A stretch of DNA of 41,355 nt from Actinomycetota bacterium (GTDB taxonomy: Bacteria; Actinomycetota; Acidimicrobiia; IMCC26256; PALSA-610). Positions within the stretch are counted from its first letter, which is position 1, and each line of letters starts with the position of its first letter. The notes below the pieces were generated by a model. The model had not been told where the DNA came from. It worked only from the letters and a program-made list of their open reading frames with translations, and searched no databases. The DNA is taken from positions 1 to 41,355 of the forward strand of contig SXIR01000017.1 of the NCBI GenBank assembly GCA_005772765.1, written 5' to 3'. Shown in pieces: positions 1 to 41,355 of the stretch. The position numbers and the translations under genes were made by a program.

Positions 1-43
1 CCTACGCGGTAGGTCGCAGGTTCGAATCCTGCCGAGGGCGCCA
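1..43 (+). tRNA. tRNA-Arg(CCT), 3' half only
   Basis: The window opens inside a tRNA. Reading backwards from the encoded CCA (41-43), the discriminator is G40, the acceptor 3' strand is 33-39, the T arm is GCAGG-TTCGAAT-CCTGC (16-32), the variable loop is 11-15 and the anticodon-stem 3' strand is 6-10. This places bases 1-3 (CCT) at tRNA positions 34-36, an Arg anticodon. The 5' half lies outside the window, so stem pairing cannot be verified and the isotype rests on counting positions. Confidence 0.8.
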
Positions 44-63
44 GTGGGATCACGCATTCGTTC

Positions 64-69
64 TACGAT
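64..69 (+). promoter_or_regulatory. -10 element of a probable leaderless transcript
   Basis: TACGAT fits TANNNT and is followed by exactly six bases before the ATG at 76, with no ribosome binding site. The same geometry recurs before several other first genes in this window. Transcription would begin at or next to the start codon. Confidence 0.45.
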
Positions 70-75
70 GCCGCG

Positions 76-1194
76 ATGGTCATCAGCGGCGATGCGCAGT
101 CGACGATCGACGCACTGCACGCCCGCATCGCGGAGTTGACGCGAAGCGAAACTCGGCTGCGGGCTGCCCTCGACAACTCCACCGACATGGTGATCTTCCT
201 CGAGGTCGGCGGCGATTGGTCGGCGAACAACACGGCCACCCGCAGACTCGGCTACGACCCCGAGTACCACCCGCCGCATCCGATCGAAGTGGTCCACCCC
301 AACGATCGTGAGATGACCCTCAATGCGCTGCGAACCGTGCTCGACGGACAATGGGACGAAACTCAGCCGCTGATCGCGCGGCTGCGTCACGCCGACGGGC
401 ACTACGGCCACTACGAACTCCGCGGCCGATCGATCCTGGCTCCGGAGTCGCCGCGGGCCGCGGTCATCACCGCCCGTGGCGTCGACGCGGAGTATGCCGC
501 ACGCGCCGAAACACGCATGCAACAAGCGCAGCGTTTGGAATCGCTGCATCGACTCGGAGCAGGCGTCGCCCACGACTTCTGCAACCTGGTCGGAGCGGTC
601 GCCAACCACCTCACCGTCATCGAACGACACGCCGACCTCGATGACCACGCGCTCGGGTCGCTTGCCGCGGCCCGCGAGGCCCTGGACATCGCCGGCGAAC
701 TCAGTCGCCGGCTCCTGCAGTTCGGCGACACGCGGGAACGGGCAACCACTCCGGTCGACCTCGTCGAGATACTCGAAAGCGTCGACGCCCTCGTTCGCCG
801 AGCGCTCTCGGAGAACATCGACGTCCGCTACCGCCTCCCGGAAACCCCGGTCATTGTGCCGGCGGCGCGCGGCGAGTGGGAGCAGATCGTCCTCAACCTC
901 GTGCTCAACGCGAGCGAAGCCATGCCCGAAGGCGGGACCGTGCACGTCGGACTCGACCTGCACGACGACATGGTGGAACTCTGGGTCACCGACAGCGGTC
1001 GGGGGATGCCGGCCCACGTGATCGCCCGCGCGTTCGACCCGTTCTTCACCACCAAGGCGATCACGAACGCGACCGGCCTCGGCTTGTCGACCGTGTTCAG
1101 CTTCGCTCAGGCTGCGGGCGGCGACGTCGAAATCGAATCGCAAACGGGCGTTGGAACCACCGTGCGCGTCCGCTGGCCGCGCGCCGACGAGTAG
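76..1194 (+). CDS. PAS-domain sensor histidine kinase, soluble, orphan
   Basis: A 372-residue cytoplasmic sensor kinase with no membrane segment. A short N-terminal coiled stretch leads into a PAS fold (about residues 24-135). The dimerisation/phosphoacceptor helix follows with His166 in GVAHDFCNL, the hybrid-kinase style HDFxNL box, with Cys where Asn is usual. The ATPase domain shows an N box (NLVLNASEA, about 274-282), a G1 box (DSGRGM, 306-311), FDPFFTTK (320-327) and a TGLGLS G2 box (333-338). No response regulator is adjacent and no receiver domain is fused, so its partner is unknown. The ligand seen by the PAS domain cannot be read from sequence. Its stop codon directly abuts the stop codon of the convergent etfA gene with no base between them. 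Confidence 0.9.
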   Translation: MVISGDAQSTIDALHARIAELTRSETRLRAALDNSTDMVIFLEVGGDWSANNTATRRLGYDPEYHPPHPIEVVHPNDREMTLNALRTVLDGQWDETQPLIARLRHADGHYGHYELRGRSILAPESPRAAVITARGVDAEYAARAETRMQQAQRLESLHRLGAGVAHDFCNLVGAVANHLTVIERHADLDDHALGSLAAAREALDIAGELSRRLLQFGDTRERATTPVDLVEILESVDALVRRALSENIDVRYRLPETPVIVPAARGEWEQIVLNLVLNASEAMPEGGTVHVGLDLHDDMVELWVTDSGRGMPAHVIARAFDPFFTTKAITNATGLGLSTVFSFAQAAGGDVEIESQTGVGTTVRVRWPRADE

Positions 1195-2163
1195 CTACGT
1201 TCGAGGTCGGCGGCGTTCGAGGGCGGCGACAATTGCCGGCACGACATCGTGCAGGTCACCGATCACGGCGTAATCCGCCTTCGCCACCATCGGTGCAGCA
1301 GCGTCGATGTTGATCGCCAAGACCGTCGATGCCGCTTGCATCCCGATCCAGTGCTGGATGGCACCCGAGATCCCGCACGCGACGTACAGCTCGGGCGCGA
1401 CGCGCTTTCCGGTCTGTCCGACCTGGTCGCTGTGGGGACGCCAACCCTGGTTCGTGACGACACGCGAACACCCGACCGCGCCGCCGACGAGTGCAGCGAA
1501 CTGTTCGAGCGCGGCGAATCCCTCGGCCGACCCGACGCCGCGCCCACCCGACACAACGACGGGAGCGGTTTGCAACGTGATCCCGGCGTCGACCGTGATG
1601 CGATCGACGATGCGGGTACGCGCTGCGTCGGCCGAGAGTTCGAGGGCCATCGTCTCGACGACCGGCACCGCGCCACCTTCGGGCGCGGCGAAGGCGTGGA
1701 GTGCAGTGGACACGATTGGTCGTTCGCTCAGCAGCTCGGCGTGTTCGATCAACGAACCGCCCCAACGAACTCTCGTCAACGACGTCGTTGGACCAATCGC
1801 GCCCAGTGACAAGACGTTCGCGGCGAACGGCAAGTCGAGTACCGCGGCAGCGTGGGCGAGCACTTCGTTGCCGCGATCGTTGCCGGTCGCCAGCACGACA
1901 GCGGGTTCGACCCGGCCGATGATCTGCGCGAGGGCGTCACCCCACGCTTCGGGCGCATAGTCGTCGAGTGCTTCGTGCTCGAGCACGGTCACCGTCGACG
2001 CGCCCGCCGCACCCAGCGCAGTCGCGACCTCCGCCGGCGCCGAACCCATCGCGACGGCGATCACCGGCGCACCGTTCGCGACGTCGACCGCGAGTCCACA
2101 CGCCTGGGTTGCGGTTGGCCCGAGCGCACCTCGATCGAGATCGACGAACACCAGCACGCTCAT
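1195..2163 (-). CDS. etfA: electron transfer flavoprotein, alpha subunit
   Basis: The 322-residue FAD-binding subunit of ETF, which collects electrons from flavin dehydrogenases and passes them to the quinone pool through ETF:quinone oxidoreductase. The C-terminal FAD domain is clear: SGGRGVGSAEGF, NQGWRPHSDQVGQTGK, and YVACGISGAIQHWIGM followed by INIDAAAPMVAKADYAVIGD. The length is normal. The start overlaps the etfB stop by four bases (ATGA), so the two subunits are translationally coupled, in the usual beta-alpha order. It is the last gene of the demethylation operon, which suggests that the natural electron donor is the dehydrogenase-like protein at 2966-5473. Confidence 0.95.
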   Translation of the reverse strand: MSVLVFVDLDRGALGPTATQACGLAVDVANGAPVIAVAMGSAPAEVATALGAAGASTVTVLEHEALDDYAPEAWGDALAQIIGRVEPAVVLATGNDRGNEVLAHAAAVLDLPFAANVLSLGAIGPTTSLTRVRWGGSLIEHAELLSERPIVSTALHAFAAPEGGAVPVVETMALELSADAARTRIVDRITVDAGITLQTAPVVVSGGRGVGSAEGFAALEQFAALVGGAVGCSRVVTNQGWRPHSDQVGQTGKRVAPELYVACGISGAIQHWIGMQAASTVLAINIDAAAPMVAKADYAVIGDLHDVVPAIVAALERRRPRT

Positions 2164-2960
2164 GCCAACCCCAACTCGATCAAGAGGTCGACGACCCGCT
2201 CGGCGGCGTCGGCGCCGTCGCCGAGCATCACGGTCTCGGTCACCTGCTCTTCGGGAACCTCGAACCGCCGGGTCACCACACGCGGCGCAGCCATCGTTGC
2301 AGTCGTCATGGGCACCTCGGCCTTCTTCGACTTCAACCGACCGGGCAACGTGGCGTAACGCGGCAGGTTGATGCCTTCGAGCACACCAACCGCGGCGGGC
2401 AGCGGGAGCCGAAACACATCCGAACCGCTCGACGATTCCCGGCGCACTTCCACCGCTCGACCCGAACCCGATTCGCTTGCTCCCTGGGCGTCGACGATCG
2501 CGATGCCCTTCGCGCCGTTGACGATCGGTCGGCCGAGCGCACGGGCCACGCGCACACCGACCTGGAAGCCCCCGCTGTCGGCAGAGTCGTTCCCGAACAA
2601 CACGACATCGAACTCGCCCGCGGCGGTTTCTCGTGCGTGGATCGCATCGACCAGCGCGGCCGCGGTGGCTTGCGGGTCCGGGTCTGCGCCTTCTTCGCCC
2701 ACGCTGACCAGTACGGCGTGGTGCGCACCAACACTGATCGCATAGCGCAATTGCTCGTCAGCCTCGGGCGGGCCAACAGTAAACACCGTCGTCTCGCCAC
2801 CGTGCTGCTCGTTCAACGCAATCGCGGCCTCGACGGCGCACTCTTCGTGCGGGCTCGTCGTGAAGCCGAGGTTCTTGGTGTCGATCGCGGCCCCGTCGTC
2901 GGACAACGCAATCCGAGCACCGGGAGCAGGCACTCGCTTCACGCAGACTGCTATTCGCAT
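2160..2960 (-). CDS. etfB: electron transfer flavoprotein, beta subunit
   Basis: The 266-residue AMP-binding subunit of ETF. It has the family opening MRIAVCVKRVPAPG, the TSPHEECAVEAAIAL region, and the nucleotide-binding segment VVLFGNDSADSGGFQVG preceding GVRVARALGRP. It starts five bases after the stop of the upstream oxidoreductase, with no obvious Shine-Dalgarno sequence, so expression probably depends on coupling within the operon. Together with etfA it supplies the electron acceptor for the operon's flavoenzyme. An ETF dedicated to an operon is typical where a dehydrogenase, rather than an H2O2-producing oxidase, performs the amine oxidation. Confidence 0.93.
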   Translation of the reverse strand: MRIAVCVKRVPAPGARIALSDDGAAIDTKNLGFTTSPHEECAVEAAIALNEQHGGETTVFTVGPPEADEQLRYAISVGAHHAVLVSVGEEGADPDPQATAAALVDAIHARETAAGEFDVVLFGNDSADSGGFQVGVRVARALGRPIVNGAKGIAIVDAQGASESGSGRAVEVRRESSSGSDVFRLPLPAAVGVLEGINLPRYATLPGRLKSKKAEVPMTTATMAAPRVVTRRFEVPEEQVTETVMLGDGADAAERVVDLLIELGLA

Positions 2961-2965
2961 CGTCG

Positions 2966-5473
2966 CTACGCCTTCATTCGCTCGTCGGCCGGGTCGAAGT
3001 ACGGCGTCGAGCCGGCGACTGCAACGCGCACGGGGTAGAGCTCGTTCATGTACTTCACACAGAACTCGGCACCGACTTCGGCCATCTCGCTCGGGAGATA
3101 GGCGAGCAGCACGAACGAGGCGGTCGATGGACTTGCACCCGCGGACGTCACGTACGACGGTCGGCCCTTCGCGTCGACGATGCGCTCGCCCGCCTTCGTG
3201 ACGATCGGTTCGCCCCCGCTCATGTAGCGAGCAATGCCGTCACGCGGCGAGGTGTGGTCGAGCACGGTCAACGTGCACAGCGTTGCCGTTGGTCCTTGTT
3301 CGCGTGCTGCCAGATAGGCGGCCTTGCCGATGAACTCAGCCGACTTGACCTTGGGACGCGCCAGCCCGGCTTCAACCGGGTCGTACTCACCGGAGAGTTC
3401 CGCGCCCATCAGGCGATAACCCTTTTCGAGCCGACCCGTGGTGCCGTAGACCCCGGCCCCTACCGGCACCAGGCCGAATGGCTGGCCGGCTTCGAACACG
3501 CGATCCCACACGGCGAGCGCGTGTTCCATCGACACGTAGATCTCCCAGCCCAACTCACCGACGTAAGAGATCCGAAAGAGCCGAACCGGAATCGACCCGA
3601 ACACCACTTCACGCGACGCGCCGTAGGGGAACCCGGCGTGCGACACATCGGCATCGGTCAGCGTTGCCATGACGTCGCGCGCCTTGGGCCCCCAGAGTCC
3701 GATGGTGCAATACGCCGACGTCCGATCGACGAATGTCACCGATCCGTCACTGGGCAGGTGTTTGCGGAACCAGAATTGGTCGCGGGGCCCGTCGAACGCA
3801 CCGGTTACGACCCAGTACTGGTCCTCGGCGAGTCGCAACATCGTCAGGTCCGAGCGGAATCCGCCTCGCTCGTCGAGCAACGGCGTGTACACCGACCGGC
3901 CGACTTCGACATCGACGTTGTTCACCGCGAGGTGCTGCAAGTACGGCACCGTTCCCGGGCCGGACACCTCGAAGACGACGAAGGGCGCCAAGTCGACCAT
4001 GCCGACGCGCGAGCGAAGCGCGAGGTGTTCGGCGTGTTGGATCGGCGACCACCAACGCGCATCCCACTCGTGCGGTCGGTCGGCGACACCGAACTCCTCG
4101 ACGAGCGAAGCGTTCGACTCGTACCAATGCGGACGCTCCCATCCGCCGGCCTGGAAGTACACCGCGCCGAGCGCCTCGGTGCGCTGGTGATACGGCGCCG
4201 TTCGGATGTCGCGCTCGGACGCCCACTGCTCGCGAGGGTGGACGATGCCGTAGGTCTTGTTGAAGTGTTCGGCGCAACGGGCGCGGACGTGGTGATCGTT
4301 CCGGGCGTAGGGGTAGAACCGCGCGATGTCACTCTGGTGTGGGTCGATCTCCGAGACGCCGTGCGTCATCCACTCGGCGATGAGTCGCCCGACACCCGGA
4401 CCTTCCTTGATCCACACGGCGGCCGCCGACCACAGATTCTTGACCTCGATCGTCTCACCCAACAACGGGTAACCGTCGGGCGTCAACGAGAGCAGCCCGT
4501 TGATCGCGTATTTCATTTCCGCGGTCGCCAGGATGTCCGGCATGAGTTCGAGCGCGTCCTCGAGCTGCGCATCGAAGTCTTCGGCCGTGAACGGCAACTC
4601 CGTCGGCGACAGGCGCGATTCCTTGATCGACGGGATTTCGGCGGGTGCGTGAAAGATCGGTCGGTGGGCGTACGAACCGACTTCCATCGAGCCACCGGTC
4701 TGGCGTTCGTACATGAACGTGTCCATGTCGCGCACGATCGGATACCCGATCTCGTTCCCTGTGGCTTCGAGGATCGGAATGGGACCGACGTCGATCATTT
4801 GGTGCACGGCCGGCACGAGCGGGATCGTTGCGCCGGCCATGCGAGCGATGAGCGGTGCCCAGACGCCGCACGCGATCACGACGTACTCGGCTTCGATACG
4901 TCCCTGGTCGGTCACCACTGCACGAACCTGGCCGTCGATGACCTCGACGTCAGTGACTTCGACGTTCGGGATCGTCACGAGCGCGCCAAGCGCGGTTGCG
5001 CGTTCGCGAAAGATCGTCCCCGCACGGAGCGAGTCCACACACGAAACACTCGGTGTGTAGAAACCGCCGAGCACGACATCGAGGTTCACGAACGGGAGGA
5101 GTTCGCCGACTTCGGCTTTCGTGAGCAGCGTCGACTCGATACCCCATGCCGTCGCCGACGACATCCGGCGCCGCAATTCTTCGAGCCGTTCGGGCGTACG
5201 GGCGATCTCGACCCCTCCGCAGGTGACGTTGACGCCCATCTCGATGTACTGACGCTGGCTATCGAGCGTCAGCATCGCCATCTCTTTGTTGTGATCGACG
5301 GGAAAGATGAAGTTCGACGCATGGCCGGTCGAGCCGCCCGGGTTCGGCAGGGGACCTTTGTCGATCTGCACGATGTCGCGCCAGCCGAGTTCGGCCAGGT
5401 GACCGACGATCGAGTTGCCGACGATGCCGGCGCCAATGACGACGACTCGAGCCGAAGACGGAAATTCACTCAC
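2966..5473 (-). CDS. dimethylglycine/sarcosine-dehydrogenase-like FAD oxidoreductase fused to GcvT folate domain
   Basis: An 835-residue two-part enzyme of the DMGDH/SARDH family. The N-terminal half is a DAO-type FAD domain: VVIGAGIVGNSI (11-22), and GSTGHASNF with His51 at the position that carries covalent flavin in mitochondrial DMGDH. An FAO-type middle region follows near residue 385. The C-terminal half (about 450-830) is an aminomethyltransferase (GcvT) fold, which in relatives binds tetrahydrofolate and captures the released one-carbon unit as methylene-THF. Expected chemistry is oxidative N-demethylation of dimethylglycine, sarcosine or a similar N-methyl amine, with electrons passing to ETF. 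The start is GTG at 5473, overlapping the IclR stop by four bases (GTGA). Exact substrate is inferred from family and context only. Confidence 0.88.
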   Translation of the reverse strand: MSEFPSSARVVVIGAGIVGNSIVGHLAELGWRDIVQIDKGPLPNPGGSTGHASNFIFPVDHNKEMAMLTLDSQRQYIEMGVNVTCGGVEIARTPERLEELRRRMSSATAWGIESTLLTKAEVGELLPFVNLDVVLGGFYTPSVSCVDSLRAGTIFRERATALGALVTIPNVEVTDVEVIDGQVRAVVTDQGRIEAEYVVIACGVWAPLIARMAGATIPLVPAVHQMIDVGPIPILEATGNEIGYPIVRDMDTFMYERQTGGSMEVGSYAHRPIFHAPAEIPSIKESRLSPTELPFTAEDFDAQLEDALELMPDILATAEMKYAINGLLSLTPDGYPLLGETIEVKNLWSAAAVWIKEGPGVGRLIAEWMTHGVSEIDPHQSDIARFYPYARNDHHVRARCAEHFNKTYGIVHPREQWASERDIRTAPYHQRTEALGAVYFQAGGWERPHWYESNASLVEEFGVADRPHEWDARWWSPIQHAEHLALRSRVGMVDLAPFVVFEVSGPGTVPYLQHLAVNNVDVEVGRSVYTPLLDERGGFRSDLTMLRLAEDQYWVVTGAFDGPRDQFWFRKHLPSDGSVTFVDRTSAYCTIGLWGPKARDVMATLTDADVSHAGFPYGASREVVFGSIPVRLFRISYVGELGWEIYVSMEHALAVWDRVFEAGQPFGLVPVGAGVYGTTGRLEKGYRLMGAELSGEYDPVEAGLARPKVKSAEFIGKAAYLAAREQGPTATLCTLTVLDHTSPRDGIARYMSGGEPIVTKAGERIVDAKGRPSYVTSAGASPSTASFVLLAYLPSEMAEVGAEFCVKYMNELYPVRVAVAGSTPYFDPADERMKA

Positions 5474-6249
5474 GGGTTGCTCCTGGATGACGGTTCTTGA
5501 TGATGAAGGTTGTCAGCGTTCGTCGCCCGCACCGAAACCGAAGCGGCGGCAGCTGTCACGGCCTCGATGAGTTCGGCGCGAGCGTCCCCGCTCGGAAAGC
5601 GATACGCGGGGCTGTGGACGTGGATGGCTGCGACAATGCCGACGGTGCCGAACACGGGCGCGGCGACGGACGCAATGTCGTCGGAGAACTCTCGGTTGGT
5701 CACGGCGAACCCGTCACGTCGAATGCGCTCGAGTCGTTGCCGGAGCTCGGCGGGGTCGGTGATGGTGCGCGACGCAACAGGGTCGAGCGGCGTGGCCAGG
5801 ACCTCCGTGATGACCTGATCGTCGGCGTAGGCCAACAACACCTGGCCCGACGACGCAACGTGCAACGGGAGCCGCTCACCGGTCCAATCCCGGATCTGCA
5901 CGTCGCGCGCGGCGTCGACATGATCGAGATAGTGCACGAAACGGCCGTCGCGCACCGAGACGCCGGCCGTCTCGCCGGTGAGCGCGACCAGCGCTTCGAG
6001 CTGCGATCGGACCCGCATGATAATCGACGCGTCCGGGTCGGACGCCCCGAGGGCATGGATCGCCGGACCGATCGCCCACTGCGCGTCGTCGTCGCGCACG
6101 ACTGCGCCGAGGTCTTCGAGCGTGGTGAGCAGACGACTCACCGTCGAAACGGGCAGGTCGGTGTCGCGCGCCACGGTGGTCAGCGCGGCGCGACGGCGCG
6201 ACAGCGACGACAGCACCGAGAACGCACGTTCCACCGACTGAATCGACAT
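5470..6249 (-). CDS. IclR-family transcriptional regulator
   Basis: A 259-residue regulator with an N-terminal winged helix-turn-helix (about residues 5-65, including TDLPVSTVSRLLTTLEDLGAV) and a C-terminal IclR effector domain (about 80-250, with SGQVLLAYADDQV and IRRDGFAVTNREFSDDIASVAAPVF). It lies inside the operon: the ATG shares one base with the MttB stop (TGATG), and its own stop overlaps the next gene by four bases. A regulator made in the middle of the operon it probably controls suggests autoregulation in response to the methylated substrate. Candidate binding sites are the palindromes at 12667-12744. Activator or repressor role cannot be decided from sequence. Confidence 0.92.
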   Translation of the reverse strand: MSIQSVERAFSVLSSLSRRRAALTTVARDTDLPVSTVSRLLTTLEDLGAVVRDDDAQWAIGPAIHALGASDPDASIIMRVRSQLEALVALTGETAGVSVRDGRFVHYLDHVDAARDVQIRDWTGERLPLHVASSGQVLLAYADDQVITEVLATPLDPVASRTITDPAELRQRLERIRRDGFAVTNREFSDDIASVAAPVFGTVGIVAAIHVHSPAYRFPSGDARAELIEAVTAAAASVSVRATNADNLHHQEPSSRSNP

Positions 6250-7841
6250 CAGCCGACCTCGTCGGGCATCTCGCCCTTGCGACGTTCGATGTACGCACGC
6301 AGCTCCTCGTCGATCGCGTCGTCGATCGGCGGCGCGACGTAGTCAGCCAGGCGCTGCTTCCACATCGCGTTCGCGCGTTGCGCCGAGTCCAGCGAACCCT
6401 CGTCGAGCCACTGCTCGTAACTCGCGTTGTCGGCCGTCGCCGACCGGTAGAACGCGGTTTCGAAGTTCGCGAGGGTGTGCTGCGACCCGAGGAAGTGTTC
6501 GCCTGGTGTATGCCGCTCGAGGGCTTCGATGGCCTGGCCATTCATCGAGAGATCGACCCCACGAGCGAACGTGGCCGCCATGCCCGCCTGGTCGTCGTCG
6601 AGCACGAACTTCTCGTATCCGATGGCCAGTCCGCCTTCGAGCCAACCCGCCGTGTGCAGCACGAAGTTGACGCCGCCCAGCAGCGTCGCCTGCATCGTGT
6701 TCGCCGACTCGTACGCCGCCTGCGCGTCGGGAACCTTTGACGCCGTCAGCGCGCCGCCCGAACGGAACGGCACACCGAGCCGACGAGCGAGCTGCGCAAC
6801 GGTGTAGAGCACGAGCGACGGCTCGGGCGTTCCGAACGTCGGCGCGCCCGTCTGCATCGACATCGAACTCGCAAACGAACCGAAGATGACGGGAGCGCCG
6901 GGGCGCACGAGTTGGGTGAACGCCATCCCCACGAGTGCTTCGGCAAGCGTTTGTGCCGCCACTCCGGCAACCGTGACGGGTGCCATCGCGCCCGCAAGAA
7001 TGAACGGTGTGATGATGCACGCCTGGTTGTGCTGGGCGTACACCTCAGCCGCGCCGAGCATCGTCGCGTCCCACACCAACGGTGACGAGGCATTGATCAG
7101 GCTCGTCATGACCGTGCGATCGGCGAGGTCCCCGCCGAAACCGATGCGGGCGAGTTCGACGCTGTCGGCGGCTCGCTCGGCCGCGGTGACCGAACCCATG
7201 AACGGTTTGTCGCTCCATCGGAGGTGCGCGTACACCATGTCGAGGTGGCGCTTGTTCACTGGCACGTCGACCGGTTCACACACCGTGCCGCCCGAGTGGT
7301 GCAGGTTCGTCGACGAGTAGGTGAGCTTCACGAAGTTCTCGAAGTCCGCGAGGGTCGCGTAACGGCGACCGCGGTCGAGATCGTGCACGAACGGCGATCC
7401 GTAGTTCGGAGCGAACACCGTGTGGGGCCCACCGATTCGACACGATCGCGCCGGGTTACGTCCGTGTTGGACGTACTCAGCCGGTGCGGTCGCCGTGACC
7501 AGCGACCGACACAACTCCCGCGGAAACCGGACCCGTTCGCCGTCGACTTCAGCGCCCGCGGCACGGAATCGTTCGATCGCGCTCGGGTAACCGCGGATTT
7601 CGACGCCGACTCGTTCGAGGATCGTTTCGGCATTGCTTTCGAGCGTCGCGAGACCATCGTCGCTGACGACGTCGAAGGGTGACAACGATCGGGTGAGAAA
7701 GGGCACCGATTCGACGTGCGCGTGAAGTCGGGCGGCCTGCCGAGCCGCACGTCCTCCCGAACGGCCGGAACGACCGGCCCGAGCGGACGGCGCATCGCCC
7801 GACCCGCTGTCGTTCGAAGCCGTTGCGTTCGCGTCGTTCAT
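6249..7841 (-). CDS. trimethylamine methyltransferase (MttB) family protein, non-pyrrolysine
   Basis: A 530-residue MttB-superfamily protein. Members transfer a methyl group from a quaternary or tertiary amine to the Co(I) of a partner corrinoid protein. Typical stretches include SGGTVCEPVDVPVNKRH, GSFASSMSMQTGAPTFGTPE, SGGALTASKVPDAQAAYES and the C-terminal WLEGGLAIGYEKFVLDDDQ. The frame is open throughout with no internal TAG, so this is not the pyrrolysine-containing trimethylamine enzyme. It belongs with the non-Pyl homologues, of which MtgB acts on glycine betaine. The first 40 residues are low-complexity and rich in Ala, Arg and Gly. It overlaps the RACo-like gene by four bases. Substrate is not determined; glycine betaine is favoured because of the downstream dimethylglycine-type dehydrogenase. 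Confidence 0.9.
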   Translation of the reverse strand: MNDANATASNDSGSGDAPSARAGRSGRSGGRAARQAARLHAHVESVPFLTRSLSPFDVVSDDGLATLESNAETILERVGVEIRGYPSAIERFRAAGAEVDGERVRFPRELCRSLVTATAPAEYVQHGRNPARSCRIGGPHTVFAPNYGSPFVHDLDRGRRYATLADFENFVKLTYSSTNLHHSGGTVCEPVDVPVNKRHLDMVYAHLRWSDKPFMGSVTAAERAADSVELARIGFGGDLADRTVMTSLINASSPLVWDATMLGAAEVYAQHNQACIITPFILAGAMAPVTVAGVAAQTLAEALVGMAFTQLVRPGAPVIFGSFASSMSMQTGAPTFGTPEPSLVLYTVAQLARRLGVPFRSGGALTASKVPDAQAAYESANTMQATLLGGVNFVLHTAGWLEGGLAIGYEKFVLDDDQAGMAATFARGVDLSMNGQAIEALERHTPGEHFLGSQHTLANFETAFYRSATADNASYEQWLDEGSLDSAQRANAMWKQRLADYVAPPIDDAIDEELRAYIERRKGEMPDEVG

Positions 7842-9781
7842 GCATCCTCCGATGATTGTGCGCCAACGCGGCCGCGCCGGCCGCCCCGACGCCGAACTCC
7901 GTCGTTCGTGGAAACGCCGGGAAACGCAAGACCTGCGACAAACAGCGGCTGGAACCCCGGTTCGGTCGCGGTCTCGATCTTCACGATGTCGCGCGCAAGG
8001 GTCGCAACAGTCTGACGTTCGGCCCGAGAGAGCAATGCGCGCAGGGCTCCGTCGCCCGCCGCGTTGCCGATCGATTCGACGTGCGGGTCGCCGTCGAGTG
8101 GCACGAGCGCAATCGCGCGGGCGTAGTTGGGATCGAGGTGCGAACCGAAGGCTCCGGCCAGCGCAACCCGATCGAGTCGGTCAACGCCTGCTTGGGCCAT
8201 CAAAAGGCGTCCGCCCGCGACCAGCGCGGCCTTGGCGAGTTGGATCGCCCGAACATCGGCTTGGGTGATCAGCAGCCGCGGCGAATCCCACAAGACGAAC
8301 GACCAGGTTCGGTCGTGAGCGATCACGCGCTCACTGCGCGGCAGGCCCGCCGAGTTGATGACACCGTCGGCATCGATCACGCCGGCACGCACCAACTCGC
8401 CCAGGGCTTCGACGATCCCCGACCCGCAGACGCCGGTGATCGAGGGCGCAGCGAAGTCCGGCGCATCGGACCAAGCATCGCAACCGATGACCTTGACCCG
8501 GACGACATGCGTCTCGGGATCGATACGAACTCGCTCGATCGCTCCGACGGCCGCGCGTTGACCGCAGGAGATCTGTGCGCCCTCGAACGCGGGACCGGTC
8601 GGGCTCGACGCGGCCCACAGCAGCCCGCCGCGGGCAAGTACCAGTTCGGCATTCGTTCCGACATCGATGACCAGCGAGATGTCATCGCGGGCATCAGGAC
8701 GATCGGCCAGTACGACCGCTGCCGCGTCGGCACCAACGTGGCCGGCGATGCACGGCAGGACATGAACGGAGGCGAACGGCAGGTCGAGGTCGATGTCGGT
8801 TGCAGCGATGTCGAGCGGGTCGGCGGTGGCGAGCGCGAACGGCGCGACGCCGAGCGCAATGGCGTCGAGATCCAAGAACAGGTGGTGCATGATCGGGTTG
8901 GCGACGACCGTGACATCGACGACGTCGTCGCGACCAGCGCCCACCTCGGCGACGAGGTCGCCGATCAAGGCGTCGAGCGCAGATCGAACGCTCGCGGTGA
9001 GTTCACGAGCCCGCGTCGGCGGCGCGTTGTCGAGCATGACGTACGACACCCGGCTCATCACGTCGTCGCCGAATCGGATCTGAGGGTTCATCACCCCCGC
9101 GCTCGCGAGGATGTCACCGGTCGTGACGTCGGCGAGGTGCGCCGCAATCGTCGTGCTGCCGATGTCGACTGCGATCCCGAGGGCACGATCGACGAAGCCC
9201 GGCCACACCGCTACCACCACGCGGTCGCGCACCGCTGCGGTGATCGCCGAAGCCCCGCGCCGCGCACGCCAGGCACGCAGCACCGGACGCGCGATCGCGA
9301 CGTCGAAGATCTGCCACTGGTCGGCAAGCGCCGCCACCAGCCGTTCACTGTCGGTCGGCACATCGGCCGACAGCGTCGACGCGGCGGCTTCGTCGAACTC
9401 GATGTAGTGGAGCGTGACGACGGGGTCGAGATCCAGCGGTCGCGTCGCGCTCGCGTCGGCCAGGTCCTTCCGGACGACCGGCCGGTGGATCTGGCTGTCG
9501 GTCGGAACCGTGACGCGGCCGACGGCAGCGACGTCGACGCAACACGCGAGGCGTCGCTGGGGCTCGATCGTTCGGCGTGTGCGCAGGGCGGCTTCGGCTG
9601 CCGAAATCGGCACGTCACGGTCGGGCACGATGGTGCATCGTCCACAGATCGCCCGGCCGCCGCACACCGAGTCGAGATCGACGCCGAGCGAGCGCGCCGC
9701 GTCGAGGACCGTGGTTCCGGCTGCGAACTCACCACGATGACCGCTGGGCACGAACGCCAACGCGCTGGTCGACACGGTCAT
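7838..9781 (-). CDS. RACo-like reductive activator of corrinoid protein (2Fe-2S + ASKHA)
   Basis: A 647-residue protein that would return an inactivated Co(II) corrinoid protein to Co(I) using ATP. The N-terminus is a plant-type 2Fe-2S ferredoxin domain with Cys40, Cys46, Cys49 and a fourth at Cys80 or Cys81. The rest is the ASKHA ATPase module of RACo/DUF4445 proteins, including IAVDIGSTTIAAHLADV and a second phosphate loop LVIDVGTNAELVLA, with GVCGSGIVEALGELVRAG later. I place the start at ATG 9781, which overlaps the preceding gene's stop (ATGA). The frame stays open upstream, but that extension looks like Arg/Pro-rich antisense. Its position between mttB and mttC relatives ties it to this corrinoid system. 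Confidence 0.9.
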   Translation of the reverse strand: MTVSTSALAFVPSGHRGEFAAGTTVLDAARSLGVDLDSVCGGRAICGRCTIVPDRDVPISAAEAALRTRRTIEPQRRLACCVDVAAVGRVTVPTDSQIHRPVVRKDLADASATRPLDLDPVVTLHYIEFDEAAASTLSADVPTDSERLVAALADQWQIFDVAIARPVLRAWRARRGASAITAAVRDRVVVAVWPGFVDRALGIAVDIGSTTIAAHLADVTTGDILASAGVMNPQIRFGDDVMSRVSYVMLDNAPPTRARELTASVRSALDALIGDLVAEVGAGRDDVVDVTVVANPIMHHLFLDLDAIALGVAPFALATADPLDIAATDIDLDLPFASVHVLPCIAGHVGADAAAVVLADRPDARDDISLVIDVGTNAELVLARGGLLWAASSPTGPAFEGAQISCGQRAAVGAIERVRIDPETHVVRVKVIGCDAWSDAPDFAAPSITGVCGSGIVEALGELVRAGVIDADGVINSAGLPRSERVIAHDRTWSFVLWDSPRLLITQADVRAIQLAKAALVAGGRLLMAQAGVDRLDRVALAGAFGSHLDPNYARAIALVPLDGDPHVESIGNAAGDGALRALLSRAERQTVATLARDIVKIETATEPGFQPLFVAGLAFPGVSTNDGVRRRGGRRGRVGAQSSEDA

Positions 9782-10173
9782 TGCGCCGGCTCGATCTCGG
9801 GATGGGTTGCGGGGTCGTAACCGCCGGTGCGGACGTACGCTGTCAATGCCGCTCGGGACAACGAGGCGTCGAACTCGGCAACGATCCGTGCGACCTCGGC
9901 GCCGAGGTCGACCTCGGGCGTCACGGAAATGGTCTCGCGCCGCCATTCGGCGATGTAGGCGTTCGCGGCACGTTTCCCGGCCCGCATCGCGGCTTCGTCG
10001 ATCGCCCGTTGGAATCGCCTCGGCAACATGATCTGGTGGCGTTCGTTCCCGCGGGTGGCGTTGACCTGCGCTGGTATGTCGCGCCACCGAATGATCACGA
10101 TCGAATCCGCGCGGCGAGCGGAGGGACGGCGGCCCCGCTCGCTCCGGCCGGGGCGGCCCGAGTCGGCCGTCAT
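9778..10173 (-). CDS. 'virulence factor' domain protein of a corrinoid methyltransferase operon
   Basis: A 131-residue protein with the signature of the small family named Virulence_fact (as I recall, PF13769): SIVIIRWRDIPAQV, LPRRFQRAIDEAAMRAGK and AYIAEWRRE. No signal peptide or membrane segment is visible. The family name is historical, and I know of no demonstrated biochemical role. The start at ATG 10173 gives a four-base overlap with the DUF1638 stop, and the stop overlaps the RACo start by four bases, so it is translationally locked between two corrinoid-system genes. An ATG at 10182 is the alternative start. Context suggests a role in assembling, reactivating or coupling the methyl-transfer complex. 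Confidence 0.82.
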   Translation of the reverse strand: MTADSGRPGRSERGRRPSARRADSIVIIRWRDIPAQVNATRGNERHQIMLPRRFQRAIDEAAMRAGKRAANAYIAEWRRETISVTPEVDLGAEVARIVAEFDASLSRAALTAYVRTGGYDPATHPEIEPAQ

Positions 10174-10775
10174 GTCGAGCACTCGCTCGTGGCGGCGATG
10201 CCTTCGATCGCGGCGGCGAACGCGCCATATCCGGTGCCGTGCGTCTCGAAGTCGAGCCCGAGGCGATCGGCCGCCGCGGCCGCGAGCCGACGGATGTTGT
10301 CGTCGTCTCGTTGGGCGAGGTGCACGACGCGCCGGTAGTTGCGGAAGTACTCGTCACGCAGTTCGGGATGGCGGTCCAGCCCGAGGCCGTGCCACACGAG
10401 CGCATCGAAGTGCCGAGCCAGGTAGTCGGTCAGATAGAAGGTGCCCGGTTCCGCATCGTGCATCGCGGCGAAGCGCTCGGAACCGGCGAAGAACTCGTAG
10501 CAGTGCGCGCCCGGCAGTCGGTCGACGCCGGGGAGTTCACCGAGGAGAAGGTCGAGCGCGCCGCCCGTTCCGCAATCCGCGTACCCGACGAACACGCGTC
10601 GGCCCTCAGCGAGCGCGGCTGCGAGTCGGGCGCGCAGCGCGGGAACGATCCGTTCGGGACGATTGTGGAGGTTCGCCGGGAGGTACTCGACCTCGACCGG
10701 CGAATCCGGTCCGAGTACCGCTCGCAGATCGCCAGCCAACGCCCCGCAGGCGATGATGAGCGGCCGTCGGTTCAC
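10170..10775 (-). CDS. DUF1638 protein, corrinoid-system associated
   Basis: A 201-residue protein matching the DUF1638 pattern: IIACGALAGDLRAVL, the NRPERI segment, VGYADCGTGGALD, Cys and Phe in GAHCYEFFAG, then TFYLTDYLARHFDALVWHGLGLDRHPEL. Conserved cysteines at the ACGAL, ADCGTGG and HCYEFF positions could bind a metal or cofactor, but that is inference. No function is established that I know of. It begins seven bases after the corrinoid-protein stop and overlaps the next gene by four bases. Tight packing with MttB, MttC and RACo relatives suggests a dedicated accessory factor of aerobic corrinoid methyl transfer. Confidence 0.88.
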   Translation of the reverse strand: MNRRPLIIACGALAGDLRAVLGPDSPVEVEYLPANLHNRPERIVPALRARLAAALAEGRRVFVGYADCGTGGALDLLLGELPGVDRLPGAHCYEFFAGSERFAAMHDAEPGTFYLTDYLARHFDALVWHGLGLDRHPELRDEYFRNYRRVVHLAQRDDDNIRRLAAAAADRLGLDFETHGTGYGAFAAAIEGIAATSECST

Positions 10776-10782
10776 CGCGACG

Positions 10783-11508
10783 TCACGACGCCAGGCGGCG
10801 CGCTGACACCAACGATGCCGCGGTGGCCGCAGCGATTGCGGCGTCGCGGCAATATGCGTCGGCGCCGACCGCCATGGCGAACTCTTCGTTCAGTGGGGCA
10901 CCACCCACCATGACGATGTAGTCGTCGCGCCGACCGCGTTCTTTCAGCGTGTCGATGACGACCTTCATGTACGGCATGGTCGTGGTCAAGAGTGCCGACA
11001 TTCCGAGGATGTCGGGCTTGTGCTTGTCGAGGGCGGCGAAGAACTCGTCGACGTCGGTGTTGACACCGAGGTCGAACACTTCGAAGCCGGCCCCTTCCAT
11101 CATCATCGCGACGAGGTTCTTGCCGATGTCAGGGATGTCGCCCTTCACGGTGCCGATGACCACCGTGCCGATCGGTTCGGCGCCCGTCTCGGCGAGCAAC
11201 GGGCGCAGCACCGACATGCCGGCCTTCATGGCGTTGGCGGCGAGCAGGACCTCGGGCACGAACAAGATGCCGTCGCGAAAGTCGATGCCGACGATGCGCA
11301 TCCCTTCGACGAGGGCCTCGTCGAGCACGCGTTGTGGGCCCCACCCGCGCCCGAGGAGCAGGTTCGTTCCCTCGAAGATCTCGTCGCCCAGACCGTCGTA
11401 GAGATCGTCGTGCATCTGGGCCACGAGGGCTTCGTCGTCGAGCTCGGCCAGGACGATGTCGTCGCCCGGACCATCGCCATCGTTCGAGTTGCCGTCACCG
11501 TCACTCAC
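10783..11508 (-). CDS. MttC-like corrinoid (cobalamin) protein with Pro replacing the axial His
   Basis: A 241-residue methyl carrier made of an N-terminal helical cap (about 20-105, including EGTNLLLGRGWGPQRVLDEA) and a B12-binding Rossmann domain (about 112-235). The cofactor-binding DxHxxG motif reads GDIPDIG (123-129): Asp124 and Gly129 are kept but residue 126 is Pro (codon CCT), so the His that ligates cobalt from below is absent. The SxL motif (Ser171-Leu173) and the GG motif (VGGAP, 201-205) are intact. I chose GTG 11508; ATG 11547 is an alternative with no better ribosome binding site. It should accept methyl from the MttB relative and be reset by the RACo relative. Confidence 0.88.
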   Translation of the reverse strand: MSDGDGNSNDGDGPGDDIVLAELDDEALVAQMHDDLYDGLGDEIFEGTNLLLGRGWGPQRVLDEALVEGMRIVGIDFRDGILFVPEVLLAANAMKAGMSVLRPLLAETGAEPIGTVVIGTVKGDIPDIGKNLVAMMMEGAGFEVFDLGVNTDVDEFFAALDKHKPDILGMSALLTTTMPYMKVVIDTLKERGRRDDYIVMVGGAPLNEEFAMAVGADAYCRDAAIAAATAASLVSARRLAS

Positions 11509-11539
11509 GGGCGCACAGCCTACTTCCGACCACCGGCAA

Positions 11540-11558
11540 ACTTCCATGATACGGAAGT
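11540..11558. promoter_or_regulatory. perfect inverted repeat upstream of the corrinoid-protein gene
   Basis: ACTTCC (11540-11545) and GGAAGT (11553-11558) form a perfect six-base inverted repeat with a seven-base spacer. It lies between the homocysteine-methyltransferase stop and the GTG chosen for the corrinoid protein. It could be an operator or a small RNA hairpin. If translation started at ATG 11547 the repeat would sit across the start codon. Confidence 0.35.
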
Positions 11559-11570
11559 CGCGGCGGCACT

Positions 11571-12578
11571 TCAGCCGCGGCGGCGGGAGGGGCGGCGGTT
11601 CGACGGCGCGGGTTCGTCGGTGGCCAGTGCGTTCGTCAGCGGACCGGCCGTCGCCACCACGCGGTCGAGATCGGGTCGCGGGCCCGGTACGCGCTGGTCG
11701 AGCGCCGCTCGCATCGCCGCGAGGTGCGACGGCGAGGTCCCACAGCAACCACCGATAATCGCCACGCCCGCGTCAGCCGCGAGTCGGGCGTACTCCCCCA
11801 TCAACGCTTCGGTACCCGAGTAGACGATTTCGGTCCCGACAAAGCGCGGGACACCGCAGTTCGCCTTCGCGACGATGCGGTCGCCGGGCGCGGCGTCGGT
11901 CATCGAGATCGCCGCCATCAACAGGTCCGACGCCCCGACCCCACAGTTTCCGCCGTAGGCGAGGGGCGCGACCGCGAGCCCGTCGAAGACCGAGTGCAAG
12001 TCCGCGGGAGCGAGACCCATCATCGTGCGGCCCGCCGAGTCGAACGAACAGGTTGCGGTGTACGGGACGTTTGCGTCGATGGCCGCAGTCGCGGCCGCCC
12101 GGATCTCGTCGATCGCCGACATCGTCTCGATCCAGATCACGTCCACCCCGCCGTCGACGAGCGCATCGATCTGCTCGCGGAACGACGCGACGGCAGCATC
12201 GTGGGTCAACGGCCCGATTGGATCGAACAGCTCTCCCGTCGGACCCACCGAACCCGCCACCACGACGGGATGGGGCGCCGCATCGGCGACCTCGCGGGCC
12301 AGGCGCGCCGCGGCCGACACCAACTCCGCAACGCGATCCTGAGAACCATGCAGTGCGAGGCGGTTGCGTGTCCCACCGAACGTGTTCGTAAGAATGATCT
12401 GCGCACCCGCGTCGACGAAGCTCTGGTACAGCGATCGGATCCGATCCGGATGCTCGACGTTCCACAGTTCCGGCGGATACCCCGACTCGAGTCCGACCTG
12501 GAACAAGTTCGTCCCGGTTGCGCCGTCGGCCAGGATCGGCTCACCGGTCGCGAGTAGGTCTGCGAGATTGGTGCGCAT
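11571..12578 (-). CDS. homocysteine S-methyltransferase (BHMT/MetH N-domain type)
   Basis: A 335-residue TIM-barrel enzyme of the Hcy-binding family. It opens with ILADGATGTNLFQVGL and has the three zinc cysteines of the family: Cys212 in GGNCGVG and Cys278-Cys279 in IIGGCCGTSP. The last 45 residues form an Arg/Pro-rich tail. It would make methionine from homocysteine using a methyl donor, either a free betaine-type compound (as BHMT) or a methylated corrinoid (as the Hcy domain of MetH). It heads the operon and is followed by a separate corrinoid protein, which favours the second reading. ATG 12578 was chosen because a strong AGGGGGAG ribosome binding site precedes it; the upstream extension has none. 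Confidence 0.87.
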   Translation of the reverse strand: MRTNLADLLATGEPILADGATGTNLFQVGLESGYPPELWNVEHPDRIRSLYQSFVDAGAQIILTNTFGGTRNRLALHGSQDRVAELVSAAARLAREVADAAPHPVVVAGSVGPTGELFDPIGPLTHDAAVASFREQIDALVDGGVDVIWIETMSAIDEIRAAATAAIDANVPYTATCSFDSAGRTMMGLAPADLHSVFDGLAVAPLAYGGNCGVGASDLLMAAISMTDAAPGDRIVAKANCGVPRFVGTEIVYSGTEALMGEYARLAADAGVAIIGGCCGTSPSHLAAMRAALDQRVPGPRPDLDRVVATAGPLTNALATDEPAPSNRRPSRRRG

Positions 12579-12666
12579 CGGACATCTCCCCCTCGACCCG
12601 GGCCGAGGACGCGGCCGATCGAGCTCGGGCGCAGTCGGTCGGGCGGCGGCCGGGCCATGTACGGGC

Positions 12667-12744
12667 GGTTCCATGTCCGGCCGCCGCTGGGGAAACGCGT
12701 TCCCCCGCCCAAGGGTGGAACACGTTTCTCGAACGAATGGAACC
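12667..12744. promoter_or_regulatory. nested palindromes, candidate operator region of the demethylation operon
   Basis: The 281-base gap at 12579-12859 holds no gene but has ordered repeats. GGGGAA and TTCCCC flank ACGCG at 12689-12705. A related site, GGAACACGTTTC (12717-12728), is the same GAAACGYGTTCC consensus in the opposite orientation, centred about 26 bases away. Both are enclosed by an eight-base inverted repeat, GGTTCCAT (12667-12674) and ATGGAACC (12737-12744). TAGGTT on the minus strand (12741-12746) could be a -10 element. GGAA/TTCC-armed palindromes are typical of IclR-family sites, so the operon's own IclR protein is the obvious candidate ligand; this is inference. Confidence 0.5.
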
Positions 12745-12859
12745 TACCGCGGGAGCGGGGGGCAAAACGTGGATTCCGGGCTTCGCACGATTGGTCGATC
12801 GCACCTCGGTCACCGCCACGAGCGCGTGCCCTACTCGCGGCCCGACCCGCACCCTCGTT

Positions 12860-14101
12860 TCAAACGCCTCCGACCTCGGTGTTCGACGAGTTCGCCGAAC
12901 CCGACCCAGTGACCGCGGCGAGGATCACCTCGAACGAAGCGCCGGTGCCGCTCGGGAGCAATCGCACGGTGCCGTCATGGCGCTGCGCGATCGAGTGCAC
13001 GATGGCCAAGCCCAGCCCGGTCGAACCTGACCCTGGCGTTCGGGGCGCGTCGCCCCGAACGAAACGCTCGAAGATGCTCGGGGCAAGGTCGTCGGCCACG
13101 CCCGGCCCGTCGTCGGAGACTCGCAATCGAACGTCGTCGCCGTCGGTGCGCAGGCTGACGGTGATCCGCTCCACCGCATGGCGCACCGCGTTGTCGAGGA
13201 GGTTCGCGGTGAGATGTTCGAGGAGCGTCGCGTCGCCACGGACTTGAGCGGCAGACACCTCCGAGCAGTCGATCGTCACCGGCGAACCAAGGTGCGCGCG
13301 GCAAACACCGACCGCCCGCAACACGACGTCGTCGAGATCGACGAGCTCGTCGCGACGGGAGGTTCCTGCATCGAGGCGGCTCAGCGCCAAAAGGTCGTCG
13401 GTGAGCTTTGCGAGGTGTCGGGCGTCGCGCAACGCAACCGGAGCCGCGGCGGCGCCGTCGACTTCGAGCGCCGTGATCATGCGCGCCAACGGGGAGCGGA
13501 GCTCGTGCGCCGCATCGGCAACGAAACGTTGCTCGCGCGACGTCGCGGCATCGACTCGCCGGAGCAATCGACCTGCGAGCCACCACAACGCAATGACCAG
13601 CACCGCGAGTACGCCCGGCAACGCGACCGCCAGCCCGACGACAAGCGAACGCGTCGTCTCGTCCAAATCGTCCCGGTTGATGGCGACACGGACGACGTAG
13701 TCAATCCGATCGACCCGAAAGCACGACATGATGAACCGGAAGGGGCTGTCGTCGACCGAGTCGATCTGTATCGTTCCGCGATCGTCCGGGCAGCCGTCGT
13801 CAGGGAACGGACCGAGGCTGGCAACGTTGGCCGTCGCGGCCACCACCCGTCGATCGACGACGACCTGCACGACGACGTCTTGCGAGTCACCGAACGTCTC
13901 GATCGTGGGTTCGAGCCGACCGGCGTCGATGCGCCCGCGGATGTCGTCGAACCGGCGACCGACGTCTTCGTCGATCAACTGAGTCGCGCGACTTCGCACG
14001 ATGTTCACGGTCGTCCACGCACCGAGCAACAAGGCGCCGGCGACCACGACCGACGCCAGGAGGACGATGCGGGCACGCAGCCGGTGCAACGACGGAATCA
14101 C
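12860..14101 (-). CDS. membrane sensor histidine kinase of a two-component system
   Basis: A 413-residue EnvZ-type kinase. Membrane segment 1 is about residues 11-30 and segment 2 about 152-177; between them is an extracytoplasmic sensor loop of about 120 residues containing two cysteines. A HAMP-like linker leads to the phosphoacceptor helix with His199 in FVADAAHELRSPLARM. The ATPase domain has the N box NLLDNAVRHA, then RVSDDGPGVADDL, IFERFVRG and a GSTGLGLAIVHSI G2 box. The start is GTG 14101, overlapping the response-regulator stop by four bases, so the pair is cotranscribed. The signal is unknown; the divergent lipoprotein at 14946 is a likely target or input partner. Confidence 0.92.
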   Translation of the reverse strand: MIPSLHRLRARIVLLASVVVAGALLLGAWTTVNIVRSRATQLIDEDVGRRFDDIRGRIDAGRLEPTIETFGDSQDVVVQVVVDRRVVAATANVASLGPFPDDGCPDDRGTIQIDSVDDSPFRFIMSCFRVDRIDYVVRVAINRDDLDETTRSLVVGLAVALPGVLAVLVIALWWLAGRLLRRVDAATSREQRFVADAAHELRSPLARMITALEVDGAAAAPVALRDARHLAKLTDDLLALSRLDAGTSRRDELVDLDDVVLRAVGVCRAHLGSPVTIDCSEVSAAQVRGDATLLEHLTANLLDNAVRHAVERITVSLRTDGDDVRLRVSDDGPGVADDLAPSIFERFVRGDAPRTPGSGSTGLGLAIVHSIAQRHDGTVRLLPSGTGASFEVILAAVTGSGSANSSNTEVGGV

Positions 14102-14772
14102 GGGGCCTCAGCGAGTCGATACCCGGCGCCGCGCACCGTATGAATCAGCGGGTCAGTGAACGGTTCGTCGATCTTGCGGCGGAGACGTCGCACGTACACC
14201 TCGACGATGTTCGGGTCGCCGTCGAAGTGTTCGTCCCACACGTTGGCGAGGAGTTCGGTCTTCGACACGACCGCGTTGGCGTGACGTACGAGATACTCCA
14301 GCACGGCGAACTCACGAGCCGTCAACGCGATCGGCGCGTCTGCGCGCGCGACTCGATGTGTCCGAGGATCGAGATGGAGATCAGCGATCGCGATGGGCGC
14401 GGGATCGCGCCCATCGGTGCGGCGCACCAACGCCCGAATACGCGCGACCAGGACCACGAACGAAAATGGCTTACTCAGAAAATCGTCGGCGCCGAGGTCG
14501 AGTGCTTCGGCTTCGTCGAGATCGCCATCTTTCGCGGTCAGCACGAGGATCGGTGTCCAGATCCCTGCGGCGCGGAGATCCCGGCAGACTCGGTAACCGT
14601 TGCGGCGGGGCAACATCAAATCGAGGACGACCACTGCGTAGGCCCGCTCGGATGCCTTCCAGAATCCGTCGTCGCCGTCATGCGCGAGATCGACTGCGAA
14701 TCCTTCGGCGACGAGCCCGCGTTGCACCGTCTCGGCAAGTTGCACGTCGTCTTCGACGAGCAAGACCTTCAC
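14098..14772 (-). CDS. OmpR/PhoB-family response regulator
   Basis: A 224-residue regulator. The receiver domain has the acidic pair Asp8-Asp9, the phosphoacceptor Asp51 in VVLDLMLPRRNGY, the switch Thr in VLTAKDGD, and Lys in LSKPF. The C-terminal winged helix (about 125-222) carries LTAREFAVLEYLVRHANAVVSKTELLANVW and VYVRRLRRKID. The start is GTG 14772, seven bases after AAGGA. An open frame continues upstream, but it would cover a hairpin and direct repeats and adds no family sequence. It probably binds the CCTGAAT repeats at 14823-14892, between itself and the divergent lipoprotein gene. Confidence 0.93.
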   Translation of the reverse strand: MKVLLVEDDVQLAETVQRGLVAEGFAVDLAHDGDDGFWKASERAYAVVVLDLMLPRRNGYRVCRDLRAAGIWTPILVLTAKDGDLDEAEALDLGADDFLSKPFSFVVLVARIRALVRRTDGRDPAPIAIADLHLDPRTHRVARADAPIALTAREFAVLEYLVRHANAVVSKTELLANVWDEHFDGDPNIVEVYVRRLRRKIDEPFTDPLIHTVRGAGYRLAEAP

Positions 14773-14782
14773 AGACGATCCT

Positions 14783-14808
14783 TCATTGTTCGCCGACGCG
14801 AACAATGA
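14783..14808 (-). promoter_or_regulatory. hairpin immediately 5' of the response-regulator ribosome binding site
   Basis: Positions 14783-14793 and 14798-14808 are perfectly complementary (11 bp, arm core CATTGTTCGC) with a four-base loop. In the minus-strand mRNA this hairpin ends just where the AAGGA Shine-Dalgarno sequence begins. It could affect translation or mRNA stability of the two-component operon, or be a protein-binding palindrome. Confidence 0.5.
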
Positions 14809-14822
14809 GTCTCGCACGGTTT

Positions 14823-14892
14823 CCTGAACCCGCCCTGAATGGTTGGGGGCACGCCTGAATGATTGGGGACAGGCCTGAATGTTGGGGACAGG
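14823..14892. repeat. CCTGAA direct repeats, candidate response-regulator binding sites
   Basis: CCTGAA(C/T) begins at 14823, 14834, 14854 and 14874, giving spacings of 11, 20 and 20 bases. The last three copies are embedded in a roughly 20-base unit that also repeats a TTGGGG(G/A)CA segment. Direct repeats phased at about one or two helical turns are the usual target of OmpR/PhoB regulators. The array lies between the divergent response-regulator and lipoprotein genes. Confidence 0.6.
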
Positions 14893-14945
14893 TTCGACGC
14901 TCGGATTCAGCCGCGGTTCAACTACGCCGGAGCAACCTGGTTGCC

Positions 14946-15746
14946 ATGACCACAACACCGAGTCAACGACGCCCGCAGCGTTCGATCCTCAGTTTCGCCA
15001 TGGTGGCCTTGGCGACAACCGGGGTCGGAGCTTGCGGCGACAATCCATCTGGCTCCGGCGATGCATCGAGTTCGACAAGCGCATCCGTCGGCCCTGTCAT
15101 CGACCCCGGCGACGGCGGGCAGTACTCGCCTCAGCTCGACCCAGCAGACTTCACCACGACGATCGACAATCCGTATCTTCCCCTGATCCCCGGAACTCGT
15201 TGGGTCTTCGAGGGCGGCAACGAGCGCGTCGAGGTCGTCGTCACCGACGACACGCGTCTCGTCGGCGGCATCGAAGCCGTCGTCGTACATGACACGGCGT
15301 ACCAGGACGGCGAAATGGTCGAAGACACCTTCGATTGGTTCGCGCAGGACCGCGACGGCAACGTTTGGTATCTCGGTGAAGACACGGCCGAGTACGAGAA
15401 CGGCAAGATCACCAGCCACGCGGGTGCCTGGGAGCACGGCGTCGACGGCGCGTACGCGGGCATCGTGATGCCGGCGACTCCGCAGGTCGGCGACGCCTTC
15501 CGCCAAGAGTTCCTGGTGGGCGAGGCGGAAGACATGTTCGAGATTTCCGACCTCGCGGGGCAGGTGTCGGTGCCCTTGGGCGATTACGACGGTCTCGTCG
15601 TCACCCGCGACTGGACGCCGCTCGAGCCCGACAGCATCGAGCAGAAGTACTACGCCCGTGGCGTCGGTCTGGTGTTGTCGGAGAAGATCGCTGGGGGCAC
15701 CGGTCGCGAAGCACTCGTCAGCTGGACCGCACCAGCCACATCGTGA
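14946..15746 (+). CDS. secreted lipoprotein of unknown function, target-like partner of a two-component system
   Basis: A 266-residue protein with a signal peptide and a lipobox ending at Cys30 (TTGVGAC). A Ser/Thr-rich linker leads into a compact domain beginning DNPYLPLIPGTRWVFEGG, then a beta-rich body with FDWFAQDRDGNVWYLGEDT and YYARGVGLVLSEK. I recognise the NPYxPLxPGTRW type of extracytoplasmic protein but know no function for it. ATG 14946 is used because the signal peptide starts there; an open frame upstream runs through the repeat array. It is divergent from a response regulator/kinase pair, so it is probably controlled by that system. Its stop codon is one arm of a palindrome shared with the convergent gene. 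Confidence 0.85.
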   Translation: MTTTPSQRRPQRSILSFAMVALATTGVGACGDNPSGSGDASSSTSASVGPVIDPGDGGQYSPQLDPADFTTTIDNPYLPLIPGTRWVFEGGNERVEVVVTDDTRLVGGIEAVVVHDTAYQDGEMVEDTFDWFAQDRDGNVWYLGEDTAEYENGKITSHAGAWEHGVDGAYAGIVMPATPQVGDAFRQEFLVGEAEDMFEISDLAGQVSVPLGDYDGLVVTRDWTPLEPDSIEQKYYARGVGLVLSEKIAGGTGREALVSWTAPATS

Positions 15747-15756
15747 GCCCGGCTCA
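15744..15756. terminator. small palindrome built from the two facing stop codons
   Basis: TGAGCC-C-GGCTCA is a perfect six-base inverted repeat. The outer TGA of each arm is the stop codon of one of the two convergent genes (14946-15746 plus, 15754-16986 minus). It is short for a terminator and lacks a T tract, so a terminator role is possible but weakly supported. Confidence 0.3.
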
Positions 15757-16986
15757 GACCCGGTCGAGTTCGAGCATGCGAATGGCGTTGCCGCGCAAGA
15801 CCTTGTAGAGCTGTTCGTCGGTGAGGCGGTCTCGGAACTTCTCGATGAACGGGATCGTGTCGGGCCAGCTCGTATCGGTGTGCGGATAATCGGTCTCGAA
15901 ACAGACGTTGTCCTCGCCGACCGCATCGATGTTGCGCAGCCCGATGTCGTCGCTCGTGAAACACCCGAAGATCCGGCCGTAGTAGTAGCTCGACGGCGGT
16001 TCGGGGATGCGCGCTTTCGCCTTGATCCAGCTGTCGTGCTGCTCCCAGATCGTGTCGGCCCGCTCGAGCGCGTAGGGAATCCACCCGATCTGGCCTTCGC
16101 TGTACGCGAGCTTGAGCTTGGGATACCGCACGAGCACACCGCTGTACAGCCAGTCGGCGAGACTCGCCATCGAGTTGTTGAACTGCAAGACGCCGGCGAC
16201 ACCCGGAGGCGCGTCGGGCGACGCGATCGGCATCTTCGATGACGAGCCGATGTGCATGTTCAGCACGACACCGAGGTCGTTGCAGGCCGCGAACAAGCGA
16301 TCCCAGTGGCCCGAGTGAATACTCGGATACCCGAGATGTGTGGGGATCTCGCTGAAGCAGATCGCGTGCACACCACGTGCGGCGATGCGTTCGACCTCGC
16401 GCACGCACAAGCCGACATCCCACATGGGTATCAAACACAACGGGATGTTGACGCCGTCGGAGTCACCGCACCACTCGTCGATCATCCAGTTGTTGTATGC
16501 CTCGATGCACGCGAGCCCGAGTTCCTTGTCGCTCGCTTCGTGGAACGTCTGTCCGCAGAATCGAGGAAACGTCGGGAACGGCAACGAACCGTCGACCCCT
16601 GCGATCGCGAGGTCCTTGGCGCGTTCCTTCGGGTCGTAACAGCCGGGGCGCAGCTCGTCGTAGGTCACGGCCGTCATCTGCATCACCGACCGGTCGAACT
16701 TGGTGACGTCCCCGCCCGGGGTTGCTTCGAGTGGGATCGCAACGAACCGCTTGTGGACGTAGATGATCCGATCCTCGAACACCCAGAAGTCGCCCGGCTG
16801 GCCGCCCGCAACCTGTTGCTGGTCGTAGATCGCGCCCGGATTCAACCGAAAGTCGCCCCATTCGCCACGCTCGACTCGTGGCCCCTTCTCGCGGTGCTTC
16901 TCCGGCAACCAGGTCTGCCAGACGTGCGGTGGTTCGACGACGTGGTCGTCGACGCTGATGATCTTCGGAAGCTCGCTGGCAGCCAT
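15754..16986 (-). CDS. amidohydrolase family 2 (ACMSD-like TIM-barrel metallohydrolase)
   Basis: A 410-residue metal-dependent hydrolase or decarboxylase of the Amidohydro_2 family. Metal-ligand candidates are visible: SVDDHVVEP at residues 11-19 (DxH), the His in LNMHIGSSS, and FETDYPHTD near the C-terminus. Relatives act on aromatic-ring cleavage products or other carboxylated substrates; the substrate here is not evident. The gene appears leaderless: TACGCT (16993-16998) stands six bases before the ATG. A perfect palindrome directly upstream (17000-17015) indicates repression by a dimeric regulator, probably TetR-like. No such regulator is encoded in the window. Confidence 0.85.
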   Translation of the reverse strand: MAASELPKIISVDDHVVEPPHVWQTWLPEKHREKGPRVERGEWGDFRLNPGAIYDQQQVAGGQPGDFWVFEDRIIYVHKRFVAIPLEATPGGDVTKFDRSVMQMTAVTYDELRPGCYDPKERAKDLAIAGVDGSLPFPTFPRFCGQTFHEASDKELGLACIEAYNNWMIDEWCGDSDGVNIPLCLIPMWDVGLCVREVERIAARGVHAICFSEIPTHLGYPSIHSGHWDRLFAACNDLGVVLNMHIGSSSKMPIASPDAPPGVAGVLQFNNSMASLADWLYSGVLVRYPKLKLAYSEGQIGWIPYALERADTIWEQHDSWIKAKARIPEPPSSYYYGRIFGCFTSDDIGLRNIDAVGEDNVCFETDYPHTDTSWPDTIPFIEKFRDRLTDEQLYKVLRGNAIRMLELDRV

Positions 16987-16992
16987 GCAACG

Positions 16993-16998
16993 AGCGTA
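16993..16998 (-). promoter_or_regulatory. -10 element of a probable leaderless transcript
   Basis: On the minus strand TACGCT is followed by six bases and then the ATG of the amidohydrolase at 16986. No ribosome binding site lies in between. The palindrome at 17000-17015 sits immediately 5', where a repressor would cover the spacer. Confidence 0.45.
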
Positions 16999-16999
16999 T

Positions 17000-17015
17000 C
17001 TGACACGCGTGTCAG
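17000..17015. promoter_or_regulatory. perfect 16-bp palindrome, candidate repressor operator
   Basis: CTGACACGCGTGTCAG reads identically on both strands. It is one base upstream of the proposed -10 element of the amidohydrolase gene. Size and symmetry fit a TetR-family dimer site. It could also influence the ABC transporter end at 17053, but its position favours the amidohydrolase promoter. Confidence 0.6.
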
Positions 17016-17052
17016 GTTTCTCGGGCGCAACGTCCAGTCCCGCCAGATCTGA

Positions 17053-17805
17053 TCAGAGCCGGCCGGCGTCGATGACGCGACGCAGGAACCGGCGGGTGCG
17101 TTCCTCGTTCGGTGCACGCAGCACTTGGTCGGGCGGGCCGAGTTCGAGCACCCGACCCTGGTCGAGGAACGCAACGTTGGTCGCGACGTCGCGAGCAAAC
17201 CCCATTTCGTGGGTCGCGAGCACCATGGTCAACCCCGCTTCGGCCAGCCCGCGGATCACGCCGAGGACTTCGCCGACGAGTTCGGGATCGAGTGCACTCG
17301 TGATCTCGTCGAGCAGCAGCAAGTCCGGGTCGCCCATCAGCGCGCGCACAATCGCAACGCGCTGCTGTTGACCACCGGAGAGGCGATCGGGGTACTCCTC
17401 GACCTTCTCGCCGAGTCCGAATCGATCGAGCAACTCACGAGCGCGCGCTTCAGCGTCGGCACGTGCGACGCCGTGCACTCGACGTGCCGCCAACGTGACG
17501 TTGTTCAACACGTTGAGATGCGGGAACAGATTGAACGACTGGAACACGATGCCGATCCGCCGACGGACCAAATTCGGATTGACCCCCGGCGCGGTGATCA
17601 CCTCGCCCTCGATCGCGATCTCCCCATGGTCGATCGATTCGAGCAGATCGATGCAACGCAACAGCGTCGACTTGCCGCTCCCGCTACTGCCGATCAGACA
17701 TACGACTTCATGCTCGGATACGGCGAGGTCGATGCCCTGCAACACGGCACGATCGCCGAACGACTTGTACACGTCGCGCACCGCGAGTTTGGTCGGCGCG
17801 TTCAT
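17053..17805 (-). CDS. polar amino acid ABC transporter, ATP-binding protein (GlnQ type)
   Basis: A 250-residue ATPase with all motifs: Walker A GSSGSGKST, Q loop at FQSFNLFPHL, signature LSGGQQQR, Walker B LLLLDE and switch ATHEMGFAR. The size and sequence match the polar-amino-acid family (GlnQ/HisP). The ATG at 17805 overlaps the permease stop by four bases (ATGA). It is the third gene of the binding protein-permease-ATPase operon and would drive uptake at the cytoplasmic face of the membrane. The transported substrate is not predictable in detail. Confidence 0.93.
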   Translation of the reverse strand: MNAPTKLAVRDVYKSFGDRAVLQGIDLAVSEHEVVCLIGSSGSGKSTLLRCIDLLESIDHGEIAIEGEVITAPGVNPNLVRRRIGIVFQSFNLFPHLNVLNNVTLAARRVHGVARADAEARARELLDRFGLGEKVEEYPDRLSGGQQQRVAIVRALMGDPDLLLLDEITSALDPELVGEVLGVIRGLAEAGLTMVLATHEMGFARDVATNVAFLDQGRVLELGPPDQVLRAPNEERTRRFLRRVIDAGRL

Positions 17806-18623
17806 ACGGCCCGCTGCTGACGTCGACGACGATCGCGTTCGGTGTACCAATCGGTGAAGCGAGCGAGCGGCACGCTGATGATCAAGAACAGCACCGCCGC
17901 GACGACGAAACCCGTGTAGTTGAACGTCCGAGACTTGTAGATGTCGGCTTCACGCAGCGCTTCGCGATACCCGAGCACTGCGACGAGCGCGACATCCTTT
18001 TGCAACGAGATCAGCCCGTTCAACAGCGCTGGAATCGCGTTGCGAACGGCTTGGGGAACGATCGCGTACCACAGGGTCTGCACTTGGGTCAGCCCGAGAC
18101 TCCGAGCCGCCGCCCGTTGACTTTCGTGCACCGAATCCATTGCACCACGAAACACTTCGGCGGTGTAGGCCGAGTACGACAACACGAGCGCGGTGACACC
18201 CCAAAACCACACGCTGTTCGGGACGCCGTCGATGTCGAGCGCAGGAATGCCGAAACCCATGAGAATCAGCACGAGATAGAGCGGCAGCCCGCGAAACAGA
18301 TCGACGTAGATCGTGGCAAGCGCGCGAATCGGGAAGAACGCCGGCCCGCGCAAGCTGCGCACCATCGCGACGACGAGCGACCCAGCGAGAATGAACACTT
18401 CCGCGACCGCGAACATCCACAAGTTGCGCTGGAAGCCCTTCCAGATCGCCGGCCACACGGTACGAGCGTCGTCCCAGTTGAAGAACTGCTGACGAACCTT
18501 GGGCCACGTGTCGCTCGTGAGGACCAACGCGACGATCGCCGCGACGAACACGACTGTGCTCGCCGCGGCGATCAACGCACTTCTTGCGCCTTCCTCCCCG
18601 AAGTGACTTCGGGTGGGCTTCAC
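17802..18623 (-). CDS. polar amino acid ABC transporter permease
   Basis: A 273-residue membrane protein with an N-terminal segment (about 18-36), a His/Gln-type permease core, and the EAA loop YTAEVFRGAMDSVHESQRAAARSLGLT that docks the ATPase. Conserved RGLPLYLVLILMGFG and PQAVRNAIPALLNGLISLQKD identify the HisM/GlnP family. The GTG at 18623 overlaps the binding-protein stop by four bases; an ATG further upstream would run into that gene and was rejected. One permease only, so the channel is probably a homodimer. Confidence 0.92.
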   Translation of the reverse strand: MKPTRSHFGEEGARSALIAAASTVVFVAAIVALVLTSDTWPKVRQQFFNWDDARTVWPAIWKGFQRNLWMFAVAEVFILAGSLVVAMVRSLRGPAFFPIRALATIYVDLFRGLPLYLVLILMGFGIPALDIDGVPNSVWFWGVTALVLSYSAYTAEVFRGAMDSVHESQRAAARSLGLTQVQTLWYAIVPQAVRNAIPALLNGLISLQKDVALVAVLGYREALREADIYKSRTFNYTGFVVAAVLFLIISVPLARFTDWYTERDRRRRQQRAV

Positions 18624-19519
18624 TCCGTGAGGCTGGGGATGCTGCCGCCCTGGTTCAACCATTCGTCCTCGAGGCCTTCGAGCGTCCCGTCCTCGCGCAG
18701 TGCGGTCAGGGCCTGGTTCACGCAGTCGACCAACGCGCTGCCGTCTTCGAAGAGGAGTCCGAGTTGCTCGGGCTCGCCGCCGACCTGCGGCAACACGCCA
18801 ACGATGGTGCTGCCCTCGATCTCGACCGCCGTGACGTAGTACGCGGTGGGCAGGTCGAACACGGCGCCGTCGATCTGACCGGCGTCGAATGCCGACTTCA
18901 CGGCCGCGTTGTCGTCGTAGACCGCCGCCTCGGTGTCCGGCTGGATCACGTCTTCGATGTAGGTGAGGCTCGTCGTGCCGATCGCCGCACCCAACTTCTT
19001 GTCCTTCAGGTCGGCCAGGCTCGCTGAACCCTCGACCGACGAACCCTCGGGCGCGATCAACGCCTGCTCGACGTCGTAGTAACCGTCGGAGAAGTCCACG
19101 ACCTCGTCGCGCTCGGCCGTGATGGAGTACTGCTGGAGGTTGAAGTCGTAGTCCTTCTCACCAGGAGTGATCGCTTCGTCGAATCCGGTTCGCACGAATT
19201 CCACCGGAAGGCCCATCTGCTCGGCGAGTGCCGCGACGAGCGCGCCTTCGAAGCCCTTGCCGTTCGCAGGGTCGTTGTCTTCCATCCACGGGGGGAAGAC
19301 CTCTTCGCCGGTCGCAACGGTCAGCGTTCCGGCGGTCTTCAACGCCAACGAGTCGGCGGCGCAGTCGTCCGGCGCCGGTTCGGTGACGCCGGTCGGCTCG
19401 TTCGAGTCGGTCGGCGCGTTCGTCGCCTTGGACGTGTCGGTGGTCTCGTCGTCGTCACCGCACGCCGCGGCAACGAGCCCGAAAGCCAACAACACGGCAA
19501 GCGTCCGCTTGGTTCGCAT
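18620..19519 (-). CDS. ABC transporter substrate-binding lipoprotein, amino-acid type (SBP family 3)
   Basis: A 299-residue lipoprotein: signal peptide with lipobox ending at Cys20 (VAAAC), an Asp/Thr-rich linker to about residue 50, then a type-II periplasmic-binding fold with TLTVATGEEVFPPW, the GFEGALVAALAEQMG lobe and IPSLTE at the end. It captures the ligand outside the membrane for the permease and ATPase encoded just downstream. ATG 19519 is preceded by AGGGGGA. A 16-base GC-rich hairpin (19535-19550) lies upstream in the leader. The ligand is probably an amino acid or related zwitterion, by family. Confidence 0.92.
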   Translation of the reverse strand: MRTKRTLAVLLAFGLVAAACGDDDETTDTSKATNAPTDSNEPTGVTEPAPDDCAADSLALKTAGTLTVATGEEVFPPWMEDNDPANGKGFEGALVAALAEQMGLPVEFVRTGFDEAITPGEKDYDFNLQQYSITAERDEVVDFSDGYYDVEQALIAPEGSSVEGSASLADLKDKKLGAAIGTTSLTYIEDVIQPDTEAAVYDDNAAVKSAFDAGQIDGAVFDLPTAYYVTAVEIEGSTIVGVLPQVGGEPEQLGLLFEDGSALVDCVNQALTALREDGTLEGLEDEWLNQGGSIPSLTE

Positions 19520-19534
19520 CGGATTCCCCCTTGG

Positions 19535-19550
19535 GCCCCGGGAGCGGGGC
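19535..19550 (-). terminator. GC-rich hairpin between the acetyltransferase and the binding-protein genes
   Basis: GCCCCG and CGGGGC pair around a GGAG loop. Both flanking genes are on the minus strand, so it may end transcripts from the acetyltransferase gene or structure the leader of the transporter operon. There is no T tract. Confidence 0.3.
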
Positions 19551-19686
19551 ATCTCCGGGGGCAATCTACGACAGCCGCTGCGGTGATGTCCGGTCGACGC
19601 CAGGCCAGCGTTCGGGTCCTTTCCGGGGCCAACGGCCGACCCACCGCCAGTCGCGGCGCACTGGGCGGCACACACGGGCGGCGAGT

Positions 19687-20481
19687 TCACCGAGCGACGA
19701 ACTCGCCTTCATCGAACGCGATGACCGGCTCGAACCCGAGCGAGTCGTAGAGCCGGCGGGCGCCGACGTTCTCGTCGTTGACGTTCAATCCGATGACATC
19801 GACGCGGTGGGCCAGTTGGGCGCAGAGCGCAGTCACCAGGCGCGCGGCATGGCCTCGGCGGCGTTGATCGTGGCGGGTGAGCACGTTGCCAATCGCCGCA
19901 ACTCGGTACCGATCGGACAACACGTGCACTCCGGCCAGTGCCACGAGTTCGCCGCCGAGCAGCGTTCCGACGTACGCGTCGGTGTCGAGCATCGACTCGG
20001 TGAAGAACCGCCCGGCGTCGGGCGTGACGGCGAACAGTTGGTCGATCAACTCGATCTCGGCCCGCCCGACCGGGACAACTGCATCAGCGCCCTGTACGGG
20101 CGAGGTCGGCACGGACGCCGCCTCGGTCAGCCGCATCCGCGTGTGCGGTGTGCACCAGCGAACTTCGAAATGTTCCGCGAGCTTCGACGCCACCCCGATG
20201 GGGCCGGTGAGAAAGCTGTGCGCCGGCAGCGCGCCCGCAGCCGCCAATCGACCGAGTAGGTCCAACGTCTCGGCCTCAGCGGTTGCCGAAACGCAATAGA
20301 CGATCGCCACGTCGGCATCATCGAGTTCGAGCACGCCGACGACCGCTTCGCCTTCGGCGTACCAGCGCGACTGCGACCAGAAGGGTTCTTCGAGATCGGC
20401 CAACCCGTAGGGGTGCACCGCCGGGTGACGGCCGAACACCTCCGCGAGGCGATCCGGATGCGGTTCGGGATCGGGAATCAC
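19687..20481 (-). CDS. GNAT-family N-acetyltransferase
   Basis: A 264-residue protein. The C-terminal half (about 155-260) is a GNAT fold with the acetyl-CoA loop HDQRRRGHAARLVTALCAQ and the closing NVNDENVGARRLYDSLGFEPV. The N-terminal half resembles a degenerate second GNAT-like domain. Substrate unknown. I start at GTG 20481: it is preceded by TACGCT seven bases upstream, and the longer open frame upstream overlaps a real plus-strand gene and is antisense to it. Confidence 0.85.
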   Translation of the reverse strand: MIPDPEPHPDRLAEVFGRHPAVHPYGLADLEEPFWSQSRWYAEGEAVVGVLELDDADVAIVYCVSATAEAETLDLLGRLAAAGALPAHSFLTGPIGVASKLAEHFEVRWCTPHTRMRLTEAASVPTSPVQGADAVVPVGRAEIELIDQLFAVTPDAGRFFTESMLDTDAYVGTLLGGELVALAGVHVLSDRYRVAAIGNVLTRHDQRRRGHAARLVTALCAQLAHRVDVIGLNVNDENVGARRLYDSLGFEPVIAFDEGEFVAR

Positions 20482-20488
20482 CGATTCG

Positions 20489-20494
20489 AGCGTA
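20489..20494 (-). promoter_or_regulatory. -10 element of a probable leaderless transcript
   Basis: TACGCT on the minus strand lies seven bases before the GTG start of the acetyltransferase at 20481. It is the same hexamer as before the amidohydrolase at 16986. No ribosome binding site is seen. Confidence 0.4.
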
Positions 20495-20571
20495 GGCGGC
20501 ACCGCGAAGTCGTCTCGGGCTACTCCCCCGTGCCAGACTGGAGGTTTCCGGGCCGACAGGAGTTCCTCATC

Positions 20572-20763
20572 GTGCGCAATCTCGCTTATCTGGACGCTGG
20601 CAGCGGCAGCATGATCCTCGCCGCAATTGCCGGCGGTGTCGCCGGCATCGGCGTCGTGTTCAAGACCTTCGGCCGTCGGATCACCGCCGTGTTCTCGCCG
20701 GCGAAGCGGGCCCAGCTGAAGGCAGAACAAGAAGCCCTCGCCGCGGCGGAGGAATCGAACTGA
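20572..20763 (+). CDS. small membrane protein with YLDxGSGS motif
   Basis: A 63-residue protein that is easily overlooked. It begins at GTG 20572, ten bases after AGGAG. It contains YLDAGSGSM (about residues 6-14), a Gly/Ala-rich hydrophobic segment (about 14-32), then a basic stretch and a Lys/Ala/Glu-rich tail likely to be helical. The YLDPGSGS motif recurs in small proteins beside surface-polysaccharide genes; I know of no function. Its stop overlaps a possible CTG start of the methyltransferase downstream, so the two are probably coupled. Confidence 0.75.
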   Translation: MRNLAYLDAGSGSMILAAIAGGVAGIGVVFKTFGRRITAVFSPAKRAQLKAEQEALAAAEESN

Positions 20764-20846
20764 ACTCCGCGACGCCCGGCGGAACCGGCGCCGAACCGGC
20801 GTCGTACCGCGACCCCGACAGCGCCGTATTTCGGATCGACGGCAAG

Positions 20847-22172
20847 GTGCTGCGCGGGCTCTCCGAGCGCGGCGCGGCCGACTGGGATCGACTCCAGGCT
20901 TCGCCGGCCTTCAGCCAACTCGTCGCATCGGGCCAGTTGATCCCCACGACGGAGTACCTCGGACCGGCGATCGAGTCGCCGCGCGGCACGCCCTGGACGA
21001 AGGTGCTCGAGCACGAGGCACTGCCCGTCGTCACGTACCCCTACGAGTGGCCGTTCGCCATGTTGCGCGATGCCGCCGCCCTCGAACTCGAGGTGCTGGC
21101 CACTGCGCTCGACCACGGCCTGACGCTCAAGGACGGCACGATCTACAACGTGCAGTTCATCGGGAGTCGGCCGGTCTTCATCGACATTGGTTCCTTCACC
21201 AAGTTCGACACCGTCTGGGCGGGCTATCGCCAGTTCTGCGAGACCTCGCTGTTCTCTCTGCTCATGCACGCGCACCTCGGGCTCCCCCACCAGGCCATGT
21301 TGCGCGGCAAGATCGACGGTGTCCCTGCCGATCACGCCCGCGCCGTTTTCAGCGGGCGCAAGAAGTGGAAAAAAGGGGTGTTCACCCACGTCGTCCTCCA
21401 GGCGGCGGCCCAAAAGCGCGTCACCGCGTCCAGCGAATCGATGAAGGCCGAACTCACCAAATCCGGGGCCAACATCGACTTGGCCAAGGCCACCGCGAAG
21501 AAAATGCGCAAGCTCGTCGCCGGCCTCGAGGTGTCGACGAAGCGGTCGACGTGGTCCGACTACCGCACGACGTGCACTTACACGAGCGAATCCGCGGCGT
21601 TCAAGCGACAGTTCGTCGAAGCCGCAGCGACCACCGGCCAACCGAAACGTATCGTCGATCTCGGCGCCAACGACGGCGAATACTCGGTGTTGGTCGCGCC
21701 ACACTGCGAACAGGTCATCGCGTGCGACTTCGACGAGTTGGTCATCGACCGTCTCTACCGACGACTGCGCGCCGAAGGCCCGGCCAATGTGTTGCCCCTG
21801 GTCGTCGATCTCACCGACCCATCGCCGGGAATCGGTTGGGCCAACCGTGAGCGCACCGCCTGGCAGGAGCGCATGCAACCCGATCTCGTCCTCGCGCTCG
21901 CACTGATCCACCACCTCGTGATCGGGGCCAACGTGCCGATGCCGATGGTGGTCGACTGGATGCGAGCGTTCGACTCCCGACTCGTGATCGAGTTCGTCGA
22001 CCCCGACGACCCGCAATCGAAACGCCTTCTCGCCAACAAGCCTGCGGGCCTGTTCGACGACTACACCCGTGAGCGTTTCGAGGCCTTGGTTGCGACCCGG
22101 TTCGACATCGTCCGTGCGGCCGAAGTTCCCGGCCAGCCGCGGAAGCTGTACGAACTCAGCCCCGAGGCGTGA
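20847..22172 (+). CDS. class I SAM-dependent methyltransferase, cell-surface cluster
   Basis: A 441-residue protein from GTG 20847. The N-terminal half contains DGTIYNVQFIGSRPVFIDIGSF. The SAM-binding motif is RIVDLGANDGEYSVLVAPH near residue 270, with DFDELVIDRL and DLVLALALIHHLVIGANVPM following. Coding sequence appears to extend upstream: the same frame reads YRDPDSAVFRIDGK just before the GTG, and the only candidate start there is CTG at 20760, which overlaps the small gene's TGA (CTGA). With that start the protein has 470 residues. Its stop overlaps the next gene (GTGA). The target is probably a glycan or glycolipid, judged from neighbours only. Confidence 0.85.
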   Translation: MLRGLSERGAADWDRLQASPAFSQLVASGQLIPTTEYLGPAIESPRGTPWTKVLEHEALPVVTYPYEWPFAMLRDAAALELEVLATALDHGLTLKDGTIYNVQFIGSRPVFIDIGSFTKFDTVWAGYRQFCETSLFSLLMHAHLGLPHQAMLRGKIDGVPADHARAVFSGRKKWKKGVFTHVVLQAAAQKRVTASSESMKAELTKSGANIDLAKATAKKMRKLVAGLEVSTKRSTWSDYRTTCTYTSESAAFKRQFVEAAATTGQPKRIVDLGANDGEYSVLVAPHCEQVIACDFDELVIDRLYRRLRAEGPANVLPLVVDLTDPSPGIGWANRERTAWQERMQPDLVLALALIHHLVIGANVPMPMVVDWMRAFDSRLVIEFVDPDDPQSKRLLANKPAGLFDDYTRERFEALVATRFDIVRAAEVPGQPRKLYELSPEA

Positions 22173-24412
22173 CCAGCCGTCGCGAACGCGAACGAACCAG
22201 GCGCCGACGCCTCGGCCGCGCCGATCTGGCTGACCTCATCGAACTGTTCGGATTGAGCGCGATCGCGATTGCGCAACCCGTGCTCGACGTCTTCGGGCGG
22301 GCACCCGAAGTGTTCTTGCAGGTTGACGCGAGCCCGACCGACCTCTGGTGGTTCGCCATCATGGTCGCCTTCGCACCGCCGATCGCGCTCGCGGTCGTCG
22401 AAACCATCGTGCGCCGCGCGTTCGGGGCCCGCGTCGGCTTCGCACTCCACCTCGGATTCATTGCCCTTCTCGTCGGGCTGATCGCGATTCGCGGACTCCG
22501 AATCGCCACGGGGATCGAAGGTCCCAGCTTGTTCGTCCTCGGGGCGATCACGGCAACGCTGATGACGATCATGCGAGTCCGGTTCGCCGCCGTTCGAACG
22601 TGGCTGCGCTACGCCGCGTTCGCCCCAGTGTTGTTCGCGGCAGCCTTCGTATTCACCTCGCCGGCGCGTTCCCTTGCACTCGGGACCGACGAGGCAGCGA
22701 CCGAAGCCGTCGACATCGAGCCCGTCGACGAGACCGTCTCGCGCGGCCCAATCGTCATGGTGGTCTTCGACGAACTTCCCGTGCGTTCGTTACTCGACGC
22801 CGACGGTCTGATCGATCCCGTTCGGTACCCGGGCTTCGCCGAGTTCGCAAGCGAAGCGACGTGGTATCGCAACTCCACCGGCGTCGCGACCCACACGGCC
22901 AACGCAGTTCCAGCCATACTCACCGGCCGCTATCCGCCCGCCGCTCTCGCGGCCCCGGTCGCGTCCGACCACCCCGACAACGTGTTCCGACTACTCGGCA
23001 ACATCTACCGACTCAACGTATTCGAACTCGACACCCAACTCTGCGCGGTACCGCGCTGCGAGTTCGACCACCCCGACAACGCGCCGACGATCCCCGTCGA
23101 AATGGCGCCCGCAACCGAAACCGAAGTCGAGTCGAGCACCGACGAGAACGGTTCGGCGTTGGCGACGTTGCTCCGTCGGGCCCGCACCGAATACCGCAAG
23201 ATGATCTCGTTGCACGAGACTCGTGCGTTGCCGTCGGTGCAGAGCGAAGAGCTGATCGCAGCATCGACCACCGCCGCGACCACCACGACGATCGCGGCAC
23301 CAGTCGAGATCGGCGGTATCACACCCACCACCGTCGAACGCGGCCTCGCGAAGTTGCCGACGGTCCAACCCGGCCGCTTCGGCGAATGGATGGCGCGAAT
23401 CGACGCCGACACCGAGGACCCGCAGTTCAGCGTCTTGCATCTCACGATGCCGCACAACCCATGGAACCTCGACTCCGACGGGTTGCGTTATCAAGTCCCC
23501 GAAGACATGCTGCACCTCGCCGGAACCGATCTCGGACACTGGACGAGCGACCCCGGCGCGACGATCTCGGCGCGCCAGCGACACCTGCTGCAAACGCGCT
23601 ACGTCGACACACTCGTCACCGCGCTCCGGGCCCGACTGACCGACCTGGGAATCTGGGATTCGGCCACCGTGATCATCACCGCCGACCACGGCGCAGGTTT
23701 CGAGGCCGGGGGTTGGCTGCGCGAGTGGGACGTGACCAACCAAACCAACTTGCTCGGCGTTCCGCTGCTTGTGAAGGGGCCGGAGTTCGCAGCCGGAGCG
23801 ATCGTCGACGACCCAGTGCAATCGGTCGACATCGTTCCGACCGTGGCGCGCCTCGCCGGTATCGAGATTCCCTGGTCCGTCGACGGAGTCTCCCTCGGCG
23901 AACCCCCGACCGTCGCCCGCACGCGCCACCCGGTTGGCGCCACGAAGTACCTCGACTACAACCTGATCGAAGCCGACGTCAGCGGCCACCTCGACGCGTT
24001 GCTCGCCACCGCTCCCGACCCTGCGAACGATGGCGGAGACGACCTGTTCATCTTGCGTCAAGGCCCGCGCGGCGACCTCATCGGTCAACCTGTCGATTCG
24101 CTCCCAGTGCGGGACGGATCCGGAAGCCTCGATTTGTTGTTCCCGCAAGATCCGACCTTCTCGCAGAGCGAGACCGGTGCCGTCGCCGCGTTCATGGTCG
24201 GTGACCTCGACGACGTCGAACCGAACGAGCTGATCGTCGTCGCGGTCGACGGGATCATCCAAGCCACCGCGTTGGCCTTTCGCGATGGCGACATCGACGC
24301 GCGTTTCGCAGCACTTGCGGTGCCGTCCTCCATGCTCGGCGGCCCGCACGAAGTCGGTTTCTACGTGCTGCGTTCGGTCGACGGAGTCGACTCGCTCATC
24401 CCGTTGACGTAA
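22169..24412 (+). CDS. membrane-anchored sulfatase/LtaS-like hydrolase-transferase
   Basis: A 747-residue protein. Several membrane segments occupy about residues 20-175. A long extracytoplasmic alkaline-phosphatase-superfamily domain follows, beginning IVMVVFDELP with the metal-binding Asp. The nucleophile region reads GVATHTANAVPAILTGRYP, which has Thr rather than the Cys/Ser of formylglycine sulfatases. A second metal site is VIITADHGAGF. A Thr/Ala-rich linker interrupts the domain near residue 370. Thr nucleophiles are typical of phosphoethanolamine and phosphoglycerol transferases, so a transferase acting on surface polymers is as likely as a sulfatase. Start GTG 22169 overlaps the methyltransferase stop. 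Its last 52 bases overlap the convergent Rieske gene. Confidence 0.85.
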   Translation: MTSRRERERTRRRRLGRADLADLIELFGLSAIAIAQPVLDVFGRAPEVFLQVDASPTDLWWFAIMVAFAPPIALAVVETIVRRAFGARVGFALHLGFIALLVGLIAIRGLRIATGIEGPSLFVLGAITATLMTIMRVRFAAVRTWLRYAAFAPVLFAAAFVFTSPARSLALGTDEAATEAVDIEPVDETVSRGPIVMVVFDELPVRSLLDADGLIDPVRYPGFAEFASEATWYRNSTGVATHTANAVPAILTGRYPPAALAAPVASDHPDNVFRLLGNIYRLNVFELDTQLCAVPRCEFDHPDNAPTIPVEMAPATETEVESSTDENGSALATLLRRARTEYRKMISLHETRALPSVQSEELIAASTTAATTTTIAAPVEIGGITPTTVERGLAKLPTVQPGRFGEWMARIDADTEDPQFSVLHLTMPHNPWNLDSDGLRYQVPEDMLHLAGTDLGHWTSDPGATISARQRHLLQTRYVDTLVTALRARLTDLGIWDSATVIITADHGAGFEAGGWLREWDVTNQTNLLGVPLLVKGPEFAAGAIVDDPVQSVDIVPTVARLAGIEIPWSVDGVSLGEPPTVARTRHPVGATKYLDYNLIEADVSGHLDALLATAPDPANDGGDDLFILRQGPRGDLIGQPVDSLPVRDGSGSLDLLFPQDPTFSQSETGAVAAFMVGDLDDVEPNELIVVAVDGIIQATALAFRDGDIDARFAALAVPSSMLGGPHEVGFYVLRSVDGVDSLIPLT

Positions 24413-25656
24413 CGATCGAGATTGTCGTGCAGGTTCACGATGCGACACTCTTCGGAACGTGACACGACCAGATCGCGCAACCCGGGTTGGTGGAGCCCCT
24501 TCTGCGACCGGGCAAAGTTCGCGAGGTCTTGGTTGAGCACCAACCCCAGCGGTAGTTCCGCATCGGGATCGACCTCGAGATCGAACAGCGGTTTCGTGCG
24601 AGGGGACGGGTCATCGATCGGGTGTCGCTCGAAGCTCATCGCGTCCATATAGGCGTCGATCACCGTTGTGCCGGGACGAGCGCGCACCACCTGCATCATG
24701 TCGGAGAACACCAGCACCGTGATGTTCGGGAAAATGTTGTACTGCTCCATGTCGAGCAGTTGCTCGACCGAATAGCGGGCCAGGTCGACCCCGCGTCCGC
24801 GTTGGTGTTCGACGACTCGGCGCGCCAACACGTCGCGCAACGTCTCGCCCGACCCGATCGGCGGGCACGGACCGGGCACCATCATGTCGGCACCGACACG
24901 CGCGCCCATCACGGTCACGAAGTGCTCCCACACGTACTGGTCGTCGACCTCACCCGCGGGCGCACCGAGGCGAGGCGATGGCAGCCCGTACTGCTGGGTC
25001 AATCGACCCGCGCGTTCCCAGACCACCTGCGGGCCGTTCACGTCGTCGGCCATCCCGAGCATCTCGCGATGGATTCCCTGCACGTGGTACGTCTCGCTGA
25101 ACCCGTCGATCAACGTCTTCCAGTTGCAGCGCGCCGGAACGCTGACCATTGCGGTGCAACGAAACTCGTCGAGTCGGGCCCACACGGTTTCTGCAGGAAC
25201 CGGGTCGAGGAACGACGCCAGCGACGGCGCGTCGAGGTCGAGGTTGACGAACACGAGTGGTCCCCACACCTCGACCTGCGCGGCCAGCAGCGGCAGTTCG
25301 TCGTTGGTCACCCCGAACACCCGCCGCGACGGAATCTCTCGGAGCTCTCCGGCCAGCGACCAGGTCCAACGGTGAAACGGACAACGCAACTCGGTGAGCG
25401 CCGAGCCCGACCCCTCGCAGATTGCAGAACCGCGATGACGACACGCGTTCTGAAACGCGCGCAACACTCCGTCGTCGCCGCGCACGATGAGCACCGAGAG
25501 TGCGCCGCACCGGTATTCGTAGTAATCGCCGGGCTGCGCAACCTGGTCCAGCGGACACGCCAACTGCCAGACCCGCGGCCACAATTGCGCGAGTTCGCGT
25601 TCGAAGTACTCGGGCGAGGTGTAGCGAGCGGTCGGGATCCGCACCGTCGAACTCAT
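24361..25656 (-). CDS. Rieske aromatic-ring-hydroxylating oxygenase, alpha subunit
   Basis: A 431-residue terminal oxygenase. The Rieske 2Fe-2S site is Cys72-x-His74 (NACRHRGSA) and Cys92-x2-His95 (RCPFHRWTW). The catalytic domain has the mononuclear iron motif DGFSETYHVQGIH. The substrate is unknown, and no reductase or ferredoxin gene is adjacent, so electron donors must come from elsewhere. ATG 25656 starts the family sequence; a GTG at 25674 adds six residues without a better ribosome site. The 3' end overlaps the convergent sulfatase-like gene by 52 bases. Confidence 0.88.
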   Translation of the reverse strand: MSSTVRIPTARYTSPEYFERELAQLWPRVWQLACPLDQVAQPGDYYEYRCGALSVLIVRGDDGVLRAFQNACRHRGSAICEGSGSALTELRCPFHRWTWSLAGELREIPSRRVFGVTNDELPLLAAQVEVWGPLVFVNLDLDAPSLASFLDPVPAETVWARLDEFRCTAMVSVPARCNWKTLIDGFSETYHVQGIHREMLGMADDVNGPQVVWERAGRLTQQYGLPSPRLGAPAGEVDDQYVWEHFVTVMGARVGADMMVPGPCPPIGSGETLRDVLARRVVEHQRGRGVDLARYSVEQLLDMEQYNIFPNITVLVFSDMMQVVRARPGTTVIDAYMDAMSFERHPIDDPSPRTKPLFDLEVDPDAELPLGLVLNQDLANFARSQKGLHQPGLRDLVVSRSEECRIVNLHDNLDRYVNGMSESTPSTERST

Positions 25657-25721
25657 ACCCGCATCGAAGCACACCGAGCACTACGGTCGCTCGCCGGGCC
25701 GAGGTGGCAGGAGGATCGTTC

Positions 25722-26783
25722 GTGAACGTACCGACGACCATGCGGGCGTGGCGGCTGCACCAGTACGGCGCGCCGATCGATGTGCTGCGACTCGAATCCG
25801 TCGCCGTGCCGACTCCCGACGCGGGCGAGCTGTTGGTGCAGGTCGAGGCGTTCACCCTGAACTTCAACGACCTCGAGCGCATCGGTGGCGGCAACATGAT
25901 GGTCGTTCCGGCGTTCCCGTACAGCCCGGGCATGGAGGTGACCGGACGGGTCGTCGCGGCGGGCGATCCCAGCGATCCACGGATCGGGGCGCGCGTCGTG
26001 GGCACGACCAAAGGCGCGCACGGCGGCTATGCCGACTTCGCGATTTGCCTGGGTTCCGGATCGTTCGCGATCCCAGACGACATCGCGCTGCCCGACGCCG
26101 CCGCATTGTTCTTCCCGTATCACCTCGCCTGGCTCGGCCTCTACGACCGCGCCGACCTCCAGCCGGGCCAGACCGTGTTGATTCACGCGGGTGCTGGCGG
26201 CTCGGGTTCGGCCGCGATCCAACTCGCCAAACACCGCGGCGCCCGCGTGATTGCAACTGCGGGCGGGCCGCACAAGGTCGAGGTGTGCCGATCGATCGGG
26301 GCCGACCTCGCGATCGACTACCTCGCCAGCGACTTCGCCGACGCGGTGCTCGCAGCCACCGACGGCGTTGGCGTCGACATCGTGTTCGACAACGTCGGCG
26401 AGTCCGTGTTCGAGTCGTCGCTCAAGTGCACGCGTTACAACGGGCAATACCTGATGATGGGGTTCGCCTCGAACAAGGTCGTCGCCGACGAGCCCTTCGT
26501 GGTGCCGCGACGGCTCGCGCTCGGAAACCTCAAGCTCGGCGGAGTCCTCTTGGCGTACGCCGACGAAGCCATGGCCGGCTTCCTGAAAACGGCAATGGGC
26601 TGGAACTTCGCGCCCGCCGCGCTCGGCCAACGCATCACCGACGAGATCGTCTCGCTCTACCGCGCCGGCGTCGTTCGACCGCGCATCGGTGCCGAGGTCG
26701 GATTCGCCGACGCGCCACAGGCAATTACCGCCATGCGCGACCGCGACACGATCGGCCGCATCGTGGTACGAACCGATCAGTGA
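25722..26783 (+). CDS. NADPH:quinone oxidoreductase-like MDR family protein
   Basis: A 353-residue medium-chain dehydrogenase/reductase. The GroES-like N-terminal half (MRAWRLHQYGAPIDVLRLE onward) lacks the catalytic zinc cysteines in the expected places. The Rossmann half has VLIHAGAGGSGSAAIQLAKHRGARVIAT, and FDNVGESVFE later, typical of quinone reductases and enoyl reductases (QOR/MECR group). It probably uses NADPH to reduce an alpha,beta-unsaturated carbonyl or quinone. GTG 25722 follows CAGGAGGA at seven bases; ATG 25740 is the alternative. It is divergent from the Rieske gene and ends with a seven-base overlap with the convergent lipoprotein. Confidence 0.87.
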   Translation: MNVPTTMRAWRLHQYGAPIDVLRLESVAVPTPDAGELLVQVEAFTLNFNDLERIGGGNMMVVPAFPYSPGMEVTGRVVAAGDPSDPRIGARVVGTTKGAHGGYADFAICLGSGSFAIPDDIALPDAAALFFPYHLAWLGLYDRADLQPGQTVLIHAGAGGSGSAAIQLAKHRGARVIATAGGPHKVEVCRSIGADLAIDYLASDFADAVLAATDGVGVDIVFDNVGESVFESSLKCTRYNGQYLMMGFASNKVVADEPFVVPRRLALGNLKLGGVLLAYADEAMAGFLKTAMGWNFAPAALGQRITDEIVSLYRAGVVRPRIGAEVGFADAPQAITAMRDRDTIGRIVVRTDQ

Positions 26784-27799
26784 TCGTGGTCGCCCTGACC
26801 CTCGTCGCCGTGACCCTCGTCGACGTGACCTTCATCGCCGTGGCCCGCGTGGCCGAGACCCCAGTGCGGGTCCATCTCATCGGGTCGACCGAACGCGTCG
26901 GCACCCGAGGGTTCGATGGTCATGGTCGTTCCCTGACACGGTGACTCGACGAGCGTGGCGTCGGTCGAGTTCGCATCGTTGAACTGGCCGACCCCCGAGT
27001 CCAGGCGCGGGTTTGCGGCCGAGAACACACCGTCGGGGCTGGGACAATTCTTGAGCCAGTAGTGGCCCATCCAACCAGTGCGCCCCGCGACCGTGCCGCC
27101 CGCGGCCTCGCACCTCGCCTTGTCGGAGTTGTCACCGCCGATCACGAGACCGTCCTTGTTGATGCACAAACCCTGGTGGAAATGCCACGGCATGTACCGG
27201 ACCCACGCGTCGGCATCAGCGGTATCGCTCGGCGCGTCGTCGGTGTACACCATGTAACTGAGGCCGACAATTGGCGCTTCGGGCTTGTTGCCGCCATAGA
27301 GCAGCATCGTCGGGCGTTCGATGTCGGTACCGGATGTGTGGTGTGCCGTGCAGTAGAGATGCGCGGCGATGCCCGGGATGTAGACCGTGGCGGTGAAACA
27401 ACCGGCGTCGGACGCGTCCTGCAACGTCGGGTACCGCGCTGCGACCTGTTCCATCGCGTCGATCTGCTTGCCGAGGTCGGCGCACGCCACCGGGTCGTCG
27501 AGCGGGACCCAGGCCTGGATGCCGTGCTCGTTTCCCTGCGAGTGGGCACCTTCGGCATGCTGGTGTTCGTCGAGCGGCTCGGTCGGCGGCTCCTGTTCCC
27601 AGAATCCGACCGTGTTCATCTCCCAGTCGCACCGCTCGGGCGGCGGTGTCGTGGTCGTCGGCGCGACGGTTGTCGGCGTCTCCTCGGCCGCCTCCGAGCC
27701 CGTGGACTCGCTGCCGCCACAAGCGGCCGCGGCCAAGCCCAGCGCAGCCGCGATGCACACGACCCGCGCCCGACTCCGTTTGTGTGCCTCGATGGTCAT
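26777..27799 (-). CDS. histidine-rich secreted lipoprotein, unknown function
   Basis: A 340-residue protein with a lipobox ending at Cys27 (LAAAAC) and a short Thr/Pro linker. The globular domain has several Cys and many His, e.g. EHQHAEGAHSQGNEHG, LYCTAHH and MPWHFHQGLCINKDG. The C-terminus is a run of HGDEG-type pentapeptides ending GDHDH, encoded by roughly 15-base repeats at 26777-26850. A metal-binding (Cu, Zn or Ni) role is suggested by composition; I do not recognise a characterised family. A strong sigma-70-type promoter stands upstream (27836-27864). The 3' end overlaps the convergent MDR gene by seven bases. Confidence 0.8.
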   Translation of the reverse strand: MTIEAHKRSRARVVCIAAALGLAAAACGGSESTGSEAAEETPTTVAPTTTTPPPERCDWEMNTVGFWEQEPPTEPLDEHQHAEGAHSQGNEHGIQAWVPLDDPVACADLGKQIDAMEQVAARYPTLQDASDAGCFTATVYIPGIAAHLYCTAHHTSGTDIERPTMLLYGGNKPEAPIVGLSYMVYTDDAPSDTADADAWVRYMPWHFHQGLCINKDGLVIGGDNSDKARCEAAGGTVAGRTGWMGHYWLKNCPSPDGVFSAANPRLDSGVGQFNDANSTDATLVESPCQGTTMTIEPSGADAFGRPDEMDPHWGLGHAGHGDEGHVDEGHGDEGQGDHDH

Positions 27800-27835
27800 G
27801 CTGGCGTGCCCCCGGACGTCGGTATTTGCACGCTG

Positions 27836-27864
27836 ACTGTAAACAGAGCCAGACGATCTGTCAA
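27836..27864 (-). promoter_or_regulatory. sigma-70-type promoter of the His-rich lipoprotein
   Basis: On the minus strand TTGACA (27859-27864) and TACAGT (27836-27841) are separated by 17 bases. The -35 is a perfect consensus and the -10 fits TANNNT. The predicted leader to the ATG at 27799 is about 30 bases. It is the best conventional promoter seen in the window. Confidence 0.75.
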
Positions 27865-27888
27865 CGCCAGCGCAGACCAGGACACCGG

Positions 27889-27894
27889 TAGGGT
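27889..27894 (+). promoter_or_regulatory. -10 element of a probable leaderless transcript
   Basis: TAGGGT is followed by six bases (GCGCCC) and the ATG at 27901. The gene at 29183 has nearly the same context, CAGACT-GCGCCC-ATG (29171-29185). No ribosome binding site is present in either. Confidence 0.45.
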
Positions 27895-27900
27895 GCGCCC

Positions 27901-28329
27901 ATGACCTACGCCGTTTCGGCTTCCCGCACGATCGCAGCTCCGCCGGAGAAGATCTTCGACCTGCTCGCCGATCCCACCCGCCACCGCGAAATCGACGGAT
28001 CCGCGTCGGTCCAAGCCGCCCGCACCGGTTCGCCCACCCGCCTCGGGCTCGGCGACCGGTTCGGGATGGACATGAAGATCGGCCTCAAGTACCGGATCAC
28101 GAACGAGGTGGTCGAGTTCGACGACAACCGCCGGATCGCGTGGCGCCACTTCGGCCACCACGTCTGGCGCTACGAACTCGAGCCAACCGAAGGCGGCACG
28201 GTCGTCACCGAGTCGTTCGACTGGACCGACGCGCGCAGCCGCAAGCTGATCGAGCTCATGGGCTACCCGAAGAAGAACCTCGCCGCGATCGAAAAGACAC
28301 TGGAACGACTCGCCAACGTCGTCGAGTAG
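27901..28329 (+). CDS. SRPBCC (START/Bet v1-like) family protein
   Basis: A 142-residue single-domain protein. It opens YAVSASRTIAAPPEKIFDLLADPTRH, the first strand and helix of the polyketide-cyclase-like SRPBCC fold. A beta-sheet follows with IAWRHFGHHVWRYELEP and TVVTESFDWTDARS, then a C-terminal helix. These proteins bind hydrophobic ligands in a central cavity; no ligand is indicated. It is the first of four closely spaced plus-strand genes (27901-30630) that include an enoyl-CoA hydratase and an aldo/keto reductase. Confidence 0.85.
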   Translation: MTYAVSASRTIAAPPEKIFDLLADPTRHREIDGSASVQAARTGSPTRLGLGDRFGMDMKIGLKYRITNEVVEFDDNRRIAWRHFGHHVWRYELEPTEGGTVVTESFDWTDARSRKLIELMGYPKKNLAAIEKTLERLANVVE

Positions 28330-28338
28330 CCCCGTGTC

Positions 28339-29148
28339 ATGACCGATCTGATTCGTGTCTCGGTCGACGACGGAGTCGCGTGGGCCACGATCGATGCCCC
28401 GCCGATCAACCTGATGACCGTCGAGTTGCTGGTCGCAATCGCACACACCGCGCAATCAGTCGCGGCAGATGACGACGTTCGCGTACTCGTGTGGCGCAGC
28501 GCGAACCCCGATTTCTTCATCGCGCACTTCGACGTCGAGGCAATCCTGTCGTTTCCGATCGACGACGACCCTGTACGCGGCGAACCGAACTACTTCCATC
28601 AGATGTGCGAAACGTTGCGCACGATGCCGAAGGCAACAATCTGCTCGATCGCGGGACGTGTCGGCGGTGGCGGTGCCGAAATGGCCGCATCGTGCGACAT
28701 GCGCTTCGGTGCTCACGGCCACACCGTCCTGAACCAGATGGAGGTGCCGCTCGGCATCCTGCCCGGTGGTTCCGGGACACAGCGCATCCCCAGGCTCGTC
28801 GGCCCAAACCGCGCGCTCGAGATCATGCTCGCCGGGATCGACGTCGACGCCGAGACCCTCGCTGCGTGGGGCTGGCTGAACCGGGCATTGCCACCCGACG
28901 AACTCGACGAATACGTGTCGTTCATCGCCCGACGGATCGCGTCATATCCGGCGACGGCGATCGCCGAGGCAAAAGCCGCAGTGCTCGCGGCGGAGCCCGA
29001 CCCAACCGACGGCCTGGCCGAGGAGTCGTGGCGATTCCAACGCACGATCCGCACCGAAGTGGCCCAGACCCGGATGCGTCGATTCCTCGAAGTCGGCGGA
29101 CAAACCCGCGACGTCGAACTGCGCATCGCCGATCTCGATTTGAGCTGA
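28339..29148 (+). CDS. enoyl-CoA hydratase/isomerase family protein
   Basis: A 269-residue crotonase-fold protein. The first oxyanion-hole region should lie around FFIAHFDVEAIL. The second is clear in GRVGGGGAEMAASCDMRFG, followed by EVPLGILPGGSGTQRIPRLVG. The usual catalytic Glu region is therefore partly recognisable (PLGILPGGSGT), although exact activity within the family cannot be assigned. It starts nine bases after the SRPBCC stop. It may act in breakdown of an acyl-CoA derived from the substrates handled by neighbouring oxidoreductases. Confidence 0.86.
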   Translation: MTDLIRVSVDDGVAWATIDAPPINLMTVELLVAIAHTAQSVAADDDVRVLVWRSANPDFFIAHFDVEAILSFPIDDDPVRGEPNYFHQMCETLRTMPKATICSIAGRVGGGGAEMAASCDMRFGAHGHTVLNQMEVPLGILPGGSGTQRIPRLVGPNRALEIMLAGIDVDAETLAAWGWLNRALPPDELDEYVSFIARRIASYPATAIAEAKAAVLAAEPDPTDGLAEESWRFQRTIRTEVAQTRMRRFLEVGGQTRDVELRIADLDLS

Positions 29149-29182
29149 GTCGCAGCGTCGCGCGGCATGCCAGACTGCGCCC

Positions 29183-29665
29183 ATGACGTCACTTCCTGAG
29201 ATCGCACCCGCGTTCGTCGACATGGCACACCAGATCGTGTGGTGCGCGGCCGCAACCGTCGACCCGTCGGGACGGCCGCGATCGCGCGTGCTGCACCCCA
29301 TCTGGGAGTGGGACGGCACGCAGCTCACCGGCTGGATTGCGACCGGTCCGACGCCGGCGAAACTCGCCCACCTCGAAGCCCATCCGCACATCTCGTTGAA
29401 CTACTGGGCGCCCACGCACGACACCTGCATCGCCGAATGCCGGGCGATCTGGCATTTCGATCTCGACACCCGGCGGCGTATCTGGGACCACTTCAAGCAG
29501 GCGCCCCCGCCCGTCGGCTACGACCCAGCGATGATTCCCGTATGGTCGAGCGCCGACGACGAAACGTTCGCCGTACTGCGCCTCGAACCGTGGAAGCTCC
29601 GCGTCTTTCCCGGCGCGGCCCTCTTCGGGCAAGCCGACATCCTGCACTGGAGCGAAACGCGATGA
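29183..29665 (+). CDS. pyridoxamine 5'-phosphate oxidase-like flavin/F420-type split-barrel protein
   Basis: A 160-residue split beta-barrel protein. It has the family features VWCAAATVDPSGRPRSRVLHPIWEW, GWIATGPTPAKLAHLEAHPHISLNYW and the C-terminal LEPWKLRVFPG. Relatives bind FMN, F420 or haem; the cofactor is not certain here. The upstream context CAGACT-GCGCCC-ATG suggests a leaderless message, weaker than at 27901 because the hexamer starts with C. The stop overlaps the aldo/keto reductase start by four bases. Confidence 0.83.
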   Translation: MTSLPEIAPAFVDMAHQIVWCAAATVDPSGRPRSRVLHPIWEWDGTQLTGWIATGPTPAKLAHLEAHPHISLNYWAPTHDTCIAECRAIWHFDLDTRRRIWDHFKQAPPPVGYDPAMIPVWSSADDETFAVLRLEPWKLRVFPGAALFGQADILHWSETR

Positions 29666-30630
29666 AGTTCAACCGTCTCGGGCGCAGCGCGCTGCGGGTC
29701 TCGGAACTGTGCCTCGGCACGATGAACTTCGGGCCTCAGACCACCGAAGCCGACTCGCACGTGATCATGGATACCGCCCTCGATCTCGGCATCAACTTCT
29801 TCGACACCGCGAATCGCTACGGCGGCGACCAAGGTGCGGGAGCAACCGAAGAAATCATCGGTCGGTGGTTCGCCCAAGGTGGCGGACGACGAGAGAAGGT
29901 CGTGCTCGCAACCAAAGTGTTCGGACCAATGACCGACTGGCCGAACAACGGCGGCCTTTCGGCTCGCCACATCCGGATGGCGTGCGACGAGAGCCTGCGG
30001 CGGCTCCAGACCGATCACATCGATCTGTATCAGATGCATCACATCGACCGGTCGGCGCCGTGGGACGAAGTCTGGCAAGCGATGGAAACGCTGGTCGCCC
30101 AGGGCAAAATCACCTACGTCGGAAGTTCGAACTTCGCAGGTTGGCATCTCGCGCAGGCGAACGAAGCCGCCCGTCACCGCAACTTTTTGGGGTTGGTGAG
30201 TGAACAAAGCCTCTACAACTTGTTGTCGCGCACCGTCGAACTCGAAGTGTTGCCGGCATGCCGTGCGTACGGCATCGGCATGATCCCGTGGTCGCCGCTC
30301 GGCGGCGGGCTGCTGTCGGGTGGCGTCTCCGACGCGACCACCGGTCGCCGCAAGTCCGTCAACCCGCGTTGGGAACGCATGCGCCCGAGTCTCGAAGCGT
30401 GGGAGTCTTGGTGCGCCGACCGGGGCGAGGAACCAACCGCGGTCGCACTCGCGTGGCTCCTGCACCAACGCGACGTCACCGCGCCGATCATCGGACCCCG
30501 CACCCTCGAACAGCTCACGGGCGCATCACTCCGAGCCACGGAGATCGAACTCGACGCCGCCGCGCTCGGCGAACTCGACGCGATGTTCCCCGGACCGGGT
30601 GGACGCGCTCCCGAGGCGTACGCCTGGTAA
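29662..30630 (+). CDS. aldo/keto reductase
   Basis: A 322-residue TIM-barrel NADPH oxidoreductase. It opens MKFNRLGRSALRVSELCLGTMNFG. The catalytic tetrad is partly visible: Asp in NFFDTANRYG (Asp and Tyr) and Lys in VVLATKVFG, followed by the His in DLYQMHHID. The cofactor loop is GMIPWSPLGGGLLSG, with PIIGPRTLEQL near the end. It is in the group of bacterial AKRs acting on small aldehydes or sugars. The start overlaps the previous stop (ATGA), so the two genes form a coupled pair. Confidence 0.92.
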   Translation: MKFNRLGRSALRVSELCLGTMNFGPQTTEADSHVIMDTALDLGINFFDTANRYGGDQGAGATEEIIGRWFAQGGGRREKVVLATKVFGPMTDWPNNGGLSARHIRMACDESLRRLQTDHIDLYQMHHIDRSAPWDEVWQAMETLVAQGKITYVGSSNFAGWHLAQANEAARHRNFLGLVSEQSLYNLLSRTVELEVLPACRAYGIGMIPWSPLGGGLLSGGVSDATTGRRKSVNPRWERMRPSLEAWESWCADRGEEPTAVALAWLLHQRDVTAPIIGPRTLEQLTGASLRATEIELDAAALGELDAMFPGPGGRAPEAYAW

Positions 30631-30707
30631 CCGCGCCATTGCCGCAATGAACCCCTCGCTCGATCCGCCGTTTCGCCGTGCTCGGTTGTGTCCGTCGGTA
30701 CATCGAG

Positions 30708-30727
30708 CGCCGCCGGTGCCGGCGGCG
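30708..30727. terminator. bidirectional hairpin between convergent genes
   Basis: CGCCGCCGG and CCGGCGGCG are perfectly complementary around a two-base TG loop. It lies in the 128-base gap between the aldo/keto reductase (plus) and the amidohydrolase (minus). There is no T tract, so termination efficiency is uncertain. Confidence 0.5.
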
Positions 30728-30758
30728 AGGTCATGGTCCATCCCGCCGTCGCGCTGAC

Positions 30759-31994
30759 TCAGATCTCGTGCACCATGATGTCGCCGCCGCGCGCAACGAG
30801 CGGGATGCGTTCGCCTTGTCCGGCGAGCACCGAAATGTCGGCCAGCGGATCGCCGTCGATCAACAACATGTCGGCGTACGCACCCGGAGCGACCACACCG
30901 AGTTCACCCTCGGCTTGCAGTATCTGCGCGTTGACGAGTGTCGCACTCCGCAACACGTCGATCGGCGTCTGGACACGGGTTCGGAGTTCGAACTCGTCGC
31001 TCTGATACTCGTGCGTCTCGCCGAGCAGGTCGGTGCCGAAGCCGAGCGGGACACCGTGGCGTTGCGCGATCTCGAGGGAACCAAGTCCGGCGTCGAGCAC
31101 GTCGTCGACCTTGCGCAGGCTCCCCTCGGGAAAGCCGAGCGCGCGACCCATCTCGACGATCTTGTAATAGGTGATGAGTGTGGGGTCGAGGAACGCGCCG
31201 TGCTCGGCCATGAGCGCGGCGGTCGCATCGTCGATCAGGTTGCCGTGTTCGATCGTTCGGACACCGGCACGCACGGCGCGTTGGATCGCATCGGGCGTGT
31301 AGGCATGTGCGAGGACGTAGGTGCGCCACGCTGTCGCTTCCTCGACCGCGGCGCGCATTTCGTCTTCGGAGAACTGAAGTACCCACACCGGGTCGCTCGG
31401 CGACGCGACACCGCCGCTCGCCATGATCTTGATCTGCGTCGCACCGCGTCGCAGCTCCTCACGTGCCGCGCGGCGCACGTTGTCGGGGCCGTCGACGACA
31501 TGACTGAATCCGATCGAGTGGATCTGGCACCCACAGAGCTGCGGGGCGTCGTCGAGCGGCCGGAAGTCGCCGTGACCGCCGGGCTGGCTGAGCGCGCGAC
31601 CTGAGAAGTACAGACGCGGTCCGGCGATCAGCCCGGCGTCGATGGCGCGGCGCAACCCGTGGTCGGCGCCAGCAGCGTCGCGGACGGTGGTGAATCCCCG
31701 GCGGAGCATGCCTTCGGCGATGTGCCGCGCTTCGTTCGCGACCAGCGAAATCGGCCGGTGAGCCATTGCCGACAGTTGCATCGTCGTGATCGTGAGGTGC
31801 ACGTGCGCGTCGATCAGCCCGGGCAGGAGCGTGCGGCCTTCGGCGTCGATCCGCACGACGTCGTCGGACGTCGTCGGAGCGTGGCCCGATCCGACTTCGA
31901 CGATGCGGTCGCCTTCGACCCGCACGTATGCGTCGGGATGCCACTCCCCCGTCGCAACATCGAGCCGATTCGCGTGTTCGATCAGCCAAGCCAT
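30759..31994 (-). CDS. metal-dependent amidohydrolase (imidazolonepropionase/prolidase-like)
   Basis: A 411-residue urease-superfamily hydrolase. Metal and catalytic ligands are visible: DAHVHL (HxH), Lys in IKIMASGG, His in VLAHAYT, His in IEHGNLID, and Asp in GFGTDLLGE. The closing PGAYADMLLIDGDP is typical of this subfamily, which includes enzymes that cleave dipeptides or cyclic amides. Substrate unknown. TAGTCT six bases before the ATG suggests a leaderless transcript, overlapping the foot of the strong hairpin at 32006-32050. Confidence 0.88.
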   Translation of the reverse strand: MAWLIEHANRLDVATGEWHPDAYVRVEGDRIVEVGSGHAPTTSDDVVRIDAEGRTLLPGLIDAHVHLTITTMQLSAMAHRPISLVANEARHIAEGMLRRGFTTVRDAAGADHGLRRAIDAGLIAGPRLYFSGRALSQPGGHGDFRPLDDAPQLCGCQIHSIGFSHVVDGPDNVRRAAREELRRGATQIKIMASGGVASPSDPVWVLQFSEDEMRAAVEEATAWRTYVLAHAYTPDAIQRAVRAGVRTIEHGNLIDDATAALMAEHGAFLDPTLITYYKIVEMGRALGFPEGSLRKVDDVLDAGLGSLEIAQRHGVPLGFGTDLLGETHEYQSDEFELRTRVQTPIDVLRSATLVNAQILQAEGELGVVAPGAYADMLLIDGDPLADISVLAGQGERIPLVARGGDIMVHEI

Positions 31995-32000
31995 CGCGGA

Positions 32001-32006
32001 AGACTA
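32001..32006 (-). promoter_or_regulatory. -10 element of a probable leaderless transcript
   Basis: TAGTCT on the minus strand is followed by six bases and the ATG at 31994. It touches the base of the hairpin that ends the upstream hydrolase gene. Confidence 0.45.
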
Positions 32007-32050
32007 GGTGCGTCGATAGGGCCCGGAATCCGGACCCTATCGACGCACCT
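32006..32050 (-). terminator. long perfect hairpin after the SGNH hydrolase gene
   Basis: AGGTGCGTCGATAGGG (32006-32021) is perfectly complementary to 32035-32050, a 16-bp stem. The 13-base loop itself holds CCGG repeats that can extend the fold. It starts ten bases after the hydrolase stop codon. There is no long T tract, which is common for actinobacterial terminators. It also insulates the amidohydrolase promoter. Confidence 0.7.
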
Positions 32051-32059
32051 CGGGAATGG

Positions 32060-33280
32060 TCAGGCGAAGGACATGTTGGGTTCGCCGTAGGCGTTGAGCC
32101 CGGTGCCGCGGGTGCAGGTCCCGGTGATCGGGTTGCCGTTGTTGTACGCCATCCGCATGCAGTTCCGCAGCGCCTTCTGACCCCAGTAGTTGGGGTGCAG
32201 GCTCTCTTGGATCTGATACGGCCCGAACACCGTGGTGAGCGTGCGCACCTGGCTCACCCACTCGGTCTTGTCAGCCGCGCCCGTGCTCTGCCAGGTCGCA
32301 ACGCCTTTTTCTTCGAGCAAGCCGACTGTGTTCTCGCAGAGTCGACGCCCGTTGAGCGCGTTCGTTGCGTACAGGTAGCGGATGTTCGTCAGCCCGGTCT
32401 GCGCGGCTCCGTTCGTGACTGCCTGGTTGATCTTCACCACTGCGGTGCTGTTCGCCCAGTTCGCATCGGCGTTCCAGAACCCGCAACCGCCGGTGTTCTG
32501 CCGCGTGTATCCCGATTGCGAGTAACGGAATCCGCTGCTGTTCGGGATCGGCGACGAGTAGGTCTGGACGATGATCTTGTACGAGCTGTCGGCGTAACCA
32601 GCGTTGAGCATCGCCTGACGCACGTTCAACAACGCGTTCTTGACATTCGTCGTCTGCGTGTTGACTGCAGCGGTCGTGAAATAGGCCTGCACGTTGGAGT
32701 CGTCGTTGCAGTAGTTCGGCCACCACGACGGCGACAACAAGAAGTTGGTGATACACGTCTGCACGATGTCGGCGAAGCCGAAGTTGTTCGCGCCAATCAG
32801 CACCGTCACGGCTTTCACGTTGTGCGTCGCCGCAAACTCCTGCAGGGCCAACGCTTGGCCCTTCCGGCCGTTGGCGTCGCTGTAGAAGTCGAGCCCGGGC
32901 TTGAAATCACCCGAACCTGGGGTCTGGGTGTAGGTACGAGCACCCGAACACGCGAGGTTCGCGCTCATCACACCGTTACCGATGTGTGCCTCCGCCGCCT
33001 TCGATCGGTGACAACCCGAGATCGTCTCCGCGGTGTTCGCCGCGTTGTCGTAGTACGCGGTCGAACCCAACGCGTCGGTCTTCGACGACGACTGGTTCGT
33101 GTTCCCCGCCCATCGGCCTGCTTCGCCCGAAATCGCCGAATCGCCAAGCGTCACCACGTACGGCGCACCGACACCCGGCCCGTCGGCCTCGGCCGGCGCA
33201 GCCGAGAACACCGTGGCTCCACCCGCAACGAGACAGCCAGCCAATACGAGCGCGCCAACACGCCCACGACGAAGCGTCAT
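32060..33280 (-). CDS. secreted SGNH/GDSL-type hydrolase
   Basis: A 406-residue protein with an Arg-led signal peptide (MTLRRGRVGALVLAG, cleavage near APAEA at about 31). Block I is VTLGDSAISGEAGRW with the nucleophile Ser. Block III is IGANNFGF with the Asn. The C-terminal Asp/His block is probably SLHPNYWGQKALRNC. Several Cys suggest disulfides outside the cell. Relatives are lipases or esterases; the substrate is unknown. ATG 33280 follows a GGGGGG run, and the 15-residue upstream extension is not signal-like. Confidence 0.87.
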   Translation of the reverse strand: MTLRRGRVGALVLAGCLVAGGATVFSAAPAEADGPGVGAPYVVTLGDSAISGEAGRWAGNTNQSSSKTDALGSTAYYDNAANTAETISGCHRSKAAEAHIGNGVMSANLACSGARTYTQTPGSGDFKPGLDFYSDANGRKGQALALQEFAATHNVKAVTVLIGANNFGFADIVQTCITNFLLSPSWWPNYCNDDSNVQAYFTTAAVNTQTTNVKNALLNVRQAMLNAGYADSSYKIIVQTYSSPIPNSSGFRYSQSGYTRQNTGGCGFWNADANWANSTAVVKINQAVTNGAAQTGLTNIRYLYATNALNGRRLCENTVGLLEEKGVATWQSTGAADKTEWVSQVRTLTTVFGPYQIQESLHPNYWGQKALRNCMRMAYNNGNPITGTCTRGTGLNAYGEPNMSFA

Positions 33281-33558
33281 GATTACCCCCCGGTAGCTTC
33301 GTGAATCGTGTGAGTCTGCGCTCACGAACGGCGCGATGCAAGCATTTCCTCGACGACGTCGAACGGCAGCCTCAATCGATCACGTGCGTGTCCGGACGAA
33401 AGGCGACCCAAGCGAACGAGAACGTGTCGAGATGCTCGATCGGTTGCGCGTCTCGCCGGCCAACGAGCCGTCGACCGCAATGCTGACGGTCCGACTCCAC
33501 CACATGCGCCGAGCCGCAGCCCGCCGACAGTGGCCAGGCCGAGCCCACTGCGTGGAGG
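33281..33558. other. 278-base intergenic region, no convincing gene
   Basis: It lies between the SGNH-hydrolase start and the stop of the selenoprotein gene (both minus strand). Open frames on both strands are Arg-rich and match no family. The inverted repeat GTGAG-TCTGCG-CTCAC lies just upstream of the hydrolase ribosome binding site and might be an operator. I see nothing else. Confidence 0.4.
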
Positions 33559-34206
33559 TCATCCGAGTCCGGCGAGCTCCAGGACTTCGGCCTCGTCGTA
33601 CATCCCGAACCAGCCCTGCAGATTCTCGCCCGTCGGCGACAGCATCGCCGCGGCGGGTTGTGAGCTGACACCGAACGCCCGCCACGTTTCAAAACTCTCG
33701 TCCCACAGCAGAGGGAACGTGATGTCGTGGCGTTCGAGGAAGTCCTGTGCCTCACCGAAGGTGTCTTGCGTACCGATGCCGACGATCTTGACGTCGTTGC
33801 CGTGCTGGCGAGCAAACTGCTCGACCCCCGGGGCTTCCCGGTTGCACGTGCTTCAATGCGGCGCCCAGAACCACAACAGGACCGGGCGGTCGGCGGGAAT
33901 CAGGCTCGCGAAGTTCACCGTCTCGCCCGTCGCGACATCGAGGACGTCGACCGCGGGCAACGGGCTGGTGACCGCGACCGTGGTCGGCGGGGGAACGGTC
34001 GAGTCGGACGTCGTTGCCGCCGACGTTTCGCTCGGAGCGACCGAGGTCGTCACGGACGTGGCTGGCGTCGTCGTCTCGGCGGCGTCCGTGGGGCGCAGCG
34101 ACGGTCCGGCGCTGCCGGAGTCCGAATCGTCGCCACCGCAACTGGCGCCGACAATTGCGACCGCGCTCAATGCGGACAGCATCTGGATTCGAAGGGATGA
34201 CCTCAC
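33559..34206 (-). CDS. TlpA/ResA-like thioredoxin lipoprotein with in-frame TGA (selenocysteine) in the active site
   Basis: Read through one TGA, this frame gives a 215-residue lipoprotein: lipobox ending at Cys23 (IVGASC), a Ser/Thr linker (about 25-82), then a complete thioredoxin fold. The active site is WFWAPH-U118-STC121, so TGA (33853-33855) occupies the first cysteine of CxxC. The fold continues without error through VKIVGIGTQD, ITFPLLWDES, the cis-Pro loop GVSSQPAAAM and LSPTGENLQGWFG, to TGA at 33559. A conventional reading stops at 117 residues, just before the redox centre. Start GTG 34206 overlaps the CcdA stop (GTGA). It would act as a thiol-disulfide reductase outside the membrane, reduced by CcdA. 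A SECIS-like hairpin lies downstream of the TGA. Confidence 0.85.
33807..33826 (-). promoter_or_regulatory. candidate bacterial SECIS element
   Basis: In the mRNA, 26 bases after the UGA, GG-U-CGAGC pairs with GCUCG-CC, leaving one U bulged five pairs below a five-base loop AGUUU. This copies the E. coli fdhF layout (a bulged U below a short stem whose loop contains GU). It lies farther from the UGA than in fdhF. A plausible alternative hairpin, CCGGG-AAGC-CCCGG (33828-33841), is closer but lacks the bulge and the loop GU. Confidence 0.65.
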
Positions 34207-35081
34207 GGAGCGGGAACCCCTTCAGCAGCATTCTCCTTCCCGATTTCTGCTCCGCGTGTCGTACGCCGACGCCAGCTGGAAGTCCAGATCACGGCACTGA
34301 CTGCCACCAGGAAACCGGCGAGCGCGACTGCCGGCTCGACCTCGGACAATCGACGGGTCAGCCACTCCTGGATGTTCGCGGCGCTGTCGATGATCGGGTC
34401 TTGGTCGAAATCCCCCCGGACGTCCCAAAACCCGTACCACGTCACATAGGCGCCGGCGATGACCAGCATCAGACCCGACACCCGATTGACGATCGGCGCC
34501 GATCGGCGCAGCCGAGCGATCAGCCCGCGTCGGGCACCGCCGACCGCGACCGTCACGATCGTGATCACACTGCCCATCCCCAGCGAGTACGCGACAAACG
34601 ACACGAACCCGGCGGCGACACCCTCGGACCGAAACGTTGGCGTCAGCGCGACCAGGAACGGGCCAAGCGTGCACGACAGCGACGCGGTGGCATACGACAC
34701 GCCAAACCAGAACATCGACCAGAAACCGCGCTCGCGTCCGCCTCGCTCGACTTTCGGCGCTCGAATGCGTAGCTCTCGACCGGCAAGCAGCCACGCACCA
34801 ATGAGCACGAGGCCGATCCCGATGACGATCGTTGCCTTCGCGAGATGTTGATCGATGCTCGATGCCACGGTCTGGACCAGCAGGCCGACCAACCCGAATA
34901 CCACGAGGAAACCGCTGGTCATGGCCGCGCTGACGAACAAGGCTCGACCGCGCGCGGGAGCGGTGTCGCCATCGCTGCCGACGAAGAAACCGAGATAGGC
35001 GGGCAGCATCGCGAATCCACACGGATTCACCGACGCGACCATTCCCGCGGTGAAGGCAAGGCCAATCGGCACGTCGAACAT
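34203..35081 (-). CDS. CcdA-type thiol-disulfide transporter
   Basis: A 292-residue membrane protein of the CcdA/DsbD-beta family that moves reducing power across the membrane. The redox pair is Cys21 in SVNPCGFAMLPAYL and Cys137 in ATASLSCTLGPFL. Six membrane segments fit the family; an extra C-terminal hydrophobic segment (about 250-267) precedes a basic tail. It is translationally coupled to the selenocysteine-type TlpA lipoprotein downstream, its expected partner. An upstream TTGAAACCCG on the minus strand (35145-35154) may be an ECF-sigma promoter element. Confidence 0.9.
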   Translation of the reverse strand: MFDVPIGLAFTAGMVASVNPCGFAMLPAYLGFFVGSDGDTAPARGRALFVSAAMTSGFLVVFGLVGLLVQTVASSIDQHLAKATIVIGIGLVLIGAWLLAGRELRIRAPKVERGGRERGFWSMFWFGVSYATASLSCTLGPFLVALTPTFRSEGVAAGFVSFVAYSLGMGSVITIVTVAVGGARRGLIARLRRSAPIVNRVSGLMLVIAGAYVTWYGFWDVRGDFDQDPIIDSAANIQEWLTRRLSEVEPAVALAGFLVAVSAVIWTSSWRRRTTRGAEIGKENAAEGVPAP

Positions 35082-35086
35082 CGCTC

Positions 35087-35154
35087 TTGAAACCCGCTGT
35101 CTCCGAGATCCATTGCAACCATTCGGAAGCCTCGCCCAATCAGCCGGGTTTCAA
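35087..35154. promoter_or_regulatory. inverted TTGAAACCCG pair between ccdA-like and anti-sigma genes
   Basis: TTGAAACCCG starts at 35087 on the plus strand, and the same ten bases occur on the minus strand at 35154-35145; both continue toward CTG, with one inserted base in the second. The pair faces inward across the divergent gap. TGAAAC resembles -35 boxes of several ECF sigma factors, so these could be divergent promoters for the nearby ECF sigma, or a single palindromic operator. No confident -10 was found. Confidence 0.35.
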
Positions 35155-35160
35155 CAACAC

Positions 35161-35457
35161 ATGGTTCGGAACCTCTCTCGCCGGCGGCTCGCATCCGGAC
35201 AACCGATCGACTGCGCCGGCATGGCGCGGCACATCTCCGCGTTCCTCGACGGCGAGCTCGACCATGCGACTGCGGCTGCGATCGTTGCCCATCTCGACCT
35301 CTGTCGAGACTGTCCCCCCGAGGCGGCGGCCGTCGCCGCGCTGCGGAGCGCGCTGCGCGAGCTTGGAACGCCACCCTCGAGCTCGATGCAGCGCCTCCGT
35401 GCGTGGATCGAAACCGCTACCGGAGCCGCTCCCGCAGGCGGGCCCGAGCCCGGCTGA
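35161..35457 (+). CDS. zinc-finger (ZAS) anti-sigma factor
   Basis: A 98-residue protein from ATG 35161; ATG 35221 is also possible. The ZAS motif is His44-x3-Cys48-x2-Cys51 (HLDLCRDC), preceded by the helix ARHISAFLDGELDHATA. There is no membrane segment, so it is a cytoplasmic anti-sigma that would hold the ECF sigma encoded opposite. The zinc-thiol centre in this family often releases sigma on oxidation; the adjacent disulfide-reduction genes fit that but do not prove it. Its last 41 bases overlap the sigma gene tail to tail. Confidence 0.83.
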   Translation: MVRNLSRRRLASGQPIDCAGMARHISAFLDGELDHATAAAIVAHLDLCRDCPPEAAAVAALRSALRELGTPPSSSMQRLRAWIETATGAAPAGGPEPG

Positions 35458-35935
35458 CGCGGCTCATCACCGTGCCTTCGGGGACATCGAGCAGCACCGC
35501 GGCCTCGGCGTAGCTCAAGTCGCCCAGATCGACCGCGATCAGTGCATCTCGATAACGCGGCGCCAGCTTCGCCAACTCGGCGCGCACGCGCGGATCGCCG
35601 ATCTTCGCAATGGCCTCAGCTTCGGGATCGTCCGGGGCCGCCGGATCGGGAACCCGCTCGGGATCGGCCAACAAGAGCGGCCGCTGACGCCGGACCCGGT
35701 TGAGGTGCGTGTTGCGCACGATGGTGAGGAGCCAGGCCCGGGGGTGCGCACCATCGAAGCGGTCGAACGCACGCCACGCCCGCAACACCGCATCTTGGAC
35801 CAGGTCTTCGGCCTCACCTGGGTCGCTCGCGAGCGTCCGCGCGACCCGCAGCAGGGTCCCGAGCTCGTCGTCGAGCAGTGCGCGAAAGCGTTCATCCGAG
35901 TTGATGCACCGAGTCAAGCCGGGCAGCGAGCGCAT
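35417..35935 (-). CDS. ECF-family RNA polymerase sigma factor
   Basis: A 172-residue sigma-70 factor with only regions 2 and 4. Region 2 is LLRVARTLASDPGEAEDLVQDAVLRAWRAFDRFDG with PRAWLLTIVRNTHLNRVRR. Region 4 is LAPRYRDALIAVDLGDLSYAEAAVLLDVPEGTVMSRVSRARARL, a standard helix-turn-helix. It is convergent with its probable anti-sigma instead of cotranscribed, so their expression ratio is not fixed by a shared mRNA. Target promoters may include those beside ccdA. The 194 bases upstream (35936-36129) hold no recognisable gene. Confidence 0.92.
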   Translation of the reverse strand: MRSLPGLTRCINSDERFRALLDDELGTLLRVARTLASDPGEAEDLVQDAVLRAWRAFDRFDGAHPRAWLLTIVRNTHLNRVRRQRPLLLADPERVPDPAAPDDPEAEAIAKIGDPRVRAELAKLAPRYRDALIAVDLGDLSYAEAAVLLDVPEGTVMSRVSRARARLRERLR

Positions 35936-36129
35936 CGCGTGCTGCAGCCGATGACGATTCGCGAAACGTTGCGTGCAGCAGCCCGACCCACCACCGAGCC
36001 CTCCACCGAGGCCTCCGCATGATTGCCTTCGTCCTCTCGCCCCCGCACACGAAGCACACGCCGCAGGTTCTCCGAGCAGAGCGGCACGCGGCCGATGATC
36101 AGACCCGGGGGCGAGGTCCCCGGGGTGCG

Positions 36130-37389
36130 CTAGGACACGCGAGCGATTGCGGTGAACGAGCAGTAGTAGAGGTCGCGATCGAACCCGGCCGCCGGAAACA
36201 GCACCGATTGCACGGGACTCCCGCTCGCGACTCGCGCTCGCTCGTCACCGGTCTCGACGTCGAGGAGAACGATGTCGTCGGCGAAGCGGACTGGGTCGTG
36301 ATCGGCGGTGACGAGGTCACCCGAATCGCCGAACAACAGTGGGTGACAGGCGTGGTTCTGGTCGCGACGCCATCGCAGGCGAAGCGATCCATCGAGCGCG
36401 ACGTCGAACGCTGCGATCACACCGTTGCCGCTGTCGTAGCCAACCGCGATCCGTCGGACTTCATCGATGATCGGTGGGTTCGCCACGACCCCGCCGGGCA
36501 AGCCGCAGATTTCGGTGAGCGAGACTGCCTGCGTCTCGAGGTCGACTCGCACGAGATGGAGCGGCACCAGGTTGACGCCCTGATTTCGGAACGTCCCGGC
36601 GTACCGTTCGCTGCCGAAACCGTTGTCGAGGAACCACACCGCACCAAGCGCGATGACGGGGTCCCAACCGTAGGTCTGCCCCGCGATCGTGCAGTAACGC
36701 GCCGTGAACGATTCGTCGATCGTGAGCGCCGTGCCGTCCCACTGCAATCGCCAGAGTGATTCGACACCGACGAGGTAGACGTCGTCATCGACCGACGACA
36801 GGCGGGCGATCGAAGCTTCCGGAACAGAACATCGAGCGACGATGGCCAACGAATCGGGTTCGAGCACCAGCATCTCGGTGGGTTCGTATGCGTGCGTCGC
36901 TGGATCGTGTCCGGGTAGCACCCCGCCGAAGTCCTTCGTGACCAGATGCCCGTCGGGCAGGATGACGAAGCTGTTGTAGGGCTTGACGCGCGGCAAGCGG
37001 GTCTTGGCGATGACCTCGAGGGTCGCGGCCGACAACCGGTGTGCATGGTTGCCGAACACGGTGTACAGATCGCCGTTGGCGTGCACTGCGACTCCGCCCG
37101 GCCAGACCGGGCCGGCTTCGAGATCGTCGGATCGTGCCTGCGTCTCGAGGGTGACTGCGTCGATCCGTTCGACCCACCCGATCGCGCCCGGTCCCGCGGT
37201 GTGGCGCAGCGCGAAGACCTCACCGGGTTCGCGCAACACCACCATTGTCGTCGCCATGGCCTCTCGATGGACCACCGTCACGCCTTCGTCGAACTGCGGA
37301 CCACCCACGGTCGTCGCCCGTCGCGTCGGGCCGTTGTCCTCGCCGGGCCACGGACTCGACCAATATCCAGCGCGGGCGTCTGTGGTCAT
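36130..37389 (-). CDS. beta-propeller-like protein of a sulfatase operon, unknown function
   Basis: A 419-residue protein with repeated short blades such as WPGGVAVHANGDLYTVFGNHAHRLS, YNSFVILPDGHLVTKDFGG and LPGGVVANPPIIDEVRRIAVGYDSGNG, resembling SMP-30/quinoprotein-type propellers. No signal peptide is visible, so it is probably cytoplasmic. I do not recognise a characterised family. The ATG at 37389 overlaps the sulfatase stop (ATGA); a long Arg-rich upstream extension was rejected. It is the last gene of the operon and may process or bind a desulfated product. Confidence 0.75.
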   Translation of the reverse strand: MTTDARAGYWSSPWPGEDNGPTRRATTVGGPQFDEGVTVVHREAMATTMVVLREPGEVFALRHTAGPGAIGWVERIDAVTLETQARSDDLEAGPVWPGGVAVHANGDLYTVFGNHAHRLSAATLEVIAKTRLPRVKPYNSFVILPDGHLVTKDFGGVLPGHDPATHAYEPTEMLVLEPDSLAIVARCSVPEASIARLSSVDDDVYLVGVESLWRLQWDGTALTIDESFTARYCTIAGQTYGWDPVIALGAVWFLDNGFGSERYAGTFRNQGVNLVPLHLVRVDLETQAVSLTEICGLPGGVVANPPIIDEVRRIAVGYDSGNGVIAAFDVALDGSLRLRWRRDQNHACHPLLFGDSGDLVTADHDPVRFADDIVLLDVETGDERARVASGSPVQSVLFPAAGFDRDLYYCSFTAIARVS

Positions 37390-38927
37390 ACCGGAGCCTC
37401 GACCTGCAACCGCGGCCGATGCGGTTCGGGCTGACGATCCCACAGTTCGGCGACGAGGTCGCTGCGAAGCGCCGCATACCCAGGGTCGTCCCAGAGGTTG
37501 CGGTGTTGCAGCGGATCGGACGCGAGGTCGTACAGCTCGCCTTCGCTGCCGTCGTGTACGTGGCCCGGTTTGTACACGGTGCACACGAAGTCCCCGTGGG
37601 TGATGGTGCGGAGATAGACCCCGACGCCGAACAGTTCGCTGTCCCATTCGGTGAGCGTGACACCGAAGCCGCGGCTCGACGCATCACTGTCGTCGACGGG
37701 CAACGCTTTGCCTTGCATCCACTCGCACGGCACCTGGCCGGCAATCGTCGTGAATGTGGGAGCGAGGTCGACCAGCCCCACGGGCGCGGTCACAACCGAG
37801 GGGGCGATGCCTGCGCTCGGAGCCGGCCGCCAGATCAAGGGCAGACGCATCAATGCGTCGACGTGATATGGGCCTTTGAACAACAACCCGAAATCGCCTT
37901 GGAACTCGCCGTGGTCGGTGGTGAAGATGACGTCGACATCGTCGGCCCAACCTCGCCGCTCGACCTCGACCAGGACACGGCCCAACGCCTCGTCGATGAG
38001 CTCACACTCGATCGCGTTGCGCGCGTTGATCTCGCGCACTTGATCGTCGGTCAATGTCGCAGGCACCCAGTGACGCGGCGCTTCGAAGTTCGAAACCAGC
38101 GTGCCGTCGTACCACTGGCGCCAATGGCGCGGCTTCGCGTCGAGGATCGCTTCACGTTGCGACCGATCGGTCGGGTATCCCTCTGGCAACGGCACGTCGC
38201 GCCAATCGATGCGACCGAGTTCGGATTCAGGCGGATCCCACGGATGGTGGGGGTCAGGAAAGCTCAACCAGCAGAACCAGTCATCGGTCGCATCGAGGGT
38301 GCCGAGCCATTCGATTGCCCGATCCGCGAGCCAGTCGGTGTGATACCACTCGCGCGGAATCGGATTCGTCTTGACCTGCGGCGCGTCGGTATCGCCACCG
38401 CCGATGGCGTTGACGTTCATGTCCCCGTCCACGACCGGATAGAACATGCCGATCGCCTCCGGGTGATGGTTCAGCACCCAGATCGCGTAGTGCAGCATGC
38501 CGTTCGCGCCATGGGTTGCGAGCTCGAGGTGGTCGAAGCCTCGATGTCCGTTCGCTGCGTTCGTGCCGGCGCGGCCGAGTTGGTTCTCGGTGAACCGTCC
38601 GAACGGATCCATGAAGGGTTCGAAGTGCGCCTTGCCGATGAGCGAGGTCTTGTAGCCAGCGTCGCGCAGTGCTGCCGCCACCGAAGGCGCGTCCACGGGA
38701 AGGGGAACGCCGTTCATCCACACGCCGTGCGTCGTGGGATGTTGGCCTGTGATGATCGTGCTCCGCGACGGCATGCAGACGACGGACTGCGGCACGGCTC
38801 GCTCGTAGCGGATGCCATCGGCGGCGAGGCGGTCGATCACCGGCGTGCGCGCGAGCTTCCCGCCGTTACATCCCAAGGTGTCATATCGCTGCTGGTCGGT
38901 CGTGACGAACAAGATCTTGCGGCCCAT
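37386..38927 (-). CDS. type I sulfatase (arylsulfatase A family)
   Basis: A 513-residue alkaline-phosphatase-superfamily enzyme. The formylglycine motif is VVCMPSRSTIITG with Cys51 (CxPSR). Metal ligands start at FVTTDQQRYDTLGCNG and return at IFTTDHGEFQG. It hydrolyses sulfate esters after conversion of Cys51 by a formylglycine-generating enzyme, not present in the window. No signal peptide is seen, so the substrate is probably imported or cytoplasmic. Neighbours are a second sulfatase and an SRPBCC protein on the same strand. Confidence 0.92.
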   Translation of the reverse strand: MGRKILFVTTDQQRYDTLGCNGGKLARTPVIDRLAADGIRYERAVPQSVVCMPSRSTIITGQHPTTHGVWMNGVPLPVDAPSVAAALRDAGYKTSLIGKAHFEPFMDPFGRFTENQLGRAGTNAANGHRGFDHLELATHGANGMLHYAIWVLNHHPEAIGMFYPVVDGDMNVNAIGGGDTDAPQVKTNPIPREWYHTDWLADRAIEWLGTLDATDDWFCWLSFPDPHHPWDPPESELGRIDWRDVPLPEGYPTDRSQREAILDAKPRHWRQWYDGTLVSNFEAPRHWVPATLTDDQVREINARNAIECELIDEALGRVLVEVERRGWADDVDVIFTTDHGEFQGDFGLLFKGPYHVDALMRLPLIWRPAPSAGIAPSVVTAPVGLVDLAPTFTTIAGQVPCEWMQGKALPVDDSDASSRGFGVTLTEWDSELFGVGVYLRTITHGDFVCTVYKPGHVHDGSEGELYDLASDPLQHRNLWDDPGYAALRSDLVAELWDRQPEPHRPRLQVEAPV

Positions 38928-38943
38928 TGGAGTCAGCGTTTCC

Positions 38944-39339
38944 TCATGCCGTATCGGCTTCGAGCTGGCGTTTCAGTGCTTGGAGCGCGTTGCCGGTGGC
39001 GCCACCGACGACGAGCGCCATCGGATCGGGTTCGCAGTCGGTCGAGTAGACAACGAGACAGCGCGCCCGATCGAGTTCGATGACGTCGATCGTGCCGCGG
39101 TGGTAGCGCACCACCGGAAGGTCCAGCCGGTACTGGAACCGACGTTGAATCGGATCGTTGACGAGAATCGTCTCGGGCAGCGGAAGTCCGGTCGCGGTCG
39201 TGATGAGCCGAGTCGAACCGTTCACCGTTGCGTCGGTCATACCCGGAAACCAGGTGTGGATCGTCGCCGGATCGCCGACCAGCGCCCAGACGTCGTCTGC
39301 CGATCGCTCGATGACGACTTCTCGTCGGATACTTGCCAC
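38944..39339 (-). CDS. SRPBCC family protein of a sulfatase operon
   Basis: A 131-residue START-like domain: MASIRREVVIERSADDVWALVGDPATIHTWFPGM at the N-terminus, RRFQYRLDLPVVRYHRGTIDVIEL in the sheet and a C-terminal helix. It resembles MxaD/polyketide-cyclase-like proteins that bind small hydrophobic ligands. It lies two bases after one sulfatase gene and 16 bases before the next, so it is clearly part of that operon, perhaps handling the desulfated aglycone. No activity can be assigned. Confidence 0.85.
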   Translation of the reverse strand: MASIRREVVIERSADDVWALVGDPATIHTWFPGMTDATVNGSTRLITTATGLPLPETILVNDPIQRRFQYRLDLPVVRYHRGTIDVIELDRARCLVVYSTDCEPDPMALVVGGATGNALQALKRQLEADTA

Positions 39340-39341
39340 CG

Positions 39342-41355
39342 CTACTGGCGCGCGTTCTCGGCGCGTTCGGCCGCGGCTGCGTTCGTCGGCGCTTCGGTGC
39401 TTTGCACCGACACGAGTTGGATGTCGACCCGGTGCACCGTGCCCGCAAATGGGAAGGGATCGTGATAGCGCGAACTCACGGGCGACCCGTGGTCGTAGCC
39501 AATGCTCGGGCCGATGGACGAGATGATGTTCATCACGAACGGGACGTCGAGGTGTCCGCAGACGTCGCGGTCGATCGTCAGGTCGGCAAATCCGTCGCGG
39601 CCCGTACGTCGGAACTGGACCCCGACGACCGACGCGCCCACGGGTACCGTCCGCTCGGATTCGACGACATGGTGCACGCCGAACTCGTTGTAATCGAGCA
39701 CGAGGCGATCGTTCTGGATGAACAAGCTGATGCCCGAACTCGCCGTACCCGTCGCGTAGAGCACACCGCCGTCTCCGGCGGCGCGTTCGATGCGTACCTC
39801 CATGTCCCAGCTCCGTCCACCGATACTCGGGCCTACCTGCGCCGGCATCGGACTAATGGGCGGTATGTAGGTGTAGTGACGTGACGGCAGGTGCGGGCTT
39901 CGTTCGCGAAAGCGCGCGCCGAATAACGCGATCGTGCGCTCGTCGAGCGGGAGTACGCCGTGCGCCTCCGCCTCGCGCCACCACAGATCGATCATCTCCG
40001 CGAGCTTGTCGGGCATCTCCGCCGCGAGGTCGCGACACTCCGAACGATCGACCGCGACGTGGTAGAGCTCCCACGGATCGTCGTCGAACGGAACTCCGGG
40101 GACATGACGGGTGACGGCTTTCCACCCGTCGGCGTAGATGCCACGGTGCCCCATCATCTCGAAGTACTGCACGGTCTTGTCCGACGGATGGTCGGGGGCG
40201 GCATCGAACGTCGCCAACATCGACGTGCCCGTGACTGGGATCTGCTCGTAACCACGGTAGGTCTCGGGCGCGTCGACACCAATCGCTTCGTAGATCGTTG
40301 GCGCGATGTCGTTGACATGATGGAACTGGTGTCGGAGTCCTCCGTGATCGGCGATGCGAGCGGGCCAGTGCACGACGCAGGGCACGTGCACCCCACCTTC
40401 GTGCGTGTTCTGCTTGTACCACTTGAAGGGCGTGTTGCCGACTTGCGACCAACCCCACGGATAGTTCGTGTGCGAGTTGGGGCCACCGATGTCGTCGAGC
40501 CGCGCCACTGCCTCGTCGGCGTCTTCGAGAATGAAGTTGAAGAACTTCCACTCGTTGAGCACACCGAACGGGCCGCCTTCTTGGCTTGCGCCGTTGTCGG
40601 AGAGCAACACGATGATCGTGTTGTCGAGCTCGCCGAGACGTTCGAGGCCGGCAACGAACCGGCCGATCTGGGCGTCGGTGTGGTCGAGGAACGCCGCGAA
40701 CGCTTCTTGGAGCCGCGCCGCGAGCTTGCGTTGGTTCTCCGAGAGCGAGTCCCACGCTTCGACCCCCGGGTTGCGCGGCGCGAGTTCGGTGTCGGGCGGA
40801 ATGACGCCGAGTTCCTTCTGGCGGGCGAACCACTCCTCGCGAGTCGCGTCCCAGCCTTGGTCGAACTTGCCGCGATACTTCGCGAGGTACTCGGGTGGAG
40901 CCTGGTGCGGCGCGTGCGTCGCACCGAACGCGAGGTACGTGAAGAACGGCTTGTCCGGACGAATCGACTTGGTGTCGTGCACCATGCGGAGCGCTTGGTC
41001 GACGAGGTCGTTCGACAAGTGGTAGTCCGGGCCCGCCGGCGGGTCGACATGGTGGTTGTCGATCACCAACTCGGGGTGGAACTGGTCGGTCTCGCCGTCG
41101 AGGAACCCGTAGAAGCGGTCGAATCCCCGTTGGCAGGGCCAATGGTCGAAGGGGCCCGCAGCCGACGCATGCTCCATCGGGCACAGATGCCACTTCCCCA
41201 CTGCGAACGTCGCGTACCCCGAATCGCGGAGCACCTCCCCCATCGTCGCCGCGTGATGCGAGATCCGCCCGCGCATGTGGGGGAATCCCGTGTTGAAGTT
41301 CGACACCGAGCGCATGCCTACTTCGTGGTGATTGCGGCCGGTGAGGAGCGCCGCC
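39342..41355 (-). CDS. arylsulfatase, 5' end beyond the window
   Basis: A partial gene of 671 visible residues running off the right edge. The visible N-terminus reads AALLTGRNHHEVGMRSVSNF, which in relatives directly follows the CxPTR formylglycine motif, so the catalytic cysteine lies just outside. Visible features are GKWHLCPMEHASAAGPFDHWP, the metal site IVLLSDNGASQEGGPFG, and TPFKWYKQNTHEGGVHVPCVVHWP. The last 150 residues form an extra beta-rich C-terminal domain found in large arylsulfatases. It is the first visible gene of the four-gene minus-strand operon. Confidence 0.92.
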   Translation of the reverse strand, partial: AALLTGRNHHEVGMRSVSNFNTGFPHMRGRISHHAATMGEVLRDSGYATFAVGKWHLCPMEHASAAGPFDHWPCQRGFDRFYGFLDGETDQFHPELVIDNHHVDPPAGPDYHLSNDLVDQALRMVHDTKSIRPDKPFFTYLAFGATHAPHQAPPEYLAKYRGKFDQGWDATREEWFARQKELGVIPPDTELAPRNPGVEAWDSLSENQRKLAARLQEAFAAFLDHTDAQIGRFVAGLERLGELDNTIIVLLSDNGASQEGGPFGVLNEWKFFNFILEDADEAVARLDDIGGPNSHTNYPWGWSQVGNTPFKWYKQNTHEGGVHVPCVVHWPARIADHGGLRHQFHHVNDIAPTIYEAIGVDAPETYRGYEQIPVTGTSMLATFDAAPDHPSDKTVQYFEMMGHRGIYADGWKAVTRHVPGVPFDDDPWELYHVAVDRSECRDLAAEMPDKLAEMIDLWWREAEAHGVLPLDERTIALFGARFRERSPHLPSRHYTYIPPISPMPAQVGPSIGGRSWDMEVRIERAAGDGGVLYATGTASSGISLFIQNDRLVLDYNEFGVHHVVESERTVPVGASVVGVQFRRTGRDGFADLTIDRDVCGHLDVPFVMNIISSIGPSIGYDHGSPVSSRYHDPFPFAGTVHRVDIQLVSVQSTEAPTNAAAAERAENARQ

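Follow-up and report, generated by a model that had tools for sequence, protein, structure and literature searches.

The gene at 33559..34206 of the window, by which we mean the whole stretch of 41,355 nucleotides analysed here, is in all likelihood a functional selenoprotein gene, with UGA118 standing where a thioredoxin fold of the TlpA/DsbF type has its nucleophilic Cys. It is read on the minus strand, from a GTG start at 34206 to a terminal TGA at 33559; the plus-strand reading of 33559-34206 is meaningless as coding sequence and was rejected. The relevant features are:

33559..34206, minus strand: putative selenoprotein gene of the tlpA/dsbF type, starting with GTG, 215 aa, Sec at residue 118
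33853..33855, minus strand: TGA within the frame at codon 118, the presumed Sec that opens the UxxC motif
33828..33841, minus strand: hairpin CCGGG-AAGC-CCCGG resembling a SECIS, its apical loop 16 nt past the TGA
34138..34206, minus strand: putative signal peptide with lipobox VGAS-C23 (V19-C23), a loose PS51257-like pattern
34203..35081, minus strand: ccdA/DsbD-type transmembrane protein gene, 292 aa, its stop overlapping the tlpA start as GTGA

An earlier note on this DNA had placed a TGA exactly at the first Cys of a CxxC motif (WAPH-U-STC) in an otherwise intact fold, and both points hold. With TGA translated as U, the sole internal TGA is codon 118, in the context LLWFWAPH-U-STCNREAP, and is followed by 97 residues before the terminal stop. 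The read-through product scores above the Pfam cut-offs for AhpC-TSA (3e-14), Redoxin, Thioredoxin_8 and Thioredoxin, and its AlphaFold model contains a block of pLDDT 92-99 spanning residues 81-210, in which helix 119-135 begins straight after residue 118. Residue 118, either Sec or Cys, and C121, the inferred resolving Cys of the UxxC motif, are invariant in the family alignment, and the cis-Pro, P184 (SQPA), is at least 90% conserved. Export and anchoring may be signalled by the loose lipobox pattern VGAS-C23. Under the standard code the open reading frame comprises 117 aa (33853..34206, minus strand), precisely the product anticipated from gene callers, which thereby cut off the protein of the Sec gene and lose its active site. 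A 256-aa antisense open reading frame on the plus strand (33530-34300) covers the same gene and may mislead gene callers. Further along the window, two sulfatase-family genes lie near the selenoprotein gene, at 37386-38927 and 39342-41315 on the minus strand.

The role most likely to be filled by the encoded protein, as judged from its sequence, is that of an extracytoplasmic thiol-disulfide reductase with a reactivity raised by selenium. SelB and Sec-tRNA(Sec)(UCA) would decode UGA118 as Sec, and the resulting TlpA-like protein would be lipid-anchored outside the cytoplasmic membrane, where Sec118 may attack substrate disulfides, to be resolved by Cys121. The overlapping CcdA would then send electrons across the membrane, regenerating the Sec protein. 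The GTGA coupling to ccdA proposed in the earlier note is real, and the ccdA product matches Pfam DsbD_TM; CcdA is the probable electron-exchange partner. A ccdA gene is found nearby in three Sec relatives (L002, L003 and L004) as well as in three Cys relatives (L062, L063 and L066), and the pairing is thus independent of Sec.

It is because of CcdA that a reductase is preferred. A selenoprotein acting as an extracytoplasmic, DsbE/DsbF-like oxidase rather than as a CcdA-driven reductase is possible, if less likely, since the M. tuberculosis proteins DsbE and DsbF oxidise substrates in vitro. DsbF (3ios) and DsbE/MPT53 (1lu4) are the top match to the window protein by sequence and by fold, being the first PDB folds recovered by Foldseek with the AlphaFold model, followed by ResA. 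They are actinobacterial extracytoplasmic Dsb proteins, as the window protein is predicted to be, however with CxxC in place of UxxC. CcdA/DsbD proteins normally carry electrons outward, which together with the GTGA translational overlap with ccdA speaks against an oxidase, and Sec chemistry would also favour nucleophilic reduction. As to the M. tuberculosis proteins themselves, both folded hirudin oxidatively and failed to reduce insulin in vitro, and Rv2877c or DsbD has been proposed as their membrane partner (PMC3853704).

Returning to the reductase assignment, its selenium chemistry depends on UGA118 being decoded as Sec, and the home genome, a draft MAG of 3.6 Mb in 233 contigs and 80% complete, was searched for the sel genes as the earlier note had advised. 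A tRNA-Sec (selC) with anticodon TCA is present at G000:C139:286-375, above the RF01852 cut-off and confirmed by ARAGORN; RF01852 matches weakly in every genome, to other long tRNAs, and we therefore counted just this own match. The window itself gave zero matches in the Rfam search and zero tRNA genes with ARAGORN. The selD gene lies at G000:C218:11544-12467 (L076) and is predicted to encode a selenoprotein too, with an in-frame TGA in the active-site motif SHGAG-U-ACK. The 3' end of selB is found at the end of contig C81, which breaks inside the gene, whereas selA and most of selB were not found in the 80%-complete draft. C81 is colinear with the same-genus genome G001 up to the break, and immediately past that point G001 has the remainder of selB as well as selA. 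An assembly gap is therefore the best explanation for the missing selA. The search thus succeeded for selC, selD and the selB end and failed for selA; the lack of all sel genes in a complete genome, which the earlier note held would speak against a selenoprotein, is not what we encountered, considering that these genes are present and that the contig break sits beside the syntenic selA spot.

Selenium use appears widespread in the class of the home genome, to judge by selA, which is present in 103 of 148 relatives. A listed TGA-bearing match occurs in 37 relatives, all 37 of which are selA-positive, and in none of the 45 selA-negative ones, among the matches listed (Fisher p about 2e-7 across the 148 relatives, kinship ignored). 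These 37 are counted from listed TGA-bearing matches, the TGA column having been checked one by one in the retrieved loci only. Decoding of the UGA as another amino acid, such as Trp, or Cys delivered by a tRNA that reads UGA, would be compatible with the Cys homologues, which show Cys to be functional at the site. It is nevertheless very improbable given the predicted tRNA-Sec with anticodon TCA in the home genome and the presence of selA in all relatives for which a TGA-bearing match is listed. A general reassignment of UGA is further opposed by the gene's own terminal stop, which is TGA, and by a search of the entire 41 kb window for further coding frames bridged by TGA, which yielded one unconvincing plus-strand candidate, at 16316.

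Decoding as Sec is likewise congruent with the family at large. The homologue search covered 149 genomes, the home genome and 148 relatives, the named ones being Actinomycetota and mostly Acidimicrobiales, in agreement with the actinobacterial host guessed from the sequence beforehand. Homologues are present in 124 of the 149 genomes, among the matches listed, and the majority of the best carry a single internal TGA; 11 further loci came from a scan of named genomes. Across 39 distinct family sequences, the window's own counted, the first-Cys column holds TGA in 29 and Cys in 10, and every aligned family member, at 21 to 62% identity to the window protein, has nothing but Sec or Cys at residue 118, the outcome expected for a selenoprotein in the alignment that the earlier note had suggested. 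Carriers of the TGA include G059 and G079, each a single contig, and also Ilumatobacter nonamiensis YM16-303. That a Cys-type TlpA gene of the usual sort had suffered a nonsense mutation, or a miscall of TGC or TGT as TGA, is a reading to which the Cys in this column of ten homologues and the draft state of the home MAG lend some colour, but it is untenable and has next to no probability, because the TGA column is conserved across divergent homologues, being found in 28 other sequences from independent assemblies, and because the listed TGA-bearing matches are confined to selA-positive relatives. The earlier argument that the TGA is no random nonsense mutation is therefore upheld.

The home genome contains a second TlpA-like paralogue (L082, G000:C3:3647-4300, minus strand), also with a TGA at the first active-site position (WTPW-U-PICNSEAP). 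In a divergent TGA-bearing clade (L018, L024, L025, L027 and L029) the motif reads FWAEW-U-xxC and not WAPH-U-xxC. On the family tree about 7 changes of Sec/Cys label are counted (bootstrap 5-7), and well-supported branches make at least 4 of these unavoidable; we therefore conclude that Sec and Cys have been exchanged repeatedly. Judging from these sequences, a selenocysteine active site is common to many related actinobacteria with selenium machinery.

A further line of evidence is the hairpin behind the TGA. The bSECIS model demands a loop 16-37 nt after the UGA, a G within the first two loop positions and an MFE of at most -7.5 kcal/mol (PMC13188914). The hairpin of the window agrees with it in distance (16 nt) and in local MFE (-10.4 kcal/mol), and departs from it in the loop AAGC, where the G is third. 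Using synonymous recodings of the same peptides as control, the Sec genes reached a mean z-score of -1.71 (n=29), with 14 of 29 at or below 5%, whereas the Cys rows, two of which represent the same contig, averaged +0.22 (n=11), with 0 of 11 at or below 5% (Mann-Whitney p about 1e-4, phylogeny ignored). About half of the Sec genes are individually no better than the synonymous control, and one clade includes several Sec genes whose hairpin at the expected spot is weak or absent. As a group, the predicted Sec genes thus carry a hairpin just past the TGA, and the Cys homologues do not. Aggregated, the TGA/Cys column, the tRNA-Sec, selD and the selB 3' end support the probable selenoprotein put forward in the earlier note.

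That thioredoxin-like selenoproteins are known in bacteria, as the same note stated, is readily confirmed: a 2026 catalogue lists in its Table 1 a UxxC 'Thiol-disulfide isomerase-like protein' (cd02966), a UxxC 'Redoxin family protein' (PF08534) and a UxxC 'Prx-like thiol:disulfide oxidoreductase' (PF00578) (PMC13188914), and the catalogued TlpA-like (cd02966)/Redoxin UxxC selenoproteins were first found in marine metagenomes (PMC1088965, PMC2398784). For this reason the description of the gene as a notable case has to be tempered, TlpA-family UxxC selenoproteins being already catalogued (PMC13188914), while its status as a probable selenoprotein stands. In the literature on such selenoproteins, of which our coverage is incomplete, we found no description of a lipoprotein, ccdA-coupled, Acidimicrobiia branch. 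The chances appear evenly balanced that extracytoplasmic DsbF/TlpA-like selenoproteins have undergone a large and so far undescribed expansion in the class of the home genome, frequently with two or more in one genome, some coupled to CcdA, and with repeated Sec/Cys exchange. If so, these actinobacteria would rely on selenium routinely in the thiol redox of their cell envelope. With its roughly 7 Sec/Cys changes, the family lends itself naturally to comparisons that address what Sec is good for in a disulfide pathway outside the cytoplasm.

Among characterized proteins, ResA and StoA of Bacillus are extracytoplasmic TlpA-like thiol-disulfide oxidoreductases; they share the fold of the window protein (TM-score about 0.8, by target length) at approximately 20% identity in the structural alignment, and differ in having a Cys active site. 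The ResA model NF002854 scores the window protein at 46.8, below its cut-off of 170. NF041054 (ResA-like WAxxUGC motif-containing protein) combines a ResA-like fold with a Sec active site, as is predicted here, yet its motif is UGC rather than UxxC, and the window protein obtains 26.9 against a cut-off of 300. Not one NCBIfam model exceeds its cut-off for the window protein, and a Sec-aware model would therefore mend the annotation in many genomes. The closest parallel by fold type and motif, the only grounds on which they were compared, is provided by the catalogued UxxC selenoproteins, with the same redoxin/TlpA thioredoxin-like fold and a Sec-first UxxC. On the strength of its sequence, the window protein thus joins the already known TlpA-like UxxC selenoproteins as a real and well-supported member.
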